64,000 bases of DNA from Georgenia satyanarayanai (GTDB lineage: Bacteria > Actinomycetota > Actinomycetes > Actinomycetales > Actinomycetaceae): positions 1 to 64,000 of the forward strand of contig NZ_VUKC01000018.1 in the NCBI RefSeq assembly GCF_009193135.1. Direction: 5' to 3'. Positions within the stretch are counted from its first letter, which is position 1. Each line of letters opens with the position of its first letter. The notes beneath the pieces were generated by a model, which did no database searches, was not told the origin of the DNA, and saw only the letters and a program-made list of their open reading frames with translations. Shown in pieces: positions 1 to 64,000 of the stretch. The position numbers were made by a program, and so were the translations under genes.

Positions 1-387
1 GGCCGGAGCCGCCTCGGGCTCCGGCGCGGGGGCCGGGGCGGGTGCGCCCGGCTTGGGTGCCGCGGGGCGCTCCGCGGCGGCGGGTGCCGGACGCGCGGGG
101 GTGGGTGCCGGGGCGGCGGGTGCGGCCGGGGCCTTCTGCTCGGCAGGGGCCTGCGGCTCAGCGGTCTTGGCGGCGGGAGCCTTGGGCTTGACCGCCTTCT
201 TGGGTGCCGGCTTCTCCTCGGAGGCCGACGGTGCGGGAATGGCCTCCCGGAGGCGGCGCACGACGGGCGCCTCGACGGTGGACGAGGCCGACTTGACGAA
301 CTCGCCGAGCTCGCCGAGCTTGGCCAGAACCGTCTTGCTGTCGACGCCGAGCTCCTTGGCGAGCTCGTGGACGCGAAGCTTTGCCAC
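1..387 (-). CDS. infB: Translation initiation factor IF-2, N-terminal part (cut by window edge)
   Basis: IF-2 is the GTPase that places initiator tRNA on the 30S subunit. Only the first 129 codons are present. The start is the GTG at 387, which gives [15 protein letters not shown], the usual IF-2 N-terminal motif, behind a GGAGAA ribosome binding site. An overlapping ATG at 389 is in another frame. After the helical IF2-N domain (about residues 1-50) comes a long Ala/Pro/Lys-rich linker typical of actinobacterial IF-2. The G domain lies outside the window. It follows rimP-nusA-ylxR, the standard operon order. Confidence 0.95.
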
Positions 388-457
388 ATTTCTCCTGTCT
401 CGGCCCGCCCGGGACAGGGTGGGGCCGTGTTAGTGCTTGAAACTCATCGCTGGGTAC

Positions 458-817
458 TCATCGGGTGCCCATCGGCTTCCAACCCGCTTTCTTCGTCGAT
501 GACTCGTGCCGGCTCAGGTCTGACCCGGCGTTCTTCGTGCTGAACCACTCCGTGACGGCGGTGGTGTCCACCGGTCCTGCGGAGCGCAGGGCCCGGGGGA
601 TCGCCCGCCGGCGATCGGCGAGGTCCAGGCAGGCCCGGTCAGCGTGCAACCAGGCCCCCCGCCCGGGGGCGTCCGTCCGTTCGTCCACCACCGCGCGAGG
701 CGTGTGGGGAACGAGGACGACCCGCACGAGGGCGGACCGCGGGGCCCTGGCCCGGCATCCCACACAGGTGCGTACCTGTCCCTCGCCGGGAGGTGAGGGG
801 GAAGGAGGCGCTGTCAT
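458..817 (-). CDS. ylxR: YlxR family RNA-binding protein (DUF448)
   Basis: A 119-residue protein of the YlxR/DUF448 family, small nucleic-acid-binding proteins found between nusA and infB. The family signature [19 protein letters not shown] is at residues 15-33 and GRGAWLH at about 52-58. The C-terminal 25 residues are charged and probably disordered. Its position between nusA and infB supports the call. The exact role is unsettled; links to transcription regulation and RNase P have been proposed for homologues. Confidence 0.93.
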
Positions 818-931
818 GGGAGTTCGGGCTGTGGCCCGTCGGGAAGTCTACCCCCACCCGCCCCTGCGGGACAGTGATGGGCACCGCGGCGGGGGGTGGT
901 GTGTTTGCTCACACGCCCCCGCCGAGGGTGC

Positions 932-1915
932 TCAGCCCTCGGCCTGCTCACCCTCGGTGTCGGAGTGGATGTCGATCCGCCAGCCGGTCAGGCGCGCGGC
1001 GAGCCGGGCGTTCTGGCCCTCCTTGCCGATGGCCAGGGACAGCTGGAAGTCGGGCACGACGACGCGTGCGGACCGCTCCTCGGCGTCGACCACCTCGACG
1101 CTCGTGACACGGGCGGGCGACAGCGCGTTGCCGACGAAGGTCGCGGCGTCCTCGCTGTAGTCGACGATGTCGATCTTCTCGCCGTCGAGCTCGCTCATGA
1201 CCGCCCGGACACGCTGGCCCATGGGGCCGATGCAGGCACCCTTGGCGTTGAGGCCGGGGACGGTGGAGGCGACGGCGATCTTCGTCCGGTGCCCGGCCTC
1301 GCGGGCCAGCGCCTTGATCTCGACGCTGCCGTCGGCGACCTCGGGGACCTCGAGGGCGAAGAGCTCGCGCACGAGGTTGGGGTGGGTGCGCGAGAGGGTG
1401 ACCGAGGGGCCCTTGGCGCCGCGCGCCACCTCCAGGACGTAGGCGCGCAGGCGGTCGCCGTGGCGGTAGGTCTCGGTGGGCACCTGCTCGTGGGCGGGCA
1501 GGACGGCCTCGAGCTCGCCGATGTCGACGAGGACGACGCGGGGGTCGCGGCCCTGCTGGACGACACCGGCGATGAGGGTCCCGGCGCGGTCGCGCAGCGA
1601 GCCCATGACCTGGTCGTCCTCGGCGTCGCGCAGCCGCTGGACGATGACGCTGCGGGCGGTGGCGGTGGCGATCCGGCCGAAGCCGCTGGGGGTGTCGTCG
1701 TACTCGCCGACGGCGTTGCCCTCCTCGTCGACCTCCGTCGCCATGACGGTGACGCGGCCGGTGCGGCGGTCCACCTCGACGCGGGCCCGCTCCGCGGCGC
1801 CCGGGGTGCGCTGGTAGGCGAGGAGGAGTGCCTCCTCGATCGCGCCGACCAGCACGTCGAGGCGGATCTCACGCTCGCTCTCGATCAGGCGCAGCGCGGT
1901 CATGTCGATGTCCAT
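932..1915 (-). CDS. nusA: Transcription elongation/termination factor NusA
   Basis: NusA binds RNA polymerase and nascent RNA and modulates pausing, termination and antitermination. The 327-residue product has the usual actinobacterial layout: an N-terminal polymerase-binding domain (1-125), an S1 domain (about 130-200) and two KH domains (200-325, including [20 protein letters not shown] and the second KH motif [18 protein letters not shown]). It lacks the acidic repeats of E. coli NusA, which is normal for this phylum. ATG start with GGAGGA just upstream, 9 nt after the rimP stop. A short hairpin (922-942) overlaps its stop codon. Confidence 0.97.
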
Positions 1916-1924
1916 GTGTCCTCC

Positions 1925-2413
1925 TCAGCCCTCTGCGGCAGCGTCTGCCGCACGCCCCAGCTCGGGCTCGACGGTGCCCGAGGTGATGTCGGACAGCGCG
2001 ACGACCTGACGCGTGCCCTCAGTGTCGATGACCACGTCCGCGCCGTCGACCGCGAGCACACGTCCGCGCACGGCGCCGGACGTGGTGCGCAGTCGCACGA
2101 GTCGCCCCTCGGCACGGCGGTAGTGCCGTGCCGTCGTGAGCGGGCGCGTGACTCCGGGGGTGGAGACCTCCAGGGTGTACGCCCCGGCGACGACGTCGAC
2201 GTCGTCGAGGGTCGTGGAGACCTGGCGGGAGACGTCGGTGAGGAGGTCGGAGCCGACGCCACCGGGCCCGTCCGCGAGGTCGACGACGACCCGCACGACG
2301 CTGCGCCGGCCGGCCGCGCTCACGCTCACGTCCTCGAGGTACAGGCCGGCGTCGGTGACGACGGGCTCGAGGACGCGGCGCAGCTCGGCTGCGACGTCCG
2401 ACGGGCGTGCCAT
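1925..2413 (-). CDS. rimP: Ribosome maturation factor RimP
   Basis: RimP assists late assembly of the 30S subunit. The 162-residue protein has the N-terminal alpha/beta domain (LEDVSVSAAGRRSVVRVVVD) and the Sm-like C-terminal domain (TLEVSTPGVTRPLTTARHYR, residues about 82-101). The ATG at 2413 (MARPSDVAAEL) is preferred over an in-frame start 12 codons upstream because GGAGAG lies at the right distance. First gene of rimP-nusA-ylxR-infB. Confidence 0.95.
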   Translation of the reverse strand: MARPSDVAAELRRVLEPVVTDAGLYLEDVSVSAAGRRSVVRVVVDLADGPGGVGSDLLTDVSRQVSTTLDDVDVVAGAYTLEVSTPGVTRPLTTARHYRRAEGRLVRLRTTSGAVRGRVLAVDGADVVIDTEGTRQVVALSDITSGTVEPELGRAADAAAEG

Positions 2414-2474
2414 GGTGCTCTCCTGGGGGCTCGGCTGCGGAACTCCCACACCTTACCCGGGGCCCGGGCCCCTC

Positions 2475-3383
2475 TCAGGAGAGGCCCGGCAGGGCCGGGA
2501 GTGCGGTATCCCACGACCGCGCCTGCCCGGCGGCGTAGGTCGCGGCGTCGAGCACCGTCTCGCGGTCCTCGGCCGCGGTCCCGAGCAGCGCGACGTACGC
2601 GGCGACGACGTCGAGCTCGGCCGCGCCCGCCAGGGCACGTTCCGGCGTCGCCGTCCCCGCGATGTCGCCCACGTCGTAGGCGACCTCGCGCTCGTCCTCC
2701 TCGGGGGCGACGGCTCCGGCGACGAGCCCGAGCTGCTCGGCACGCGTGACCGCGGCCTCCCGCTGGGCGCCGCTGCTGCGGGCGGCGACGACCTCGAAGG
2801 CGTACCGGGCGGCGTCCACCGCGCGCGAGGTCTGCGGGTCGATCGTGCCGGGGGCCGGGGCCGGCTGCGGTGCGGCCGGGAGCCGCTCGGCCTCGACGGA
2901 CAGGGCGCGCGCCAGGTCGACGGCGAGCCAGGTGCGCGAGATCGCGACGGCGGCGAGCAGCCGGCCGAGCTCGCCGTCGTGGTCGAGCGCGTCCGCACGC
3001 GCGGCGGCGGCGCCCTCCTCGAGGAGGTCGAGGACCTGCTCGGGAGTCGCGGCCGGTGTGGGCGCGGGCGTGGCCGGGCCGTCCGGGTACGCCGTCGCCT
3101 CCGGGCCGGCGCCCGGCCACGGCTCCCAGACCCCACCGAGGGCCGCGTGGTGCTCGGCCGCCGCCGCCCGGACGGCGGCGAGCACCTCCCCCGCCTCCCC
3201 GCCGGTGGTCGCCGCACCGGCGGCCGCGCGCAGCTGCGCGGCCACCACGGCGGCGTCCTGGCGGGCCTGCTCCACGGCGTCGGCGGTGGGCACCTCGGGC
3301 GGCGGGGTCTCGAGGCGGAGCCCGCAGCCCGTGAGGGTGAGCGCGGCGAGGAGCGCGGCCGCCAGCGCGCGGCGCCCGGACAC
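2475..3383 (-). CDS. DUF4439 (ferritin-like) lipoprotein
   Basis: The 302-residue product starts with a lipoprotein signal: two arginines, a hydrophobic stretch and the lipobox LTGC with the lipidated Cys near residue 17. The C-terminal half (about 160-300) is an Ala-rich helical region matching DUF4439, a ferritin-like fold commonly encoded next to proS in actinobacteria. The middle is Pro/Ala-rich. The GTG at 3383 lies 9 nt after the proS stop, implying coupling. No catalytic residues are obvious; function unknown. Confidence 0.8.
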   Translation of the reverse strand: MSGRRALAAALLAALTLTGCGLRLETPPPEVPTADAVEQARQDAAVVAAQLRAAAGAATTGGEAGEVLAAVRAAAAEHHAALGGVWEPWPGAGPEATAYPDGPATPAPTPAATPEQVLDLLEEGAAAARADALDHDGELGRLLAAVAISRTWLAVDLARALSVEAERLPAAPQPAPAPGTIDPQTSRAVDAARYAFEVVAARSSGAQREAAVTRAEQLGLVAGAVAPEEDEREVAYDVGDIAGTATPERALAGAAELDVVAAYVALLGTAAEDRETVLDAATYAAGQARSWDTALPALPGLS

Positions 3384-3391
3384 GGTGACGG

Positions 3392-5182
3392 TCAGGCCCC
3401 GAGGGCGGACCGCACGGCCGACGCGACCGCGTCCACGGCCTCCCCGACGGGCAGCTCGCGCCGCTCCCCCGTGGCCCGCTCGCGCAGCTCGACCTTGCCC
3501 TCGGCGAGGCCGCGGCCGACGACGAGGACGAGCGGCACACCGAGCAGCTCGGAGTCGGCGAACTTCACGCCCGCGGACATCTTCGGACGGTCGTCGAGGA
3601 GCACCTCGATGCCCTGCGCGGTGAGCGCGGCGGCGATGCGCTCGGCCTCGGCGAAGACCTCGGGGTCCTTGCCGGTGGCGAGCAGGTGGACGTGGAAGGG
3701 GGCGAGGGACATCGGCCAGGCCAGTCCGGAGTCGTCGCACGTCGCCTCGGCGACGGCGGCGAGCGCGCGGCTGACACCGATGCCGTAGGAGCCCATCGTC
3801 ACCGTGACGGCCTTGCCGTTCTCGTCGAGGACCTTGAGGCCGAGCGCCTCCGCGTACTTGCGCCCCAGGGCGAAGACGTGGCCGATCTCGATGCCGCGGG
3901 CGAGCTCGAGCGGGCCCGAGCCGTCCGGCGCGGGGTCTCCGGCGCGGACCTCGGCGGCCTCGATCGTGCCGTCGGCGGTGAAGTCGCGGCCGGCGACGAG
4001 CCCGAAGACGTGCGTGCCGTCCTCGTTCGCGCCGGTGATCCAGCTCGTGCCGGGCACGACGCGAGGGTCGAGGAGGTAGCGCAGGGAGGTGCGGTCCTCG
4101 CCGTCGTCGCCGGCGTTGGGGCCGATGACGGCGGGACCGATGTAGCCCTTGACGAGCTCGGGCCGTGTGGCGAGCTGCTCGTCGGTGGCGGGCGCGACGA
4201 GGGTCGGCTCGAGGGCTCCCTCGAGCCGCTTGAGGTCGACCTCGCGGTCCCCGGGCAGGCCAACGACGACGAGCTCGTCGGTGCCGTCGGGGTGGGTGAG
4301 GGCGAGGACGACGTTCTTCAGCGTGTCCGCGGCCGTCCACGGCCGGTCGGGGCGCGGGTAGAGCGCGTTGGCCTGCTCCACGAGGGTGTCGATGGTCGTG
4401 GACCCGGGGGTGTCGCGCACCTGTGCCGGCGGCAGGTCGGTGGCGTCGAGGGGCTCGGGGACGGCGGTGAGCGCGGCCTCGACGTTGGCGGCGTACCCGC
4501 CGGGCGAGCGGACGAACGTGTCCTCGCCGGACGGCGTCGGGAAGAGGAACTCCTCGGAGCGGGACCCGCCCATGGCGCCGCTCGTCGCCGCGACGATGAC
4601 GTACTCCAGGCCCAGGCGGGTGAAGATCCGCTCGTAGGCCTCACGCTGGGCGCGGTAGGAGCGCTCGAGGCCGGCGTCGTCGATGTCGAAGGAGTAGGCG
4701 TCCTTCATGATGAACTCGCGCCCGCGCAGCAGGCCGGCGCGCGGACGCGCCTCATCGCGGTACTTCGTCTGGATCTGGAAGAGCGTGAGCGGCAGGTCCT
4801 TGTACGAGGAGTACAGGTCCTTGACGAGGAGGGTGAACATCTCCTCGTGGGTGGGGGCGAGGAGGTAGTCGTTCTCGCGGCGGTCCTGGAGGCGGAACAG
4901 GTTCGGTCCGTACTCGGTCCACCGGCCGGTGGCCTCGTAGGGCTCGCGCGGCAGCAGCGCCGGGAAGTGGACCTCCTGGGCGCCGGCGGCGGTCATCTCC
5001 TCGCGCACGACCTGCTCGATCTTGCCGAGGACCCGCAGGCCGAGCGGCAGCCAGGTGTAGATGCCGGGGGCGGCGCGGCGGATGTAGCCGGCTCGCACGA
5101 GCAGCCGGTGGCTCGGCAGCTCGGCGTCCACCGGGTCTTCACGCAGGGTTCGCAGGAACAGGGTCGACATCCGCATCAGCAC
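3392..5182 (-). CDS. proS: Prolyl-tRNA synthetase, bacterial type
   Basis: Charges tRNA-Pro. At 596 residues it is the bacterial class II form with an editing insertion between motifs 2 and 3. Visible are [19 protein letters not shown] near the N terminus, the motif 2 region [30 protein letters not shown], and the C-terminal anticodon-binding domain (about 490-596). Several alternative starts (GTG, then two ATGs within five codons) lie close together; the longest is given, though the ATG at 5170 ([12 protein letters not shown]) would fit homologues equally well. Confidence 0.96.
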
Positions 5183-5251
5183 GCCGGTCAGCGTATCGCC
5201 CCGCGGGCACGATCCAGCTCTCGGCGCGAGGAGGCGGGCGCCGGACCTCGC

Positions 5252-6118
5252 TCAGAACAGGACGGTGGCGTAGGTGCCGACCTGCTCGAAGCCGGTGCGG
5301 CGGTACGTCGCGATGGCGGGGGCGTTGTAGCCGTTGACGTACAGCGAGACCACCGGCGCGGTGCGGCGGCGCACGTCCTCGACGACGGCGGCCATCGCCG
5401 GTGCCGCGATGCCCTCGCCGCGGTGCTCGGGGTGCACCCACACGCCCTGGATCTGCGCGACGCCGAGCGCGCACGCGCCGACCTCCGCCTTGAAGACGAC
5501 GCGCCGGCCCTCGGGGGCCTCCTCGATGCGGACGTAGGACCGCTGCGTCGAGACGAGCTCGTGGACCCGCGCCGCGTAGGCACCACCGGAGGCGAGGGGC
5601 GAGTAGCCCACCTCCTCGGTGAACATCGCCACGCAGGCCGGGACGACGACGTCGAGGTCCTCCAGGCCGCTCAGCCGCACCCGCGCGTCGGGCTCGACGG
5701 CGGGGGTGTCGGAGATCGCCATCGAGGGCTGGTCGGCACGCACCTCGCGGGGAGGCAGCCACCGCGGACCGAGCCGGTCCCACAGCCCGAGCACCTGCTC
5801 GGCGGGGCCGACGATCGAGGAGGCCCGGCGTCCCCGCCCCCGGACGTGGTCGGCGACGGCGTCGAGGAGCTCCGGCTCGTCGACCGCGACCGGGACGAGG
5901 TTGGCCCCGGACCAGCACAGGGCGCGCAGCTCACCCTCGCGCCACACGCCGAGGAGCTCGGCGCCGGGCAGCCGGCGCCGGCCCAGCATCTCGACCTGGA
6001 CGGCGGCGAGGACGTTGCCGACGGGGTCGGCGGCGCACAGCCCGAGGGCGGCCTCCCGGTCCTCGTCCCGCAGGGGACGGACCCGCGGGCCCACGGGGTG
6101 GAGCCACCTGCCCAGCAC
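5252..6118 (-). CDS. DUF4081 plus GNAT N-acetyltransferase
   Basis: A 288-residue two-domain protein. The N-terminal half (1-135) matches the DUF4081 GNAT-like domain; the C-terminal half is a GNAT fold with the acetyl-CoA loop VHPEHRGEGIAAPAM (about 226-240) and the terminal NAPAIATYRRTGFEQVGTY. The GTG start at 6118 is 11 nt after the ispG stop with GCGGAG upstream, so it probably shares that transcript. This protein next to ispG is a common actinobacterial arrangement. Substrate unknown. Confidence 0.88.
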   Translation of the reverse strand: MLGRWLHPVGPRVRPLRDEDREAALGLCAADPVGNVLAAVQVEMLGRRRLPGAELLGVWREGELRALCWSGANLVPVAVDEPELLDAVADHVRGRGRRASSIVGPAEQVLGLWDRLGPRWLPPREVRADQPSMAISDTPAVEPDARVRLSGLEDLDVVVPACVAMFTEEVGYSPLASGGAYAARVHELVSTQRSYVRIEEAPEGRRVVFKAEVGACALGVAQIQGVWVHPEHRGEGIAAPAMAAVVEDVRRRTAPVVSLYVNGYNAPAIATYRRTGFEQVGTYATVLF

Positions 6119-6129
6119 CCGGGCTCCGC

Positions 6130-7293
<1,164 letters not shown>

Positions 7294-7332
7294 CTCGTCA
7301 GTATCCCCCACGGCGCCGCCTGTGTGCACGGC

Positions 7333-8646
7333 TCAGCCGGTGAGGGTGACCGGCCGCACGATGTCGGCGTAGGCGAGGAGCAGGCTCATGCCCACCATCG
7401 CGATGACGACGACGTAGGTGAGGGGCAGCATCCGCGCGACGTCCACGGGGCCGGGGTCCGGGCGTCCCCGCCAGGTCGCGACCCGGCGGCGCAGGCCCTC
7501 CCACAGCGCGCCGGCGATGTGGCCGCCGTCGAGCGGGAGCAGCGGGATGAGGTTGAAGACGAACAGCGCGAGGTTGAGGGAGGCGAGCAGGCCGAGCAGG
7601 TCCGCCGTCCGTTCGACGACGCCGTAGCGCTCGCTGTCGATGGAGGCGATCTCCCCGGCGAAGCGGCCCACGCCGACGAGCCCGACGACGCCGGGGTCGC
7701 GCTCCTCCTCACCGAAGGCCGCCTGGGCGACGTCGACGAGCCGCTGCGGGAGCGTGAGGACGACGGTGACGGTCGCGCCCACCGCCTCGACGACCCTCCC
7801 GGGCACGGCGGTGACCGGCTGTGGGACGAGCTCGGCGACCGGACCGATCCCGACGAAGGGCTGCGGCTCGGTCACCGGCTCACCGGCGTCGTCGGTGCGG
7901 ACCTCGCCGTCGACGACGACGGGCCGCTCGCTCATCACGGGCGTGACCGTGACCGTGCGCTCCTGCCCGTCCCGCTCGACGACGACGGTGGCCGGGCTGG
8001 GTCCGGACGCGGCGATGGCCGCGCGCACGTCGTCCCACGACACGACCGGCCGTCCGCCCCACGACAGGACGGTGTCGCCCGGCTGGAGGCCGGCGACGGC
8101 GCCGGGAGCGGCGGGGTCGGTCCCGGCGCACTCGGTGGCCGCGGGGTCGGCCGGCAGGCACTCCTGGACGTTGCCGAGCGTGGCGGTGTAGGCGGGCACC
8201 CCCACGCCGACGAGCACGACGGAGAGGAGGACGACGGCGATGAGGAGGTTCATCACCGGCCCGCCGAGCATGACGACGAGCTTCTTCGGCACGCTGAGGG
8301 AGGAGAAGGTGCGGTGCTCCTCGCCGGGACCGACCTCCGCCAGGGCGAACTCGCGCGCCTCCTCGACGAGGGTGGCGCGCCCGTCACGACGGCGCCGCAC
8401 GGGCCGGTCCGTGCGTGCGGGCGGGTACATGCCCACCATCCGCACGTAGCCGCCGAGCGGCACGGCCTTGACGCCGTACTCGGTCTCCCCGCGCCGGCGC
8501 GACCACAGGGTGGGGCCGAACCCGACGAAGTACTCGGTGACCTTGACGCCGAAGCGCTTGGCGGGCAGGAGGTGCCCGACCTCGTGAAGGGCGATGGAGA
8601 CGACGAGCCCGACGACGAGCACGAGGACGCCGACGAGGAAACTCAT
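7333..8646 (-). CDS. rip1: Site-2 protease (RIP metalloprotease, RseP/Rip1 family)
   Basis: Integral membrane zinc protease that cleaves substrates, such as anti-sigma factors, within the membrane. The 437-residue protein has the zinc motif HEVGH (about 21-25) in the first membrane helix, a second helix after MLGGPVMNLLIAV, a central PDZ domain (GLQPGDTVLSWGGRPV), and the third zinc ligand in NLIPLLPLDGGH. The ATG at 8646 overlaps the dxr stop as ATGA, so the two are translationally coupled. Mycobacterial Rip1 controls envelope functions; that role here is inferred. Confidence 0.95.
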   Translation of the reverse strand: MSFLVGVLVLVVGLVVSIALHEVGHLLPAKRFGVKVTEYFVGFGPTLWSRRRGETEYGVKAVPLGGYVRMVGMYPPARTDRPVRRRRDGRATLVEEAREFALAEVGPGEEHRTFSSLSVPKKLVVMLGGPVMNLLIAVVLLSVVLVGVGVPAYTATLGNVQECLPADPAATECAGTDPAAPGAVAGLQPGDTVLSWGGRPVVSWDDVRAAIAASGPSPATVVVERDGQERTVTVTPVMSERPVVVDGEVRTDDAGEPVTEPQPFVGIGPVAELVPQPVTAVPGRVVEAVGATVTVVLTLPQRLVDVAQAAFGEEERDPGVVGLVGVGRFAGEIASIDSERYGVVERTADLLGLLASLNLALFVFNLIPLLPLDGGHIAGALWEGLRRRVATWRGRPDPGPVDVARMLPLTYVVVIAMVGMSLLLAYADIVRPVTLTG

Positions 8647-9818
8647 CGCGCGCCTGCCAGCGCCCGGGCGCGGTGCCGGGCCCAGGCCTCGGCGGCGTGG
8701 ACGGTCGCGAGGTCGAGGCGCTCGGCGGGGACGCCGTCGTGCTCGGCGAGGACCTGCTCGAGGATGTCGGTGATGGCGAGGAAGCCGAGGCGCCCGTCGA
8801 GGAACGCGGCGACGCACTCCTCGTTGGCGGCGTTGAGGACGGCCGGGTGGGTGGCCGAGGCGGCGGCCGCGTGGCGCGCCAGGCGCACGCCGCGGAAGGT
8901 GTCCTCGTCCAGCGGCTCGAAGGTCCAGCTCGTCGCCTCGTCCCAGCGGCACGGGGCGACGGCGCGCTGGGGGCGGGCGGGCCAGGACAGCGCGAGCGCG
9001 ATGGGCAGGCGCATGTCGGGCGGGGAGGCCTGCGCGATCGTCGAGCCGTCGACGAACTCGACCATCGAGTGGACGACCGACTGCGGGTGGACGACGACGG
9101 TGATGTCCTCCACGGCGACGTCGAAGAGGAGGTGGGCCTCGATGAGCTCCAGGCCCTTGTTGACGAGGGTGGCGGAGTTGACGGTGACAACCGGACCCAT
9201 GGCCCACGTGGGGTGGTCCAGCGCCTGGGCGGCGGTCACCTCGGCGAGCTCCTCCCGGCGGCGGCCGCGGAAGGGACCACCGGAGGCGGTGAGGACGAGG
9301 CGGGCGACCTCGGCGTGCGCGCCGGAGCGCAGCGCCTGGGCCATCGCGGAGTGCTCGGAGTCGACGGGGACGATCTGGTCGGGCCGCTGCCGCGCGGCGC
9401 GGACGAGTGCGCCGCCGACGACGAGCGACTCCTTGTTCGCCAGCGCCAGGCTCGACCCGGCGGCGAGAGCCGCGAGGGTGGGCTCCAGGCCGACGGAGCC
9501 GGTGACGCCGTTGAGGACGACGTCGCTGCCCGCGCCGGCGAGCTCGGTCGCGGCCCCCTCCCCGACGAGCACCTCGAGCGGCGGCGTCCGCACGCCGCGC
9601 TCCGCCGCGACGGCGGCGACGGCGTCTCGCACGTCCGCGGCGCTGGCGTGGGACACGGCGACGAGCGGCACGTCGTGGTCGAGGACCTGCTCGGCGAGCA
9701 GCCGCAGGTTCGCCCCGCCGGCCGCGAGTGCGGCGACCTCGTAGCCGCCGCGGGAGACGACCTCGAGGGCCTGCGTCCCGATCGAGCCCGTCGAGCCGAG
9801 CAGCGTGAGCGTGGTCAT
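8643..9818 (-). CDS. dxr: 1-deoxy-D-xylulose 5-phosphate reductoisomerase
   Basis: First committed step of the MEP isoprenoid pathway: NADPH-dependent conversion of DXP to MEP. The 391-residue protein starts TLTLLGSTGSIGTQALEVV (NADPH-binding loop GSTGSIG), has NKESLVVGG, the metal-binding VDSEHSAMAQAL, and the flexible-loop region LTASGGPFRG. The start overlaps the preceding stop (ATGA), and its own stop overlaps the rip1 start the same way. Confidence 0.97.
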   Translation of the reverse strand: MTTLTLLGSTGSIGTQALEVVSRGGYEVAALAAGGANLRLLAEQVLDHDVPLVAVSHASAADVRDAVAAVAAERGVRTPPLEVLVGEGAATELAGAGSDVVLNGVTGSVGLEPTLAALAAGSSLALANKESLVVGGALVRAARQRPDQIVPVDSEHSAMAQALRSGAHAEVARLVLTASGGPFRGRRREELAEVTAAQALDHPTWAMGPVVTVNSATLVNKGLELIEAHLLFDVAVEDITVVVHPQSVVHSMVEFVDGSTIAQASPPDMRLPIALALSWPARPQRAVAPCRWDEATSWTFEPLDEDTFRGVRLARHAAAASATHPAVLNAANEECVAAFLDGRLGFLAITDILEQVLAEHDGVPAERLDLATVHAAEAWARHRARALAGAR

Positions 9819-10372
9819 TCGACGGCCAGGAGGACCTCGACGGCGCGGTCGAGGTAGGCGTCGACGACACCCTCGGCGTAGGCCTTGTCGCGACGGGCGG
9901 AGGGGAAGGTGACGGTGCGGATCTCGGCGGCGGTGAGGTCGCCGTCGGCGTCGAAGTAGGCGACGAGCCGGTCCATGAGGTCGTCGACGACGTCGCGGTC
10001 GTAGCCACGGCCGCTCTCGGGTGGCGCGAAGCGCTCCCCCGCCGGGCGGACGAGACGCGGGTAGAGCGTCGTGGCGCGCTCGGCGATGCGGTCCATCCAC
10101 GCCTGCTGCCCGTGGGCGGCGACGAAGGCGTCACGGCGCCGCTGGACGAGAGCCGCCTCGAGGCGGTCGAGCGCCGAGTCGACCGAGCCGGTCGCGTACC
10201 CGGACCGCACGAGGTCGAAGGCCACCTGGCGCACGTCGGTCTCGGTGAGGGCGCCGTCGTTCCCGGCGCGTCCCGCCTCGTAGGCCTGGCGGGCACGGGT
10301 GAAGAACTCCTCGACCTGCTCGCGGTCGTACCCCGTGCTCATCCGCCCCACGACCGGGAACAGCGTGCTCAT
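9815..10372 (-). CDS. DivIVA-domain repeat protein
   Basis: A 185-residue protein with two degenerate copies of the DivIVA domain. Copy 1 (about 1-90) has [20 protein letters not shown] followed by [20 protein letters not shown]; copy 2 (about 108-180) has [17 protein letters not shown] and [22 protein letters not shown]. The pattern Gly-Tyr-Asp-Arg, then a short acidic linker, then an inverted helix is repeated. DivIVA proteins usually act at cell poles or septa, but this one lacks a long coiled coil. ATGA overlaps join it to rlmN and dxr. Confidence 0.8.
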
Positions 10373-11571
10373 CGCGTGGGCTCCTTCACCTCGGGGACAC
10401 CGACCTTGGGCGCCGCGGTGGCGAGCTGCTCGGCGGCGAGCTGGCCGCAGGCGCCGTCGATGTCGCTGCCGCGGGTGTCGCGGACCGTCGTCGGGATCCC
10501 GGCCCTGCGCAGGGTCCGGACGAAGGTGTCCTCGACGTCCGGGTCCGAGGCGGTCCACTTGGAGCCCGGCGTCGGGTTGAGCGGGATCGGGTTGACGTGG
10601 ATCCAGCCCTTGCCGCGGGCGAGGAGCTCGTCGGCGAGGAGCTGGGCGCGCCACTGGTGGTCGTTGATGTCGCGGATGAGCGCGTACTCGATGCTCACGC
10701 GGCGCCCGGTGGCGTCGAAGTAGCGGCGGGCGGAGTCGAGCAGCTCACCGACCTTCCAGCGGGAGTTGATCGGGATGAGCTCGTCGCGCAGACCGTCGTC
10801 TGGGGCGTGGAGGGACACGGCCAGCGTCACCGGCAGCCCCTCCTTGGCGAGCTTGTCGATGGCCGGGACGAGCCCGACCGTCGAGACGGTCACGTTGCGG
10901 GCGGACAGCCCGAAGCCCGCGGGGCTGGGCTCGACCATCCGGCGCACCGCGTTGATGACGGCGCGGTAGTTCGCCAGCGGCTCGCCCATCCCCATGAAGA
11001 CGACGTTGGTGAGGCGGGTGGGGCCGCCGGTGAGCAGGCCGTCCCGGCAGGCCGCGGCCGCGACGCGCACCTGCTCGACGATCTCCGCCGTCGAGAGGTT
11101 GCGGGTCAGGCCCTGCTGGCCGGTGGCGCAGAACGGGCAGGCCATGCCGCAGCCCGCCTGGGAGGACACGCACAGGGTGGCGCGCTCGGAGTAGCGCATG
11201 AGGACGGACTCGACCTTGGCGCCGTCGAAGAGGCTCCACAGCGCCTTGCGGGTGGCCCCGGCGTCGGCCTGGAGCGTGTGGACCTCGGTGAGCAGCTCGG
11301 GCAGGAGCTCGTTGACGAGCTCGTCGCGGCCGCTGGCCGGCAGGTCGCTCATCGCGGCGTCGTCGCGGGTGAGGTGGCTGAAGTAGTGGCGCGAGAGCTG
11401 GTCGGCCCGGAAGGCGGGCAGGTCCTTCTCGCGCAGCACCGCCGCGCGGTCCTCGCGGGTGAGGTCGGCCAGGTGGCGCGGGGGCTTGCCGCGGCGGCGC
11501 GCGGTGAAGGTCAGCTGGGGCCGCTCACCGGCAGCGCCTGGCGTCGGAGGGAGGGGTGCAGTCGTCGACAT
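10369..11571 (-). CDS. rlmN: 23S rRNA (A2503-C2)/tRNA A37 methyltransferase RlmN
   Basis: Radical SAM enzyme that methylates C2 of A2503 in 23S rRNA and of A37 in some tRNAs. The 400-residue protein has the cluster motif CGMACPFC (CxxxCxxC), the GMGEPLANY motif, and near the C terminus [16 protein letters not shown], which holds the second catalytic Cys. This length and these motifs fit RlmN rather than Cfr. Its stop overlaps the start of the DivIVA repeat gene. Confidence 0.97.
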
Positions 11572-11604
11572 GTCGCTGCCGATTGTTCCAGATGTTCCTG
11601 GGAG

Positions 11605-12516
11605 TCAGCCGACGAACGTCGTGAGCAGGAGGTAGCTCGCCGGTGCCGTCATGAGCAGGGAGTCCAACCTGTCGAGGATTCCGCCGTGGCCGGGCAGCAG
11701 CGTGCCCATGTCCTTGAGTCCGAGATCACGCTTGAGGAGCGACTCCGACAGGTCCCCGACGGTGGCGGTGACGACGGCGCCGGCTCCCAGGGCGAGCCCC
11801 ACCCACCACGGCGCGTCGAGCGCGAGCAGCGCCAGCCCGACACCGACCGCGGCCGCGAGCACGAGGGAGCCACCGGCCCCCTCCCACGACTTCTTCGGGC
11901 TGATCGAGGGCGCCATCGGGTGGCGACCGACGAGGACACCGGCGACGTAACCGCCGGTGTCGTTGGCGACGGCGCACAGCACGAGCGTGAGGACCAGCCA
12001 GGGCCCGCGGTCCTCGGTGAGGAGGAGGACCGCGAAGCCGGCGAGGAAGGAGACGTAGGCCGAGGCGAGGACGCCGGCGCAGGCGTCGCGCACGGCGGCG
12101 GGCCCACCGCCGTCGAGCACCCGCCACACGAGCACGCCGCCGGCGGTGAGGAAGAACGCGACGAGCATGGCGCTCGGCCCGGCGGTGTAGGCCGAGACGA
12201 GGATCCCGGCGTTGCCGACCCACAGCGGCAGGAGCGGCACGACGACCCCGCGGGTGCCGACGGCGCGCGCGAACTCCCACAGCGCCCCGCTCGTGGCGAG
12301 CAGCGCGAGCACGACGAACGCCTCCTCGCGCACGAACAGGCACAGGAGGAGCAGGCCGAGCAGGCCCAGGCCGACCGCGATCGCCGCGGGGAGATTGCGT
12401 CCCGCACGGCTGGCCGGCTTGGGCGGCGCCTGGGTCACGATGGCGCGCCGCGCACCCTCCTGGATCTCGCGGATCTGGCGGCGGGTGAGCGGCGGGTCAC
12501 CGCCGGTGGTGCTCAC
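11605..12516 (-). CDS. cdsA: Phosphatidate cytidylyltransferase
   Basis: Makes CDP-diacylglycerol from phosphatidic acid and CTP at the membrane. The 303-residue protein has a soluble N-terminal tail of about 45 residues, several membrane helices, SPKKSWEGAGGS, and the CDS signature SLLKRDLGLKDMGTLLPGHGG ending in DRLDS near the C terminus. The GTG start follows the frr stop directly (TGAGTG, no gap). Confidence 0.96.
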   Translation of the reverse strand: MSTTGGDPPLTRRQIREIQEGARRAIVTQAPPKPASRAGRNLPAAIAVGLGLLGLLLLCLFVREEAFVVLALLATSGALWEFARAVGTRGVVVPLLPLWVGNAGILVSAYTAGPSAMLVAFFLTAGGVLVWRVLDGGGPAAVRDACAGVLASAYVSFLAGFAVLLLTEDRGPWLVLTLVLCAVANDTGGYVAGVLVGRHPMAPSISPKKSWEGAGGSLVLAAAVGVGLALLALDAPWWVGLALGAGAVVTATVGDLSESLLKRDLGLKDMGTLLPGHGGILDRLDSLLMTAPASYLLLTTFVG

Positions 12517-13074
12517 TCAGACCTCGAGGAGCTCTCGTTCCTTGCCGGCGAGGAGCTCGTCGACGGCGTCGACGCGCTTCTTCGTCAACCCCTCGAGCTC
12601 CTTCTCGGCGCGGTCGACCTCGTCCTCGCCGGCGTCGCCGTCCTTCTTCATCCGGTCGAGCTCGTCCTTGGTCTTGCGGCGGACGTTGCGGATGGAGATG
12701 CGCGCGTCCTCGGCCTTGGTCTTGGCCAGCTTGACGTAGTCGCGGCGGCGCTCCTCGGTGAGGGCGGGCAGCGCCACACGGATGACGTTGCCGTCGTCGG
12801 TCGGGTTGACGCCCAGGTCGGACTCCCGCAGCGCCTTGATGACCGCGTTGGACGCGCCGCGGTCGTAGGGCTGGATGAGGACGGTGCGCGCCTCGGGGAT
12901 GGTGAGGGAGCCGAGCTGCTGCAGCGGCGTGGGCGCCCCGTAGTAGTCGACGAGGATCTTGGAGAACATCCCCGCGTTGGCCCTGCCGGTGCGGATCGCG
13001 GCGAAGTCCTCGCCGGCCACCTCGACAGCCTTGTCCATCTTCTCCTCGGCCTCGAGGAGGATCTCGTCGATCAC
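12517..13074 (-). CDS. frr: Ribosome recycling factor
   Basis: Splits the post-termination ribosome together with EF-G. The 185-residue product has the canonical length and sequence ([50 protein letters not shown]). Its GTG start overlaps the pyrH stop as GTGA. The pair is conserved throughout bacteria. Confidence 0.98.
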
Positions 13075-13862
13075 CGTGTCTCCTTCATGTCGTCTGCTGC
13101 CGCGGGGGTGTCGCCACCGCCGTCGACCGTCACCAGTGTGCCGATCTTCTCACCCAGCAGCGCCCGCGTGACGTTGCCGGGGGTGGTCATGCCGAACACA
13201 CGCATGGTCAGGCCGTTGTCCATGCACAGGGAGAAGGCGGCGGCGTCGACCACCCGCAGGCCCTGGCGCAGCGCGTCGCCGTAGGTCACGTGGTCCAGGC
13301 GGGTGGCCGTCGGGTCGAGGTTCGGGTCGGCGGTGTACACGCCGTCGACACCGTTCTTGCCCACGAGCACCTCGTCGCAGTGGGTCTCGAGGGCGCGCTG
13401 GGCGGAGACCGTGTCGGTGGAGAAGTAGGGCATGCCCGCGCCGGCGCCGAAGATGACGACGCGGCCCTTCTCGAGGTGCCGGACGGCGCGCAGCGGGATG
13501 TAGGGCTCGGCGACCTGACCCATCGTGATGGCGGTCTGCACGCGGGTGCGCACGCCGGCCTGCTCGAGGAAGTCCTGGAGCGCCAGGGCGTTCATCACGG
13601 TGCCCAGCATGCCCATGTAGTCGGCGCGGGAGCGGTCCAGGCCCCGCTGGGAGAGCTCCGCGCCGCGGAAGAAGTTGCCGCCGCCCACGACGATGGCGAT
13701 CTGCACGCCGGCCGCGTTGGCCTCGGCGATCTGCTTGGCGACGCCGGCCACGACGTCCGCGTCGAGGCCGATGGCGCCGCCGCCGAAGACCTCACCGGAC
13801 AGCTTGAGGAGGACGCGGCGGGGCGAGGACCCACCCGCGGGCGTGTCGGACGAGACGTTCAT
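13071..13862 (-). CDS. pyrH: UMP kinase
   Basis: Phosphorylates UMP to UDP. The 263-residue protein has the amino-acid kinase fold: [13 protein letters not shown], the glycine-rich [31 protein letters not shown] and [15 protein letters not shown]. Preceded by GGAGG. A strong hairpin (13888-13919) separates it from tsf, so its expression may be only partly linked to rpsB-tsf. Confidence 0.97.
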
Positions 13863-13887
13863 GCAGACCTCCGGGAGATGGTGTGCG

Positions 13888-13919
13888 GGTGGCCCCGGCC
13901 CGTACGGGCCGGGGCCACC
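13888..13919 (-). terminator. 32-nt perfect palindrome between tsf and pyrH
   Basis: A perfect self-complementary stretch centred on CGTACG, arms GGTGGCCCCGGCCC and its complement, beginning 15 nt after the tsf stop. No U-run follows on the minus strand. Actinobacterial terminators often lack a U-run, so this is a likely terminator or attenuator reducing read-through from rpsB-tsf into pyrH-frr. Confidence 0.65.
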
Positions 13920-13933
13920 GGACGACGTGTGTG

Positions 13934-14773
13934 TCAGGCGCCGACGCGGAACCGGACGAAACCGGTCAGCGTGCCACCAGCACCCTCGACGACCTTGCCG
14001 ACCGTGGTCTTCGGGTCGCGGGCGTAGGCCTGGTCGAGGAGCACGGTCTCCTTGAAGAAGCCGTTCATGCGGCCCTCGACGATCTTCGGGAGCGCGGCCT
14101 CGGGCTTGCCCTCGTTGCGGGAGGTCTCCTCGGCGATACGACGCTCGTTGGCGACGACGTCCGCGGGCACCTCGTCACGGGTGAGGAACTGCGGGCTGTA
14201 GGCCGCGATGTGCATCGCGACGTCGCGCGCGACCTCGGCGCCGGCGGCGTCCGTGGCGACAAGGACGCCGACCTGCGGGGGCAGGTCCTTGGCGGTGCGG
14301 TGGAGGTAGTGCGCCACCTTCGCGCCGGAGAGGCGGGCCACGCGACGCACGACGAGCTTCTCGCCGAGGGTGGCGGCGTGCTCGTCGACGAGGGCGCCGA
14401 CGGTGCTGTCACCGACGGGGGCCGCGAGGAGGGCCTCGACGTCGGCCGCGCCGGAGGCGACGGCGGCCGCGAGGACCTGCTCGGCGAGGGTGATGAAGAC
14501 CTGGTTCTTCGCGACGAAGTCCGTCTCGGAGTTGAGCTCGACCATGACACCGGTCTCGCCCTCGCCGTCGGCGACGACCTCGACGGCGACGAGGCCGTCG
14601 GAGGCCGCGCGGCCCTCACGCTTGGCCACGCCCTTCAGGCCCTTGACGCGGATGATCTCGATGGCCTTGTCGGCGTCGCCGTCGGCCTCGTCCAGCGCCT
14701 TCTTGACGTCCATCATGCCGGCGCCGGTCTTCTCACGCAGCGCCTTGATGTCAGCGGCGGTGTAGTTCGCCAT
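13934..14773 (-). CDS. tsf: Elongation factor Ts
   Basis: Guanine-nucleotide exchange factor for EF-Tu. The 279-residue protein has the N-terminal UBA-like domain ([19 protein letters not shown]), the core signature [15 protein letters not shown], and the C-terminal dimerisation region. SD GAGGAG before the ATG. Lies 28 nt downstream of rpsB, the usual two-gene operon. Confidence 0.98.
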
Positions 14774-14801
14774 GTGTGTGTCTCCTCGGAGGTAGCGGGG
14801 A

Positions 14802-15809
<1,008 letters not shown>

Positions 15810-16087
15810 GGCTCGTCCTTTCCGGTGCGGGTGCTCCGCACGTCGGGCGAACAGGCGCGGGCGTGCCGCTGCCTGGTCCGCTACTCGGTTGTCTCAGTGG
15901 TCGACCGGGCGGTCGCCACTCCTGGTGCTCACGACTGCCGGCACCCGCCTGGGCGGGACCGCGCCGGCTGCCTCGCGTCGCTGGGTCCGAAGGACTGCGA
16001 GCGCGACATGTGGGCACGCGATGTCAACCAGATCGCTCCGGCTGCGGGGCCAACTCTACCGCACCCCCGCCAGCCCCCCTGTCGCCG
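15810..16087. other. Intergenic region upstream of rpsB
   Basis: Together with the repeat array to its right this forms a gap of almost 490 bases between divergent rpsB and the M23 gene. It must hold the rpsB promoter and a leader of up to about 200 nt. On the minus strand a perfect TTGACA lies at 16027-16022, but no good -10 follows at normal spacing, so no promoter is called. No ORF here has a credible product. Confidence 0.5.
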
Positions 16088-16195
16088 ACAGCCGACTTAC
16101 CGCCCACAGCCGACTTACCAACGACAGCCGACTTACCGCCGACAGTCGACCTACCGCCCACAGCCGACCTACCGCCCACAGCCGAGTTGCCGCTG
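16088..16195 (-). repeat. 18-bp tandem repeat, six copies (array 1, minus orientation)
   Basis: Six uninterrupted 18-bp units, plus-strand consensus ACAGCCGACTTACCGCCC, starting at 16088, 16106, 16124, 16142, 16160 and 16178. The last unit is the most diverged. The reverse complement corresponds to the units of the arrays at 16935-17078 and 47202-47255. There are no spacers. 18 is a multiple of 3, so all three forward frames stay open and give a meaningless six-residue repeat. Confidence 0.9.
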
Positions 16196-16297
16196 AACGC
16201 TGACGTGGTGGGTCCACCGACTACGGTCGCGGCGCGGCCGTCCCCAGAGCCCGTCAGCGCTCCGACGCGGCGGGTGCGCTTCACAGACGCTAGTGCC

Positions 16298-16894
16298 ATG
16301 GGACTGAGCGGCGGCGCTGTGGGCACAGCAGGCGTGCTCGCCCTCCTCGGTGGCGCGCTTCTCCTCGCCCAGCCATCGGCGCCTGCTCCACCATTTGTCG
16401 CACCTGGCGCCACCGCGTCAGCCGAGGTGGTCCAGTACGAGTGGCCGACCGGCGATCGCGGCGAGGTCGTCCGTCCATTCGCCGCGCCGCCTGAACGCTG
16501 GGCGGCAGGTCACCGCGGCGTCGATCTCGCCCTCCCGGCCGGTGCACATGTACGAGCAGCCGCCGACGGCGTCGTCGCCTTCGCCGGTCGGGTCGCCGGC
16601 CGGGGCGTGGTGTCCGTCGATCACGCCGACGGCGTCCGCACCACTTACGAGCCGGTCACGGCCGCCGCCCGCAGGGGCGAGCAGGTGACGGCGGGACAGC
16701 TGCTCGGTGCCCTCGAGCCGCTCGGCCACCACTGCTCGGAGTCCCCATGCCTCCACTGGGGAGCGCGTCGCGGCCGGGACGTCTATATCGATCCGCTGAC
16801 CCTGCTCTCGGAGAACGTCGTGATCCGGCTGCTTCCCGAACACGGCCGAAGCGGCGAGGCGGTTCACAGGAGCCACACCGGTAGAGGTGAATGA
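16298..16894 (+). CDS. M23-type (LytM-like) peptidase domain protein, secreted
   Basis: A 198-residue protein with an N-terminal hydrophobic segment (about 5-30, Sec signal or anchor) and an M23/LytM domain (60-165). The first zinc ligands are in HRGVDLALPAG (H and D). The usual HxH motif appears as CLHW within HCSESPCLHWGARRG: the distal zinc-binding His is kept, but the proximal catalytic His is Cys. Such proteins next to rpsB are frequent in actinobacteria and may bind rather than cut peptidoglycan. The start is uncertain: in-frame GTGs at 16274 and 16205/16208 would extend it, and no SD is clear. It is the only plus-strand gene in the first 56 kb. Confidence 0.75.
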   Translation: MGLSGGAVGTAGVLALLGGALLLAQPSAPAPPFVAPGATASAEVVQYEWPTGDRGEVVRPFAAPPERWAAGHRGVDLALPAGAHVRAAADGVVAFAGRVAGRGVVSVDHADGVRTTYEPVTAAARRGEQVTAGQLLGALEPLGHHCSESPCLHWGARRGRDVYIDPLTLLSENVVIRLLPEHGRSGEAVHRSHTGRGE

Positions 16895-16934
16895 GTTCCG
16901 GATCGGCTGCCCGTCACAACCAAGTCTCGGTCAT

Positions 16935-17078
16935 CACTCGGCTGTCGACGGGAAGCCGGCTCTCGGCAACAAGTCGGCTCTCGGCGACAAGTCGACTCTC
17001 GGCAACAAGTCGGCTCTCGGCGACAAGTCGGCTCTCGGCGGGAAGTCGGCTGTCGGCGGGAAGTCGGCTGTCGGCGAC
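16935..17078 (+). repeat. 18-bp tandem repeat, eight copies (array 2, plus orientation)
   Basis: Eight 18-bp units start at 16935, 16953, 16971, 16989, 17007, 17025, 17043 and 17061; consensus AAGTCGGCTCTCGGCGAC, with CTG/CTC and GAC/GGG/AAC variants. The first unit is diverged, and a further decayed unit may precede it. The array lies between the convergent M23 gene and xerC, in inverted orientation to array 1. Confidence 0.9.
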
Positions 17079-17098
17079 CGGGGGGAGGACCGGGCGGG

Positions 17099-18049
17099 TC
17101 AGGCGCGGGGGTGGGCCTGGGAGTAGGCGGCCCGGAGGCGCTCGGGGGTCACGTGGGTGTAGCGCTGGGTGGTGGCGAGGGAGGCGTGGCCGAGCACCTC
17201 CTGGACGGTCCGCAGGTCCGAGCCTCCGGCCAGGAGGTGCGTGGCGGCGCTGTGCCGCAGGCCGTGGGGTGCCATGTCCCGCACGCCCGCGAGCGCCGTC
17301 AGGCGGTGCACCCGCTCGCGCACCGCCCGCACACCCAGCCGCCCACCGCGGGAACCGAGGAAGAGGGCCGGCGGCGACGTCGACACCGCGAGCTGCGGAC
17401 GGCCCCGCTCGAGCCACTCCCCCAGGGCACGGTCGGCCGGGACACCGAAGGGCACGACCCGTTCGGCACCGCCCTTGCCGAGGACCCGCACGGTCCGCTC
17501 GCGGCGGTCGACGGCGGTGACGTCGATGCCGACGAGCTCGGCGACCCGGACCCCGGTCGCGTAGAGCATCTCGAGGACGGCCCAGTCACGCAGGTGGGCC
17601 GGGTCGCCGTCGTCGGCCACCTGGGCGGCGAGGTCGAGCAGCACCGTCGCCTCGTCCACGGCGAGCACCTGCGGCACCCGCTTGTCGGCCCGCGGGCTCT
17701 GCAGGCGGACGCCGACGTCCTCGGCCAGGTGTCCCTGACGCACCGCCCACGTGCAGAAGGTGCGCGCGGCCGCCGAGCGGCGCGCGAGCGTCGACCGCGA
17801 GCGCCCCTCGCGGGCCTGCCCGGCGAGCCACGCGCGCAGGGCGGTGAGGTCGAGGCGGGCGAGGTCGACGTCGTCGTCGTGGTTGCGCAGCGTGTCGAGA
17901 AGGGAGCGGATGTCGGAGAGGTAAGCGCGCACCGTGTGCTCCGACAGTCCCCGCTGCAGGGCGAGGTGGCGCCCGAAGGCGTCGAGGAGCGCGGCGGAGT
18001 CGGGCACGCGCTCACCGTCGCGCGTCCCGGCGGTGAGGACAAGCCTCAC
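17099..18049 (-). CDS. xerC: Tyrosine recombinase XerC
   Basis: Resolves chromosome dimers at dif with XerD. The 316-residue protein has a SAM-like N-terminal domain ([20 protein letters not shown]) and the catalytic domain with Arg in [11 protein letters not shown], the [12 protein letters not shown] motif (H-x-x-R), [15 protein letters not shown] and the nucleophile Tyr in QRYTHV. The GTG at 18049 gives the longest plausible product; a GTG at 18007 ([11 protein letters not shown]) with a GGTGAG upstream is a good alternative. Convergent with the M23 gene across repeat array 2. Confidence 0.93.
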
Positions 18050-18066
18050 CGCCGGGCGCGTCGCGC

Positions 18067-19272
18067 TCAGCGGATGGAGCCGTGGGCGTCGATGACGTAC
18101 TTCTTCGCCGCGCCCTTGTCGAACTCCTCGTACCCGCGCGGTGCGTCGTCGAGGCCGATGACCTCGGCGTTGACGGCCTTGGCGATGTGGATCCTGTCGT
18201 TGAGGATCGCCTGCATGAGGCCGCGGTGGTACTTCATCACCGGCGTCTGTCCGGTGACGAAGGTGAGTGCCTTCGCCCAGCCGGTCCCGAAGTCCATCGA
18301 CAGGGCGCCGCGCTGGGCCGCCTCGTCGACGCCGCCGGGGTCGCCCGTGACGTAGAGGCCGGGGATGCCGACCGATGCGCCGGCAGAGGCCACCCGCATC
18401 ACGCTGTTGAGCACGGTCGCCGGGGCTTCCTTGCCGCTGTGGCCCATCGCCTCGAAGCCGACGGCGTCCACGGCGGCGTCGACCTCGGGGACCTTGAGCA
18501 GGTCCTCGATCTGCTCGTGCGGCTCGCCCTTGCTGAGGTCGATCGTCTCGCACCCGAAGCTCCTGGCCTGGGCGAGACGCTCGGTGTTGAAGTCGCCGAC
18601 GACGACGACGGCCGCGCCGAGGAGCTGCGCCGAGGCCGCCGCGGCGAGCCCGACCGGCCCCGCTCCCGCGATGTAGACCGTCGAGCCGGTCCCGACCTTC
18701 GCGCTCACCGCGCCGTGGTACCCGGTGGGCAGGATGTCGGAGAGCATCGCGAGGTCGAGGATCTTCTCCATCGCCTGGTCCCTGTCCGGGAAGACGAGGG
18801 CGTTCCAGTCCGCGTAGGGCACGAGGACGTACTCGGCCTGCCCGCCGACCCACCCGCCCATGTCCACGTAGCCGTACGCGCTGCCGGGCCGGTCGGGGTT
18901 CACGTTGAGACAGATCTCGGTGCGCCGCTTCTTGCAGTTGACGCAGCGGCCGCAGGAGATGTTGAACGGAACGGAGACGAGGTCCCCCTTCTTGACGAAC
19001 TCGACGTCGCGTCCGACCTCGACGACCTCACCGGTGATCTCGTGGCCGAGGACGAGGTCGCTGGGCGCGGTCGTGCGACCCCGGACCATGTGCTGGTCGG
19101 AGCCGCAGATGTTGGTGGCGACGGTCTTGAGGATGACGCCGTGGTGCACCTGCCGTCCCACGTTCGCCGGGTTGACGCCCGGTCCGTCCTGCAGTTCGAA
19201 GGTCGGGTAGGCCGTGTCGATGACCTCGACCTTGCCCGGGCCCTTGTAGGCGACTGCTCGGTTTCCTGCCAT
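18067..19272 (-). CDS. fdhA: Glutathione-independent formaldehyde dehydrogenase (FdhA-like, zinc MDR)
   Basis: A 401-residue zinc-dependent medium-chain dehydrogenase closely resembling Pseudomonas putida formaldehyde dehydrogenase, which oxidises formaldehyde with NAD without glutathione. Shared landmarks are [36 protein letters not shown], the structural-zinc cysteines [49 protein letters not shown] and the Rossmann motif [14 protein letters not shown] with GGAGGGG upstream. It sits between xerC and dprA, which are usually near each other, so it looks like an insertion. A CRP-like palindrome lies about 104 nt upstream. Confidence 0.9.
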
Positions 19273-19375
19273 GTTCCTGCCCCTCCGTGCGATCCGCCGG
19301 CCGCGGGCGCGTCCTCGCGCGTCGGGTGTGCAGCGGCCGGTACGACGGCCTCGTCGTCCCACCACGTTACCTCAC

Positions 19376-19391
19376 TGTGACGTGGCTCACA
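19376..19391 (-). promoter_or_regulatory. CRP/GlxR-like site upstream of fdhA
   Basis: TGTGACGTGGCTCACA is a perfect TGTGA-N6-TCACA, the consensus for CRP-family regulators (CRP, GlxR, Cmr). It overlaps the end of dprA and lies 104-119 nt upstream of the fdhA ATG. A TAACGT at 19369-19364 could be a -10; in that case the site would overlap the promoter. The match is seen directly; the regulator is inferred. Confidence 0.55.
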
Positions 19392-20571
19392 TAGGCCTGA
19401 CGGTCCGGCGCCAGCCGCTGCCGCTGCGCTCGGCGTGGCCGCTGAGCTCGAGGCGCCCGACGCCGGCCCGCACCTCCCGCTCGCTCAGCCCGGCCGCGCG
19501 CGCCAGGCTCGCGAGGGTGGCCCCGGACCTCACCGGCAAGGCGTCGAGCACGCGGGCCCCGAGCGGGTCGAGCCCGTCGAGCAGCCCGGGCTGCACCACC
19601 CGGTCGGGGGCGAGGTCCTCCCCGCTGGGCGCGAGGAGCTCGAGGACGTCGGCGGCGTCGGTGACGCACACAGCGCCACGGTCCCGCAGGAGGCGGTGGC
19701 AGCCGGCGGAGGCCATCGAGGTCACCGGCCCCGGTACGGCGGCCACCGGGCGCAGGAGCTCCTCGGCGTGCCGGGCGGTGCTGAGTGCTCCGGAGCGCCA
19801 CCCCGCCTCGACGACGACGCACACCCGCCCGAGTGCCGCGATGAGCCGGTTGCGCTCGAGGAAGCGGTGGCGGCCCGGCGACGAGCCCGGCGCCGGCTCG
19901 GCAAGGACGACGCCCTCGTCCATGACCGCCTCGAGCAGGCGGGTGTTGCCCGCCGGGTAGAGACGGTCCACTCCCCCGGCGAGCACCGCCCACGTGAGGC
20001 CGTTGGCGCTGAGCGCTCCGCGGTGCGCCGCCGCGTCGATGCCGTAGGCGCCGCCCGACACGACGACGACGCCCCGCCCGGCCAGCTCGATGGCCAGCTG
20101 CGCCGCGATGGTCTCCCCGTACCTGGTGCTCGCGCGCATCCCGACGATCGCCGCCGCCGGGCGCGCGCCGTCCAGGCGCCCGTTGCCCCGTACCCACAGG
20201 GCCGCCGGTGCCCGTTCGCCGAGGTCGGCGAGCGTGGCGGGCCACTCGTCGTCGCCCGGCAGGAGGAGACGGCCGCCCACGGCGTCGAGCATGCCGAGCT
20301 CCCGGCGGATGTCGAGGTTCTTGAGGCGCGGCCCCCACCGGTCCACGGCCTTCTGCCAGTCGGCGGCGGTGACGGCGTCCTCCGCGCGGACCCCGCCGGG
20401 CGGGACCGGTGTGCTCGACCGGCGCCGGACGTGCCAGAGCCACTCGAGGGCGGGGCCGGGTCCCAGGCGGACGCGCAGCACACCGGCGACGCGGTCACCG
20501 GGCTCGGCGACCCGGGTCCACGCCGCGGCGGCGAGGCGCGTGTCGGTGAGGTCGAAGGGCGGCTCAGGCAC
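19387..20571 (-). CDS. dprA: DNA-processing protein DprA
   Basis: Single-strand DNA-binding RecA loader used in natural transformation. The 394-residue protein has the Rossmann-like core AIVGMRASTRYG, VSGGAYGIDAAAHRGAL, VLAGGVDRLYPAGN, FLERNRLIAALG and VVVEAGWRSGALSTARHA, then a C-terminal winged-helix-like domain (320-390). It overlaps comM by 8 bp. The comM-dprA pair is conserved even in bacteria not known to be competent. Confidence 0.95.
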   Translation of the reverse strand: MPEPPFDLTDTRLAAAAWTRVAEPGDRVAGVLRVRLGPGPALEWLWHVRRRSSTPVPPGGVRAEDAVTAADWQKAVDRWGPRLKNLDIRRELGMLDAVGGRLLLPGDDEWPATLADLGERAPAALWVRGNGRLDGARPAAAIVGMRASTRYGETIAAQLAIELAGRGVVVVSGGAYGIDAAAHRGALSANGLTWAVLAGGVDRLYPAGNTRLLEAVMDEGVVLAEPAPGSSPGRHRFLERNRLIAALGRVCVVVEAGWRSGALSTARHAEELLRPVAAVPGPVTSMASAGCHRLLRDRGAVCVTDAADVLELLAPSGEDLAPDRVVQPGLLDGLDPLGARVLDALPVRSGATLASLARAAGLSEREVRAGVGRLELSGHAERSGSGWRRTVRPM

Positions 20572-22099
20572 CGGTGCCTCCTCTGATCCGCAGGCTCATG
20601 GCGGCCCCGACGTCGTCGAGGTCGGGGTGCGGACGCCCGGCGAGGTCGGCGAGCGTCCAGGCGATCTTGAGCACGCGGTCCATCCCGCGCAGGCTCAGCG
20701 CCCCGGAGTCCAGGGCCCGCTCCAGCACCGCACGGGGGCGGGCGCCGAGGCCCTGCTCCGGGGCGCGCAGCCAGGCGCCGGGCACCTCGGCGTTGCTCTG
20801 CCACGGGGTGCCCGCCAGCCGTCGCCGCTGCGCCTCACGCGCCGCGGCGACCCGGGCGGCGACCTCGCGGCTGCTCTCGCCCAGCCCACCGAGGGCCGCA
20901 GAGGCGCGGGTGACCGCGGGGACGTCGATCTGGAGGTCGACGCGGTCGAGCAGGGGCCCGGAGAGCCGCGCGAAGTAGCGGCGCCGCTCCAGCGGGGTGC
21001 ACGTGCAGGCCAGGCCCTTGCCGGTGGCCTTGCCGCAGGGGCAGGGGTTGGCCGCGAGGACGAGCTGGAACCGGGCGGGGTAGCGCGCGGCGCCCCGGGC
21101 GCGGTGGACGACGATCTCCCCGTGCTCGAGCGGCTGGCGCAGCGAGTCGAGCACCCGGCGGGCGAACTCCGGTGCCTCGTCGAGGAGGAGCACCCCGCGG
21201 TGGGCGCGGGAGGCGGCACCGGGCCGCGGCACCCCCGACCCGCCCCCGACGATCGCCTGCGCGGTGGCCGTGTGGTGAGGGTCCTCGAAGGGCGGGCGAC
21301 GCAGCAGGCCCCCGCCGGCGTCGAAGGTGCCGGCCACCGAGTGGATCGCCGTCACCTCCAGGGCGTCGGCATCCTCGAGGTCGGGCAGCAGGCCGGGCAG
21401 GCGCGCGGCGAGCATCGTCTTGCCCGCGCCGGGCGGCCCGACCATGAGGAGGTGGTGGCCTCCGGCGGCCGCCACCTCGAGCGCGAAGCGGGCCTCGTCC
21501 TGCCCGATGACCTCCGCGAGGTCCGGCGGTGTCCCGACCGCGGGCAGGGTGGGCGCCGGTAGCGCCTCGGGCACCGGCACCCCCACCTCCGCGCCGTAGT
21601 CGCGGGCGAGCTCGGCCAGGTGCTGGACACCGCGCACCCGCGCGCCGGGGACCAGGCGCGCCTCGGCGAGGTTGGCGCCGGGCACGACGACGTCGCGCCG
21701 TCCCGCGGCGACGGCGGCGGCCACCGCGGGCAGCACCCCGCGCACGGGGTGGACACGGCCGTCGAGCCCGAGCTCACCGAGGTGGACCGCCCGCCCGGCC
21801 CGCTCGGCTCCGGGCAGACCGTCCGCCCCGAGGCAGGCGACCGCCACGGCGAGGTCGAAGGCGGACCCCGCCTTGGGCAGCGAGGCGGGCGAGAGGTTGA
21901 CGGTGCGCCGCCGCGCGTCCCAGGGCAGGGCGCAGGAGGTCACCGCGGCCCGGACCCGCTCCCGGGCCTCGGACAGTGACGCGTCCGGCAGGCCGACGAG
22001 GATGAAGGCCGGCAGCCCGCTCGCGGCGTGCGCCTCCACCTGGACGAGGTGCCCCTCCACACCCACCAGCGCGACCGACCACGTCCGGGCGAGCCCCAT
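20564..22099 (-). CDS. comM: ComM/YifB family Mg-chelatase-like AAA+ ATPase
   Basis: In competent bacteria ComM is a hexameric helicase promoting branch migration during transformation. The 511-residue protein starts with a Lon-S5-like N-terminal domain (GLPAFILVGLPDASLSEARE), followed by an AAA+ core with Walker A GPPGAGKTMLAARLPGLLP, Walker B RGVLLLDEAPEF, a zinc-like CPCG...C cluster (ANPCPCGKATGKGLACTC), and the C-terminal lid with DLAGRPHPDLDDVGAAMSLR. Adjacent yraN, comM and dprA run as one operon. Confidence 0.95.
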   Translation of the reverse strand: MGLARTWSVALVGVEGHLVQVEAHAASGLPAFILVGLPDASLSEARERVRAAVTSCALPWDARRRTVNLSPASLPKAGSAFDLAVAVACLGADGLPGAERAGRAVHLGELGLDGRVHPVRGVLPAVAAAVAAGRRDVVVPGANLAEARLVPGARVRGVQHLAELARDYGAEVGVPVPEALPAPTLPAVGTPPDLAEVIGQDEARFALEVAAAGGHHLLMVGPPGAGKTMLAARLPGLLPDLEDADALEVTAIHSVAGTFDAGGGLLRRPPFEDPHHTATAQAIVGGGSGVPRPGAASRAHRGVLLLDEAPEFARRVLDSLRQPLEHGEIVVHRARGAARYPARFQLVLAANPCPCGKATGKGLACTCTPLERRRYFARLSGPLLDRVDLQIDVPAVTRASAALGGLGESSREVAARVAAAREAQRRRLAGTPWQSNAEVPGAWLRAPEQGLGARPRAVLERALDSGALSLRGMDRVLKIAWTLADLAGRPHPDLDDVGAAMSLRIRGGTGA

Positions 22100-22100
22100 G

Positions 22101-22463
22101 TCAGCCCACCCCCCGCAGGTGCTCGACGAGCGCGGGACGACCGCGGCGGCTCAGCACCGCGACGACGTCGATGCGGACCTCCGCCGCGCGCGTCCCGTGC
22201 TCGCTCAGCCAGCGCCCGGCGAGCCGCCGCAGCCGCTCGAGCTTCGCCGGCCCCACGGCCTCGGCGGGGTGACCGAAGCCGGTGCCGCTGCGGGTCTTGA
22301 CCTCGACGAACGCGATGGCGTCCGACCGCGGGTCCCGGGCGACGATGTCGATCTCGCCCTCGCGGCAGCGCCAGTTGCGCTCGAGGATCTCGTAGCCGTC
22401 CTCATGGAGCATCGCTGCGGCGATGCGCTCACCACGGGCGCCGACCTCGTCCTTCGCGGCCAC
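22101..22463 (-). CDS. yraN: YraN family (UPF0102) nuclease-fold protein
   Basis: A 120-residue protein with the restriction-endonuclease-like UPF0102 signature: GARGERIAAAML, WRCREGEIDIVARD and IAFVEVKTRSGTGFGHP (the D...E-x-K catalytic layout), and RLAGRWLSEH. GTG start, one base before comM. It is usually found near rnhB, comM and dprA. Biochemical role unsettled. Confidence 0.93.
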   Translation of the reverse strand: MAAKDEVGARGERIAAAMLHEDGYEILERNWRCREGEIDIVARDPRSDAIAFVEVKTRSGTGFGHPAEAVGPAKLERLRRLAGRWLSEHGTRAAEVRIDVVAVLSRRGRPALVEHLRGVG

Positions 22464-22571
22464 GGGGCACCACCTCCGCGACCAGCGTCACCGACGCCGC
22501 CCGCGCCCCGGCAGCGCCAGCACCGGAGCGGTGCAGGGCTACCGCGCGAGGCCGCCCTGGGGAGCACCGCC

Positions 22572-22877
22572 TCAGGAGGGGAGGTTGAGCTCCGCCCGCG
22601 GCAGCTCCTCGACGTTGACGTCCTTGAACGTCACCACGCGCACCGAGCGGACGAAGCGCGCGGAGCGGTAGACGTCCCACACCCACGCGTCCCCGAGGGT
22701 CAGCTCGAAGAACACCTCACCGCCGGCCGAACGCACCTGCAGGTCCACCTCGTTGGCGAGGTAGAAGCGCCGCTCGGTCTCCACGACGTAGGAGAAGAGC
22801 CCGACGACGTCCCGGTACTCGCGGTACAGGCCGAGCTCGAGATCGGCCTCGTAGTTCTCCAGGTCCTCAGCACTCAC
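22572..22877 (-). CDS. DUF2469 family protein
   Basis: A 101-residue actinobacterial protein of the DUF2469 family, almost always encoded between rnhB and yraN. Recognisable stretches are DLENYEADLELGLYREYRDV and ETERRFYLANEVDLQVR, and the end is DVNVEELP. GTG start with GGGG just upstream; an ATG nearby is out of frame. Function unknown. Confidence 0.9.
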   Translation of the reverse strand: MSAEDLENYEADLELGLYREYRDVVGLFSYVVETERRFYLANEVDLQVRSAGGEVFFELTLGDAWVWDVYRSARFVRSVRVVTFKDVNVEELPRAELNLPS

Positions 22878-22884
22878 GTCCCCA

Positions 22885-23643
22885 TCATGCCCCGGGACGG
22901 GCGAGCACGGCACCGGCGGGGACCGGGACCGGCGTGGTCTCCGGCACAGCGTCCTCGGGAGCCGCCTCCCCACCGGTCGGCAGCCGCCAGGTCCGGCGGT
23001 GCAGCTCGGTGGGTCCGAGCTCACGCAGCGCGGCGAGGTGCCCGGGGGCGGAGTAGCCCTTGTTCGCCTCCCAGCCGTAGGCGCGGTGCTGCTCGGCGAG
23101 ATCGACCATGATCCCGTCACGCTCGCATTTGGCCAGGACGCTGGCCCCGGCGATGACGGCGCAGCGCAGGTCGCCCTTGACCTGGGTCCGCACGGGCGGG
23201 ACGAGGACGGGCAGCCCGGGGTCGAGGGCGCCGAAGAGGTCGTCGGGCGGGGTGAGCCAGTCGTGGATGCCGTCCAGGACGACGATGTCGGGCACCAGTC
23301 CCTGCGCCGCGAGGGTCGCCAGGGCACGGGTCCCGGCGAGGCGGAGCGCGGTGATGATGCCGACGGCGTCGATCTCGTCCGGCCCGGCGTGCCCGACCGC
23401 GCTGCCCACCGACCAGCGGCGCACCGGCTCGCACAGGGCCTCGCGGGCGGGGGCGGTGAGGAGCTTGGAGTCGCGCAGCCCGCGGGGCAGGCGCCCGGTG
23501 CTCGCGTCGACCAGGCACACGCCCACGCTGACGGGTCCGGCGAGGGCGCCGCGGCCCACCTCGTCCATGCCGGCGACAAGCCCGTGGCCGGAGTCGAGCA
23601 GCTCCCGCTCGAGCTGCCGGGTGGGCGGACGGTTCACAGGCAC
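22885..23643 (-). CDS. rnhB: Ribonuclease HII
   Basis: Removes ribonucleotides from DNA and RNA from RNA-DNA hybrids. The 252-residue protein has the catalytic motif [15 protein letters not shown] (Asp-Glu), [18 protein letters not shown] (Asp) and [12 protein letters not shown]. The C-terminal 30 residues are Pro/Ala-rich. Two GTG starts (23643, 23637) are two codons apart and neither has a strong SD. Confidence 0.95.
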
Positions 23644-23668
23644 GCAGCCATCGTAGGCACGGGCCCGG

Positions 23669-24430
23669 TCAGGGCGCGGGGACCTCGGCGAAGGTGTCGC
23701 CCGGGTTGCGCAGCACGGACCAGCTGTCGAACGGCCACAGGATGAGGACCGCGGTCCCGACGACGTTGCGCATCGGCACGGCTCCGCCCCCCGGGTCCCC
23801 CTGGTGGGCGCGGGAGTCTTGGGAGTTGGAGCGGTTGTCCCCCATGAGCCACAGGTGGTTCTCGGGCACGGTGACGGAGAACTCGATCTCGCTCGGCGTG
23901 ACGCCCGGCTTGAGGTACGGCTCGTCGATCCCGACGCCGTTGACGGTGAGCCGTCCGTCGGCGTCGCAGCACTCGACGGTGTCCCCACCGAGCCCGATGA
24001 TCCGCTTGATGAGGTGCTCACCGGCGTTCTGAGGGAGGAGGCCGACGAAGGTGAGGACCTCCTCGACCCCGCGCTGGAGCTGGTTGCGCGTGTCGGCCCG
24101 GGGCTCGAGCCAGCCACCGGGGTCGACGAAGACGACGACGTCCCCGCGGCTGACGTCCAGCGGCCCGGGGGCGAGCTTGCTCACGAGCACCCGGTCCCCG
24201 ACGGCGAAGGTGTCCTCCATCGAGCCGGAGGGGATGAAGAAGGCCTGGACGAGGAAGGTCTTGATGAGGACCGACAGGACGAGCGCGCTGACGACGACGA
24301 TCGCGGTCTCCCGCAGCCACCCGCCCTTGCGCCCCGGCGCGGGCTCGGCAGCCTCGCCTGCCTCCTCGGCCCGCAGCTGGTCACGGTCGCGGCGCGTCGC
24401 GCTGGGCCGTGCGTCGTCGTCGTTCGTCAC
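23669..24430 (-). CDS. lepB: Signal peptidase I
   Basis: Cleaves Sec and Tat signal peptides. The 253-residue protein has a charged cytoplasmic N terminus, one membrane helix (about 41-62, [20 protein letters not shown]), the catalytic Ser in [10 protein letters not shown], the catalytic Lys in [11 protein letters not shown] and the [11 protein letters not shown] motif. Between rplS and rnhB, as in other actinobacteria; the hairpin at 24460-24492 separates it from rplS. Confidence 0.97.
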
Positions 24431-24459
24431 GGCCTGCGCACTCCTGTGTCGGAAAATGA

Positions 24460-24492
24460 CTTCTGCCCGGCTCGAGACGAGCCGGGCAGAAG
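24460..24492 (-). terminator. Rho-independent terminator after rplS
   Basis: A perfect 14-bp stem (CTTCTGCCCGGCTC and its complement) with a 5-nt loop, 20 nt after the rplS stop. On the minus strand the hairpin is followed by TCATTTTCC, a short U-run. This is the best terminator in the window. Confidence 0.85.
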
Positions 24493-24512
24493 CGATGGTA
24501 CGTGCTCGCGAG

Positions 24513-24854
24513 TCAGCGCTTCTCGCGGATCTTGGCCTTCTTCCCCTGCAGGCCGCGCATGTAGTACAGCTTGGCCCGGCGGACGGCGCCGCGGGAGACG
24601 ACCTCGATCTTGTCGATCGACGGGGAGTGGATCGGGAAGGTGCGCTCGACGCCGACGCCGAAGCTCACCTTGCGGATGATGAAGGTCTCGCGGACCCCAG
24701 CGCCGGAGCGGGCCATGACGTACCCCTGGAAGATCTGGATACGGCTGCGGCTTCCCTCGACGACCTTGACGTGGACCTTGAGGGTGTCGCCCGCCCGGAA
24801 GTCGGGGATGTCGTCGCGCAGCGATGCTGCGTCGACGTGATCGAGGGTCTGCAT
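24513..24854 (-). CDS. rplS: 50S ribosomal protein L19
   Basis: L19 lies at the 30S-50S interface. The 113-residue product is standard: [57 protein letters not shown] and [24 protein letters not shown] with GGGAAGG upstream. It has a leader of about 135 nt and its own terminator, so it can be a monocistronic unit downstream of trmD. Confidence 0.98.
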
Positions 24855-24994
24855 GGTTGTGCCTTCCCGCTGGTGCCACAGGTCACCGGCGCTGTTCGTG
24901 GCAGCATGCGCTGCCGCCATCTGATGGTGGTCACGCTGCCCGGATGCGCCGGTCCCCTGAGGCAGACCGCGCGCCGTGAGCGCATGACCGGTCC

Positions 24995-25022
24995 ATCTTG
25001 CCACAGCGGGTCAGGGCGCCAA
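24995..25022 (-). promoter_or_regulatory. Possible rplS promoter
   Basis: On the minus strand TTGGCG (25022-25017) and CAAGAT (25000-24995) are separated by 16 nt, a fair sigma-70-type match. The -35 lies inside the 3' end of the trmD fusion gene. It would give a leader of about 130 nt. Moderate to low certainty. Confidence 0.35.
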
Positions 25023-26327
25023 AACCGGTGTGCTCATCACCACGTCGTCGTTGGCGACCCCGCCGACGTCGTAGGTCCGGCGCCCGACGACGGCGAAGCC
25101 GCAGCGCTCGTAGAAGCGGCGGGCCCGGCGGTTGCCGGCGTTCGTGCCGAGCCACAGCTGCCTCGCCCCGTGCTGCGCGGCCGCGGTCGTGGCGGCGGCG
25201 ACGAGGCGGCCGGCCAGTCCCCCGCCGTGGACGTCGGGATGGACGTAGCACTTGCTCAGCTCGGCGACGTCCTCGCCGTCCTCGTGGCCCGGTGCCGGGG
25301 AGCCGAGGACGACCATCGTGTAACCGAGCAGCGCGCCGGTGTCCTCGTCGGCCGCCACGTGCACGACGCGCCCGGGGTCGGTGAGGAAACGGGTGAAGCT
25401 GCCGACGTCGAGCTGCGTCGCGACGTGCGCGGCGATCGCCTCCGACCCGAGCGACGGCGGGCAGGCGAGCGGGAAGGTGACGGCCGCGAGCGCGGCGAGG
25501 GCGACGGCGTCGTCGGGGACGGCGCGGCGGACCTGCGCGCGACGAGGGCCGCCCGGACCGACGTACCAGCCCAGCCCGGCCAGGACGCGCCGGTCCTCAC
25601 GGTCCAGCGCCTCGGGCGTGAGCCGCTCGAGGAGGTCGGGCCGGCGGGCGGCGGTGCGCTCGAGGGCGCGGTCCCGGCGCCAGCGGGTGACCTTGGCGTG
25701 GTGCCCGGACGTGAGGACCTCGGGGACGGGCAGGTCCCGCCAGGCGGGCGGCTTGGTGTAGACGGGGTACTCGAGCAGGCCCGCGGCGCCGTGGGACTCC
25801 TCGACGAGCGACTCGGGGTTGCCGACGACGCCCGGGAGCAGCCGCGCCACGGCCTCGACGACGACGAGCGCGGCGACCTCGCCGCCGTTGAGGACGTAGT
25901 CGCCGATGGACACCTCGCGGACGGTGACGCCGGGCCGGGTGGCGTAGTGCTCGGCGACGCGGGCGTCGATGCCCTCGTAGCGGCCGCAGGCCAGGACGAG
26001 GCGGCGGGCCCCGGCCAGCTCCTCGGCGGTCCGCTGGGTGAAGACCTCCCCGGCCGGGCTCGGCACGAGGAGCACCGTCCCGCCGTCGTCGGCCGGGTCC
26101 GCGCCGAGGACGGCGTCCAGGGCGGTGCCCCACACGTCGGGGCGCATGACCATGCCCGCACCCCCGCCGAACGGGGTGTCGTCGACCGTGCGGTGCCGGT
26201 CGGTGGTCCATGCCCGCAGGTCGTGGACGGCGAGGTCGAGCAGGCCCGACTGCCGGGCCTTGCCCACCAGGGAGAGCTCGAGCGGCGCCAGGTAGTCGGG
26301 GAAGATCGTCAGGACGTCGATGCGCAC
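25011..26327 (-). CDS. trmD: tRNA (guanine-37-N1)-methyltransferase fused to a GNAT acetyltransferase domain
   Basis: TrmD makes m1G37 in tRNA, preventing +1 frameshifting. Residues 1-250 form a complete Trm[49 protein letters not shown], the trefoil-knot SAM site [17 protein letters not shown] and [13 protein letters not shown]. Without a stop it continues into a GNAT domain (about 260-438) with [13 protein letters not shown], the acetyl-CoA loop [14 protein letters not shown] and [17 protein letters not shown]. Total 438 residues against about 240-270 for TrmD alone. The operon is rpsP-KH-rimM-trmD. The GNAT substrate is unknown. Confidence 0.95.
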
Positions 26328-26328
26328 G

Positions 26329-26844
26329 TCAGGCCCCGTCGTCGTCGCCGGCGAGCAGGCCGCGGGGCGGGTCGAGGACCACGCGCCGGCCGGGGACGTC
26401 CACGACCGGGACGATCTCGCTGACGAAGGGGACGAGCGTGCGCTGGCCGCCCTCCTCGGTGAGGACGAGCAGGTCCTGGGCGGGCATGTGCTCGATCCCG
26501 GCGACGGTCCCCAGGTGCCGGCCGGTGGTGTCCTCCACCGGCAGGCCGACGAGCTGGTGGGGGTACCAGGCGTCCTCCTCGGCGTCCTCCTCGGCCGCGG
26601 CGAGCAGGAGCGTGCCGCGCAGCGCCTCGGCCGCGGTGCGGTCGTTGGCCTGTTCGAAGCGCACGTACCACGAGCCCTGCCGCTCGCTGCTGGCGGCCAC
26701 GGTGAGGGGGCCGCGCTCGGGCGGGTCGGTGCTCAGCACCGCCCCGGGCGTCAGGCGGCCGGCGGGGTCGTCGGTCCGGACCTCCAGGCGCACCAGGCCG
26801 TGCAGGCCGTTCGGTGCGCCGATGCGGGCGACCACCAGCTCCAT
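26329..26844 (-). CDS. rimM: Ribosome maturation factor RimM
   Basis: Binds S19 and helps assemble the 30S head. The 171-residue protein has the N-terminal [20 protein letters not shown] and the PRC-barrel half ([46 protein letters not shown]). The ATG at 26844 follows a GGAGAG. One base separates its stop from the trmD start. Confidence 0.96.
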
Positions 26845-26870
26845 CTGTAGCTCTCCTCGGGGTAGAACGA

Positions 26871-26911
26871 GCGCGAGCCCTGGCTCACCGGTGGTGAACC
26901 AGGGCTCGCGC
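26871..26911 (-). terminator. Strong hairpin between the KH gene and rimM
   Basis: A perfect 13-bp stem (GCGCGAGCCCTGG and its complement) closes a 15-nt loop that itself contains CACCGGTG. It lies 7 nt after the KH-gene stop and is followed on the minus strand by TCGTTCTACC. Probably an internal terminator or attenuator lowering rimM-trmD expression relative to rpsP. Confidence 0.6.
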
Positions 26912-26917
26912 CGGTGG

Positions 26918-27154
26918 TCAGCGGTCGGTGTCGACGACGTCGACGCGGACCGGGCCGCGCGTGGACAGCGCGGAGACGACGGTGCGCAGGGCGCGCGCCG
27001 TGCGCCCCTGCCGACCGATGACGCGGCCGAGGTCGTCGGGGTGCACCCGGACCTCGAGCAGCTCACCGCGACGCAGCGACCGGGAGGTGACGGTGACGTC
27101 GTCGGGGTTGTCGACGACGCCGCGCACCAGGTGCTCGAGGGCGTCAGCCAGCAT
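26918..27154 (-). CDS. khpA: KH-domain RNA-binding protein (KhpA/YlqC family)
   Basis: A 78-residue single KH-domain protein of the YlqC/KhpA family ([17 protein letters not shown], then the GxxG loop in [19 protein letters not shown]). Family members bind RNA and, in firmicutes, work with KhpB in cell-size control. It overlaps the end of rpsP by 11 bp. Conserved between rpsP and rimM. Confidence 0.93.
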
Positions 27155-27605
27155 TGGTCTCGTCGGCGGACTCCTCGGCGGGCGCGTCCGAGGGCGCCTT
27201 CTCCTCGGTGGCCGCGGCAGCAGCCTCCGAGGCCTTGGCCTTGCGCTTCTCGGCGTCGTCCTCGGCAGCCTTGACCGCGGCGGCGCGCGCCTCGGCGGCC
27301 TCCTCGGCGCTGACGCCCTTGACGCGCAGGGTGCCCTCGGCGCCCGGCAGGCCCTTGAACTTCTGCCAGTCGCCGGTGACCTTGAGCAGCGCGGCGACCT
27401 GCTCGGTGGGCTGGGCGCCCACGGAGAGCCAGTACTGCGCGCGCTCGGAGTCGATGTCGATGAGCGAGGGCTCCTCGGTCGGGTGGTACTTGCCGATCTC
27501 CTCGATCGCCCGGCCATCACGCTTCTTGCGACCGTCCATGACGACGACGCGGTAGTACGGCGCGCGGATCTTGCCCATGCGCTTGAGACGGATCTTGACT
27601 GCCAC
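27144..27605 (-). CDS. rpsP: 30S ribosomal protein S16 with C-terminal tail
   Basis: The S16 core covers about residues 1-80 ([50 protein letters not shown]). It is followed by some 70 residues rich in Ala, Glu and Lys, giving 153 residues in all; such tails are usual in actinobacterial S16. The GTG at 27605 has GGAG at a suitable distance; a GTG four codons earlier is too close to the SD. Confidence 0.97.
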
Positions 27606-27733
27606 TGTGGTGGTCACTCCTGGTTCATGTGGGGTGGGCCGACGCGTGTGCCCGGTGGGTTTCGGGGACGTGCTTGGCCCTGGACGCGGCTCCGACGGGT
27701 GAGAGGGGCCCACCGGTCCGAGTACAGCGGGTC

Positions 27734-27763
27734 ATTCTGCCAGACCGGCGGGCCCATTCCCAA
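27734..27763 (-). promoter_or_regulatory. Possible rpsP promoter
   Basis: Minus-strand TTGGGA (27763-27758) and CAGAAT (27739-27734) are 18 nt apart, about 130 nt before the rpsP start. It resembles the possible rplS promoter in form. No other gene could use it. Low certainty. Confidence 0.35.
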
Positions 27764-27829
27764 GCGTGCGCCCTCCGCGGGCGGGTGGGGCGTTGGTCAC
27801 CCCGGGGCGGGCACGACGCCGCGCGCCGG

Positions 27830-28612
27830 TCAGGACCAGCGGAAGGTCCTGGCCGCCAGCGGGTAGCAGACGAGCACGTAACCCGCCATGACGAGCAGCT
27901 GCTGGGCGGGGACGCCCTGCTCGAACCATGCCGTCATCAGCGCCTGGCTCGCCGCCCCGAGCGGCGTCCAGGTGGCGATGGTCGCCAAGGAGTCCGGCAT
28001 CATCGGTCCCGGCGTCCACATGCCCGCGAAGAGCAGCATCGGGAAGTAGATGAGCATCCCGATCCCGGAGGCGGCGCTGCCCTTGGGGGCACGGGCCGCG
28101 ATGAGCAGCCCGATCCCGAACATCGCCGTCACCCCGAGGACGAAGGCGCCGAGCGCGAGCAGCGGCCGCTCCGGCGCCGGGGAGCCGAAGGCGAGGGACG
28201 CGGCGAGGACCGCGAGCAGGGAGGCCGCGACGACGGCGACGGCGTTGATGAGGACGTGGGCGACGAGCACCCCCTGGGGGCGCATGGGCGTCGTGGACAG
28301 ACGACGCAGGACGCCGTTGTGCCGGTAGTCCGCCACGTAGACCGGCAGGGTGACGAGGGCGACGCTCGCCATCGCCGTCGCGATCGCGACGGGCGCCATG
28401 AGGTCGACGGCCCGCAGACCGAGCCACGGCTCCGGCAGGTCCCCGATCGGTTCCCGCATCCCGGGGATGATGAAGCCGATCCCGAGAACGAGCACCGAGG
28501 GGAACAGCAGCGCGAAGAACCAGCTGCTGACGTCCCGCATGAACAGCCGCGCCTCGGCGAGGGTGAGCGTGCCCAGCCCCCGGGTGCCGGCGTGTGCGGT
28601 GAGCGTCGTCAT
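27830..28612 (-). CDS. ABC-2 type transporter permease
   Basis: A 260-residue membrane protein with about six helices (FFALLFPSVLVLGIGFIIPG, VALVTLPVYVADYRHNGVLRRL, the latter a typical ABC-2 cytoplasmic loop with RRLSTTPMRP). It forms an exporter with the ATPase encoded immediately upstream, joined by an ATGA overlap. Substrate unknown; homologous pairs export drugs, antibiotics or lipids. Last gene of the operon started by the GntR regulator. Confidence 0.88.
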   Translation of the reverse strand: MTTLTAHAGTRGLGTLTLAEARLFMRDVSSWFFALLFPSVLVLGIGFIIPGMREPIGDLPEPWLGLRAVDLMAPVAIATAMASVALVTLPVYVADYRHNGVLRRLSTTPMRPQGVLVAHVLINAVAVVAASLLAVLAASLAFGSPAPERPLLALGAFVLGVTAMFGIGLLIAARAPKGSAASGIGMLIYFPMLLFAGMWTPGPMMPDSLATIATWTPLGAASQALMTAWFEQGVPAQQLLVMAGYVLVCYPLAARTFRWS

Positions 28613-29547
28613 GAGACTGCCTCCTCGATCGTGTCGGTGTGCTCCGCGGTCACGCGGACGAAGACGTCCTCGAGCGAGCGGGACAGGGTGCGGATCTCCT
28701 CGGGCACGACGTCCCGCTCCGCGAGCGCGAGGACGGCGGCGGGCAGGACCCGGTGCCCGCCCGTGACGACGTACTCGCCGCCGTCGGGCGTGACGGACGT
28801 GACGTCCGGCAGCGCCGCGAGGACGGCCGGGACCGACGCCGGGGCACCCTCGGGCAGGCGCAGACGGAAGACGCGCTCGTCCTCCTGGGCGCGGATGAGC
28901 TCCGCGGGGCTGCCCTCGGCGACGACGCGACCGTCGTCGATGATGACGAGCCGGTCGCACAGGCGCTCTGCCTCGTCCATGAAGTGGGTGACGAGGACGA
29001 TCGTCACGCCCGTGTCACGCACCCGCTCGATGAGCGCCCACGTGTCCCGGCGGGCCTGGGGGTCCAGGCCCGTGGTGAGCTCGTCGAGGATCGCGACCTC
29101 GGGGTTCCCCACGAGGGCGAGGGCGATGGACAGCCGCTGCTGCTGACCGCCGGAGAGGTCAGCGAACGCGGTGTCCCGCTTGTCCTGCAGGCCCAGCAGC
29201 ACGAGGAGCTCGTCGGGGTCGGCCGGCCCGGTGTAGAACGAGGCGTACAGCCGCAGGGCCTCGATGACCCGCAGCTTGGGCGGCAGCTGGGACTCCTGGA
29301 GCTGGATGCCGAGGCGCTGGCGGACGGCCGCGGGGGTGCGCTGGGGGTCGGCGCCGAGGAGCCGGACGGTGCCGCCGTCGGCGTGGCGCAGACCGGCGAG
29401 GCACTCCACGGTGGTCGTCTTGCCGGCCCCGTTCGGGCCGAGGATGCCGAAGATCTCGCCCCGCTGGATGGTGAGGCTGACGTCGGCGACGGCGACCTTG
29501 TCGCCGTAGGTCTTGCGGAGGTGGCGGACCTCGATGACGGGTTCCAT
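28609..29547 (-). CDS. ABC transporter ATP-binding protein (DrrA/CcmA type)
   Basis: A 312-residue ATPase with Walker A GPNGAGKTTT, signature LSGGQQQR, Walker B VAILDELTTGLDPQ and the switch His in LVTHFMDEAE. A C-terminal domain (about 220-312) follows, as in drug or polysaccharide exporters. The ATG at 29547 (MEPVIEVRHL) has GGAG upstream and lies 1 nt after the stop of the preceding membrane gene. Confidence 0.92.
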   Translation of the reverse strand: MEPVIEVRHLRKTYGDKVAVADVSLTIQRGEIFGILGPNGAGKTTTVECLAGLRHADGGTVRLLGADPQRTPAAVRQRLGIQLQESQLPPKLRVIEALRLYASFYTGPADPDELLVLLGLQDKRDTAFADLSGGQQQRLSIALALVGNPEVAILDELTTGLDPQARRDTWALIERVRDTGVTIVLVTHFMDEAERLCDRLVIIDDGRVVAEGSPAELIRAQEDERVFRLRLPEGAPASVPAVLAALPDVTSVTPDGGEYVVTGGHRVLPAAVLALAERDVVPEEIRTLSRSLEDVFVRVTAEHTDTIEEAVS

Positions 29548-29548
29548 C

Positions 29549-30310
29549 TCATGACTCCGTTCGGGCGATGGGGACACGGCGGACGAGCAGGGCGAAGGCG
29601 AGGCCGGCCGCGAGGACCAGCACGGCGCCGATGAGGTAGGCGCTCCAGCCGGGCGCGTCGAAGGGGACGAAGGGGGCCTCCGTCCAGCTCGTCATGAACA
29701 TGACGGCGAGGATCGGCGAGATGGTGAGGGGCAGCGCGAGGGTTCCCCACCAGCCGCCGAGCCGGTAGTAGGTGATGCCCACGAGCAGTCCGGTGAGGGT
29801 GCCCGCGAGCGCGAGGAGCGCGTGGTCGACGAGGAGCACGCCGGTGCCCGACTCCCACACGCCCGCCGTGTACTCCTCCCCCGGCTCGGCGTCGTGCTGC
29901 CAGCCCATGCGGTCGTAGAGCACCCCCTCGAGGAGGAGGAGCCCCGCGGCCGTCACGGCGTGGAGCACCGAGCTGGTCACCGCGGCGACGAGCCCGCCGG
30001 TGAGGAAGGAGCGTCGGGTCATGCCGTTGGCGACGTGCGCGGTGAGGTACGTCGTCGCGACGATGACGGCGATCGAGAAGAGGAACCACACGAGCGGGCC
30101 GGTGCGGACGAACTGAACGATGGACACGTTGACCGTGCCCACCCGGTCGACGACGGCGATGGCGATGCCGGCGCCGACGACGACGATCACCCACAGCCAC
30201 AGCCACATGAGGAGGTAGACCTGGAGGTGGTGGACCGCTGAGCGCACCCACTGCGGGCGGGTGACGCTGACACTGCCGCGCAGGCGCGGGGCTGAGGTAC
30301 CGACGATCAT
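29549..30310 (-). CDS. Multi-pass membrane protein, likely ABC permease partner
   Basis: A 253-residue protein with about six membrane helices (VYLLMWLWLWVIVVVGAGIA, FLFSIAVIVATTYLTAHVA, SSVLHAVTAAGLLLLEGVL, LALAGTLTGLLVGITYY and two more). Its start overlaps the stop of the upstream ATPase gene (ATGA), so it is probably that ATPase's membrane partner, as in Ytr-type systems. No family is recognised with confidence. Confidence 0.75.
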   Translation of the reverse strand: MIVGTSAPRLRGSVSVTRPQWVRSAVHHLQVYLLMWLWLWVIVVVGAGIAIAVVDRVGTVNVSIVQFVRTGPLVWFLFSIAVIVATTYLTAHVANGMTRRSFLTGGLVAAVTSSVLHAVTAAGLLLLEGVLYDRMGWQHDAEPGEEYTAGVWESGTGVLLVDHALLALAGTLTGLLVGITYYRLGGWWGTLALPLTISPILAVMFMTSWTEAPFVPFDAPGWSAYLIGAVLVLAAGLAFALLVRRVPIARTES

Positions 30311-31188
30311 CGGTGCGCCTCCTTCTCCGTCAGGGCGATGAACAGGTCCTCGATCGGCACGGCGCCGATCTCGAGGTCCGCGGCGCGGAAGCGGCCGAGG
30401 GCGGCGGCGTCGAGGCGCTCGAGCACGGTCACCCGCTTGGTGGGCCCGAGCACCTGCTCCCCGAGGACGCGCAGGCCCACCGTCGCGACGTCGACGGCGG
30501 CGGCCGGTCCGGTGACCGTGACGCCGTGGCTGCGCAGCGTGTCGGCCTCCTCGGTGAGGAGCACCGTGCCGGCGTCGAGGACGACGACGTTCTCGAAGAG
30601 ACGCTCGACCTCCCCGATGAGGTGGCTCGAGAGGATGATCGTGCGCGGGTGCTCGACGTAGTCGGCGATGAGGAGGTCGTAGAAGCGGCGGCGCGAGGGT
30701 GCGTCCATGCCGAGGTAGACCTCGTCGAACATCGTCACCGGCGCCCGGGAGGCGAGCCCGATGACGGCGCCGAAGGCGGAGCGCTGACCGCGGGAGAGCT
30801 TGCCCGGCTTCTTGCGCGGGTCGAGCTCGAAGGCGTCGAGCAGCTCCTCGGCGTAGGCCTGGTCCCAGGTGGGCCGGGCGGAGGCGACGAGCTCGAGGGT
30901 GACCTTGAGCTTCTCCTCGCTCAGCACGTCCCCGCTCTCGCGGATGAGGCAGACGCTCTCCATGAGGCGCTCGTCCTCGAAGGGGTCCCGGCCGTCGACG
31001 CGGACGGTGCCGCTCGTGGGGCGCCGCAGCGAGGCGATGGTCGAGAGCATGCTCGTCTTGCCCGAGCCGTTGCGGCCGAGGAGGCCGGTGATGGTGCTGG
31101 CCGGGAAGGTGACGGTCGCGGAGTCGACCGCGCGCGTGTCCCCGTAGTCGACCGTGAGGTCGCGCAGCTCGACGTCGAGGCCGCTCAT
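30307..31188 (-). CDS. ABC transporter ATP-binding protein (Ytr-like)
   Basis: A 293-residue ATPase with Walker A GLLGRNGSGKTSML, Walker B APVTMFDEVYLGMD and the switch His in ILSSHLIGEVE. The signature is LSRGQRSA instead of LSGGQ, a known variant in YtrB-like ATPases regulated by GntR/YtrA proteins. The C-terminal 80 residues form an accessory domain. ATGA overlaps on both sides couple it to the regulator and the membrane protein. Confidence 0.9.
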   Translation of the reverse strand: MSGLDVELRDLTVDYGDTRAVDSATVTFPASTITGLLGRNGSGKTSMLSTIASLRRPTSGTVRVDGRDPFEDERLMESVCLIRESGDVLSEEKLKVTLELVASARPTWDQAYAEELLDAFELDPRKKPGKLSRGQRSAFGAVIGLASRAPVTMFDEVYLGMDAPSRRRFYDLLIADYVEHPRTIILSSHLIGEVERLFENVVVLDAGTVLLTEEADTLRSHGVTVTGPAAAVDVATVGLRVLGEQVLGPTKRVTVLERLDAAALGRFRAADLEIGAVPIEDLFIALTEKEAHR

Positions 31189-31547
31189 GCCTCGGCTCCC
31201 TTCTGCTGGATGTAGCGGACGAGCTCGGCGGGACTGATGCCGAGCATGCGGGCCTCGTCGAGGACCGCGTCGAGGTGGTCGGTGAAGAAGGCGCCGCGGC
31301 GGTGCTCCCGCAGCCGCTCCCGCGCGCCGTCGGCGACGAACATGCCTACTCCTCGCTGCTTGAACAGGACCCCCTCGTCGACGAGCTGCGCGAACGCCTT
31401 GGCAGCCGTGGCCGGGTTGATCCGGTAGGTCGTGGCGTACTGGGTGGTGCTCATGACCTGGTCTCCCTCGGCCAGCGCCCCGTCGAGGATCTGGCGACGC
31501 AGGTGCTCGGCGATCTGCACGTAGATCGGCTCCGGCCCGTCGAACAT
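31185..31547 (-). CDS. GntR family transcriptional regulator, YtrA subfamily
   Basis: A 120-residue regulator: an N-terminal winged helix (PIYVQIAEHLRRQILDGALA, then MSTTQYATTYRINPATAAKA) and a short C-terminal dimerisation helix pair, the hallmark of the YtrA subfamily. The ATG at 31547 follows a strong GGGAGGTG. It heads the ABC operon, and a perfect palindrome (31569-31594) lies directly upstream, so it very probably represses its own operon until an inducer appears. Confidence 0.93.
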   Translation of the reverse strand: MFDGPEPIYVQIAEHLRRQILDGALAEGDQVMSTTQYATTYRINPATAAKAFAQLVDEGVLFKQRGVGMFVADGARERLREHRRGAFFTDHLDAVLDEARMLGISPAELVRYIQQKGAEA

Positions 31548-31568
31548 GGCCCACCTCCCTCGCCTCAC

Positions 31569-31594
31569 TGGTTCATTACTCCACTAATGAACCA
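31569..31594 (-). promoter_or_regulatory. Perfect inverted repeat, probable GntR/YtrA operator
   Basis: TGGTTCATTA and its exact complement TAATGAACCA, separated by 6 nt, lie 21 nt before the regulator start. It is one of the few AT-rich stretches in the region and probably overlaps the operon promoter. YtrA-type repressors bind such palindromes in front of their own genes. Confidence 0.75.
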
Positions 31595-31657
31595 CGGAGG
31601 CGGGCGTGCGTCAAGGGCCGCCGGTGGCAGGGCGCCCTCGGGCGCGGGAGGAGGTGG

Positions 31658-33049
31658 TCAGGCGGGCGGGACGTTGTGGTTGAGCCGGAACAGGTTCTCC
31701 GGGTCGTACCGGCGCTTGAGCCCGGCGAGCCGCTCGAGCGGCCCTGCGCCGTAGACGGCGCGCGTCGCCTGGGCGCGGTCGCCCGCCTCGGCACCGAGGA
31801 AGTTGACGTAGAGGCCCCCGGTGGAGAAGGGCGCCATGTCCTGCACCACCGCGCGGACCCAGGCGGTCCGGGGGGCGTCCACGGCCGGGTCGGTCCAGGC
31901 GCCGTACACGTTGAGCCAGAACCGCGCCCCGCGCGCGGGGAACGGTGTCGCCTCGGCCGGGACGCGGGCGAAGGCCCCGCCCATGTGGTGGATGTCGATG
32001 CCGGTCCCGGCCCAGCGCTGCTCACCGGCCCGGCGCAGGAGCACCTCGACGACCTCGTCGTCGAGACGGTCGAAGGAGGTGTTGCGCCAGTACCCGCGAC
32101 GGCCGGGGCCGCCGAGGACGTCGAAGGCCGACTGCCAGGCCACCCAGTCGGACTCGGGCGTCTCCTCGTCCGGCGGCGCCGCGGCGCGCAGCTCGGACAG
32201 GAACCGCTCGCCTGCGGCGCCGTCGTCCGGGTCGGCCCACATGGAGGCGAGGACGAGCAGCGGCTCGTCGCCCGCCCCGAGCTCGGGGGGCGGCACGATG
32301 AACGTCGCGATCGACTGCATCGCGTCCGGCAGCTCACGCGTCCACGCCTCCCAGGCGCGCAGCGCGTGCGGCCACCGCTGCTCGGTGTAGACCATCTCGA
32401 CCGCCACGAGCGGGTCGGGCAGGGCGCGGGCGCGGTAGGTGAAGCGGGTGACGACGCCGAAGTTCCCCCCTCCCCCGCGCAACGCCCACAGGAGGTCGCC
32501 GTCCTCGGCCTCGCTCGCCGTCACGCGCTCCCCCGACGCGGTGACGACGCTGGCGGCGACGACGTTGTCGGCCGTCAGCCCGTACGCCCGGGTGAGCCAG
32601 CCGACCCCACCACCGAGGGTGAGGCCACCGACGCCGGTCTGGGACACCACCCCGAGCGGGACGACGAGCCCGTGCGGTGCCGTGGCACGGTCGACGTCAC
32701 CGAGGCGCGCGCCACCGCCCACGCGCACGGTCCCCGTGCTCTCGTCGAGGTCCACGCCGGCGAGCCGCCCGAGGTCGAGGACGACCCCCTCGTCGACCGT
32801 GCCGTAGCCCGCCACCCCGTGCCCGCCGCCGCGGACGGCCAGCGGCAGGCGCCGGGTGCGGGCGTGGTCGACGACGGCGACGACGTCGTCCTCGTCGGCC
32901 ACCCGCACCACCGCGAGCGGGTGCTTGTCCACGATCCCGTTCCACACCCGGCGTGCGGCGTCGTACTCCTCGTCACCGGCGCCGACGACCTGCCCGGTCA
33001 CGCGCGAGCGGAGCTCGGCGACCAGGGGTGCTGCGCTGCTGGTGCCCAT
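31658..33049 (-). CDS. FAD-linked oxidoreductase, berberine-bridge-enzyme-like
   Basis: A 463-residue secondary-metabolism-type oxidase. The PCMH FAD domain (35-205) has LAVRGGGHGVAGYGTVDEG, whose His is the usual 8-alpha-linked flavin attachment site; the second attachment Cys of bicovalent enzymes is absent (the region reads TLGGGVGWLTRAYGL). The BBE C-terminal motif KRRYDPENLFRLNHNVPP is complete. ATG behind GGAGG. Lies alone between the amidohydrolase and the ABC operon. Substrate unknown, probably an oligosaccharide or aromatic alcohol. Confidence 0.9.
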   Translation of the reverse strand: MGTSSAAPLVAELRSRVTGQVVGAGDEEYDAARRVWNGIVDKHPLAVVRVADEDDVVAVVDHARTRRLPLAVRGGGHGVAGYGTVDEGVVLDLGRLAGVDLDESTGTVRVGGGARLGDVDRATAPHGLVVPLGVVSQTGVGGLTLGGGVGWLTRAYGLTADNVVAASVVTASGERVTASEAEDGDLLWALRGGGGNFGVVTRFTYRARALPDPLVAVEMVYTEQRWPHALRAWEAWTRELPDAMQSIATFIVPPPELGAGDEPLLVLASMWADPDDGAAGERFLSELRAAAPPDEETPESDWVAWQSAFDVLGGPGRRGYWRNTSFDRLDDEVVEVLLRRAGEQRWAGTGIDIHHMGGAFARVPAEATPFPARGARFWLNVYGAWTDPAVDAPRTAWVRAVVQDMAPFSTGGLYVNFLGAEAGDRAQATRAVYGAGPLERLAGLKRRYDPENLFRLNHNVPPA

Positions 33050-33140
33050 GGGGACCTCCGCAGGTCCGCGCCGTCGCCCGGTGCGACCGCGCACCTGTGA
33101 CCACGCTACTCGCGCCCCCGGGCGCCGTGAAGACCCGCGG

Positions 33141-34229
33141 TCAGACGAGCTCGCCGCGCAGGACGACGGCCTGCGGGCGCTCGAGGACGGCGACGTCCTC
33201 ACGGGGGTCGGCGGCGTAGACGACGACGTCGGCCGGCGCGCCCTCGCGGATCCCCGGCACGCCGAGGAGGTCACGCGCGCGCCAGCTCGCGGCCGCGACG
33301 ACGTCGAGCACGGGGACGCCGGCGCGCACGACCTCGGCGAGCTCGGCGGGCAGCGAGCCGTGGGCGATGGTGCCACCGGCGTCCGAGCCCATGAGCAGCG
33401 GCACCCCGGCCTCGTGGAAGGCACGGACCTGCGCGTGGCGGCGCTCGTGCATGGCGAGCATCCTCCGGGCGTACACGGGGTACTTGGCGCCGGCCTGCGC
33501 GGCGAAGCCGGCGAAGTGGTCCACCTGGAGGAGCGTGGGCGTCACCGGGATGCGGCGGCGGGCCGCCTCGGCGATGTGGTCGGCCGTCATCCCGGTGCCG
33601 TGCTCGATGCCGTCGATGCCGGCGTCGAGGAGGTCGTCGACGACCTCCCGGGAGAAGGCGTGGGCGGTGACCTTGGCGCCGGCCTCGTGCGCGGCGGCGA
33701 CGCCCTCCGCGAGGACGTCGGCCGGCCACAGCGGGCGCAGGTCGGAGTCGGCGCCCTCGGACCGGTCGATCCAGTCGGCGACGATCTTGACCCAGCCGTC
33801 CCCGGACGCGGCCTCCTCGGCCATCGCCTGCGGGAGCCGGGTGACGTCGTCGAGCTCGCGCCCGTAGTGGCGCAGGTAGCGCTTGGGCCGCGCGAGGTGG
33901 TGGCCGGCCCGGATGAGCCGGGGCAGGTCGGTGCGCTGCTGCACCCACCGGGTGTCCTGCGGGGAGCCGGCATCGCGGACGAGCAGCGTGCCCGCCTCGC
34001 GGTCGGCCTTGGCCTGGACCTCGGCCTCCTCCACGCTCACCGCGCCCCCGGGGCCGAGCCCGATGTGGCAGTGGACGTCGACGAGCCCGGACAGCACCCA
34101 CCCCTCGACCTCGCGCGCCGGATCGGCGGGCTCGTCGAGCGTGAGGCGGCCGTCGACCACCCAGCACTCGTCGATCTCGGCGGTGTCACCGACGACGATC
34201 GTCCCGGTCAGGTGCAGCGGCTGGCCCAT
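33141..34229 (-). CDS. Amidohydrolase family metal-dependent hydrolase
   Basis: A 362-residue TIM-barrel hydrolase. Metal ligands can be placed: HxH in LVDVHCHIGLGPGG, the likely carbamylated Lys in DGWVKIVADWID, His in KVTAHAFSREV, His in GIDGIEHGTGM and Asp in LLMGSDAGGTIAHG. This resembles the imidazolonepropionase/prolidase-like branch. It follows ffh closely, a common actinobacterial arrangement. Substrate unknown. Confidence 0.88.
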   Translation of the reverse strand: MGQPLHLTGTIVVGDTAEIDECWVVDGRLTLDEPADPAREVEGWVLSGLVDVHCHIGLGPGGAVSVEEAEVQAKADREAGTLLVRDAGSPQDTRWVQQRTDLPRLIRAGHHLARPKRYLRHYGRELDDVTRLPQAMAEEAASGDGWVKIVADWIDRSEGADSDLRPLWPADVLAEGVAAAHEAGAKVTAHAFSREVVDDLLDAGIDGIEHGTGMTADHIAEAARRRIPVTPTLLQVDHFAGFAAQAGAKYPVYARRMLAMHERRHAQVRAFHEAGVPLLMGSDAGGTIAHGSLPAELAEVVRAGVPVLDVVAAASWRARDLLGVPGIREGAPADVVVYAADPREDVAVLERPQAVVLRGELV

Positions 34230-34239
34230 CCCACTCCCG

Positions 34240-35814
34240 TCAGCGCAGGTACTTCTGCAGGTCCTCGAGGTCCGGGACGCTCTCCGGGGCGGCGGCGGTC
34301 CCGCCGCCGATCCCGAAGGCGGAGCCGGTCGGGGCCGCGGGCTGCTCGTCGGCCTTGCGCAGCGCCTCGGCCTCCTGCTTCGCGCGCTTGGCGGGGTTGC
34401 CGGACTTGCCCTTCTTGCCCTTCTTCGGCGGCGGCGCCATGCGGCCCTTGGACTTCTTGCCGCCGCCGGGCAGGCCACCGGGGCCGAAGCCACCGGGGGG
34501 CAGCTTGCCGCCGGAGCGCGCCATCTGCCGCATCATCGTCTTCGCCTGGTCGAACCGCTCCATGAGCTGGTTGATCTCGGTGACGGTCGTGCCCGAGCCG
34601 CGGGCGATGCGCGAGCGCCGCGAACCGTTGATGATCCTCGGGTTGGCCCGCTCCTGGGGCGTCATCGAGCGGACCATCGCCTCGATGCGGTCGACCTCGC
34701 GCTCGTCGAAGTTCTCCAGGGCCTCACGCATCTGGCCCGCGCCCGGGAGCATCCCGAGCACCTTCTTCATCGAGCCCATCTTCTTGAGCTGCTGCATCTG
34801 GTCCAGGAAGTCCTGCAGCGTGAAGTCCTCGCCGCCGGCGACCTTGGCGGCCATCCGCTCGGCCTCGTCCTGGTCGAAGGCACGCTCGGCCTGCTCGATG
34901 AGCGTGAGGATGTCGCCCATGTCGAGGATGCGGGAGGCCATCCGGTCGGCGTGGAAGCGCTCGAAGTCGGTGAGCTTCTCACCGGTGGAGGCGAACAGGA
35001 CCGGCCGGCCGGTGACCTTGGCCACCGAGAGCGCCGCACCACCGCGGGCGTCGCCGTCGAGCTTGGTGAGGACGACGCCGGTGAAGTCGACGCCCTCCTG
35101 GAAGGCCTGCGCCGTCGCGACGGCGTCCTGGCCGATCATCGCGTCGAGGACGAAGAGGGTTTCGTCGGGCTGGACGACGTCCTTGATGGCGGCGGCCTGG
35201 GCCATCATCTCGGTGTCGACGCCGAGACGGCCGGCGGTGTCGACGATGACGACGGAGTGGAGCTTGTCCTGCGCGTGCGCCAGGCCCGAGCGCGCCACCT
35301 CGATGGGGTCACCGACGCCGTTGCCCGGCTCCGGGGCCCACACCGGCACGCCGGCGCGCTCGCCGACCACCTGGAGCTGGGTGACGGCGTTGGGGCGCTG
35401 GAGGTCGGAGGCGACGAGGAGCGGGGTCTGGCCCTGGTCCTTGAGCCACTTCGCGAGCTTGCCGGCGAGGGTGGTCTTACCGGCGCCCTGGAGGCCGGCG
35501 AGCATGATGACCGTCGGCGGACGCTTGGCGAAGCGCAGGTCGCGCGCCTGGCCGCCGAGGATCTCGACGAGCTCGGAGTTGACGATCTTGACGACCTGCT
35601 GGCCGGGGTTGAGGGCGGCGGAGACCTCGGCCCCGAGGGCCCGCTCGCGGACGGCGGCGGTGAACTCGCGCACCACCGGCAGGGCGACGTCCGCCTCGAG
35701 GAGGGCGCGCCGGATCTCGGAGACGGTGGTGGTGATGTCCTGCTCGGACAGCCGGCCCTTGCCGCGCAGGTTGCGGAAGGTGGCTGTCAGGCGGTCGGAG
35801 AGGCTGGCGAACAA
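34240..35814 (-). CDS. ffh: Signal recognition particle protein Ffh
   Basis: GTPase that targets nascent membrane proteins together with 4.5S RNA and FtsY. The 524-residue product has the N domain, G domain (GLQGAGKTTLAGKLAKWL, VDTAGRLGVDTEMM, TKLDGDARGGAALSV) and the methionine-rich M domain (340-440), then an unusually long Gly/Lys/Pro-rich tail ending DLEDLQKYLR. The start is TTG at 35814, with GAGGGA six bases upstream. Confidence 0.96.
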   Translation of the reverse strand: MFASLSDRLTATFRNLRGKGRLSEQDITTTVSEIRRALLEADVALPVVREFTAAVRERALGAEVSAALNPGQQVVKIVNSELVEILGGQARDLRFAKRPPTVIMLAGLQGAGKTTLAGKLAKWLKDQGQTPLLVASDLQRPNAVTQLQVVGERAGVPVWAPEPGNGVGDPIEVARSGLAHAQDKLHSVVIVDTAGRLGVDTEMMAQAAAIKDVVQPDETLFVLDAMIGQDAVATAQAFQEGVDFTGVVLTKLDGDARGGAALSVAKVTGRPVLFASTGEKLTDFERFHADRMASRILDMGDILTLIEQAERAFDQDEAERMAAKVAGGEDFTLQDFLDQMQQLKKMGSMKKVLGMLPGAGQMREALENFDEREVDRIEAMVRSMTPQERANPRIINGSRRSRIARGSGTTVTEINQLMERFDQAKTMMRQMARSGGKLPPGGFGPGGLPGGGKKSKGRMAPPPKKGKKGKSGNPAKRAKQEAEALRKADEQPAAPTGSAFGIGGGTAAAPESVPDLEDLQKYLR

Positions 35815-35842
35815 GGACGTCCCTCGTGCTCGTTGGGTCCGG

Positions 35843-37642
35843 TCAGGCCTCCAGGGTACTTGGCGGCACCGACGACGCGTGCCGCAGGCGGTCGCGGCCC
35901 CGGGCCAGGAGCTCGTCGACGAGCCGGGCGCGCCACGGCGTCCACGCGAGAGGCCCCGCAGCGCTCGCGTCGGCCTCGGTGAGGAGGGCGAGGAGCTCGA
36001 GCGTGACGGGACGGTGCCCGACGGCGGCGAGCAGCTCCGCCACGACCTCCGGGTCCGCCGGGTCGCGCGTCGTCGCGAGGGTGGCGAGCGTGAGGTGCTC
36101 GCGCACGAGGAGGGTGACGGTTGCCGCCGTCGGCGCGGGCAGGCCCAGCCGCTCGACGACGGCCGCGGCCCGCCACTCCCCCTCCCGCGAGTGGTCCGCC
36201 GCACCCTCCACCTTGCCGATGTCGTGGAGGAGCGCCGCGAGCAGGAGCGCCGCACGGCTCATGTCCGTCACCCGAGGAGCCCGCTCGCGCAGCAGCTCCG
36301 CGGCGTTGGCGGCCGTCTGGACGAGGTGGCGGTCCACGGTGTGTCGGTGCACCGGGGACCGCTGGGGCCGGTTGCGCACGTCCTGCCACTGGGGGATCCA
36401 CCGCGTCACGACGCCGGCGAGGTCGAGCGCCTCCCACACGGGGATCTGGGCGGCGCCGGAGCCGAGGAGCTCGAGGAGGTCCGCCCGAGCGCTCTCGGGC
36501 CAGGGCACCGGCGGCGCGGGGGCCCGCCGGAGGCTGGCGAGGGTGACCGGGGACAGCGGCAGGCCGGTCCTGGCCGCGGCGGCGGCCGCGCGGAGCGTGA
36601 GGCCGGTGTCCTGCTCGACGTCGGCGTCGGTGGCGAGGACGAGCTCGCCGTCGTGCTCGGCCAGGCCGGCGGCGACCGGACGCAGGCGCGGTGCGACGCG
36701 CCGTCCGCGGACGACCGCCGGGCCGCGGCGCAGCAGCGCGGTCCGGCGCAGCGCCTGGCGGGCGCGGCGGACGGTGAGGTCGAGCGCCGCGGTGACGGTG
36801 CGTGCTGCCTGGGCGAGCTCGGCGAGCAGCGCGTCCGGGCCCTCCAGGCCGATGCGGGCCGCGACGTCGGGGGTGTCGACGCGCAGCAGCCGGGTGGTGC
36901 GGCGCCCCGTCACCACGGCGAGGGCGTCGCGCACGTCGAGGAGGAGGGCGGCGGCGTCGTCGAGCTCGCCGTGGGGCCGGTCGGCCAGCCACGTGGCGGC
37001 CAGCGCCCGCAGGACGACGACGTCACGCAGCCCGCCACGGGCCTCCTTGAGGTCCGGCTCGACGAGGTAGGCGAGCTCGCCGTGCCGCTCCCCCCGCTCG
37101 CGGACCGAGCCGAGGAGCTCGGGCAGCCGCCGGCGTGCCGCGGCCCGCCAGTCGGCGAGGACGGCGCTGCGGGCGCGGGCGACGACGTCGGCGTCCCCGG
37201 CCACGTGCCGGATGTCGAGCAGGCCGACCGCCGAGACGAGGTCGTCGGAGGCGACCTGCCGGCACCCGGCGAGGCTGCGGACCGCGTGGTCGACGTCGAG
37301 GTCCGCGTCCCACAGCGGGTACCACAGCGCCTGCGCCAGGGGCGCGACGGAGGCGGCGTCGTGGTGGCGCCCGTCGTGGAGGAGGACGACGTCGAGGTCG
37401 CTCATCGGCCCGGCGTCGCGGCGCCCCTGCGAGCCGACGACGGCGAGCGCGAGGCCGGTGGGCGCGTCCGGCACGGCGGTCTCCCACAGCCCGGCGAGGG
37501 CGGCGTCGACGAGACCGGAGAGCTCGGCCCGGTAGCGCGTGCCGGCGGCACGACCGCTGCCCGCCCCGGCCTGGACCGGGGCGGGCAGCGGGAGGGCGAG
37601 CCGGGCCGCGCGCAGGTCGTCGACGGTGTGCGCGCGGCCCAC
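35843..37642 (-). CDS. glnD: PII uridylyl/adenylyltransferase GlnD, without ACT domains
   Basis: Modifies and demodifies the PII protein according to nitrogen status. The 599-residue protein has the nucleotidyltransferase motif GS-x10-DxD (G70, S71, D82, D84), the middle helical domain ([14 protein letters not shown]), and the HD phosphohydrolase domain with [10 protein letters not shown]. It ends about 120 residues after that; the two C-terminal ACT domains that sense glutamine in GlnD (usual length 750-890) are absent. GTG start 2 nt after the glnB stop. Actinobacterial homologues adenylylate PII; whether this one does is inferred. Confidence 0.9.
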
Positions 37643-37644
37643 GG

Positions 37645-39299
<1,655 letters not shown>

Positions 39300-39359
39300 G
39301 GGTGGTCCTCTCGATCCCGGCTCCTTACGGCCGGCTGGGGACCACCCTCCTCGCCTCAC

Positions 39360-39397
39360 GTTTCAGTCAAGCCGCCGCCACGTTTCAATCGCGTGAC
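39360..39397 (-). promoter_or_regulatory. GlnR-like box upstream of amtB-glnB-glnD
   Basis: On the minus strand the sequence reads GTCAC-N6-GAAAC-N6-GCGGC-N6-GAAAC, matching the actinobacterial GlnR consensus gTnAC-N6-GaAAC repeated twice. Three of four half-sites fit and the 11-bp spacing is exact. A further GAAAC-N6-GTTAC lies at 39428-39413. These suggest cooperative binding of GlnR dimers before amtB. Confidence 0.75.
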
Positions 39398-39502
39398 GTC
39401 CGACGCGTGCGGGTAACAACCATGTTTCCGCCCCCCGTGACGCCGAGCGGGGAGGGGCCCGGCCCCCTGCCACGGTGGGGCGGGCCGCTTCCTACGGTGC
39501 CC

Positions 39503-40660
39503 TCAGGCGAGCAGGGCGTCGACGAAGTCCTCGGGGACGAAGGGGGCGAGGTCGTCCGCGCCCTCCCCCAGGCCGACGAGCTTGACCGGGACCCCGAGCT
39601 GGCGCTGGACGGCGACGACGATCCCGCCCTTGGCGGTGCCGTCGAGCTTGGTGAGGACGATGCCGGTGACGTCGACGACCTCCGCGAACACCTGCGCCTG
39701 GCGCAGGCCGTTCTGCCCCGTGGTCGCGTCCAGGACGAGGAGGACCTCGCTCACCGGCGCCTGCCGGGAGATGACGCGCTTGATCTTGCCGAGCTCGCCC
39801 ATGAGGTCGGCCTTGTTCTGCAGGCGCCCGGCGGTGTCGACGAGCACGACGTCGGCCCTGGCGGTCCGCCCGGTCTGGACGGCGTCGAAGGCGACGGCGG
39901 CCGGGTCTGCGCCCTCCCGGTCCGAGCGGACGGTGGTGACACCGACGCGCTCACCCCAGGTCTGCAGCTGGTCGGCGGCGGCGGCGCGGAAGGTGTCGGC
40001 GGCACCGAGGACGACCTCGAGGTCCTCGGCGACGAGGACGCGGGCAAGCTTGCCCACCGTCGTCGTCTTGCCGGTGCCGTTGACGCCGACGACGAGGACG
40101 GTCGCGGGGTGCGGCGCGCCGTCGTCGCCCACGCCCTTGGCCGTGCGCAGCGAGCGGTCCATCGCGGGGTCGACGAGGTGGAGGAGCTCCTCGCGGAGGA
40201 TGTCCCGGACGGACGCGGCATCCTTGGTGCCGAGCACCTGCACGCGCGAGCGGAGCCGGTCCATGAGCTCGGTCGTCGGGCCGATGCCGACGTCGGCGAG
40301 CAGGAGCGTCTCCTCGATCTCCTCCCAGTCCTCCTCGGTGAGCGACTCACGGGAGAGGATCGACAGGAGCGAGCGACCGATGGTGCCCGAGCGGGACAGC
40401 CGCTCGCGCAGGCGCACCATCCGGCCTGCGACGGGCGCGGGACGCTCCGCCACGACGGCGGGCGGCTCCTCGAGGACGACGTCGCTGTCGTCGACGTCCG
40501 GGGGCAGCGTGTCGACGGGCGCGTCGGCGCCGGTGACGGACGGCTGCTCCGTCGGCAGGGCGGGTGGACGACGCCGGCGCACGCCCGCGGTGAGGGCGGC
40601 GGTTCCGGCGGCGAGGACGACGAGGACGACGGCAAGGACTGCCCAGAGCTGTTCGGTCAC
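39503..40660 (-). CDS. ftsY: Signal recognition particle receptor FtsY
   Basis: Membrane receptor for SRP. The 385-residue protein has an N-terminal membrane helix (AVLAVVLVVLAAGTAALTAG), an acidic linker, then the NG domain with GVNGTGKTTTVGKLARVLV, DTFRAAAADQL, VDTAGRLQNKADLM, TKLDGTAKGG and LVGLGEGADDLAPFVPEDFV. The GTG at 40660 (VTEQLWAVL) is chosen; a TTG three codons upstream is possible. Confidence 0.96.
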   Translation of the reverse strand: MTEQLWAVLAVVLVVLAAGTAALTAGVRRRRPPALPTEQPSVTGADAPVDTLPPDVDDSDVVLEEPPAVVAERPAPVAGRMVRLRERLSRSGTIGRSLLSILSRESLTEEDWEEIEETLLLADVGIGPTTELMDRLRSRVQVLGTKDAASVRDILREELLHLVDPAMDRSLRTAKGVGDDGAPHPATVLVVGVNGTGKTTTVGKLARVLVAEDLEVVLGAADTFRAAAADQLQTWGERVGVTTVRSDREGADPAAVAFDAVQTGRTARADVVLVDTAGRLQNKADLMGELGKIKRVISRQAPVSEVLLVLDATTGQNGLRQAQVFAEVVDVTGIVLTKLDGTAKGGIVVAVQRQLGVPVKLVGLGEGADDLAPFVPEDFVDALLA

Positions 40661-40742
40661 AGCAGCCAAGTCTGGACCACGGGGCGGTGGCGGGGCCACC
40701 GGGCGGGTGGGGCGGGCGCGGGCCCGCCCGGCTCCGGCCGGG

Positions 40743-41120
40743 TCAGGCGGGGGCCTCGGTGGGGCGCCCCTCGCCGCGGTCGGACAGGGCGGGGGCGTGC
40801 TCGCGGAGGTCGCGCAGGCGCTCGGCGAGCTCCTCGGCGGTCGTGTAGGCGTTGCCCGGCTCGCTCATGAGGTACAGCGTGCCGAGGCCGCCGGCGTCCT
40901 CCTCGTCGAGCTCGTCCGCCCAGGTGAAGTCCTCGTGCCGCCAGGCTCGGACCGTGTCACGCAGCCAGGTGCGCCAGCCCTCCTCGGGGCGCTGGGCCAT
41001 GAGGACGGCAGCGAAGATCCCCGCGGCGCACAGCACCGCGAGCGTGGTCACCAGGATCGCCCCCGTCATGGGCCCCATTATCACCCACGGCGGGGCGGTC
41101 TGTGCTAACAGAAATGTCAC
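40743..41120 (-). CDS. Small single-pass membrane protein, unknown
   Basis: Up to 125 residues with one membrane helix (AILVTTLAVLCAAGIFAAVL) followed by a charged, acidic cytoplasmic tail (TWADELDEEDAGG, then TTAEELAERLRDL). The GTG at 41120 overlaps the smc stop as GTGA; an ATG at 41069 with GGGG upstream would give 108 residues. Located between smc and ftsY. No family recognised. Confidence 0.65.
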   Translation of the reverse strand: MTFLLAQTAPPWVIMGPMTGAILVTTLAVLCAAGIFAAVLMAQRPEEGWRTWLRDTVRAWRHEDFTWADELDEEDAGGLGTLYLMSEPGNAYTTAEELAERLRDLREHAPALSDRGEGRPTEAPA

Positions 41121-44100
41121 ACCGGGGCGGCGTGTCGCTCCTCGTCGGCGAGCCGCTGGCTGATGACGGTCGTGACGCCGTCCCCGCGCATCGTCACGCC
41201 GTACAGGGCGTCGGCAACCTCCATCGTCCGCTTCTGGTGCGTGATGACGATGAGCTGGGAGTCCTCGCGCAGCTCGGTGAAGATCTCGAGCAGCCGCCCG
41301 AGGTTCGTGTCGTCCAGCGCCGCCTCGACCTCGTCCATGACGTAGAACGGGCTCGGCCGGGCCTTGAAGATCGCGACGAGGAGGGCGACGGCGGTGAGCG
41401 AGCGCTCCCCGCCGGACAGGAGCGAGAGCCGCTTGACCTTCTTGCCGGCGGGCCGGGCCTCGATCTCGATGCCCGTGGTGAGCATGTTCTCGGGGTCGGT
41501 GAGGACGAGCCGGCCCTCGCCGCCCGGGAACAGGCGGGCGAAGACGTCGTCGAAGGCGGCGGAGGTGTCGACGTAGGCCTCGGCGAAGACCCGCTCCACC
41601 CGCTCGTCGATCTCCCGGACGATCTCCATGAGGTCGGCGCGGGACTTCTTGAGGTCGGCGAGCTGCTCGGTGAGGAAGCGGTGCCGCTCGGCGAGCGCCG
41701 CGTGCTCCTCCAGGGCCAGCGGGTTGACCTTGCCGAGGCGGGCCAGGTCGCGCTCGGCGCGCTTACGCCGCTTGTCCTGCTCCTCGCGGACGTAGGGGAC
41801 GGGCTCGCGCGGCTCCTCGCCCTCGGGCACGACGACGGGCACCGGCTGGTGGGGTCCGTACTCCTCGACGAGCACCTCGGGGTCCAGCCCGAGCTCGCTG
41901 ACCGCGCGCTCCTCGAGCTGGCTGATGCGCAGGCGCTGCTCGGTGCGCGCGACCTCGTCGCGGTGGACGGCGTCGGTGAGCCGGGCGAGCTCGCCGGTGG
42001 CCTCCTCGAGCTCGGCGCGCACCTGGGCGATCTCACGCTCCCGGGCGCCGCGGGCCTCCTCGGCCTCCTCGCGGGCGTCCGCGGCCGCCGCGAGCGAGCG
42101 CTCGACGACGGCGAGCGCCTGCTCGGCGCCGGAGCGGACGAGGGCGGCGGTCTGGGCCTGCCGGGCGCGGCGCTGCTCGCGCTCCGCGGCCTTGCGGCGG
42201 GCCACGCGCTCGGCCTCGGCGGCGCGCTCGAGGGAGGCGGCCCGGCCGGACAGGGCACCGGCCCGCTCCTCGACGGTGCGCAGCGCGAGGCGCGCCTCGG
42301 TCTCCCGGGCCCGGGCGGCGCGGGCCTCACCGGCGGCACGGTCCCGCTCCGCCGTCGCGGCCGTCAGGTCCTCCTCGGTGCGCTCGGGCTCCTGCTGGGC
42401 GACCTCGAGGCGGGCGAGGAGCTCGGCGAGCTGGCGCTCGTGGTCCTCGCCCTTGGCGACGAGCTCGGTGATCGCGGGACGGATGCGCTCGGCCTCGGCC
42501 TCCGCGGAGCGGGCCGCGGAGCCGAGGCGGCCCAGCTGCTCGGCCACGCCGGCGAGCCGGGCGTCGGAGGCGTGCAGGGCGGCGAGGGTCGCGTCGACGG
42601 CCTCCTGGGCGCGGGCGACACGGTCACGGGCCGCGACGAGGCCGAACCTGGCCTGCTCGGCGCGGGCGGTCGCGGCGTCGGCCTCGGTCACCGCCTCCTC
42701 GTGGGCGGCGTGCAGCTCGAGGACGCTGGGGCCGGCGCTCGTGCCGCCGGCGGCCCTGGCGCGCGAGAGGACGTCCCCGTCGCGGGTGACGGCGAGGACG
42801 TCGGCGGCGGCGACGGCGACGCGGGCGGCGGCGAGGTCGTCGACGACGACAGCGCCCGCCAGGAGCGTGGCGACGGCACCGGCGAGCTCGCCCTCGGCGG
42901 TGACGACGTCACGGGCCCAGCGCCCGCCCGCCGGGGCGGCGCCGTCGTCGTCGGGTCCGGGGGCGCCGGCGACGACGAGCCGCACCTGGCCGAGGTCCTC
43001 GTCACGGGCGCGGCGGATGGCGTCGACGGCGACGTCGGTCGACTCGACGACGGCGGCGTCGGTGTGGGCGCCGAGGACGGCGGCGACGGCCGTCTCGTAG
43101 CCGTGCTCGACGCTCAGCGCGTCCGGCAGGGAGCCGCGCAGCCCGGCGAGGCCGTCGGCGGCCTCGAGCAGCGCGCCGGTGCCGTCCTTGCGGGCGAGGG
43201 AGAGCTCGAGGGTGTCGCGGCGGGTCTGCCAGGTGCGCCGCTCCCCCTCCGCGGTGCGCTCGTCCTCGAGGAGGGCGGCGAGGGCGGCCTCGGCGGCGTC
43301 GAGCTCCTCCAGGGCCTCCTCGTGGGCCTCGTCCAGACCCTCCTCGCCCTCCTCCTCGCCGGCGACCTGCTGCTCGAGGGCGGTGAACTCGCTCTGGGCG
43401 CGGGCGCTGCGCTCCTCGGCCTCGGCAAGGTTGGCGCGCAGCCGCCCGAGCTCGGCCTGGGCGGCCTCGGCGGCGCTGCGGCGGGCCGCGACCTGACCGG
43501 TGAGCCGGGCCAGCCCCTCGCGGCGGTCGGCGACGCCGCGGTGGACCGCGGCGAGCGCCCGCTCGGCCTCGCGCTCGACCTCCTCGAGGCGGCCGCGCTC
43601 GGCGACGGCGGCGTCACGGGCGCCGCGGGCGGCCTCGACCTCCGCGGCGAGTGCCTGCTCCTCCTCGCGGGCGCGGGAGGCCCGGGCGTCGAGCTCCTCG
43701 GGGTCGGTGCCGCGGTGCTCCTGGACGGGCGCGCCGAGGAGGCGCGTGCGCTCGGCGGCCAGGGAGTGCAGCCCGCGCAGCCGCTCCCGGAGCCCGGACA
43801 GCGAGTGCCACGTGTCGGTCGCCTCGCGCAGGAGCGGCGCGGCGGCGGCCGCCTGGGCCTCGAGGGCGGCCAGCCGGCTGCGGGCGGAGTCGGCCGCGGC
43901 CTCGACGGCGGTGCGCCGCTCACGCAGCGCGGTCTCGTCGGCGACCTCCCGCTGGAGGGTGGCGGTGAGCTGGACGAGGTCGTCGGCCAGCAGGCGGGCG
44001 CGGGAGTCGCGCAGGTCGGCCTGGATGACCTGGGCGCGGCGGGCGACGTCGGCCTGCCGGGCGAGCGGGCCGAGTTGGCGGCGGATCTCGGTGGACAGGT

Positions 44101-44677
44101 CGGTGACGCGGTCGACGTTCGCCTTCATCGCCTCGAGCTTGCGCAGCGCCTTCTCCTTGCGGCGGCGGTGTTTGAGGACCCCGGCGGCCTCCTCGATGAA
44201 GCCGCGGCGCTCCTCGGGCCCGGCGGAGAGGACGGCGTCGAGCTGCCCCTGCCCGACGATGACGTGCATCTCCCGGCCCATGCCGGTGTCCGAGAGGAGC
44301 TCCTGGATGTCGAGGAGCCGGCAGGACTCGCCGTTGATCGCGTACTCCGAGCCGCCGCCCCGGAAGAGCGTGCGGGAGATCGTCACCTCGGAGTAGTCGA
44401 TGGGCAGCAGCCCGTCGGAGTTGTCGATGGTGAGGGAGACCTCGGCGCGGCCCAGCGGCGCGCGGGAGGAGGTGCCGGCGAAGATGACGTCGGACATCGA
44501 GCCGCCGCGCAGCGACTTGGCGCCCTGCTCGCCCATGACCCACGACAGGGCGTCGACGACGTTGGACTTACCCGAGCCGTTGGGCCCCACCACGCAGGTG
44601 ATCCCGGGCTCCAGGTGAAGGGTCGTCGCCGACGCGAAGGACTTGAACCCCCGCAGCGTCAGCGTCTTGAGATGCAC
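41117..44677 (-). CDS. smc: Chromosome segregation ATPase SMC
   Basis: Condensin subunit that loops DNA with ScpA and ScpB. The 1186-residue protein has Walker A GPNGSGKSNVVDALSWVMGE near residue 32, two long Glu/Arg/Ala-rich coiled coils (about 170-500 and 670-1020), a hinge around 510-660, signature LSGGERSLTAVALLV and Walker B FYVMDEVEAALDD near the C terminus. It borders ndk directly across the palindromic element at 44703-44799, although rnc or mutM more often precede smc in this phylum. Confidence 0.97.
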   Translation of the reverse strand: MHLKTLTLRGFKSFASATTLHLEPGITCVVGPNGSGKSNVVDALSWVMGEQGAKSLRGGSMSDVIFAGTSSRAPLGRAEVSLTIDNSDGLLPIDYSEVTISRTLFRGGGSEYAINGESCRLLDIQELLSDTGMGREMHVIVGQGQLDAVLSAGPEERRGFIEEAAGVLKHRRRKEKALRKLEAMKANVDRVTDLSTEIRRQLGPLARQADVARRAQVIQADLRDSRARLLADDLVQLTATLQREVADETALRERRTAVEAAADSARSRLAALEAQAAAAAPLLREATDTWHSLSGLRERLRGLHSLAAERTRLLGAPVQEHRGTDPEELDARASRAREEEQALAAEVEAARGARDAAVAERGRLEEVEREAERALAAVHRGVADRREGLARLTGQVAARRSAAEAAQAELGRLRANLAEAEERSARAQSEFTALEQQVAGEEEGEEGLDEAHEEALEELDAAEAALAALLEDERTAEGERRTWQTRRDTLELSLARKDGTGALLEAADGLAGLRGSLPDALSVEHGYETAVAAVLGAHTDAAVVESTDVAVDAIRRARDEDLGQVRLVVAGAPGPDDDGAAPAGGRWARDVVTAEGELAGAVATLLAGAVVVDDLAAARVAVAAADVLAVTRDGDVLSRARAAGGTSAGPSVLELHAAHEEAVTEADAATARAEQARFGLVAARDRVARAQEAVDATLAALHASDARLAGVAEQLGRLGSAARSAEAEAERIRPAITELVAKGEDHERQLAELLARLEVAQQEPERTEEDLTAATAERDRAAGEARAARARETEARLALRTVEERAGALSGRAASLERAAEAERVARRKAAEREQRRARQAQTAALVRSGAEQALAVVERSLAAAADAREEAEEARGAREREIAQVRAELEEATGELARLTDAVHRDEVARTEQRLRISQLEERAVSELGLDPEVLVEEYGPHQPVPVVVPEGEEPREPVPYVREEQDKRRKRAERDLARLGKVNPLALEEHAALAERHRFLTEQLADLKKSRADLMEIVREIDERVERVFAEAYVDTSAAFDDVFARLFPGGEGRLVLTDPENMLTTGIEIEARPAGKKVKRLSLLSGGERSLTAVALLVAIFKARPSPFYVMDEVEAALDDTNLGRLLEIFTELREDSQLIVITHQKRTMEVADALYGVTMRGDGVTTVISQRLADEERHAAPV

Positions 44678-44702
44678 GCCTGCAGCCTACGGGACCCCCA
44701 AA

Positions 44703-44799
44703 CCCCCTCCCCCAAACTTCGCAATTGGTGAGTCGAGCGACGCGGAAAACGCTTGCTCGCGTCAGCCGTACGACCAATTGCGACGTTTGGGGGGGGGAG
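44703..44799. repeat. Large inverted-repeat element between ndk and smc
   Basis: Two arms of about 27 nt (44703-44729 and 44773-44799) are complementary with a single mismatch: a C-rich end, then CAAAC, then TCGCAATTGGT, against ACCAATTGCGA, GTTTG and a G run. The loop of 43 nt holds a second small stem (GACGCG/CGCGTC). The CAATTG core is AT-rich against its surroundings. It resembles a REP/MITE-type palindrome and could also end ndk transcription. Confidence 0.7.
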
Positions 44800-44818
44800 G
44801 GTGGGGGGTGGGTGCGGG

Positions 44819-45244
44819 TCAGAGCGTCGGGAACCAGAGAGCGATCTCGCGCTGGGCCGACTCCTCCGAGTCCGAGCCGTGAACGAGGTTCTGGATGACT
44901 TGGGTGTCCCAGGCGCGGGCGAGGTCACCGCGGATGGTGCCGGGGGCCGCCGTCGTCGGCTCCGTGGTCCCGGCGAGGGAGCGGAAGCCCTCGATGACGC
45001 GGTTGCCCTCGACGACGGCGGCGACGAGCGGGCCCGAGCCCATGAACTCGACGAGCGGCTCGAAGTGGGGACGGCCGCGGTGCTCGGCGTAGTGCTCGCC
45101 GAGGAGCTCGGCGTCGGCGCTGCGCATCTCCAGGGCGACGATGCGGTAGCCCTTGGCCTCGATGCGGCGCAGGACCTCCCCGACCAGGGAGCGCTGGACG
45201 CCGTCGGGCTTGATGAGGACGAGGGTGCGTTCGGTGGAAGTCAC
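44819..45244 (-). CDS. ndk: Nucleoside diphosphate kinase
   Basis: Balances NTP pools through a phospho-histidine intermediate. The 141-residue product is complete: [19 protein letters not shown], the [14 protein letters not shown] loop, GTIRGDLA and the active-site motif [19 protein letters not shown] start. It follows the DUF4233 gene by 10 nt, as in other actinobacteria. Confidence 0.97.
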
Positions 45245-45254
45245 GCGCCCGACC

Positions 45255-45665
45255 CTACCCGGCCGCTGCGGCTCCACCCGTGCCGTGGCGCTCCTCGTAC
45301 TCGCGCTCGGCGTCCTCGCGCACGACGCGCTCGGCGTCGATCTGCCCACCGATGCGCAGCGACACGAGCCAGAGCACGGCGAAGATGCCGCCGACGGCGA
45401 ACATCATCGGCACGACGAGGCCCGTGGCGACGAGCGCGACCTGCAGGACGGAGCCGAGCACGTACCCCACCGTGCCGCGCCGCACGAGCGCGCCGGCCAG
45501 GATCGCCCACAGCGCGAGCACCGCACCGCCACCGACGATCACGGGCACCGGCGCGAGGCGCAGCCCGTAGGCGACGAGACCGGCGAAGAGGACGACCATC
45601 GCCTCGCTGAGGAGGAGGGTCGCCGTGAACAGCGCCCGGGCGCTGCGCCTGGGGCGACGGCTCAC
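45255..45665 (-). CDS. DUF4233 membrane protein
   Basis: A 136-residue protein with four membrane helices ([76 protein letters not shown]) and an acidic C-terminal tail. It matches DUF4233, which in most actinobacteria lies between folC and ndk. Here ndk is adjacent but folC is 5.4 kb away. Overlaps the HAD-gene stop. Function unknown. Confidence 0.85.
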
Positions 45666-46468
45666 CGCTCCGCCAGCGGGGCGTACTCGGAGACGAGCGG
45701 GATGATGTCGGCGATGGAGTCCACCACCCGGGTGGGCACGTATGGGAAGCGGTCCACCTGCTCGGGCCGGGTGGACCCCGTGAGGACGAGGATGGTCCGC
45801 ATGCCGGCCTCGAGCCCGGAGATGACGTCGGTGTCCATCCGGTCCCCGATCATCACGGTGGACTCGGAGTGTGCGTCGATCCGGTTGAGGGCGCTGCGCA
45901 TCATGAGCGGGTTGGGCTTGCCGACGAAGTACGGCTCGACGCCGGTGGCCCGGGTGATGAGGGCGGCCACGGCGCCCGTCGCGGGGAGCGTGCCCTCCTG
46001 GGACGGGCCGGACGGGTCGGGGTTGGTCGCGATGAAGCGTGCGCCCGCCTCGATGAGCCGGATCGCGCGGGTGATCGCCTCGAAGGAGTACGTGCGGGTC
46101 TCCCCGAGGACGACGTAGTCGGGGTCGACGTCCGTCATCGTGTAGCCGATGTCGTGCAGCGCGGTGGTGAGCCCGGCCTCGCCGACGACGTAGGCGCTGC
46201 CCCCGCGGCGCTGGCCGTCGAGGAACTGCGCCGCGGCCATCGCCGAGGTCCAGATCGCGTCCTCGGGGATGTCGATGCCCCCGGCGCGCAGCCGCGCCCG
46301 CAGGTCGCGCGGGGTGAAGATCGAGTTGTTCGTCAGGACGAGGAAGCGTCGCCCGGAGGCGATGAGGGCCTGGATGAACTCGGCGGCCCCGGGGATGGCC
46401 TGCTGCTCGTGGACGAGCACGCCGTCCATGTCGGTCAGCCAGCTCTCGACGGGCTTGTTCTCGCTCAT
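45662..46468 (-). CDS. HAD-IIA (NagD-like) phosphatase
   Basis: A 268-residue HAD phosphatase. Motif I is LTDMDGVLVHE (the Asp nucleophile and acid), motif II FLVLTNNSIF, and motifs III/IV KPNPLMMRSALN and MIGDRMDTDVISG; the C2 cap between them has the NagD/PGP type. Likely substrates are small sugar or nucleotide phosphates. It overlaps the DUF4233 start by 4 bp and lies downstream of the MBL gene. Confidence 0.9.
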   Translation of the reverse strand: MSENKPVESWLTDMDGVLVHEQQAIPGAAEFIQALIASGRRFLVLTNNSIFTPRDLRARLRAGGIDIPEDAIWTSAMAAAQFLDGQRRGGSAYVVGEAGLTTALHDIGYTMTDVDPDYVVLGETRTYSFEAITRAIRLIEAGARFIATNPDPSGPSQEGTLPATGAVAALITRATGVEPYFVGKPNPLMMRSALNRIDAHSESTVMIGDRMDTDVISGLEAGMRTILVLTGSTRPEQVDRFPYVPTRVVDSIADIIPLVSEYAPLAER

Positions 46469-46503
46469 GGTCCTATCGTGCCCTACCCGCCACCGGCGAC
46501 CGC

Positions 46504-47166
46504 TCAGTGACCGCGGTCGATCCACTCCTGCAGGTGGGGCTTCTCGGCGCCGACCGACGTGGGGTCCCCGTGGCCGGTGAGCACCTCGGTGGACTCGGGC
46601 AGCGTGAGGATCCGATCGCGGATCGACTCGACGATCGTGGGGAAGTCGGAGTAGGAGCGCCCGGTCGCGCCGGGGCCACCGTTGAACAGGGTGTCCCCGG
46701 AGAACAGGACGCCGCCCTCCCCCAGGCCCGGTGCGTGGAAGCACGTCGAGCCGGGCGAGTGGCCGGGGGTGTGCAGGGCGGTCAGCGTGACACCGGCGAC
46801 GCTGATCTCCTGCCCGTCGGCGATCTCCGCGTCCGCCGTCGTGCCCGGGTAGACCTGCTCCCACAGCATCGTGTCGGCCGGGTTGAGGTAGACCGCCGCG
46901 CCCACCTGCGTGGCGACGTCACGGACCGCGCGGATGTGGTCGTCGTGGCCGTGGGTGAGCAGGACGGCGACGACGCGGCGCCCGTCGACCGCCTCGACGA
47001 CGGCGGCCGGGTCGTGCGCCGGGTCGATGACGACGCACTCGGCGTCGTCACCGACGATCCACACGTTGTTGTCGACCTCCCAGGTCCCGCCGTCGAGGGA
47101 GAAGGTGCCGCTCGTGACGAGGTTCTCGACGCGGACGCGTCCGCTGCTGTCGGTGCGGGTGGTCAT
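46504..47166 (-). CDS. MBL-fold hydrolase linked to mycothiol-dependent formaldehyde oxidation
   Basis: A 220-residue glyoxalase II-like metallo-beta-lactamase. Metal motif THGHDDH, then HTPGHSPGSTCF, FSGDTLFNGGPGATG and the terminal GHGDPT. Its gene follows mscR, as Rv2260 follows Rv2259 in Mycobacterium tuberculosis. A role in hydrolysing S-formylmycothiol is a fair inference. ATG with GGGAG upstream. Repeat array 3 separates it from mscR. Confidence 0.88.
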   Translation of the reverse strand: MTTRTDSSGRVRVENLVTSGTFSLDGGTWEVDNNVWIVGDDAECVVIDPAHDPAAVVEAVDGRRVVAVLLTHGHDDHIRAVRDVATQVGAAVYLNPADTMLWEQVYPGTTADAEIADGQEISVAGVTLTALHTPGHSPGSTCFHAPGLGEGGVLFSGDTLFNGGPGATGRSYSDFPTIVESIRDRILTLPESTEVLTGHGDPTSVGAEKPHLQEWIDRGH

Positions 47167-47201
47167 GGGGTGCTCCCATCGGGTTGGTGGACGACGTCGG
47201 A

Positions 47202-47255
47202 AAGTCGGCTCTCGGCGACAACTCGGCTGTCGGCGACAACTCGGCTGTCGGCGCG
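47202..47255 (+). repeat. 18-bp tandem repeat, three copies (array 3)
   Basis: Units start at 47202, 47220 and 47238: AAGTCGGCTCTCGGCGAC, then two AACTCGGCTGTCGGC units. The first is identical to units at 16971 and 17007, about 30 kb away. It fills the space between mscR and the MBL gene. Confidence 0.88.
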
Positions 47256-47270
47256 AGAGAGGGGGTGGCG

Positions 47271-48380
47271 CTACGCGGCGGGGGGCTCGTTGATCTCGAC
47301 GACGGAGCGGAGCACCTTGCCGGCGGTCATCTTGTCGAAGGCGGGCTCGACGTCCTCGATGCCGATGCGCTCGGTGACGAAGCCGTCGAGGTCGAGGCGG
47401 CCCAGCCGGTACTGCTCGACGAGCATGGGGAAGTCGCGCGAGGGCAGGGTGTCGCCGTACCACGCGGACTTGATCGCCCCGCCGCGGCCGAAGACCTGGT
47501 CCAGCGGGATCTCCCACGTGGTGCCCGGGTCGGGGACACCGACGAGGACGACGCGGCCGGCGAGGTCACGTGCCTCGAAGGCCTGGGCGAAGGTGGCGGC
47601 GATCCCGACGGCGTCGACGACGACGTCCGCCCCGAAGCCGCCGGTGAGCGCGCGGACGGCCTCGACCGGGTCCTGCGCGCGGGAGTTGACGGTGTGGGTG
47701 GCACCGAAGCGGCGGGCGGTGGCGAGCTTCTCGTCGTCGAGGTCGACGGCGATGATCGTCGTCGCGCCGGCGAGCACGGCACCGGCGACCGCCGCCGTTC
47801 CGACCCCGCCGCAGCCGATGACGGCCACGGACTCCCCGCGCTGGACCGCGCCGGTGTTGAGGACGGCGCCGATGCCGGCCATGACCCCGCAGCCGAGCAG
47901 ACCGAGGGCGGCGTACTGCTCGGGCGCGATGTCGCCCTCGATCTTCGTGCACTGGCCCGCGGCGACGAGGGTCTTCTCGGCGAAGGCTCCGATGCCGAGC
48001 GCCGGGCTGAGCTCGGTGCCGTCCTGGAGGGTCATCTTCTGCGTCGCGTTGTGGGTGGCGAAGCAGTACCAGGGCTGGCCCTTGCGGCACGCGCGGCACT
48101 GCCCGCACACGGCGCGCCAGTTGAGGATGACGCGGTCCCCGACGGCGACCTCGGTGACGCCCTCACCGACGGCGGAGACGACCCCGGAGGCCTCGTGGCC
48201 GAGGAGGAAGGGGAAGTCGTCGCTGACGCCGCCGACCTTGTAGTGCAGGTCGGTCTGGCACACCCCGCAGGTGATGACGTCAACGAGCGCCTCCCCCGGC
48301 CCGGGGTCGGGCACGAGGATCGTCTCCACGGTGGCGGGGGCGTCCTTCGCCGTGACGACGACGGCCTTGACCTCATGCAT
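47271..48380 (-). CDS. mscR: S-(hydroxymethyl)mycothiol dehydrogenase
   Basis: Oxidises the formaldehyde-mycothiol adduct to S-formylmycothiol with NAD; the same enzyme can reduce nitrosomycothiol. The 369-residue zinc MDR closely resembles mycobacterial MscR/AdhE2: [81 protein letters not shown] and [14 protein letters not shown]. It marks the host as a mycothiol producer. Confidence 0.95.
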
Positions 48381-48458
48381 CGGGTGGGTCCCTTCGGGCG
48401 ACGGTGCGGTCGGGAGCGAGCGCTACCGCCACCATAACCACGCCTCGGCCGGACGGCG

Positions 48459-49142
48459 CTACTCCTCTCCGAAGCCCTCGTCGACGACCTGGGCGACGGC
48501 GTCGAGCGCGTGCTCGGCCTGCGGGCCGCTGGCGCGGACGGTGATGAGCGCGCCGCCGGACAGGCCCAGGCCGATGAGCGCGAGGACGCTCGCCCCGTCG
48601 ACGCCGTTGACCTCGACGTGCGCGTCGAAGCCGGACACGAGGCGCGCGAGCTGCGCCGCGGGACGGGCGTGCAGCCCGAGCCGGTTGCGCAGCTCCAGCT
48701 GTCGTTCGAGCACCTCCCCGTCGCGCGCCGGGCCCGCCGGGCCGCCGCCCTGGGCGGCGGCGAAGGACAGCGCGGCCTCCTCGGCGGCGCGCCGCACCTC
48801 CTCGGGTCCCGCGCCGCCCTGCGCGGCGACGGCCGCCGCGACCGTCCCCTCGACGAGCGGCGCGTCGGCGAGCAGCACCTGGTCGTCCTCGACCATCTCG
48901 AGGACGGACTCGGCCGTCATCGTGGCCGAGCCGAGGTCGGTGAGGACGACGACGCCGTCCCCACCGTCGGCGGTCAGCTCGCCGACCGCGGTGAGCAGCT
49001 TGTCGAAGCTCGTGCCGATGCGACCGTCGTCCGTCCCGCCGGCCGGGCGGAGCACGACGTCGGGTGCCATCTGCGCCGCGACCTCGCACAGCCCCTGGGC
49101 CAGCTGCGCGGAGTGGGAGACGACGACGATCGCCGTCGTCAC
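48459..49142 (-). CDS. dhaM: Dihydroxyacetone kinase phosphotransfer subunit DhaM (EIIA-HPr fusion)
   Basis: Passes phosphate from the PTS to DhaL-ADP. Residues 1-135 form an EIIA(Man)-type domain with the active His in IVVVSHSAQLAQG (H10); residues about 150-227 form an HPr domain with active His in NRLGLHARPAAQLARL. There is no EI domain, unlike E. coli DhaM. GTG start overlaps the dhaL stop (GTGA). Confidence 0.95.
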   Translation of the reverse strand: MTTAIVVVSHSAQLAQGLCEVAAQMAPDVVLRPAGGTDDGRIGTSFDKLLTAVGELTADGGDGVVVLTDLGSATMTAESVLEMVEDDQVLLADAPLVEGTVAAAVAAQGGAGPEEVRRAAEEAALSFAAAQGGGPAGPARDGEVLERQLELRNRLGLHARPAAQLARLVSGFDAHVEVNGVDGASVLALIGLGLSGGALITVRASGPQAEHALDAVAQVVDEGFGEE

Positions 49143-49789
49143 GGCCCTGTCCCCGCTTCCCGGGCAGCGGCGTCCGCTGCGGCGCGCAGGATGAGGGCGC
49201 TGGACTGGGCGCCGGGGTCACGGTGCCCGGCCGAGCGCTCCCCGAGGTAGCTGGCGCGGCCCTTGCGGGCCACCATCGGCTCGGTCGCCTCCGCGCCGGC
49301 GGCGGCCGCATCGGCGGCCGCCTCGAGCGCGGCCCGCGCGCTCCCGCCTTCCTCGGCCACCGTGCGGGCGGCGTCGGCGGCCGGCAGGAGCGCGTCGACC
49401 ATCGTCTTGTCCCCGGCCTCCGCCCGGCCCCGCGCGACGACGCCCTCGACGCCGGCGGCGAGCATCGCCGCGACTGCGGAGGCGTCGATGGCACCGTCGC
49501 CGACGGCGGTGGCGCTGCGCAGGAAGGCGGTGCCGTACAGCGGACCGGCCGCCCCACCGACGGTGGACATGAGGGTGGTGGCGATGAGCTTGAGGGCCGC
49601 CGTCGGGGTGTCCGGGGCGGCGTCGGCGAGCTTGGCGCTCACGGCGGTGAAGCCGCGGTCGAGGTTGTCGCCGTGGTCGCCGTCGCCGATGGCGCGGTCC
49701 AGCTCCATGAGCGCGATCCGGTTCTCGGAGACGACGTGCTGGGCGAGCTCGGCCCAGCGCAGCACCCAGGAGGTGTCGAGCTTGTCCAT
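49139..49789 (-). CDS. dhaL: Dihydroxyacetone kinase ADP-binding subunit DhaL
   Basis: A 216-residue all-helical subunit that keeps ADP bound as a cofactor and is rephosphorylated by DhaM. The Mg-ADP site is LDRAIGDGDHGDNLDRGF, and the nucleotide lid is TVGGAAGPLYGTAFL. ATG behind GTGAGGA; 7 nt after dhaK. Confidence 0.96.
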   Translation of the reverse strand: MDKLDTSWVLRWAELAQHVVSENRIALMELDRAIGDGDHGDNLDRGFTAVSAKLADAAPDTPTAALKLIATTLMSTVGGAAGPLYGTAFLRSATAVGDGAIDASAVAAMLAAGVEGVVARGRAEAGDKTMVDALLPAADAARTVAEEGGSARAALEAAADAAAAGAEATEPMVARKGRASYLGERSAGHRDPGAQSSALILRAAADAAAREAGTGP

Positions 49790-49796
49790 ACGGTCC

Positions 49797-50798
49797 TCAC
49801 ATTCCCTGACGCAGTGCCACGGTGTGTGCAGGAGCGTCCCACAGCGTGGTGAGCTCCTCGTCGAGCGGCATGACGCTGATGCTCGCTCCCGCCATGTCGA
49901 GGGAGGTGACGTAGCTGCCGACGAGCGAGCGCACCACGCTCGCGCCCCGCTCCTCGAGCAGGCGCCGGGCGGCGCCGTACAGGACGTACAGCTCGAGGGC
50001 CGGCGTGGCGCCCATGCCGTTGACGAGGAGGAGGACCTCGCGCCCGGACACGTCGCCGAGGTCCGCGAGCACGGCGTCCAGGAGCAGCGCGGCGGTCTCG
50101 TCGGCGGAGACGGCCTTGACGCGCCGACGGCCCGGCTCGCCGTGGATGCCGATGCCGAGCTCGACCTCGTCGTCCTCGAGGTCGAAGGAGGGGCGGCCGG
50201 CGGCCGGCACGGTGGGCGCGTGCAGGGCGATGCCCATCGTCCGCACCGCGGCGGCGGTGCGCTCGGCGACCGCGACGACGGCGTCGATGTCGTCACCGCG
50301 CTCGGCCGCGGCCCCGGCGATCTTCTCGACGACGAGCGTGCCCGCGACGCCACGGCGCCCGGCCGTCCACGTCGAGTCCTCCACGGCGACGTCGTCGGCG
50401 ACGAGGACGCTGCGCACCGTCATGCCCTCCGCCTCGCCGAGCTCGGCGGCGACCTCGAAGTTGAGGACGTCCCCGGTGTAGTTCTTGACGATCTGGACGA
50501 CGCCCGCACCGCCGTCGGCGGCCTGCATGGCGGCGAGGATCGGCTCGGGGCTGGGCGAGGTGAACACGGCGCCGGGCACGGCGGCGTCGAGCATGCCGAC
50601 GCCGACGAAACCCGCGTGCAGCGGCTCGTGCCCGCTGCCGCCGCCGGAGACGAGCCCGACCTTGGCGCTGACGGCGCCTCCAGCGCGGGAGACGAACAGC
50701 GGGTCGGTGCTGGCGGTGAGGACGTCCCCGTGAGCGGCCACGAGGCCCGCCACGGACTGGGTGACGACATCACCCGGGTCGTTGATGAGCTTCTTCAC
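49797..50798 (-). CDS. dhaK: Dihydroxyacetone kinase substrate-binding subunit DhaK
   Basis: Binds dihydroxyacetone through a hemiaminal to His. The 333-residue protein has LVSGGGSGHEPLHAGFVG, KNYTGDVLNFEVA, the substrate His in TMGIALHAPTVP and the ELGIGIHGEPG motif. GTG start with GAGGGAG upstream. First gene of dhaKLM; the route feeds glycerol-derived dihydroxyacetone into glycolysis. Confidence 0.96.
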   Translation of the reverse strand: MKKLINDPGDVVTQSVAGLVAAHGDVLTASTDPLFVSRAGGAVSAKVGLVSGGGSGHEPLHAGFVGVGMLDAAVPGAVFTSPSPEPILAAMQAADGGAGVVQIVKNYTGDVLNFEVAAELGEAEGMTVRSVLVADDVAVEDSTWTAGRRGVAGTLVVEKIAGAAAERGDDIDAVVAVAERTAAAVRTMGIALHAPTVPAAGRPSFDLEDDEVELGIGIHGEPGRRRVKAVSADETAALLLDAVLADLGDVSGREVLLLVNGMGATPALELYVLYGAARRLLEERGASVVRSLVGSYVTSLDMAGASISVMPLDEELTTLWDAPAHTVALRQGM

Positions 50799-51017
50799 TG
50801 CAGTCTCCCTCGTCGTCGTGGGGCGGCGCGCACTGCCGCGCCGCAGCAGTGGCCGCACCTCCCGGCGGGCTGACGCGGGCCGGTGAGGACGTTGGCCCCC
50901 GCCTGCCCCAACCGTACTCGGCCGGTGCGACACGAGCGGGTGGAACGCACGCGCACGCGCGCACCCGCGCAGGGCGGCCGCCCCCGCCGCCGCCTGGCGA
51001 CGCGGAGCGCGAGCGGG

Positions 51018-52642
51018 TCAGCTGCCCCGCAGCAGCAGCCGCGCCTCCCCGACGAGCACGACCGAGCCGGTGACGAGGACCGCCCCGCCCGGCTCGCCCC
51101 CGTACTCGGCCCTGGCCGCCGCGAGGTCGATCGCCTCGTCGATCCTGTCGGTGACGTGGACGCGCTCCGGGTCGAAGATGTCCCGGGCGAGGTCCGCGAG
51201 GTCCTCGACGTCGTGCGCGCGGTCGGTCGCCGCGCGGGTGATGACGATCTCGGAGAGCATCGGCTCGAGGCCGGACAGGATCCCCTCGGCGTCCTTGTCG
51301 GCCATGAGGCCGACGACGCCGACCACGCGCCGCAGGTCGAAGGACTCCTCGAGGGCCGCGCGCAGCACCTCGACGCCCGCCGGGTTGTGGGCGGCGTCGA
51401 CGAGCACGGTCGGGCTCGTGCGGACGAGCTCGAGACGGCCGGGTGAGTCGACGGAGGCGAGGGCGTGCTCAACGACCTCCCCGCTCAGCGCGCCGCCGCC
51501 GAAGAACGCCTCGACGGCCACGACCGCGAGCAGCGCGTTGTGAGCCTGGTGGGCGCCGTGGAGCGGGAGGAAGACGTCGGTGTAGGTCGCGGCGGGGGTG
51601 CGCAGGACGAGCATCTGGCCGCCGACCGCGAGCTGGCGGTCGACGACCTCCATGTCCTGCCCGTCGACGACGAGCCGGGCGCCCAGCTCGCCGGCGGCAC
51701 CGGCGACGACGGGGGTGACCTCCTCGTGCTGCTCGGCGCTGACCACCGTGGAGCCGGGCGTGAGGATGCCGACCTTCTCCCCCGCGATCTCCGGCAGCGT
51801 GTGCCCGAGCCACTGCTCGTGGTCCCGGGAGATCGAGGTGAGGATCTCGACGGTGCCGTCGGCGACGTTCGTCGCGTCCCAGCGCCCGCCCATGCCCGTC
51901 TCGACGACGGCGACGTCCACCGGCGCGTCGGCGAAGGCCGCGTAGCCCATGACGACGAACACCTCGAAGAAGCTCAGTCGCGGGCCGCCCTCGGCCCGGG
52001 AGCGCTCGTCGACCATCTCGACGTAGGGCGCGACGTCCTCCCACGTGCGCACGAAGGCCTCGGGGCTGATCGGCTCGCCGTCGAGGGCGATGCGCTCACG
52101 CACGGTCGACAGGTGCGGGGAGGTGAAGCGCCCGGTGCGCAGGCCGCGCTCGCGCAGCAGCCGCTCGACGATGCGCGCCGTCGACGTCTTGCCGTTGGTG
52201 CCGGCGATGTGGATGACCGGGTAGGCGCGCTGCGGCTCACCGAGGAGGTCGAGCACCGCGCGGACCCGGTCGAGGCTGGGCTGGACGTCGTGCTCCGGGG
52301 CCCGGGAGAGGATCTCGGTGTAGATCCGGTGCACCTCCGTCTCGGCCTGGGCGCGCGCGACCGGGTCGACGACGGGGGTGGGGTCGGAGGAGGCGAGGAC
52401 GTCGTCGATCACCGTGGGGTCCGGTCCGCTGAACAGGCCCGAGGCGACGAGCTCCTGCGCGGCGCGGTCGTGCTCGGCCTGGACCTCGCGGGCGGCGAGC
52501 TCGGCGTCGTCGGGCGTCGCCGCGCTCTCCGGTGTGGGTCCGCTCGACGGCGGAGGGGCGGCGTGCCCGTCCGCGCGCCGGGAGAGCATCTCCCGGCGGG
52601 CGTGGTCGGTCCGGTCGTCCGGACGCTGGTCGTCACGGTCTG

Positions 52643-52646
<4 letters not shown>
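51018..52646 (-). CDS. folC: Folylpolyglutamate synthase/dihydrofolate synthase with N-terminal extension
   Basis: Adds glutamates to folates. The Mur-ligase core starts near residue 125 ([20 protein letters not shown]) and has the P-loop [52 protein letters not shown] and [15 protein letters not shown]. The first 110 or so residues, acidic and Pro/Ala-rich, have no known domain; the GTG at 52646 overlaps the ileS stop (GTGA). Total 542 residues against about 430-470 for FolC. Confidence 0.93.
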
Positions 52647-55876
<3,230 letters not shown>

Positions 55877-56113
55877 GGGTGGTGGTGCTCCTCGTCGTCG
55901 TACGCGTCGATGCGAGGACGACGACGTACCCACCCTGGGCGGGTCCGCTGCCGCGGTACCACCTCGCTTGCCGTCGGGTCCACGGCCGGGGCCGCGGCCC
56001 GGGGCCGCTCTCGTGCGGGATGACGGTCCGCGACCGGCCGGTTCTACTAGGAGCCGGGGCTCCGTTCTTCCGGCGGCTCACCGGTGATGGCCGGGTCGAT
56101 GCCTGTGCTCGGA
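55877..56113 (-). ncRNA. T-box leader of ileS
   Basis: The minus strand carries the T-box sequence AGGTGGTACCGCGG (55964-55951), which pairs with the uncharged tRNA acceptor end. At the 5' end is a short stem I region with candidate AUC isoleucine specifiers (56088-56086, 56100-56098) in GGCCATCACCGGTGAGCC, then GGAGCCCCGGCTCC. This ultrashort stem I is typical of actinobacterial ileS T-boxes, which act on translation. Repeated GTC/GAC triplets before the start can pair across the GAGGAG SD. A -10-like TACACT lies at 56119-56114. Confidence 0.85.
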
Positions 56114-56153
56114 AGTGTAGCCGCTCGCGCCAGCGGCACGGCGACCGGGGGCA

Positions 56154-56173
56154 CATGGGGAGTTCTCCCTATG
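56154..56173. promoter_or_regulatory. Palindrome upstream of the WXG cassette
   Basis: CATGGGGAG, TT, CTCCCTATG: nine-base arms with one mismatch, in the divergent region between the ileS leader and the WXG100-like gene, about 90 nt before the latter. A possible operator; no regulator is encoded next to it. Confidence 0.4.
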
Positions 56174-56259
56174 CCCACCGCTGTCCATCGCACGCGGCGC
56201 TCGCCATCATGGTCCCCGACGTGCACCGGGCACGTCATGGGCGAGAGAGAGGCGCACAC

Positions 56260-56553
56260 GTGGTCGACCTGTTCATCGACGGCGACGCCCTGGCAGCCAC
56301 GAGGACGACGCTGGAGAACATCCGCGAGACCTTGTCCGGCGCGGCCGGGGCGATGGCCGCCGTCCCCGGGGACGTGACGGGGCACGACGCCCTGCGGCAG
56401 CAGCTCAGCAGCTTCGGCGAGGAGTGGAACCACGGCATCGGGGAGCTCGCCGAGGTCTCCGGCAACGGCGCGGAGGGCCTCGCGGCCATCGCGCAGGGCT
56501 TCGCGGAGCTCGACGCCGCCCTCAAGGCCTCCCTCGAGGAGAGTGAGGGCTGA
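56260..56553 (+). CDS. WXG100-like small helical protein
   Basis: A 97-residue protein predicted to be a helix-turn-helix hairpin: two amphipathic helices (about 10-33 and 42-92) around a Gly/Pro turn, with Trp at 56 in EEWNHG rather than a strict WxG. Size and pattern fit WXG100/EspC-like type VII secretion partners. GTG start with GAGAGAGG upstream. Its stop overlaps the next start (TGATG), which suggests co-translation with that larger WXG protein. Confidence 0.7.
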   Translation: MVDLFIDGDALAATRTTLENIRETLSGAAGAMAAVPGDVTGHDALRQQLSSFGEEWNHGIGELAEVSGNGAEGLAAIAQGFAELDAALKASLEESEG

Positions 56554-57716
56554 TGGTCACCAGGTCCTTCCCCGCCCTCGGCTTCGACCCCGCGCCGGGC
56601 AGCCTCGTCTCCGCCGAGTCGGTCGCCGAGCAGGTGCGCACGACTTCCGCCCGCATCCGCGAGGCCGCGGACGTCCTCGGGGGCACCGGTCAGCAGAACT
56701 GGCAGGGTGAGACCGCCACCGCCTTCCACGAGACCATGTCGGGCGAGCTGACGCCCCGGGTCGTCACGGCGGCCGACAGCTTCGAGGCGGCGGCCGCCGC
56801 CCTGGAGACCTGGGCCTCCTCGCTGGTCACCTTCCAGCAGCAGGCCGAGGACCTGGAGACCCGCGCGGCGACGGCGATCACCAACGTCTCCAACGCGGCG
56901 GACGACCTCACCGCCGCGCAGCAGAGCGAGGACCCGGACGTCGACACCGACGGGCCGGCGAACCAGCTCAGCGCGGCCACCGCGGAGCTCGAGCAGATCC
57001 GTTCCGAGGCCTACGGCCTGGCGGAGACCTACGCGGGTGAGGCGGAGTACGTCGCGAGCTGCCTGTCCTGCGCGGCCGACGACGCGCCGGACTCGAGCAT
57101 GTGGGACAGCTTCACCGACTGGCTCGGCGACGTCGAGGACTGGTTCCAGGACTACGTCCTGCCGGTGCTCGAGGACATCATCGACATCCTCGCGGTCGTC
57201 GTCGCCGTCGCGGCGATCATCGCGCTCATCGTCTCCGGTCCTGTCGGCTGGCTCGGCATGGCCGGCCTCATCCTCGGTGGTGCCGCCGTGGCCGTCGACT
57301 TCCTCCAGTTCGCCGGCGGCCGCGAGGACGCCACCGAGATGCTCACCGGTGCGCTCGGGCTCCTCGCCGGGGCGGGCCTCGGGAAGATCGTCCAGGGTCT
57401 GGGGACGATGGCGGCCAACTCCGGCGGGATGTCCGGGCTCGTCCCGGCGGTCGCCGGCATCTCGCGTGGGACGGGCGGCGCAGGTGCCACGGCGACGGCG
57501 GCCCTGTCCTTCAACCCGGTGGGGCCGATGGCGACGTGGGGCTACGTCACCGGGCGCACCTACGAGGAGAGCAAGAACGTCTTCGACACGCAGGAGAACC
57601 TCAACGACATCGGCAACCCGGTGAGCCGCACCGTCGAGCGCTTCGGCAACCTCTTCGGCGGGCACGGCTTCGTCACGGCCGAGCAGCAGCGCGACATCGC
57701 CGATCGGAACGACTGA
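56553..57716 (+). CDS. WXG-domain protein with central membrane region, possible T7SS substrate
   Basis: A 387-residue protein. The N-terminal domain (20-170) is helical with a true WxG (W50-Q-G52) in QQNWQGETATAFHE, then long helices of LXG/WXG type. After an acidic patch (DSSMWDSFTDWLGDVEDWF) come hydrophobic segments (about 205-290), including ILAVVVAVAAIIALIVSG and GWLGMAGLILGGAAVAVDFL. The C terminus (300-387) has no recognised toxin fold. Such proteins are usually type VII secreted together with a small partner. No EccC or toxin or immunity gene is visible here. Confidence 0.7.
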   Translation: MVTRSFPALGFDPAPGSLVSAESVAEQVRTTSARIREAADVLGGTGQQNWQGETATAFHETMSGELTPRVVTAADSFEAAAAALETWASSLVTFQQQAEDLETRAATAITNVSNAADDLTAAQQSEDPDVDTDGPANQLSAATAELEQIRSEAYGLAETYAGEAEYVASCLSCAADDAPDSSMWDSFTDWLGDVEDWFQDYVLPVLEDIIDILAVVVAVAAIIALIVSGPVGWLGMAGLILGGAAVAVDFLQFAGGREDATEMLTGALGLLAGAGLGKIVQGLGTMAANSGGMSGLVPAVAGISRGTGGAGATATAALSFNPVGPMATWGYVTGRTYEESKNVFDTQENLNDIGNPVSRTVERFGNLFGGHGFVTAEQQRDIADRND

Positions 57717-58417
57717 TGACCGCGACCGCTGCCCCGAAGCAGTTCTGGGTCCCCACCCCACCCGGCTGGGTGGAGATCGCCGCCTTCGACACCGACGCCC
57801 GCGCCGAGGCGCACTGGCGCGACATGATCGAGCCGGCCCGCGAGCACCTCGGTGACGGCCCCACCGACCACCTCTACCTCGGTCTGCGCGAGGCCCGGGC
57901 GGCCGTCGCCCGCAGCGGCGTCACCTCCGCGGGCGTCGTCGTCACCGAGGTCGACGACAAGCCGGCCGTGTGGACGTTCTCGACGGCGATCGAGAAGGTG
58001 GCGAGCGGAGAGGTCAACCCGGTCGCCCTCGTCGAGCGGGCCGTCGGGACCGCCGGCACGGTCGAGCGCGTGGAGGACATCACGCTCGTCGACGGGCGCA
58101 CCGCCGTCCAGGCGTTCCTCACGCTCACCCCGGAGACCCGGCTGGGGCGGGCGCACGGGTCCACGGCGGCACCGGCTGCTACTCCCGCGAAGCCACCGGT
58201 CGAGCGGCTCGGCAGCTGCGTCGTCGCCGTCGCCCTCCCCGGACGCCCGCACGACCTCGTCCTCGTCACAGGCAGCTCCCCCGACCCCGAGCACCGCCCG
58301 CTGCTCGCGCACGTCGTCAGTGCCATCGCGGCGGGCGTGCACGTCGGGACCGAGCCGCCGGAGGGGGTCGCCAAGGCCAGCGGGGTGCTGCCGGTGAACG
58401 GGCCGGAGGGCGCGTGA
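57716..58417 (+). CDS. Unknown protein in WXG cassette
   Basis: A 233-residue soluble alpha/beta protein that I do not recognise. It opens FWVPTPPGWVEIAAFD, has a repeated pattern of beta strands (GVVVTEVDDKPAVWTFSTAI, VEDITLVDGRTAVQAFLTL) and a Pro/Ala linker near 140-155, then a third strand-rich part (CVVAVALPGRPHDLVLVTGS). The start overlaps the previous stop (TGATG) and its stop overlaps the next start (GTGA). A chaperone-like role (as EspG for ESX substrates) is speculation from position. Confidence 0.6.
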   Translation: MTATAAPKQFWVPTPPGWVEIAAFDTDARAEAHWRDMIEPAREHLGDGPTDHLYLGLREARAAVARSGVTSAGVVVTEVDDKPAVWTFSTAIEKVASGEVNPVALVERAVGTAGTVERVEDITLVDGRTAVQAFLTLTPETRLGRAHGSTAAPAATPAKPPVERLGSCVVAVALPGRPHDLVLVTGSSPDPEHRPLLAHVVSAIAAGVHVGTEPPEGVAKASGVLPVNGPEGA

Positions 58418-59076
58418 GGTTCCTGCCGGCTGCGGTGGAGCCCTACGTCGTCGCCGCCGAGCGCGGGGAGACGACGAGCGGGCGCCGCCCGGCAGTGCAC
58501 GCCCTCGTCCGCGAGTACGCGGGTGCGCCGCGCATCCTCACCGGCGCGGGGCTGTGGCTCGGCGTCGTCGCGGCTCTCGTGCTCGCCGTCGTCGGCTGCG
58601 TGGCGATCCTCGCCGCCGTCGTCGGCGGGGACCCGCTGACAACGGGCGTGCTGGGCGGCCTCGCCGTCGCCGCTGCCCTCGTCGGCGGCGGTCTCGCGGT
58701 GCTGCGGGGCCGTGACCTCCTCCGCGCGGGTGCCCGGCTCTCCCGCGCCACCGAGGCGTGGATGACGAGCGGTCCGTCGCAGATGACCGGCCTGGGGCAC
58801 CGGGTGCACGGCCTCCTCTCCGCCCTGCGCCCCGAGCTCTTCCCGCGGGTCATCCTCTGCAGCCTCAGCAGCCTCGCCGCCGTACTCTCCGCCTCCGCCG
58901 TCGGCTACTCCGCCTGGCAGCTGACGGACGAGACGCCCGACGTCGCGGTCAACGTGCTGATGGGCGTCACGTTCGCGGTGCTCACCGTCGTCTGCGTCGT
59001 CCCGGCCGTCGCCCTGTGGCGCGGCTCCCGGCGTATCCAGCGCGGGCTGGTGCACGACCCGGCTGCCACGGCATAG
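58414..59076 (+). CDS. Multi-pass membrane protein in WXG cassette
   Basis: A 220-residue protein with about 50 cytoplasmic residues, a helix pair (LWLGVVAALVLAVVGCVAIL, LGGLAVAAALVGGGLAVL), a central soluble loop (95-140), and a second helix pair (ILCSLSSLAAVLSASAVGYS, VLMGVTFAVLTVVCVVPAV). GTG start overlapping the previous stop. No family recognised; it closes the four-gene cassette. Confidence 0.65.
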   Translation: MRFLPAAVEPYVVAAERGETTSGRRPAVHALVREYAGAPRILTGAGLWLGVVAALVLAVVGCVAILAAVVGGDPLTTGVLGGLAVAAALVGGGLAVLRGRDLLRAGARLSRATEAWMTSGPSQMTGLGHRVHGLLSALRPELFPRVILCSLSSLAAVLSASAVGYSAWQLTDETPDVAVNVLMGVTFAVLTVVCVVPAVALWRGSRRIQRGLVHDPAATA

Positions 59077-59329
59077 GAGGCCCGGATAGCGCCCCCTGAC
59101 CGGACGAACCACCGGACGGGTCTTGCGGGACGTCATGGAGCGAGCGCGACGATGCGGCCCGTCCCACCAGCCCGTTCCCGTTGACGGTTCGGTTTGCGGG
59201 ACGGTCCAACGCGATGACCTCGAAGCTTGTGTTGCACCATCGAAGAACGACCGCAGCATCCGCAGGTAGCACAAGGCCAGTTGACATCTATCGTGCAGCA
59301 GTCCCGTCCTCGCTGAGGATGTGACTGCG
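59077..59329. other. Intergenic segment without convincing gene
   Basis: About 250 bases between the convergent WXG cassette and the NmrA-type gene. It is visibly less GC-rich than its surroundings (for example ttgacggttcggtttgcggg), and short minus-strand reading frames across it match nothing recognisable. It may be a remnant of lost DNA at the start of the accessory region. Confidence 0.4.
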
Positions 59330-60190
59330 TCAGCGTGCCGGGGTGCTGCGCAGGTATTCCTCCAGGCCGAGGGGTCGTGAGCCGGTGATGTCGTGGACGG
59401 TGTCGGTGACTGTCGCCATGGTGCCGTCGGCGATCGCGGTGTAGGTGCTCACCCATGCGTCGACCTGCCAGTCCGGGGCGCCGTAGCCCGCGCGGGAGGC
59501 GTATGCCTCATCGAGGGTCTCGTCGTGGTACGTGACCGGGGTTCCGCGCGCCGTGGAGATGGTGGCGGCGACCTCGCCGAGGGTGAGCGCCTGGGGCCCG
59601 GTGAGGTCGTAGGTGCGGTGGGTGTGCGGAGCCGGGTCTGACAGGACGGCGGCGGCGGTGCGGGCGACGTCCGCGCGGGCGACGAACGCGCAGGCGCCGT
59701 CCCTCGCGGGGCCGCGGATGACGCCGTCGGGGCCGACGAGCGCCTCGGTGAAGTCGAGGTAGAAGCTGTCGCGTAGGAAGGTCCAGGCCATCCCGGAGGC
59801 CTTGAGGTGCTCCTCGGTGGCGTGGTGGTCGCGTGCAAGGGTGAAGGTCGCGTCCGGTGCGGCGGCGAGGAATGAGGTGTAGACGACGTGCTCGACGCCG
59901 GCTTCGGCGGCTGCGTCGATGAAGGTGCGGTGCTGCGCGAGGCGGTCTGCGCTCTCGGACGCCGAGACCATGAACAGCACCTGCACGCCGGCGAGGGCTC
60001 GTCTCGCGGCCTCCAGGTCCCTGAACTCGGCACCGGCGACCTCGGTGATGGTGGCGTGGCGGGGCGCCTTGGGGCTGGCCGGGTCACGCACGACGAGACG
60101 GTGGGGCGTCCTGGCGGTGTCGAGGAACTGAGAGACGAGGCCACCGAGGTGGCCGGTCGCACCCGTGACGGCAAGGGTCCTGGGGGTCAT
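59330..60190 (-). CDS. NmrA-like NAD(P)-dependent oxidoreductase
   Basis: A 286-residue atypical short-chain dehydrogenase of the NmrA/QOR2 type. Rossmann motif TLAVTGATGHLGGLV at the N terminus, VVYTSFLAAAPD in place of the YxxxK site, and FLRDSFYLDFTEALVG, a block shared with QOR2-like NAD(P)H:quinone oxidoreductases. A quinone or azo substrate is likely but not proven. Separated from the upstream lipoprotein gene by a hairpin. Confidence 0.88.
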   Translation of the reverse strand: MTPRTLAVTGATGHLGGLVSQFLDTARTPHRLVVRDPASPKAPRHATITEVAGAEFRDLEAARRALAGVQVLFMVSASESADRLAQHRTFIDAAAEAGVEHVVYTSFLAAAPDATFTLARDHHATEEHLKASGMAWTFLRDSFYLDFTEALVGPDGVIRGPARDGACAFVARADVARTAAAVLSDPAPHTHRTYDLTGPQALTLGEVAATISTARGTPVTYHDETLDEAYASRAGYGAPDWQVDAWVSTYTAIADGTMATVTDTVHDITGSRPLGLEEYLRSTPAR

Positions 60191-60235
60191 CTGGTCTCCT
60201 GGGTTCTGGGTCTGGTGCCAGCGTCACGCGGATGC

Positions 60236-60274
60236 GCCCCGGTGACCACCCCGCGCGGGGATGATCACCGGGGC
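60236..60274 (-). terminator. Hairpin after the SnoaL lipoprotein gene
   Basis: A 10-bp stem GCCCCGGTGA with its complement encloses CCCCGCGCGGGG, itself a palindrome; it starts 7 nt after the lipoprotein stop. No U-run. Probably a terminator between the lipoprotein and the NmrA-type gene. Confidence 0.5.
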
Positions 60275-60280
60275 TGGGCC

Positions 60281-61186
60281 TCAGAAAGCGCCGTTGTCGT
60301 GCGGCATCTCGGCGGGGATGGGAGAGATCGCATCCCAGTGCTCGACGATCTTGCCGTCCTGGACGCGCCACAGGTCGGCGTAGATCGCCGGCCCGCCGAA
60401 GTCGCCCTCGGAGTAGGTGAAGACGAGGTCACCCTCGGCGATCACCTGGTGGACGGTGGTGTAGACGAGGTTCTTACCCTCCGCGGCCCAGGCGGCCGAG
60501 GCGGCGGCGAAGCCGTCGAGGCCGTCGGCTGCCTCGGGGTTGTGCTGGGCGTAGGAGTCGGTGGAGATGAACTCGGGCAGGGCGTCGTAGTCCTGGCCGA
60601 CGAGCACCTGCTCGGTGAACCGGGAGACGAGCTCGGCGTTGGCGTCGGTGTCGGCGGTGTCGGCGGGCTCGGTCGGGCCGTCAACCTGGCTGCGCCCGCT
60701 CGCCGTTTCCTCCACCAGCGGTGTCAGGGAGTCCCAGTGCTCGACGATCTGCTGGTCCTCGACATGGAACACGTCGAACGCAACTAGCGGCGTCTCGGCG
60801 AATCCGTAGTAGGTGCCGTGCAGCACGACGGTGTCGTCCTGGGCGATCACGCGTGCGGGCTCGTAGCGGAAGTCCGCGGGAGGCGACTGGACCATCGCGC
60901 GAAGGCCCTCGACACCGTCGGCGGCGAGCGTGGAGTGCTGGACGTAGTCGGGTGAGAAGTACTCGTCGATCGCGTCGAGGTCGCGGTCGGTGAACACGGC
61001 GGTCGCGGCGTCGACCACGAGCTCCTTCGTGGACGGTTCCTGCGCGCTCTGCTCGGTGCTCTCCTCGACGCTTTCCGGAGTCGTCTCCTCGGTCGGGGTC
61101 TGGCTCGAGCACGCGCCCAGTGCGAGCACGAGGGTGCCGGCCATGGCGAGGGCGCCGGTGGTGCGCAGGAGGGGTGGGGTCTTCAT
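60281..61186 (-). CDS. Lipoprotein with two SnoaL-like domains
   Basis: A 301-residue exported lipoprotein. Signal peptide with lipobox LGAC (lipidated Cys near residue 26), then an acidic Thr/Glu/Ser-rich linker, then two copies of a SnoaL/NTF2-like fold (about 55-160 and 185-301). Each copy ends VEHWDS or VEHWDA after a Phe/Trp-x-Val strand (DVFHVEDQQIVEHWD, DLWRVQDGKIVEHWD). SnoaL folds include cyclases and hydrolases; no catalytic set is clear. The ATG at 61186 fits the signal peptide better than the upstream TTG. Confidence 0.85.
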   Translation of the reverse strand: MKTPPLLRTTGALAMAGTLVLALGACSSQTPTEETTPESVEESTEQSAQEPSTKELVVDAATAVFTDRDLDAIDEYFSPDYVQHSTLAADGVEGLRAMVQSPPADFRYEPARVIAQDDTVVLHGTYYGFAETPLVAFDVFHVEDQQIVEHWDSLTPLVEETASGRSQVDGPTEPADTADTDANAELVSRFTEQVLVGQDYDALPEFISTDSYAQHNPEAADGLDGFAAASAAWAAEGKNLVYTTVHQVIAEGDLVFTYSEGDFGGPAIYADLWRVQDGKIVEHWDAISPIPAEMPHDNGAF

Positions 61187-61243
61187 TGTGCGTTCGTCTC
61201 TTTCGGTGGGCGGTAGCGCCTTCAACAGGTGGAAAAGGTGGGG

Positions 61244-61888
61244 TCAGTACGCGACGGAGAAGCGCTGGCGCCGGTGGGCGGGGCGCTCGATCTCGTCGAC
61301 GAACGCCTGGGCGTAGTCGGCGCCGGAGATGGTGGAGTTGCCCTCGTCGTCGACCAGGAGCAGGTCACCACCGAGCCGGAAGGTGCCGGTGTGCTCGCCG
61401 GCGGCCCAGGCGCCGAAGCCACCGGCCGGGCTGAGGTAGAACCAGTCGAGGGCCGCGTCCGAGGCGTGCAGGTCGTCCAGGATCGCGGCCATCTCGGCGG
61501 CCTCGGGCTTGAAGGCGTCAGGGAAGCCGTCGGTCTCGGCCACCGTCGGGCCGCCGGGGGCGACGAGGAGCGAACCTGCTCCGCCCACGACACCGAGGCG
61601 AGCACCGGCCGCCTGCGCCGCGGCGGTGAGCTCGCGCACGACGCCGACGAGCTTGCCCTCGAGCGTGCCGCGCGGGGACAGCGCCGCGACGACGACGTCC
61701 GCGCCCGCCGCGGCACGCTGTACGACGGCCGGGTCGAGCACGTCACCGCTGATGTAGGTAACCCCGTCGATCGTCTCGGCGGGGACGGTCCGCGCGATCG
61801 CGGTGACCTGGTGACCGCGCGAGGCGGCCTCGCGGACGATGTTGCTCCCGGCGTACCCGGTGCCGCCGACCACGGTGATGCGAGCCAT
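61244..61888 (-). CDS. NAD(P)-binding oxidoreductase (atypical SDR)
   Basis: A 214-residue Rossmann protein with MARITVVGGTGYAGSNIV, the charged RGHQVTAIAR segment, GADVVVAALSPRG, LGVVGGAGSLLVAPGG and DYAQAFVDEIERPAH near the end. This is the pattern of BlvR/YwnB-type NAD(P)-binding proteins often controlled by HxlR regulators. It is divergent from the HxlR gene, with a palindrome in the shared promoter region. Confidence 0.88.
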   Translation of the reverse strand: MARITVVGGTGYAGSNIVREAASRGHQVTAIARTVPAETIDGVTYISGDVLDPAVVQRAAAGADVVVAALSPRGTLEGKLVGVVRELTAAAQAAGARLGVVGGAGSLLVAPGGPTVAETDGFPDAFKPEAAEMAAILDDLHASDAALDWFYLSPAGGFGAWAAGEHTGTFRLGGDLLLVDDEGNSTISGADYAQAFVDEIERPAHRRQRFSVAY

Positions 61889-61934
61889 GTCGATCTTCCT
61901 CTCGTTCAGGGGCTTCCTTCCGAAGTCGCTGTCA

Positions 61935-61945
61935 CTTACCGTAAG
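61935..61945. promoter_or_regulatory. Palindrome in the HxlR divergent region
   Basis: CTTACCGTAAG is a perfect 5-1-5 palindrome in the intergenic region between the SDR gene and hxlR; related half-sites GGTAAC and GGTAAG follow at 61980-61985 and 61999-62004. On the minus strand it directly follows a TTGACT (61954-61949) that could be the SDR gene's -35. Probable HxlR operator. Confidence 0.55.
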
Positions 61946-62017
61946 AGAGTCAAGACGGACTGGGTAGTAGGCACGTTCCGGTAACTATGTGCCCAACTGG
62001 TAAGCATGGAGGTAGGG

Positions 62018-62389
62018 ATGTCCGAACCACAGTGGGATCCGTATGACCGCAACTGCCCCACGCGGGCACTGCTGGACCGCATTGGCGACCGGTGGACGGT
62101 GCTCGTCGTCGGTGCGCTCAGCGAGGGCCCGATGCGTTTCGGGGAGATCGCCAGGCGCATCGACGGCGTCTCGCAGAAGATGCTGACCCAGACGCTGCGC
62201 GGGCTCGAGCGCGACGGACTGGTCACGCGCACGATGTACCCGCAGATTCCCCCGCGCGTGGAGTACGAGCTGACCGAGGCCGGCCGCACGCTGCGCGAAC
62301 CGCTCGCAGCCCTGGAGACCTGGGCCAAGACGCACATGGCCACGGTCCTCGCGGCCCGTGAGCTGGCCGACGCCGGGACGGGGTCGTGA
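62018..62389 (+). CDS. HxlR family transcriptional regulator
   Basis: A 123-residue winged-helix regulator: RALLDRIGDRWTVLVVGALS, MRFGEIARRIDGVSQKMLTQ, LRGLERDGLVTRTMYPQIPP, VEYELTEAGRTLREPL. A single Cys at 13 (RNCPTR) lies where HxlR-type redox and quinone sensors (YodB, QorR) have their reactive thiol. The ATG at 62018 has GGAGGTAGGG upstream. Its stop overlaps the macrodomain start (GTGA), so it heads that operon. Confidence 0.93.
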   Translation: MSEPQWDPYDRNCPTRALLDRIGDRWTVLVVGALSEGPMRFGEIARRIDGVSQKMLTQTLRGLERDGLVTRTMYPQIPPRVEYELTEAGRTLREPLAALETWAKTHMATVLAARELADAGTGS

Positions 62390-63192
62390 CCGCCCCGCTC
62401 GCCGAGCTGGTCGAGCACTTCGCCGCCGAGCGTGGGCAGGACGTCACCGGTGTATCGCCGTCCCGGCACCGCGCACTGCTCGCCGCACTGCTCACCACCC
62501 GGCCGCCTGAGCCTGTGCCGGCCCCGGTCGCCGCCGCGCTCGACGACCTGCTCGCCCGCGAGGCCGGTGCACGCGAGACCGTCTCGGCCGCCGATCTGGC
62601 ACGCGTCGGTGACCAGGTGCCCGGTCTGACGGGTCCTCTCGCCAGGACCAGCGTGTGGCAGGGCGACATCACGACCCTGGTCGTCGACGCGATCGTGAAC
62701 GCCGCCAACGCCCAGCTCCTGGGCTGCTTCGTCCCCGAGCACCGCTGCATCGACAACGTCATCCACGCGGTCGCAGGGCCCGCGCTGCGCGCCGAGTGCG
62801 CCGAACTCATGCAGGCACAGGGACACCCCGAACCGACCGGGCACGCGAAGATCACCGGCGGGTACCACCTGCCCGCCCGGTGGGTCGTGCACACCGTCGG
62901 CCCGATCGTGCCCGACCACCAGCCCACCATCGAGCACGCCAGCTTGCTCGCGTCCGCCTACCGGGCCTGCCTGCAGGCCGCGCACGACGCAGGAGCCGCG
63001 TCCCTCGCCTTCTGTGGAATCTCCACCGGCGTGTTCGGCTACCCGGTCGAGCTGGCTGCACCCGTCGCGCTCCACGCCGTCGAGGCCTGGCTCACTGAGC
63101 ACCCTGAGACGGACCTGCACGTCGTGTTCAACACCTTCTCCTCGCGCGACACCGACGCCTACCTCACGACCCTCGCGGAGCGCCACCGATGA
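62386..63192 (+). CDS. Zinc-containing macrodomain protein, ADP-ribosyl hydrolase
   Basis: A 268-residue protein with a helical N-terminal extension (1-85) and a macrodomain (88-268). Key features: WQGDITTLVVDAIVNAANAQ (ADP-ribose-binding NAAN), then LLGCFVPEHRCIDNVIHAVA, whose Cys114, His119 and Cys121 form the zinc site of the Zn-macro class, and ISTGVFGYPVELA (diphosphate loop). Zn-macrodomains linked to SirTM remove ADP-ribose that SirTM attaches. GTG start; its stop overlaps the SirTM start. Confidence 0.92.
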   Translation: MTAPLAELVEHFAAERGQDVTGVSPSRHRALLAALLTTRPPEPVPAPVAAALDDLLAREAGARETVSAADLARVGDQVPGLTGPLARTSVWQGDITTLVVDAIVNAANAQLLGCFVPEHRCIDNVIHAVAGPALRAECAELMQAQGHPEPTGHAKITGGYHLPARWVVHTVGPIVPDHQPTIEHASLLASAYRACLQAAHDAGAASLAFCGISTGVFGYPVELAAPVALHAVEAWLTEHPETDLHVVFNTFSSRDTDAYLTTLAERHR

Positions 63193-64000
63193 ACCACCAC
63201 CATCACCGCCAGGGGCTCGTACCTGGCAAGGCAACGCTCGATGACGCGCTCACCTGGATCCGCGACGCCGACGCCGTCCTGCTCACCGCAGGCGCCGGCC
63301 TGTCCTCCGCCGCCGGCTACGACTACGGCGACACCTGGCGCTTCGCCGAGCTCTTCCCCGCGCTGCACGCCCTCGGGTTCCGCGCTCGTTACGAGCTCAT
63401 CGGCGCATCCCTGCCGGCGACGCACCTGTGGGGTTTTTGGGCCGTGCACACGAGCGACATCCGCTTCAACCCCGAGCCCAACCCGCTCTACCAACGCCTG
63501 CGTGAGGTCGTCGGCGACCGCGACCACTTCGTCATGACGTCCAACGTCGACGCCCTCTTCACACGCAACGGCTTCGACCCCGAGCACGTGTTCACCCCGC
63601 AGGGGGACTACGGCCTCTACCAGTGCAAGACCCCCTGCACCCGTCAGGTCTGGGACTCACGACCGGTCATCGAACGAGCCCTCACCAGCTACGACCCGAC
63701 CACCGGCGGCGTCGATCCCGAGCACGTCCCCCTGTGCCCGAACTGCGGCGGGGAGACCTACCTCAACGTCAACACCGGCGCCAACTACATCGCCGACCAC
63801 TTCGCCTCCACCGGCAACGCGCTCAACACCTGGCTCGTGGGCCACCGCGACACCGACCTCCTCATCCTCGAGATCGGCGCCGGCTTCAACACCCCCGGAG
63901 TCATCCGTCTCCCCGACGAGCACCTCACCCGACACCTCCCGCGCGCCCGCCTCGTGCGCGCCAACCCCCAGGCCGCTGACGTCCCGAGCGATATCGCCGC
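63189..64000 (+). CDS. Class M sirtuin (SirTM), protein ADP-ribosyltransferase, cut by window edge
   Basis: At least 270 codons are open to the edge. It is a Sir2 fold with the NAD loop TAGAGLSSAAGYDYGD (GAGLSS 35-40), TSNVD with N119 and D121, zinc cysteines 146, 150, 183 and 186 (CKTPC, CPNC), and GAGFNTPGVIRLP. The canonical deacetylase His is replaced by Gln138 in TPQGDYGLYQ, almost the same numbering as the Asn118/Asp120/Gln137 set of streptococcal SirTM. Such enzymes ADP-ribosylate lipoylated GcvH-L. ATGA overlap with the macrodomain gene. Confidence 0.92.
   Translation, partial: MNHHHHRQGLVPGKATLDDALTWIRDADAVLLTAGAGLSSAAGYDYGDTWRFAELFPALHALGFRARYELIGASLPATHLWGFWAVHTSDIRFNPEPNPLYQRLREVVGDRDHFVMTSNVDALFTRNGFDPEHVFTPQGDYGLYQCKTPCTRQVWDSRPVIERALTSYDPTTGGVDPEHVPLCPNCGGETYLNVNTGANYIADHFASTGNALNTWLVGHRDTDLLILEIGAGFNTPGVIRLPDEHLTRHLPRARLVRANPQAADVPSDIA

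Follow-up and report, generated by a model that had tools for sequence, protein, structure and literature searches.

Near the end of the window, a stretch of 64,000 nucleotides from Georgenia satyanarayanai (GCF_009193135.1, contig NZ_VUKC01000018.1), an operon begins at 62018 and runs past 64000. Its genes code for an HxlR/DUF24-type winged-helix regulator (62018..62389, + strand, 123 aa), a zinc macrodomain (Zn-macro) protein-ADP-ribose hydrolase and presumed eraser (62386..63192, + strand, 268 aa), and a class M type sirtuin (SirTM) that is presumed from its sequence to be an ADP-ribosyltransferase (63189..64000, + strand, 296 aa). The last gene is open at the window end, with its stop codon ending at contig position 64079. 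A first-pass annotation had described three coupled genes headed by HxlR, and the layout agrees. HxlR starts with an ATG at 62018, preceded by a GGAGG that begins 10 bases upstream, and is the first of the three overlapping genes. A GTGA overlap joins HxlR to Zn-macro and an ATGA overlap at 63189 joins Zn-macro to SirTM, each in the reading frame of the downstream gene. A promoter and terminator scan identified nothing above chance.

The reductase genes that had been placed divergently from HxlR are recognizable from profile matches as two NmrA/NAD(P)H-binding proteins, accompanied by a SnoaL-like protein. NmrA1 (61244..61888, - strand) is an NAD(P)H-binding reductase-like protein that matches PF13460 (E 3.8e-19) and PDB 4jgb (E 8.5e-41). 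NmrA2 (59330..60190, - strand) is an NmrA-family reductase-like protein related to Escherichia coli YtfG (PF05368, E 8.6e-23; PDB 2zcu, YtfG, E 1.1e-32). Between them is the SnoaL-like (SnoaL_2) protein (60281..61186, - strand), which matches PF12680 in two stretches (E 2.2e-25). By eye, its N-terminus has a signal-like stretch and a lipobox-like LGAC, and because it looks exported it is unlikely to be a direct client of SirTM.

The regulator matches PF01638 (E 2.3e-31, profile search), and its best PDB match is 1yyv (E 2.4e-27), which we take to be YtfH. It pairs the PF01638 domain with an N-terminal cysteine, C13, the only one in the protein, as expected for the HxlR/DUF24 family and as had been proposed. 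DUF24 regulators are described as using a redox-active cysteine to sense electrophiles, quinones among them (PMC10458429), and by analogy with YodB and its relatives C13 may do the same, a reading made at the level of the family.

The divergent region between NmrA1 and HxlR (61889-62017, 129 bases) contains two operator-like sites, identified by by-eye comparison and pattern scans. Site 1 (CTTACCGTAAGAGAGTCA, 61935..61952, + strand) resembles sites upstream of SirTM-linked HxlR genes at four other loci (L038, L039, L044, and L099), and site 2 (AGTAGGCACGTTCCGGTAAC, 61966..61985, + strand) resembles sites upstream of HxlR relatives that have no SirTM linkage, most clearly L146 and L151. With consensus patterns picked by eye from regions read alongside the window's own, the site 1 pattern has one match in the window at ≤2 mismatches (0.00 expected), and the site 2 pattern (0.00 matches expected) has a sole match in the genome at ≤3 mismatches. 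An anti-phage defence system was also considered and rejected; five of six proteins were unmatched by PADLOC families, and HxlR produced a weak Csa3 match (E 0.00032).

The second gene had been called a Zn-macrodomain eraser, and its identity as a Zn-macrodomain holds. The protein matches PF01661 (E 2.8e-34), scores 288.2 bits against NF003163 ("protein-ADP-ribose hydrolase", cut-off 272 bits), and matches PDB 8rsm (E 2.2e-52) and 8rsi (E 4.8e-52). The zinc loop (C114-x4-H-x-C), NAAN105, and the D123-x3-H dyad are all present, as is an N-terminal extension, with alignment to 8rsi starting at residue 8. The eraser role is presumed from these features. Zn-macros are described in PMC11490716 as the only known hydrolase type that cleaves cysteine-linked ADP-ribose. 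A second DNA match in the genome (G000:C16) proved to be an ordinary macrodomain in which a GGGG loop replaces the zinc loop.

Alignment, PDB matches, and fold agree that the third gene codes for a class M type sirtuin with Asn119, Asp121, and Gln138, the residues named in the first-pass annotation. Its PDB sequence matches are 8rsn (E 3.6e-37) and 5a3a (E 7.1e-28), with no others at E 0.001, and these two are also the top Foldseek matches of an AlphaFold2 model of residues 1-270 (last 26 omitted; best of five pLDDT 77.5, others 41.7-61.9). N119, D121, and Q138 align with N118, D120, and Q137 of SpySirTM. In the alignment with SpySirTM and Foc Mfs1, Q138 replaces the catalytic histidine (QG for HG), and the canonical histidine that would have argued for a deacetylase is absent from that place. 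The 4-base overlap with Zn-macro is the linkage characteristic of class M. The motif GVGx[NT]TP is called class-specific for SirTM (PMC4518038), and the window protein reads GAGFNTP, one substitution away. For this deviation, we describe it as a deviating subclade, grouped by QG, linkage, and fold, that presumably works like a SirTM.

A further difference, absent from the first-pass annotation, is Asn195 at the position of SpySirTM Arg192, a conserved residue reported as needed for activity and whose mutation strongly lowers it (PMC4518038). The substitution could mean reduced or different activity. In the residue table, which covers the loci other than L068 and fragments L070-L073, Tyr, Phe, or Asn occupies this position in 8 of 13 window-clade members; four have Arg (L041, L045, L101, and L102) and one has His (L042). 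All 24 second-clade rows aligned have Arg. The window SirTM might therefore have lost transferase activity and act as an NAD+/ADP-ribose binding partner or an NADase, leaving Zn-macro as the working enzyme. We regard this as very unlikely. Asn119, Asp121, Gln138, and four zinc-type cysteines are invariant among eight aligned clade proteins, which suggests that catalysis is retained, and since residues 195-203 are poorly predicted (pLDDT <50), another residue could take over from Arg192.

The first-pass annotation had also linked the operon to lipoyl-protein modification, with SirTM modifying a lipoylated GcvH or E2 encoded elsewhere under redox control by HxlR. Lipoylated GcvH-L is given as the only known SirTM substrate (PMC11490716), the genome has one GcvH match, outside the locus, and an Aerococcus plasmid locus shows that the lipoyl operon type exists among relatives. 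The locus itself does not follow this arrangement. No gene as far as the contig end codes for GcvH-L or LplA2, which mark the extended SirTM operon, and the remaining 2.65 kb of contig, where gcvH-L or a lipoate ligase had been suggested, contain nothing lipoyl-related. No lipoyl genes were recognized in the maps of the other 12 window-clade loci, in which most neighbours are unannotated. In addition, the pair-type Zn-macro for which a test is described in PMC11490716 did not de-modify GcvH-L. On balance, a lipoyl client is unlikely here.

We surveyed 42 actinobacterial SirTM-like loci (including fragments L070-L073, which are left out of the SirTM tree) and counted partners within 5 kb by homology in open frames. 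The matches followed up exclude the weak G607, G710, G732, G740, G763, and G805, plus G476, G495, and G113. Zn-macro is present at 32 of the 42 loci. At 20 of the 32 it is accompanied by HxlR (13), NmrA (11), and/or SnoaL (11). Four of the SnoaL cases are a single syntenic arrangement. None of the three partners occurs at the 10 SirTM-like loci without Zn-macro, nine of which belong to one genus, or at nine canonical Sir2 loci, defined by an HG motif in the nine aligned f36/f58 loci after L108, L111, and L114 were dropped for having no SirTM match at a later threshold. Across 31 of the 35 other SirTM-positive genomes (G018, G046, G084, and G113 left out), 10 of 77 HxlR matches fall within 5 kb of SirTM compared to 0.23 expected under a Poisson model that ignores relatedness. 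The proposed link of SirTM and Zn-macro to HxlR and NmrA reductases thus recurs above chance density in the survey.

Gene coupling is preserved at several of these loci. The window locus shares the 4-base HxlR-Macro and Macro-SirTM overlaps with L038, L039, L044, L045, and L099. NmrA2 directly follows SirTM with a 4-base overlap in L038, L041, and L099 and a 1-base overlap in L044. Homologues without conserved HxlR linkage had been named as counting against the proposed system, and this objection applies in part, since linkage is frequent but not universal. Within the window SirTM clade, HxlR is linked at 6 of 13 loci and absent at 7; some of the latter carry a gene of AraC type or a two-component system, and in the rest we recognized no regulator.

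The pair could instead be a passenger, a self-contained mobile cassette lodged behind handy stress promoters, with HxlR, NmrA, and SnoaL as bystanders that have no functional link to it. Its distribution is patchy (one of six genus genomes and 31 of 213 family genomes), regulators differ between loci (HxlR, AraC, two-component, PadR, and Rrf2), and 12 of the 32 loci with both genes, including L040, L042, L043, and L100, have none of the three partners. HxlR-NmrA pairs also exist without SirTM. Unlinked relatives of the window HxlR adjoin NmrA at all 10 class-sample loci, often divergently, and in SirTM-positive genomes NmrA lies beside 9 of 21 unlinked HxlR loci, with none within 1.5 kb of the other 12, eight of which (L119-L126) have 60-64% identity to the window HxlR. 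Because HxlR-NmrA pairs are common by themselves, these genes are not independent tokens of association.

We nevertheless consider a passenger unlikely. Across two deep SirTM clades and several gene orders, the partners are drawn from the same small set of families. On the HxlR tree the SirTM-linked members are spread over three parts, and the minimum numbers of changes on the SirTM tree are eight for HxlR, seven for NmrA, and eight for SnoaL. A second HxlR group (E 1e-25) occurs in 6 of 213 family genomes, and in five of the six it is at the SirTM locus. A relative of NmrA1 at E 1e-15 is present in only one of five genus mates (35% identity), so the window NmrA1 and the pair were probably acquired together. 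Oxidoreductases recur beside pairs in other phyla; at non-actinobacterial plasmid loci, taken from 8 of 36 records chosen by strong Zn-macro match, an oxidoreductase gene is nearby in seven of seven, one of them by eye only and the count having no null comparison. A phage search produced one match, an unannotated Staphylococcus record.

In our preferred reading, to which we assign a probability of about 0.57, the locus is a mobile module for stress response: an HxlR-controlled regulon of NAD(P)H reductases has taken in a gene pair for reversible ADP-ribosylation. Recruitment into an existing regulon is suggested by the unlinked HxlR relatives that adjoin NmrA. HxlR would occupy the divergent promoter region that separates its own gene from NmrA1, and reaction of an electrophile, quinone, or oxidant with Cys13 would change its DNA binding. 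This would switch on both arms, NmrA1-SnoaL-NmrA2 for reduction and detoxification and HxlR-ZnMacro-SirTM for modification. At the expense of NAD+, SirTM would attach ADP-ribose to a client protein, from which Zn-macro would remove it, such that one signal may set both reductase capacity and client state. The probable client, instead of GcvH-L, is a module redox enzyme or its partner.

The E. coli ytfH/ytfG genes are a regulator/reductase pair of the HxlR-NmrA kind. Electrophile sensors of the HxlR/DUF24 family include YodB, CatR, and HypR (PMC10458429). In the window, as in these systems, a gene resembling NAD(P)H-dependent reductases lies divergent to that of a regulator with an N-terminal Cys, but the presumed regulon here adds an ADP-ribosylation writer and eraser. 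The extended SirTM operon of Staphylococcus and Streptococcus contains OYE, LLM, GcvH-L, Zn-macro, SirTM, and LplA2 (PMC4518038, PMC11490716). Both arrangements place SirTM and Zn-macro beside oxidoreductases with a link to oxidative stress. In contrast, the window locus has no GcvH-L or LplA2, has NmrA-type reductases instead of OYE and LLM, is headed by HxlR, and codes for a SirTM without Arg192. "Lone" SirTM/Zn-macro pairs are described in Enterococcus faecalis and Treponema pedis (PMC11490716), and these, together with a minimal pair operon in Methanobrevibacter, resemble the window in having both genes without GcvH-L. In plasmid loci of E. casseliflavus and T. saccharophilum, as in the window, the pair has NmrA-type genes and regulators of the HxlR or Rrf2 family as neighbours; E. 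faecalis and T. pedis were compared by description.

The targets and role of SirTM and Zn-macro outside the lipoyl operon are called elusive in PMC11490716. Similar neighbourhoods in distant bacteria point to a role in chemical-stress defence, and the recurrent context of reductases and redox-type regulators narrows the possible clients to a few candidates and suggests an inducing signal. The question of client and role for non-lipoyl SirTM/Zn-macro pairs becomes directly testable with purified proteins. More speculatively, and with little expectation that this holds, SirTM/Zn-macro pairs across bacteria may serve NAD(P)H-reductase stress regulons as their post-translational arm, with a client inside the module, either a reductase or the sensing cysteine of an HxlR-type regulator, that is ADP-ribosylated by SirTM and freed by Zn-macro. 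If so, NAD+/NADPH state would feed back on the gene switch.

The three-gene operon lies on the plus strand and encodes an HxlR/DUF24-type regulator (HxlR, 62018–62389; PF01638 and PDB matches), a zinc macrodomain protein-ADP-ribose hydrolase (Zn-macro, the presumed eraser, 62386–63192; PF01661, NF003163, and PDB matches), and a class M type sirtuin (SirTM, the presumed ADP-ribosyltransferase writer, 63189–64079 in the contig, running past the window end at 64000; PDB matches and an AlphaFold2 model). The genes and their positions agree with the first-pass annotation, as do the overlaps it reported at GTGA (HxlR/Zn-macro) and ATGA (Zn-macro/SirTM). The best Foldseek matches of the SirTM model (residues 1–270) were S. 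pyogenes SirTM (SpySirTM, PDB 5a3a) and Foc Mfs1 (PDB 8rsn). The protein matched no Pfam family at E 0.01, and its NCBIfam match was solely to a deacylase and below threshold; SirTM may therefore be overlooked or wrongly named by automatic annotation. Its first residues (63189–63212), MNHHHHRQ, include a naturally occurring His stretch that could be mistaken for a purification tag. The genome carries a second macrodomain (around 7800–8298 of locus L006, on G000:C16), which is ordinary and without a zinc loop.

Zn-macro has the motifs CFVPEHRC (Cx4HxC), NAAN, and DNVIH; Cx4HxC, NAAN, and such dyad motifs characterize Zn-macros in the available text of PMC11490716. Alignment with SpySirTM placed N119, D121, and Q138 of the window SirTM at N118, D120, and Q137 (available text of PMC4518038), bearing out the Asn119/Asp121/Gln138 assignment made from sequence alone. 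SirTM has no equivalent of Arg192, with N195 at the aligned position, and the SirTM motif GVGx[NT]TP published in the same text reads GAGFNTP; for these two reasons we call it, on sequence grounds, a deviating SirTM. The AlphaFold2 model is unreliable at residues 195–203 (pLDDT < 50). Across the 13 loci of the window's clade (its own, L038–L045, and L099–L102), the Arg192 position holds Y at five loci, R at four, N at two, and F and H at one each; it is R in the 24 aligned rows of the second deep SirTM clade and in Foc Mfs1. The Arg required in SpySirTM is thus replaced by Tyr, Phe, or Asn in a subclade (window residue 195, L038–L040, L043, L044, L099, and L100).

SirTM matches (E 0.001) occurred in 1 of 6 genus, 31 of 213 family, 8 of 396 order-sample, and 21 of 394 class-sample genomes, all counts including the window's own genome and the last including canonical Sir2 proteins with HG. 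Seven named relatives (56%–64% identity) come from Propionibacterium (MAG), Brooklawnia (MAG), Brevibacterium, Umezawaea, Actinoplanes, Pseudopropionibacterium, and Microbacterium.

Genes were mapped in flanks of ~8 kb per side, contig permitting, around 29 family and 17 order/class matches. In the window's clade, HxlR lies immediately 5' of Zn-macro in the window, L038, L039, L044, L045, and L099. Four loci, L041, L042, L101, and L102, carry a divergent AraC-type gene (Pfam for L042, clustering for the others), and L043 is preceded by a two-component system. NmrA2, an NAD(P)H-binding reductase-like gene, follows SirTM with a 4-base overlap in L038, L041, and L099 and a 1-base overlap in L044. 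Three second-clade loci, L056, L072 (SirTM fragment), and L115, show the order HxlR, divergent NmrA1 (also reductase-like), Zn-macro, SirTM, and in a fourth, L055, SirTM comes after HxlR and a divergent NmrA1; in the same clade, HxlR occurs with a SnoaL-like gene (SnoaL) in L059 and L068 and is divergent from Zn-macro in L049. PadR and a zinc-dehydrogenase-type (quinone-reductase-like) gene lie 5' of SirTM in L046, and a Flavodoxin_2 gene lies downstream in L058 and, past one intervening gene, in L060 (Pfam for L058 alone).

Several loci showed further peculiarities. The NmrA1-Macro-SirTM operon of L056 (G011:C1:466834–472932) lies between two HxlR genes that belong to different lineages, and the Zn-macro beside SirTM is spread over two frames in L049 and L040, a possible frameshift or assembly error. 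In Actinoplanes rectilineatus (L042:5983–7376), a NADAR-domain gene (PF08719, E 1.2e-52) ~40 bases 3' of Zn-macro and SirTM is possibly a third ADP-ribose-handling enzyme of the operon. QG SirTMs without Zn-macro within 5 kb, a writer without an eraser (L061, L063, L064, L066, and L069), share a conserved neighborhood of a methylguanine-DNA methyltransferase-like gene, an alpha/beta hydrolase, an ABC/FtsX transporter, a glycosidase, and a DJ-1/PfpI gene (read from maps, with Pfam on one representative per gene type). One class-sample genome has EAD1/EAD2 effector-associated domains (L106:6271–6900) adjoining a canonical Sir2, in what looks like a signaling or conflict system.

Among 42 SirTM-like loci, including four fragments (L070–L073), 32 have Zn-macro within 5 kb. 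Of these 32, 13 have HxlR, 11 NmrA1 or NmrA2, and 11 SnoaL; 20 have at least one partner and 12 none. Four SnoaL cases (L047, L050, L051, and L054) are a syntenic convergent gene of one genus and, taken as one, give 8/29 for SnoaL and 17/29 for any partner. No partner occurred at the 10 SirTM-like loci without Zn-macro (nine from one genus) or at nine canonical Sir2 control loci. The HxlR linkage that the first-pass annotation wanted surveyed is common but not general, being present at 13 of 32 loci; in the window's clade, loci lacking it have an AraC-type gene, a two-component system, or no recognized regulator. In 31 other SirTM-positive genomes, 10 of 77 HxlR matches (E 1e-10) fell within 5 kb of SirTM versus 0.23 expected by density (Poisson 9e-14, a figure that ignores relatedness); one of the 10 (G421) has an internal stop codon. 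On the SirTM tree, where support is weak at nine forks, minimum state changes were 8 for HxlR, 7 for NmrA, and 8 for SnoaL, which suggests repeated gain and loss of partner genes.

Eight plasmid records had SirTM with a strong Zn-macro match. Neighbors were SnoaL in Streptomyces; Flavodoxin_2, DUF1330, and LysR in Vibrio; nitroreductase, with HxlR ~3 kb upstream, in Roseburia; Rrf2, Flavodoxin_2, and NmrA1 in Niallia; HxlR and, by eye, Rrf2- and nitroreductase-like frames in Subdoligranulum; NmrA1 and Rrf2 in Treponema; and Rrf2 and NmrA2, with HxlR ~2 kb downstream, in Enterococcus casseliflavus. The Aerococcus locus is a classical OYE/LLM/lipoyl-carrier/lipoate-ligase operon. The available text of PMC11490716 terms the SirTM/Zn-macro pairs of E. 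faecalis and T. pedis lone pairs; these are different species of the genera Enterococcus and Treponema from those whose plasmid loci were read here. A search of the available literature found no paper joining SirTM with HxlR, macrodomain with HxlR, or protein-ADP-ribose hydrolase with NmrA, and none that combined at least five of six terms for the neighborhood. The terms HxlR, NmrA, Actinobact-, and Actinomyc- are absent from the available main text of the two main SirTM papers (PMC4518038 and PMC11490716).

The first-pass annotation had pointed past 64000 for gcvH-L, lipoate ligase, or OYE-type genes. Beyond SirTM, up to the contig end at 66732, the opposite strand encodes a GntR regulator and one further protein that matches no Pfam family (hydrophobic by eye); the genome's single GcvH match is elsewhere. 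To the left, divergent from HxlR, are NmrA1 (61244–61888), a SnoaL-like putative lipoprotein (60281–61186), and NmrA2 (59330–60190; best PDB match E. coli YtfG, 2zcu). A relative of NmrA1 (E 1e-15) was found in just one of five genus mates, at 35% identity, so NmrA1 and the SirTM/Zn-macro pair were probably gained together. The SnoaL-like protein looks exported and is therefore an unlikely client; the NmrA proteins are better candidates.

The 14 SirTM-linked HxlRs occupy three parts of a 45-HxlR tree: some group with the window HxlR, where the branching order is uncertain; six form a group of their own with support; and two sit among HxlRs otherwise paired with NmrA1. The L049 HxlR falls with that of the window; its SirTM is in the other clade. 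A member of the second group, searched against 213 family genomes (E 1e-25), matched in six, five of them at the SirTM locus; in the sixth, HxlR adjoins NmrA1 and a gene that by eye resembles a quinone reductase. In the class sample, the window HxlR has 10 relatives away from SirTM (E 1e-44, 62%–73% identity), and all of them adjoin NmrA1- or NmrA2-like genes. In SirTM-positive genomes, NmrA lies within 1.5 kb of 9 of 21 HxlR loci away from SirTM and of none of the other 12. Neither Zn-macro nor SirTM lies beside any of the 31 HxlR loci away from SirTM. Eight relatives from one genus of the family (L119–L126, 60%–64% identity) had no detected NmrA, SnoaL, or SirTM in 1.5-kb flanks, so pairing with a reductase does not extend to every HxlR related to that of the window.

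Within the 129-base divergent region, two short candidate operator sites recur upstream of related HxlR genes. Patterns chosen by eye from the relatives gave one match per site in the window versus 0.00 expected, and for site 2 that match was the only one in the genome. Some of this conservation could be due to promoter elements. DUF24 regulators such as YodB answer quinones and diamide via a redox-active Cys (available text of PMC10458429). Because the reductase arm and the operon share the divergent promoter region, one thiol-based switch would likely control both the reductases and the ADP-ribosylation pair. In our reading, the HxlR line of the window first controlled reductases, and it acquired the SirTM/Zn-macro pair later.
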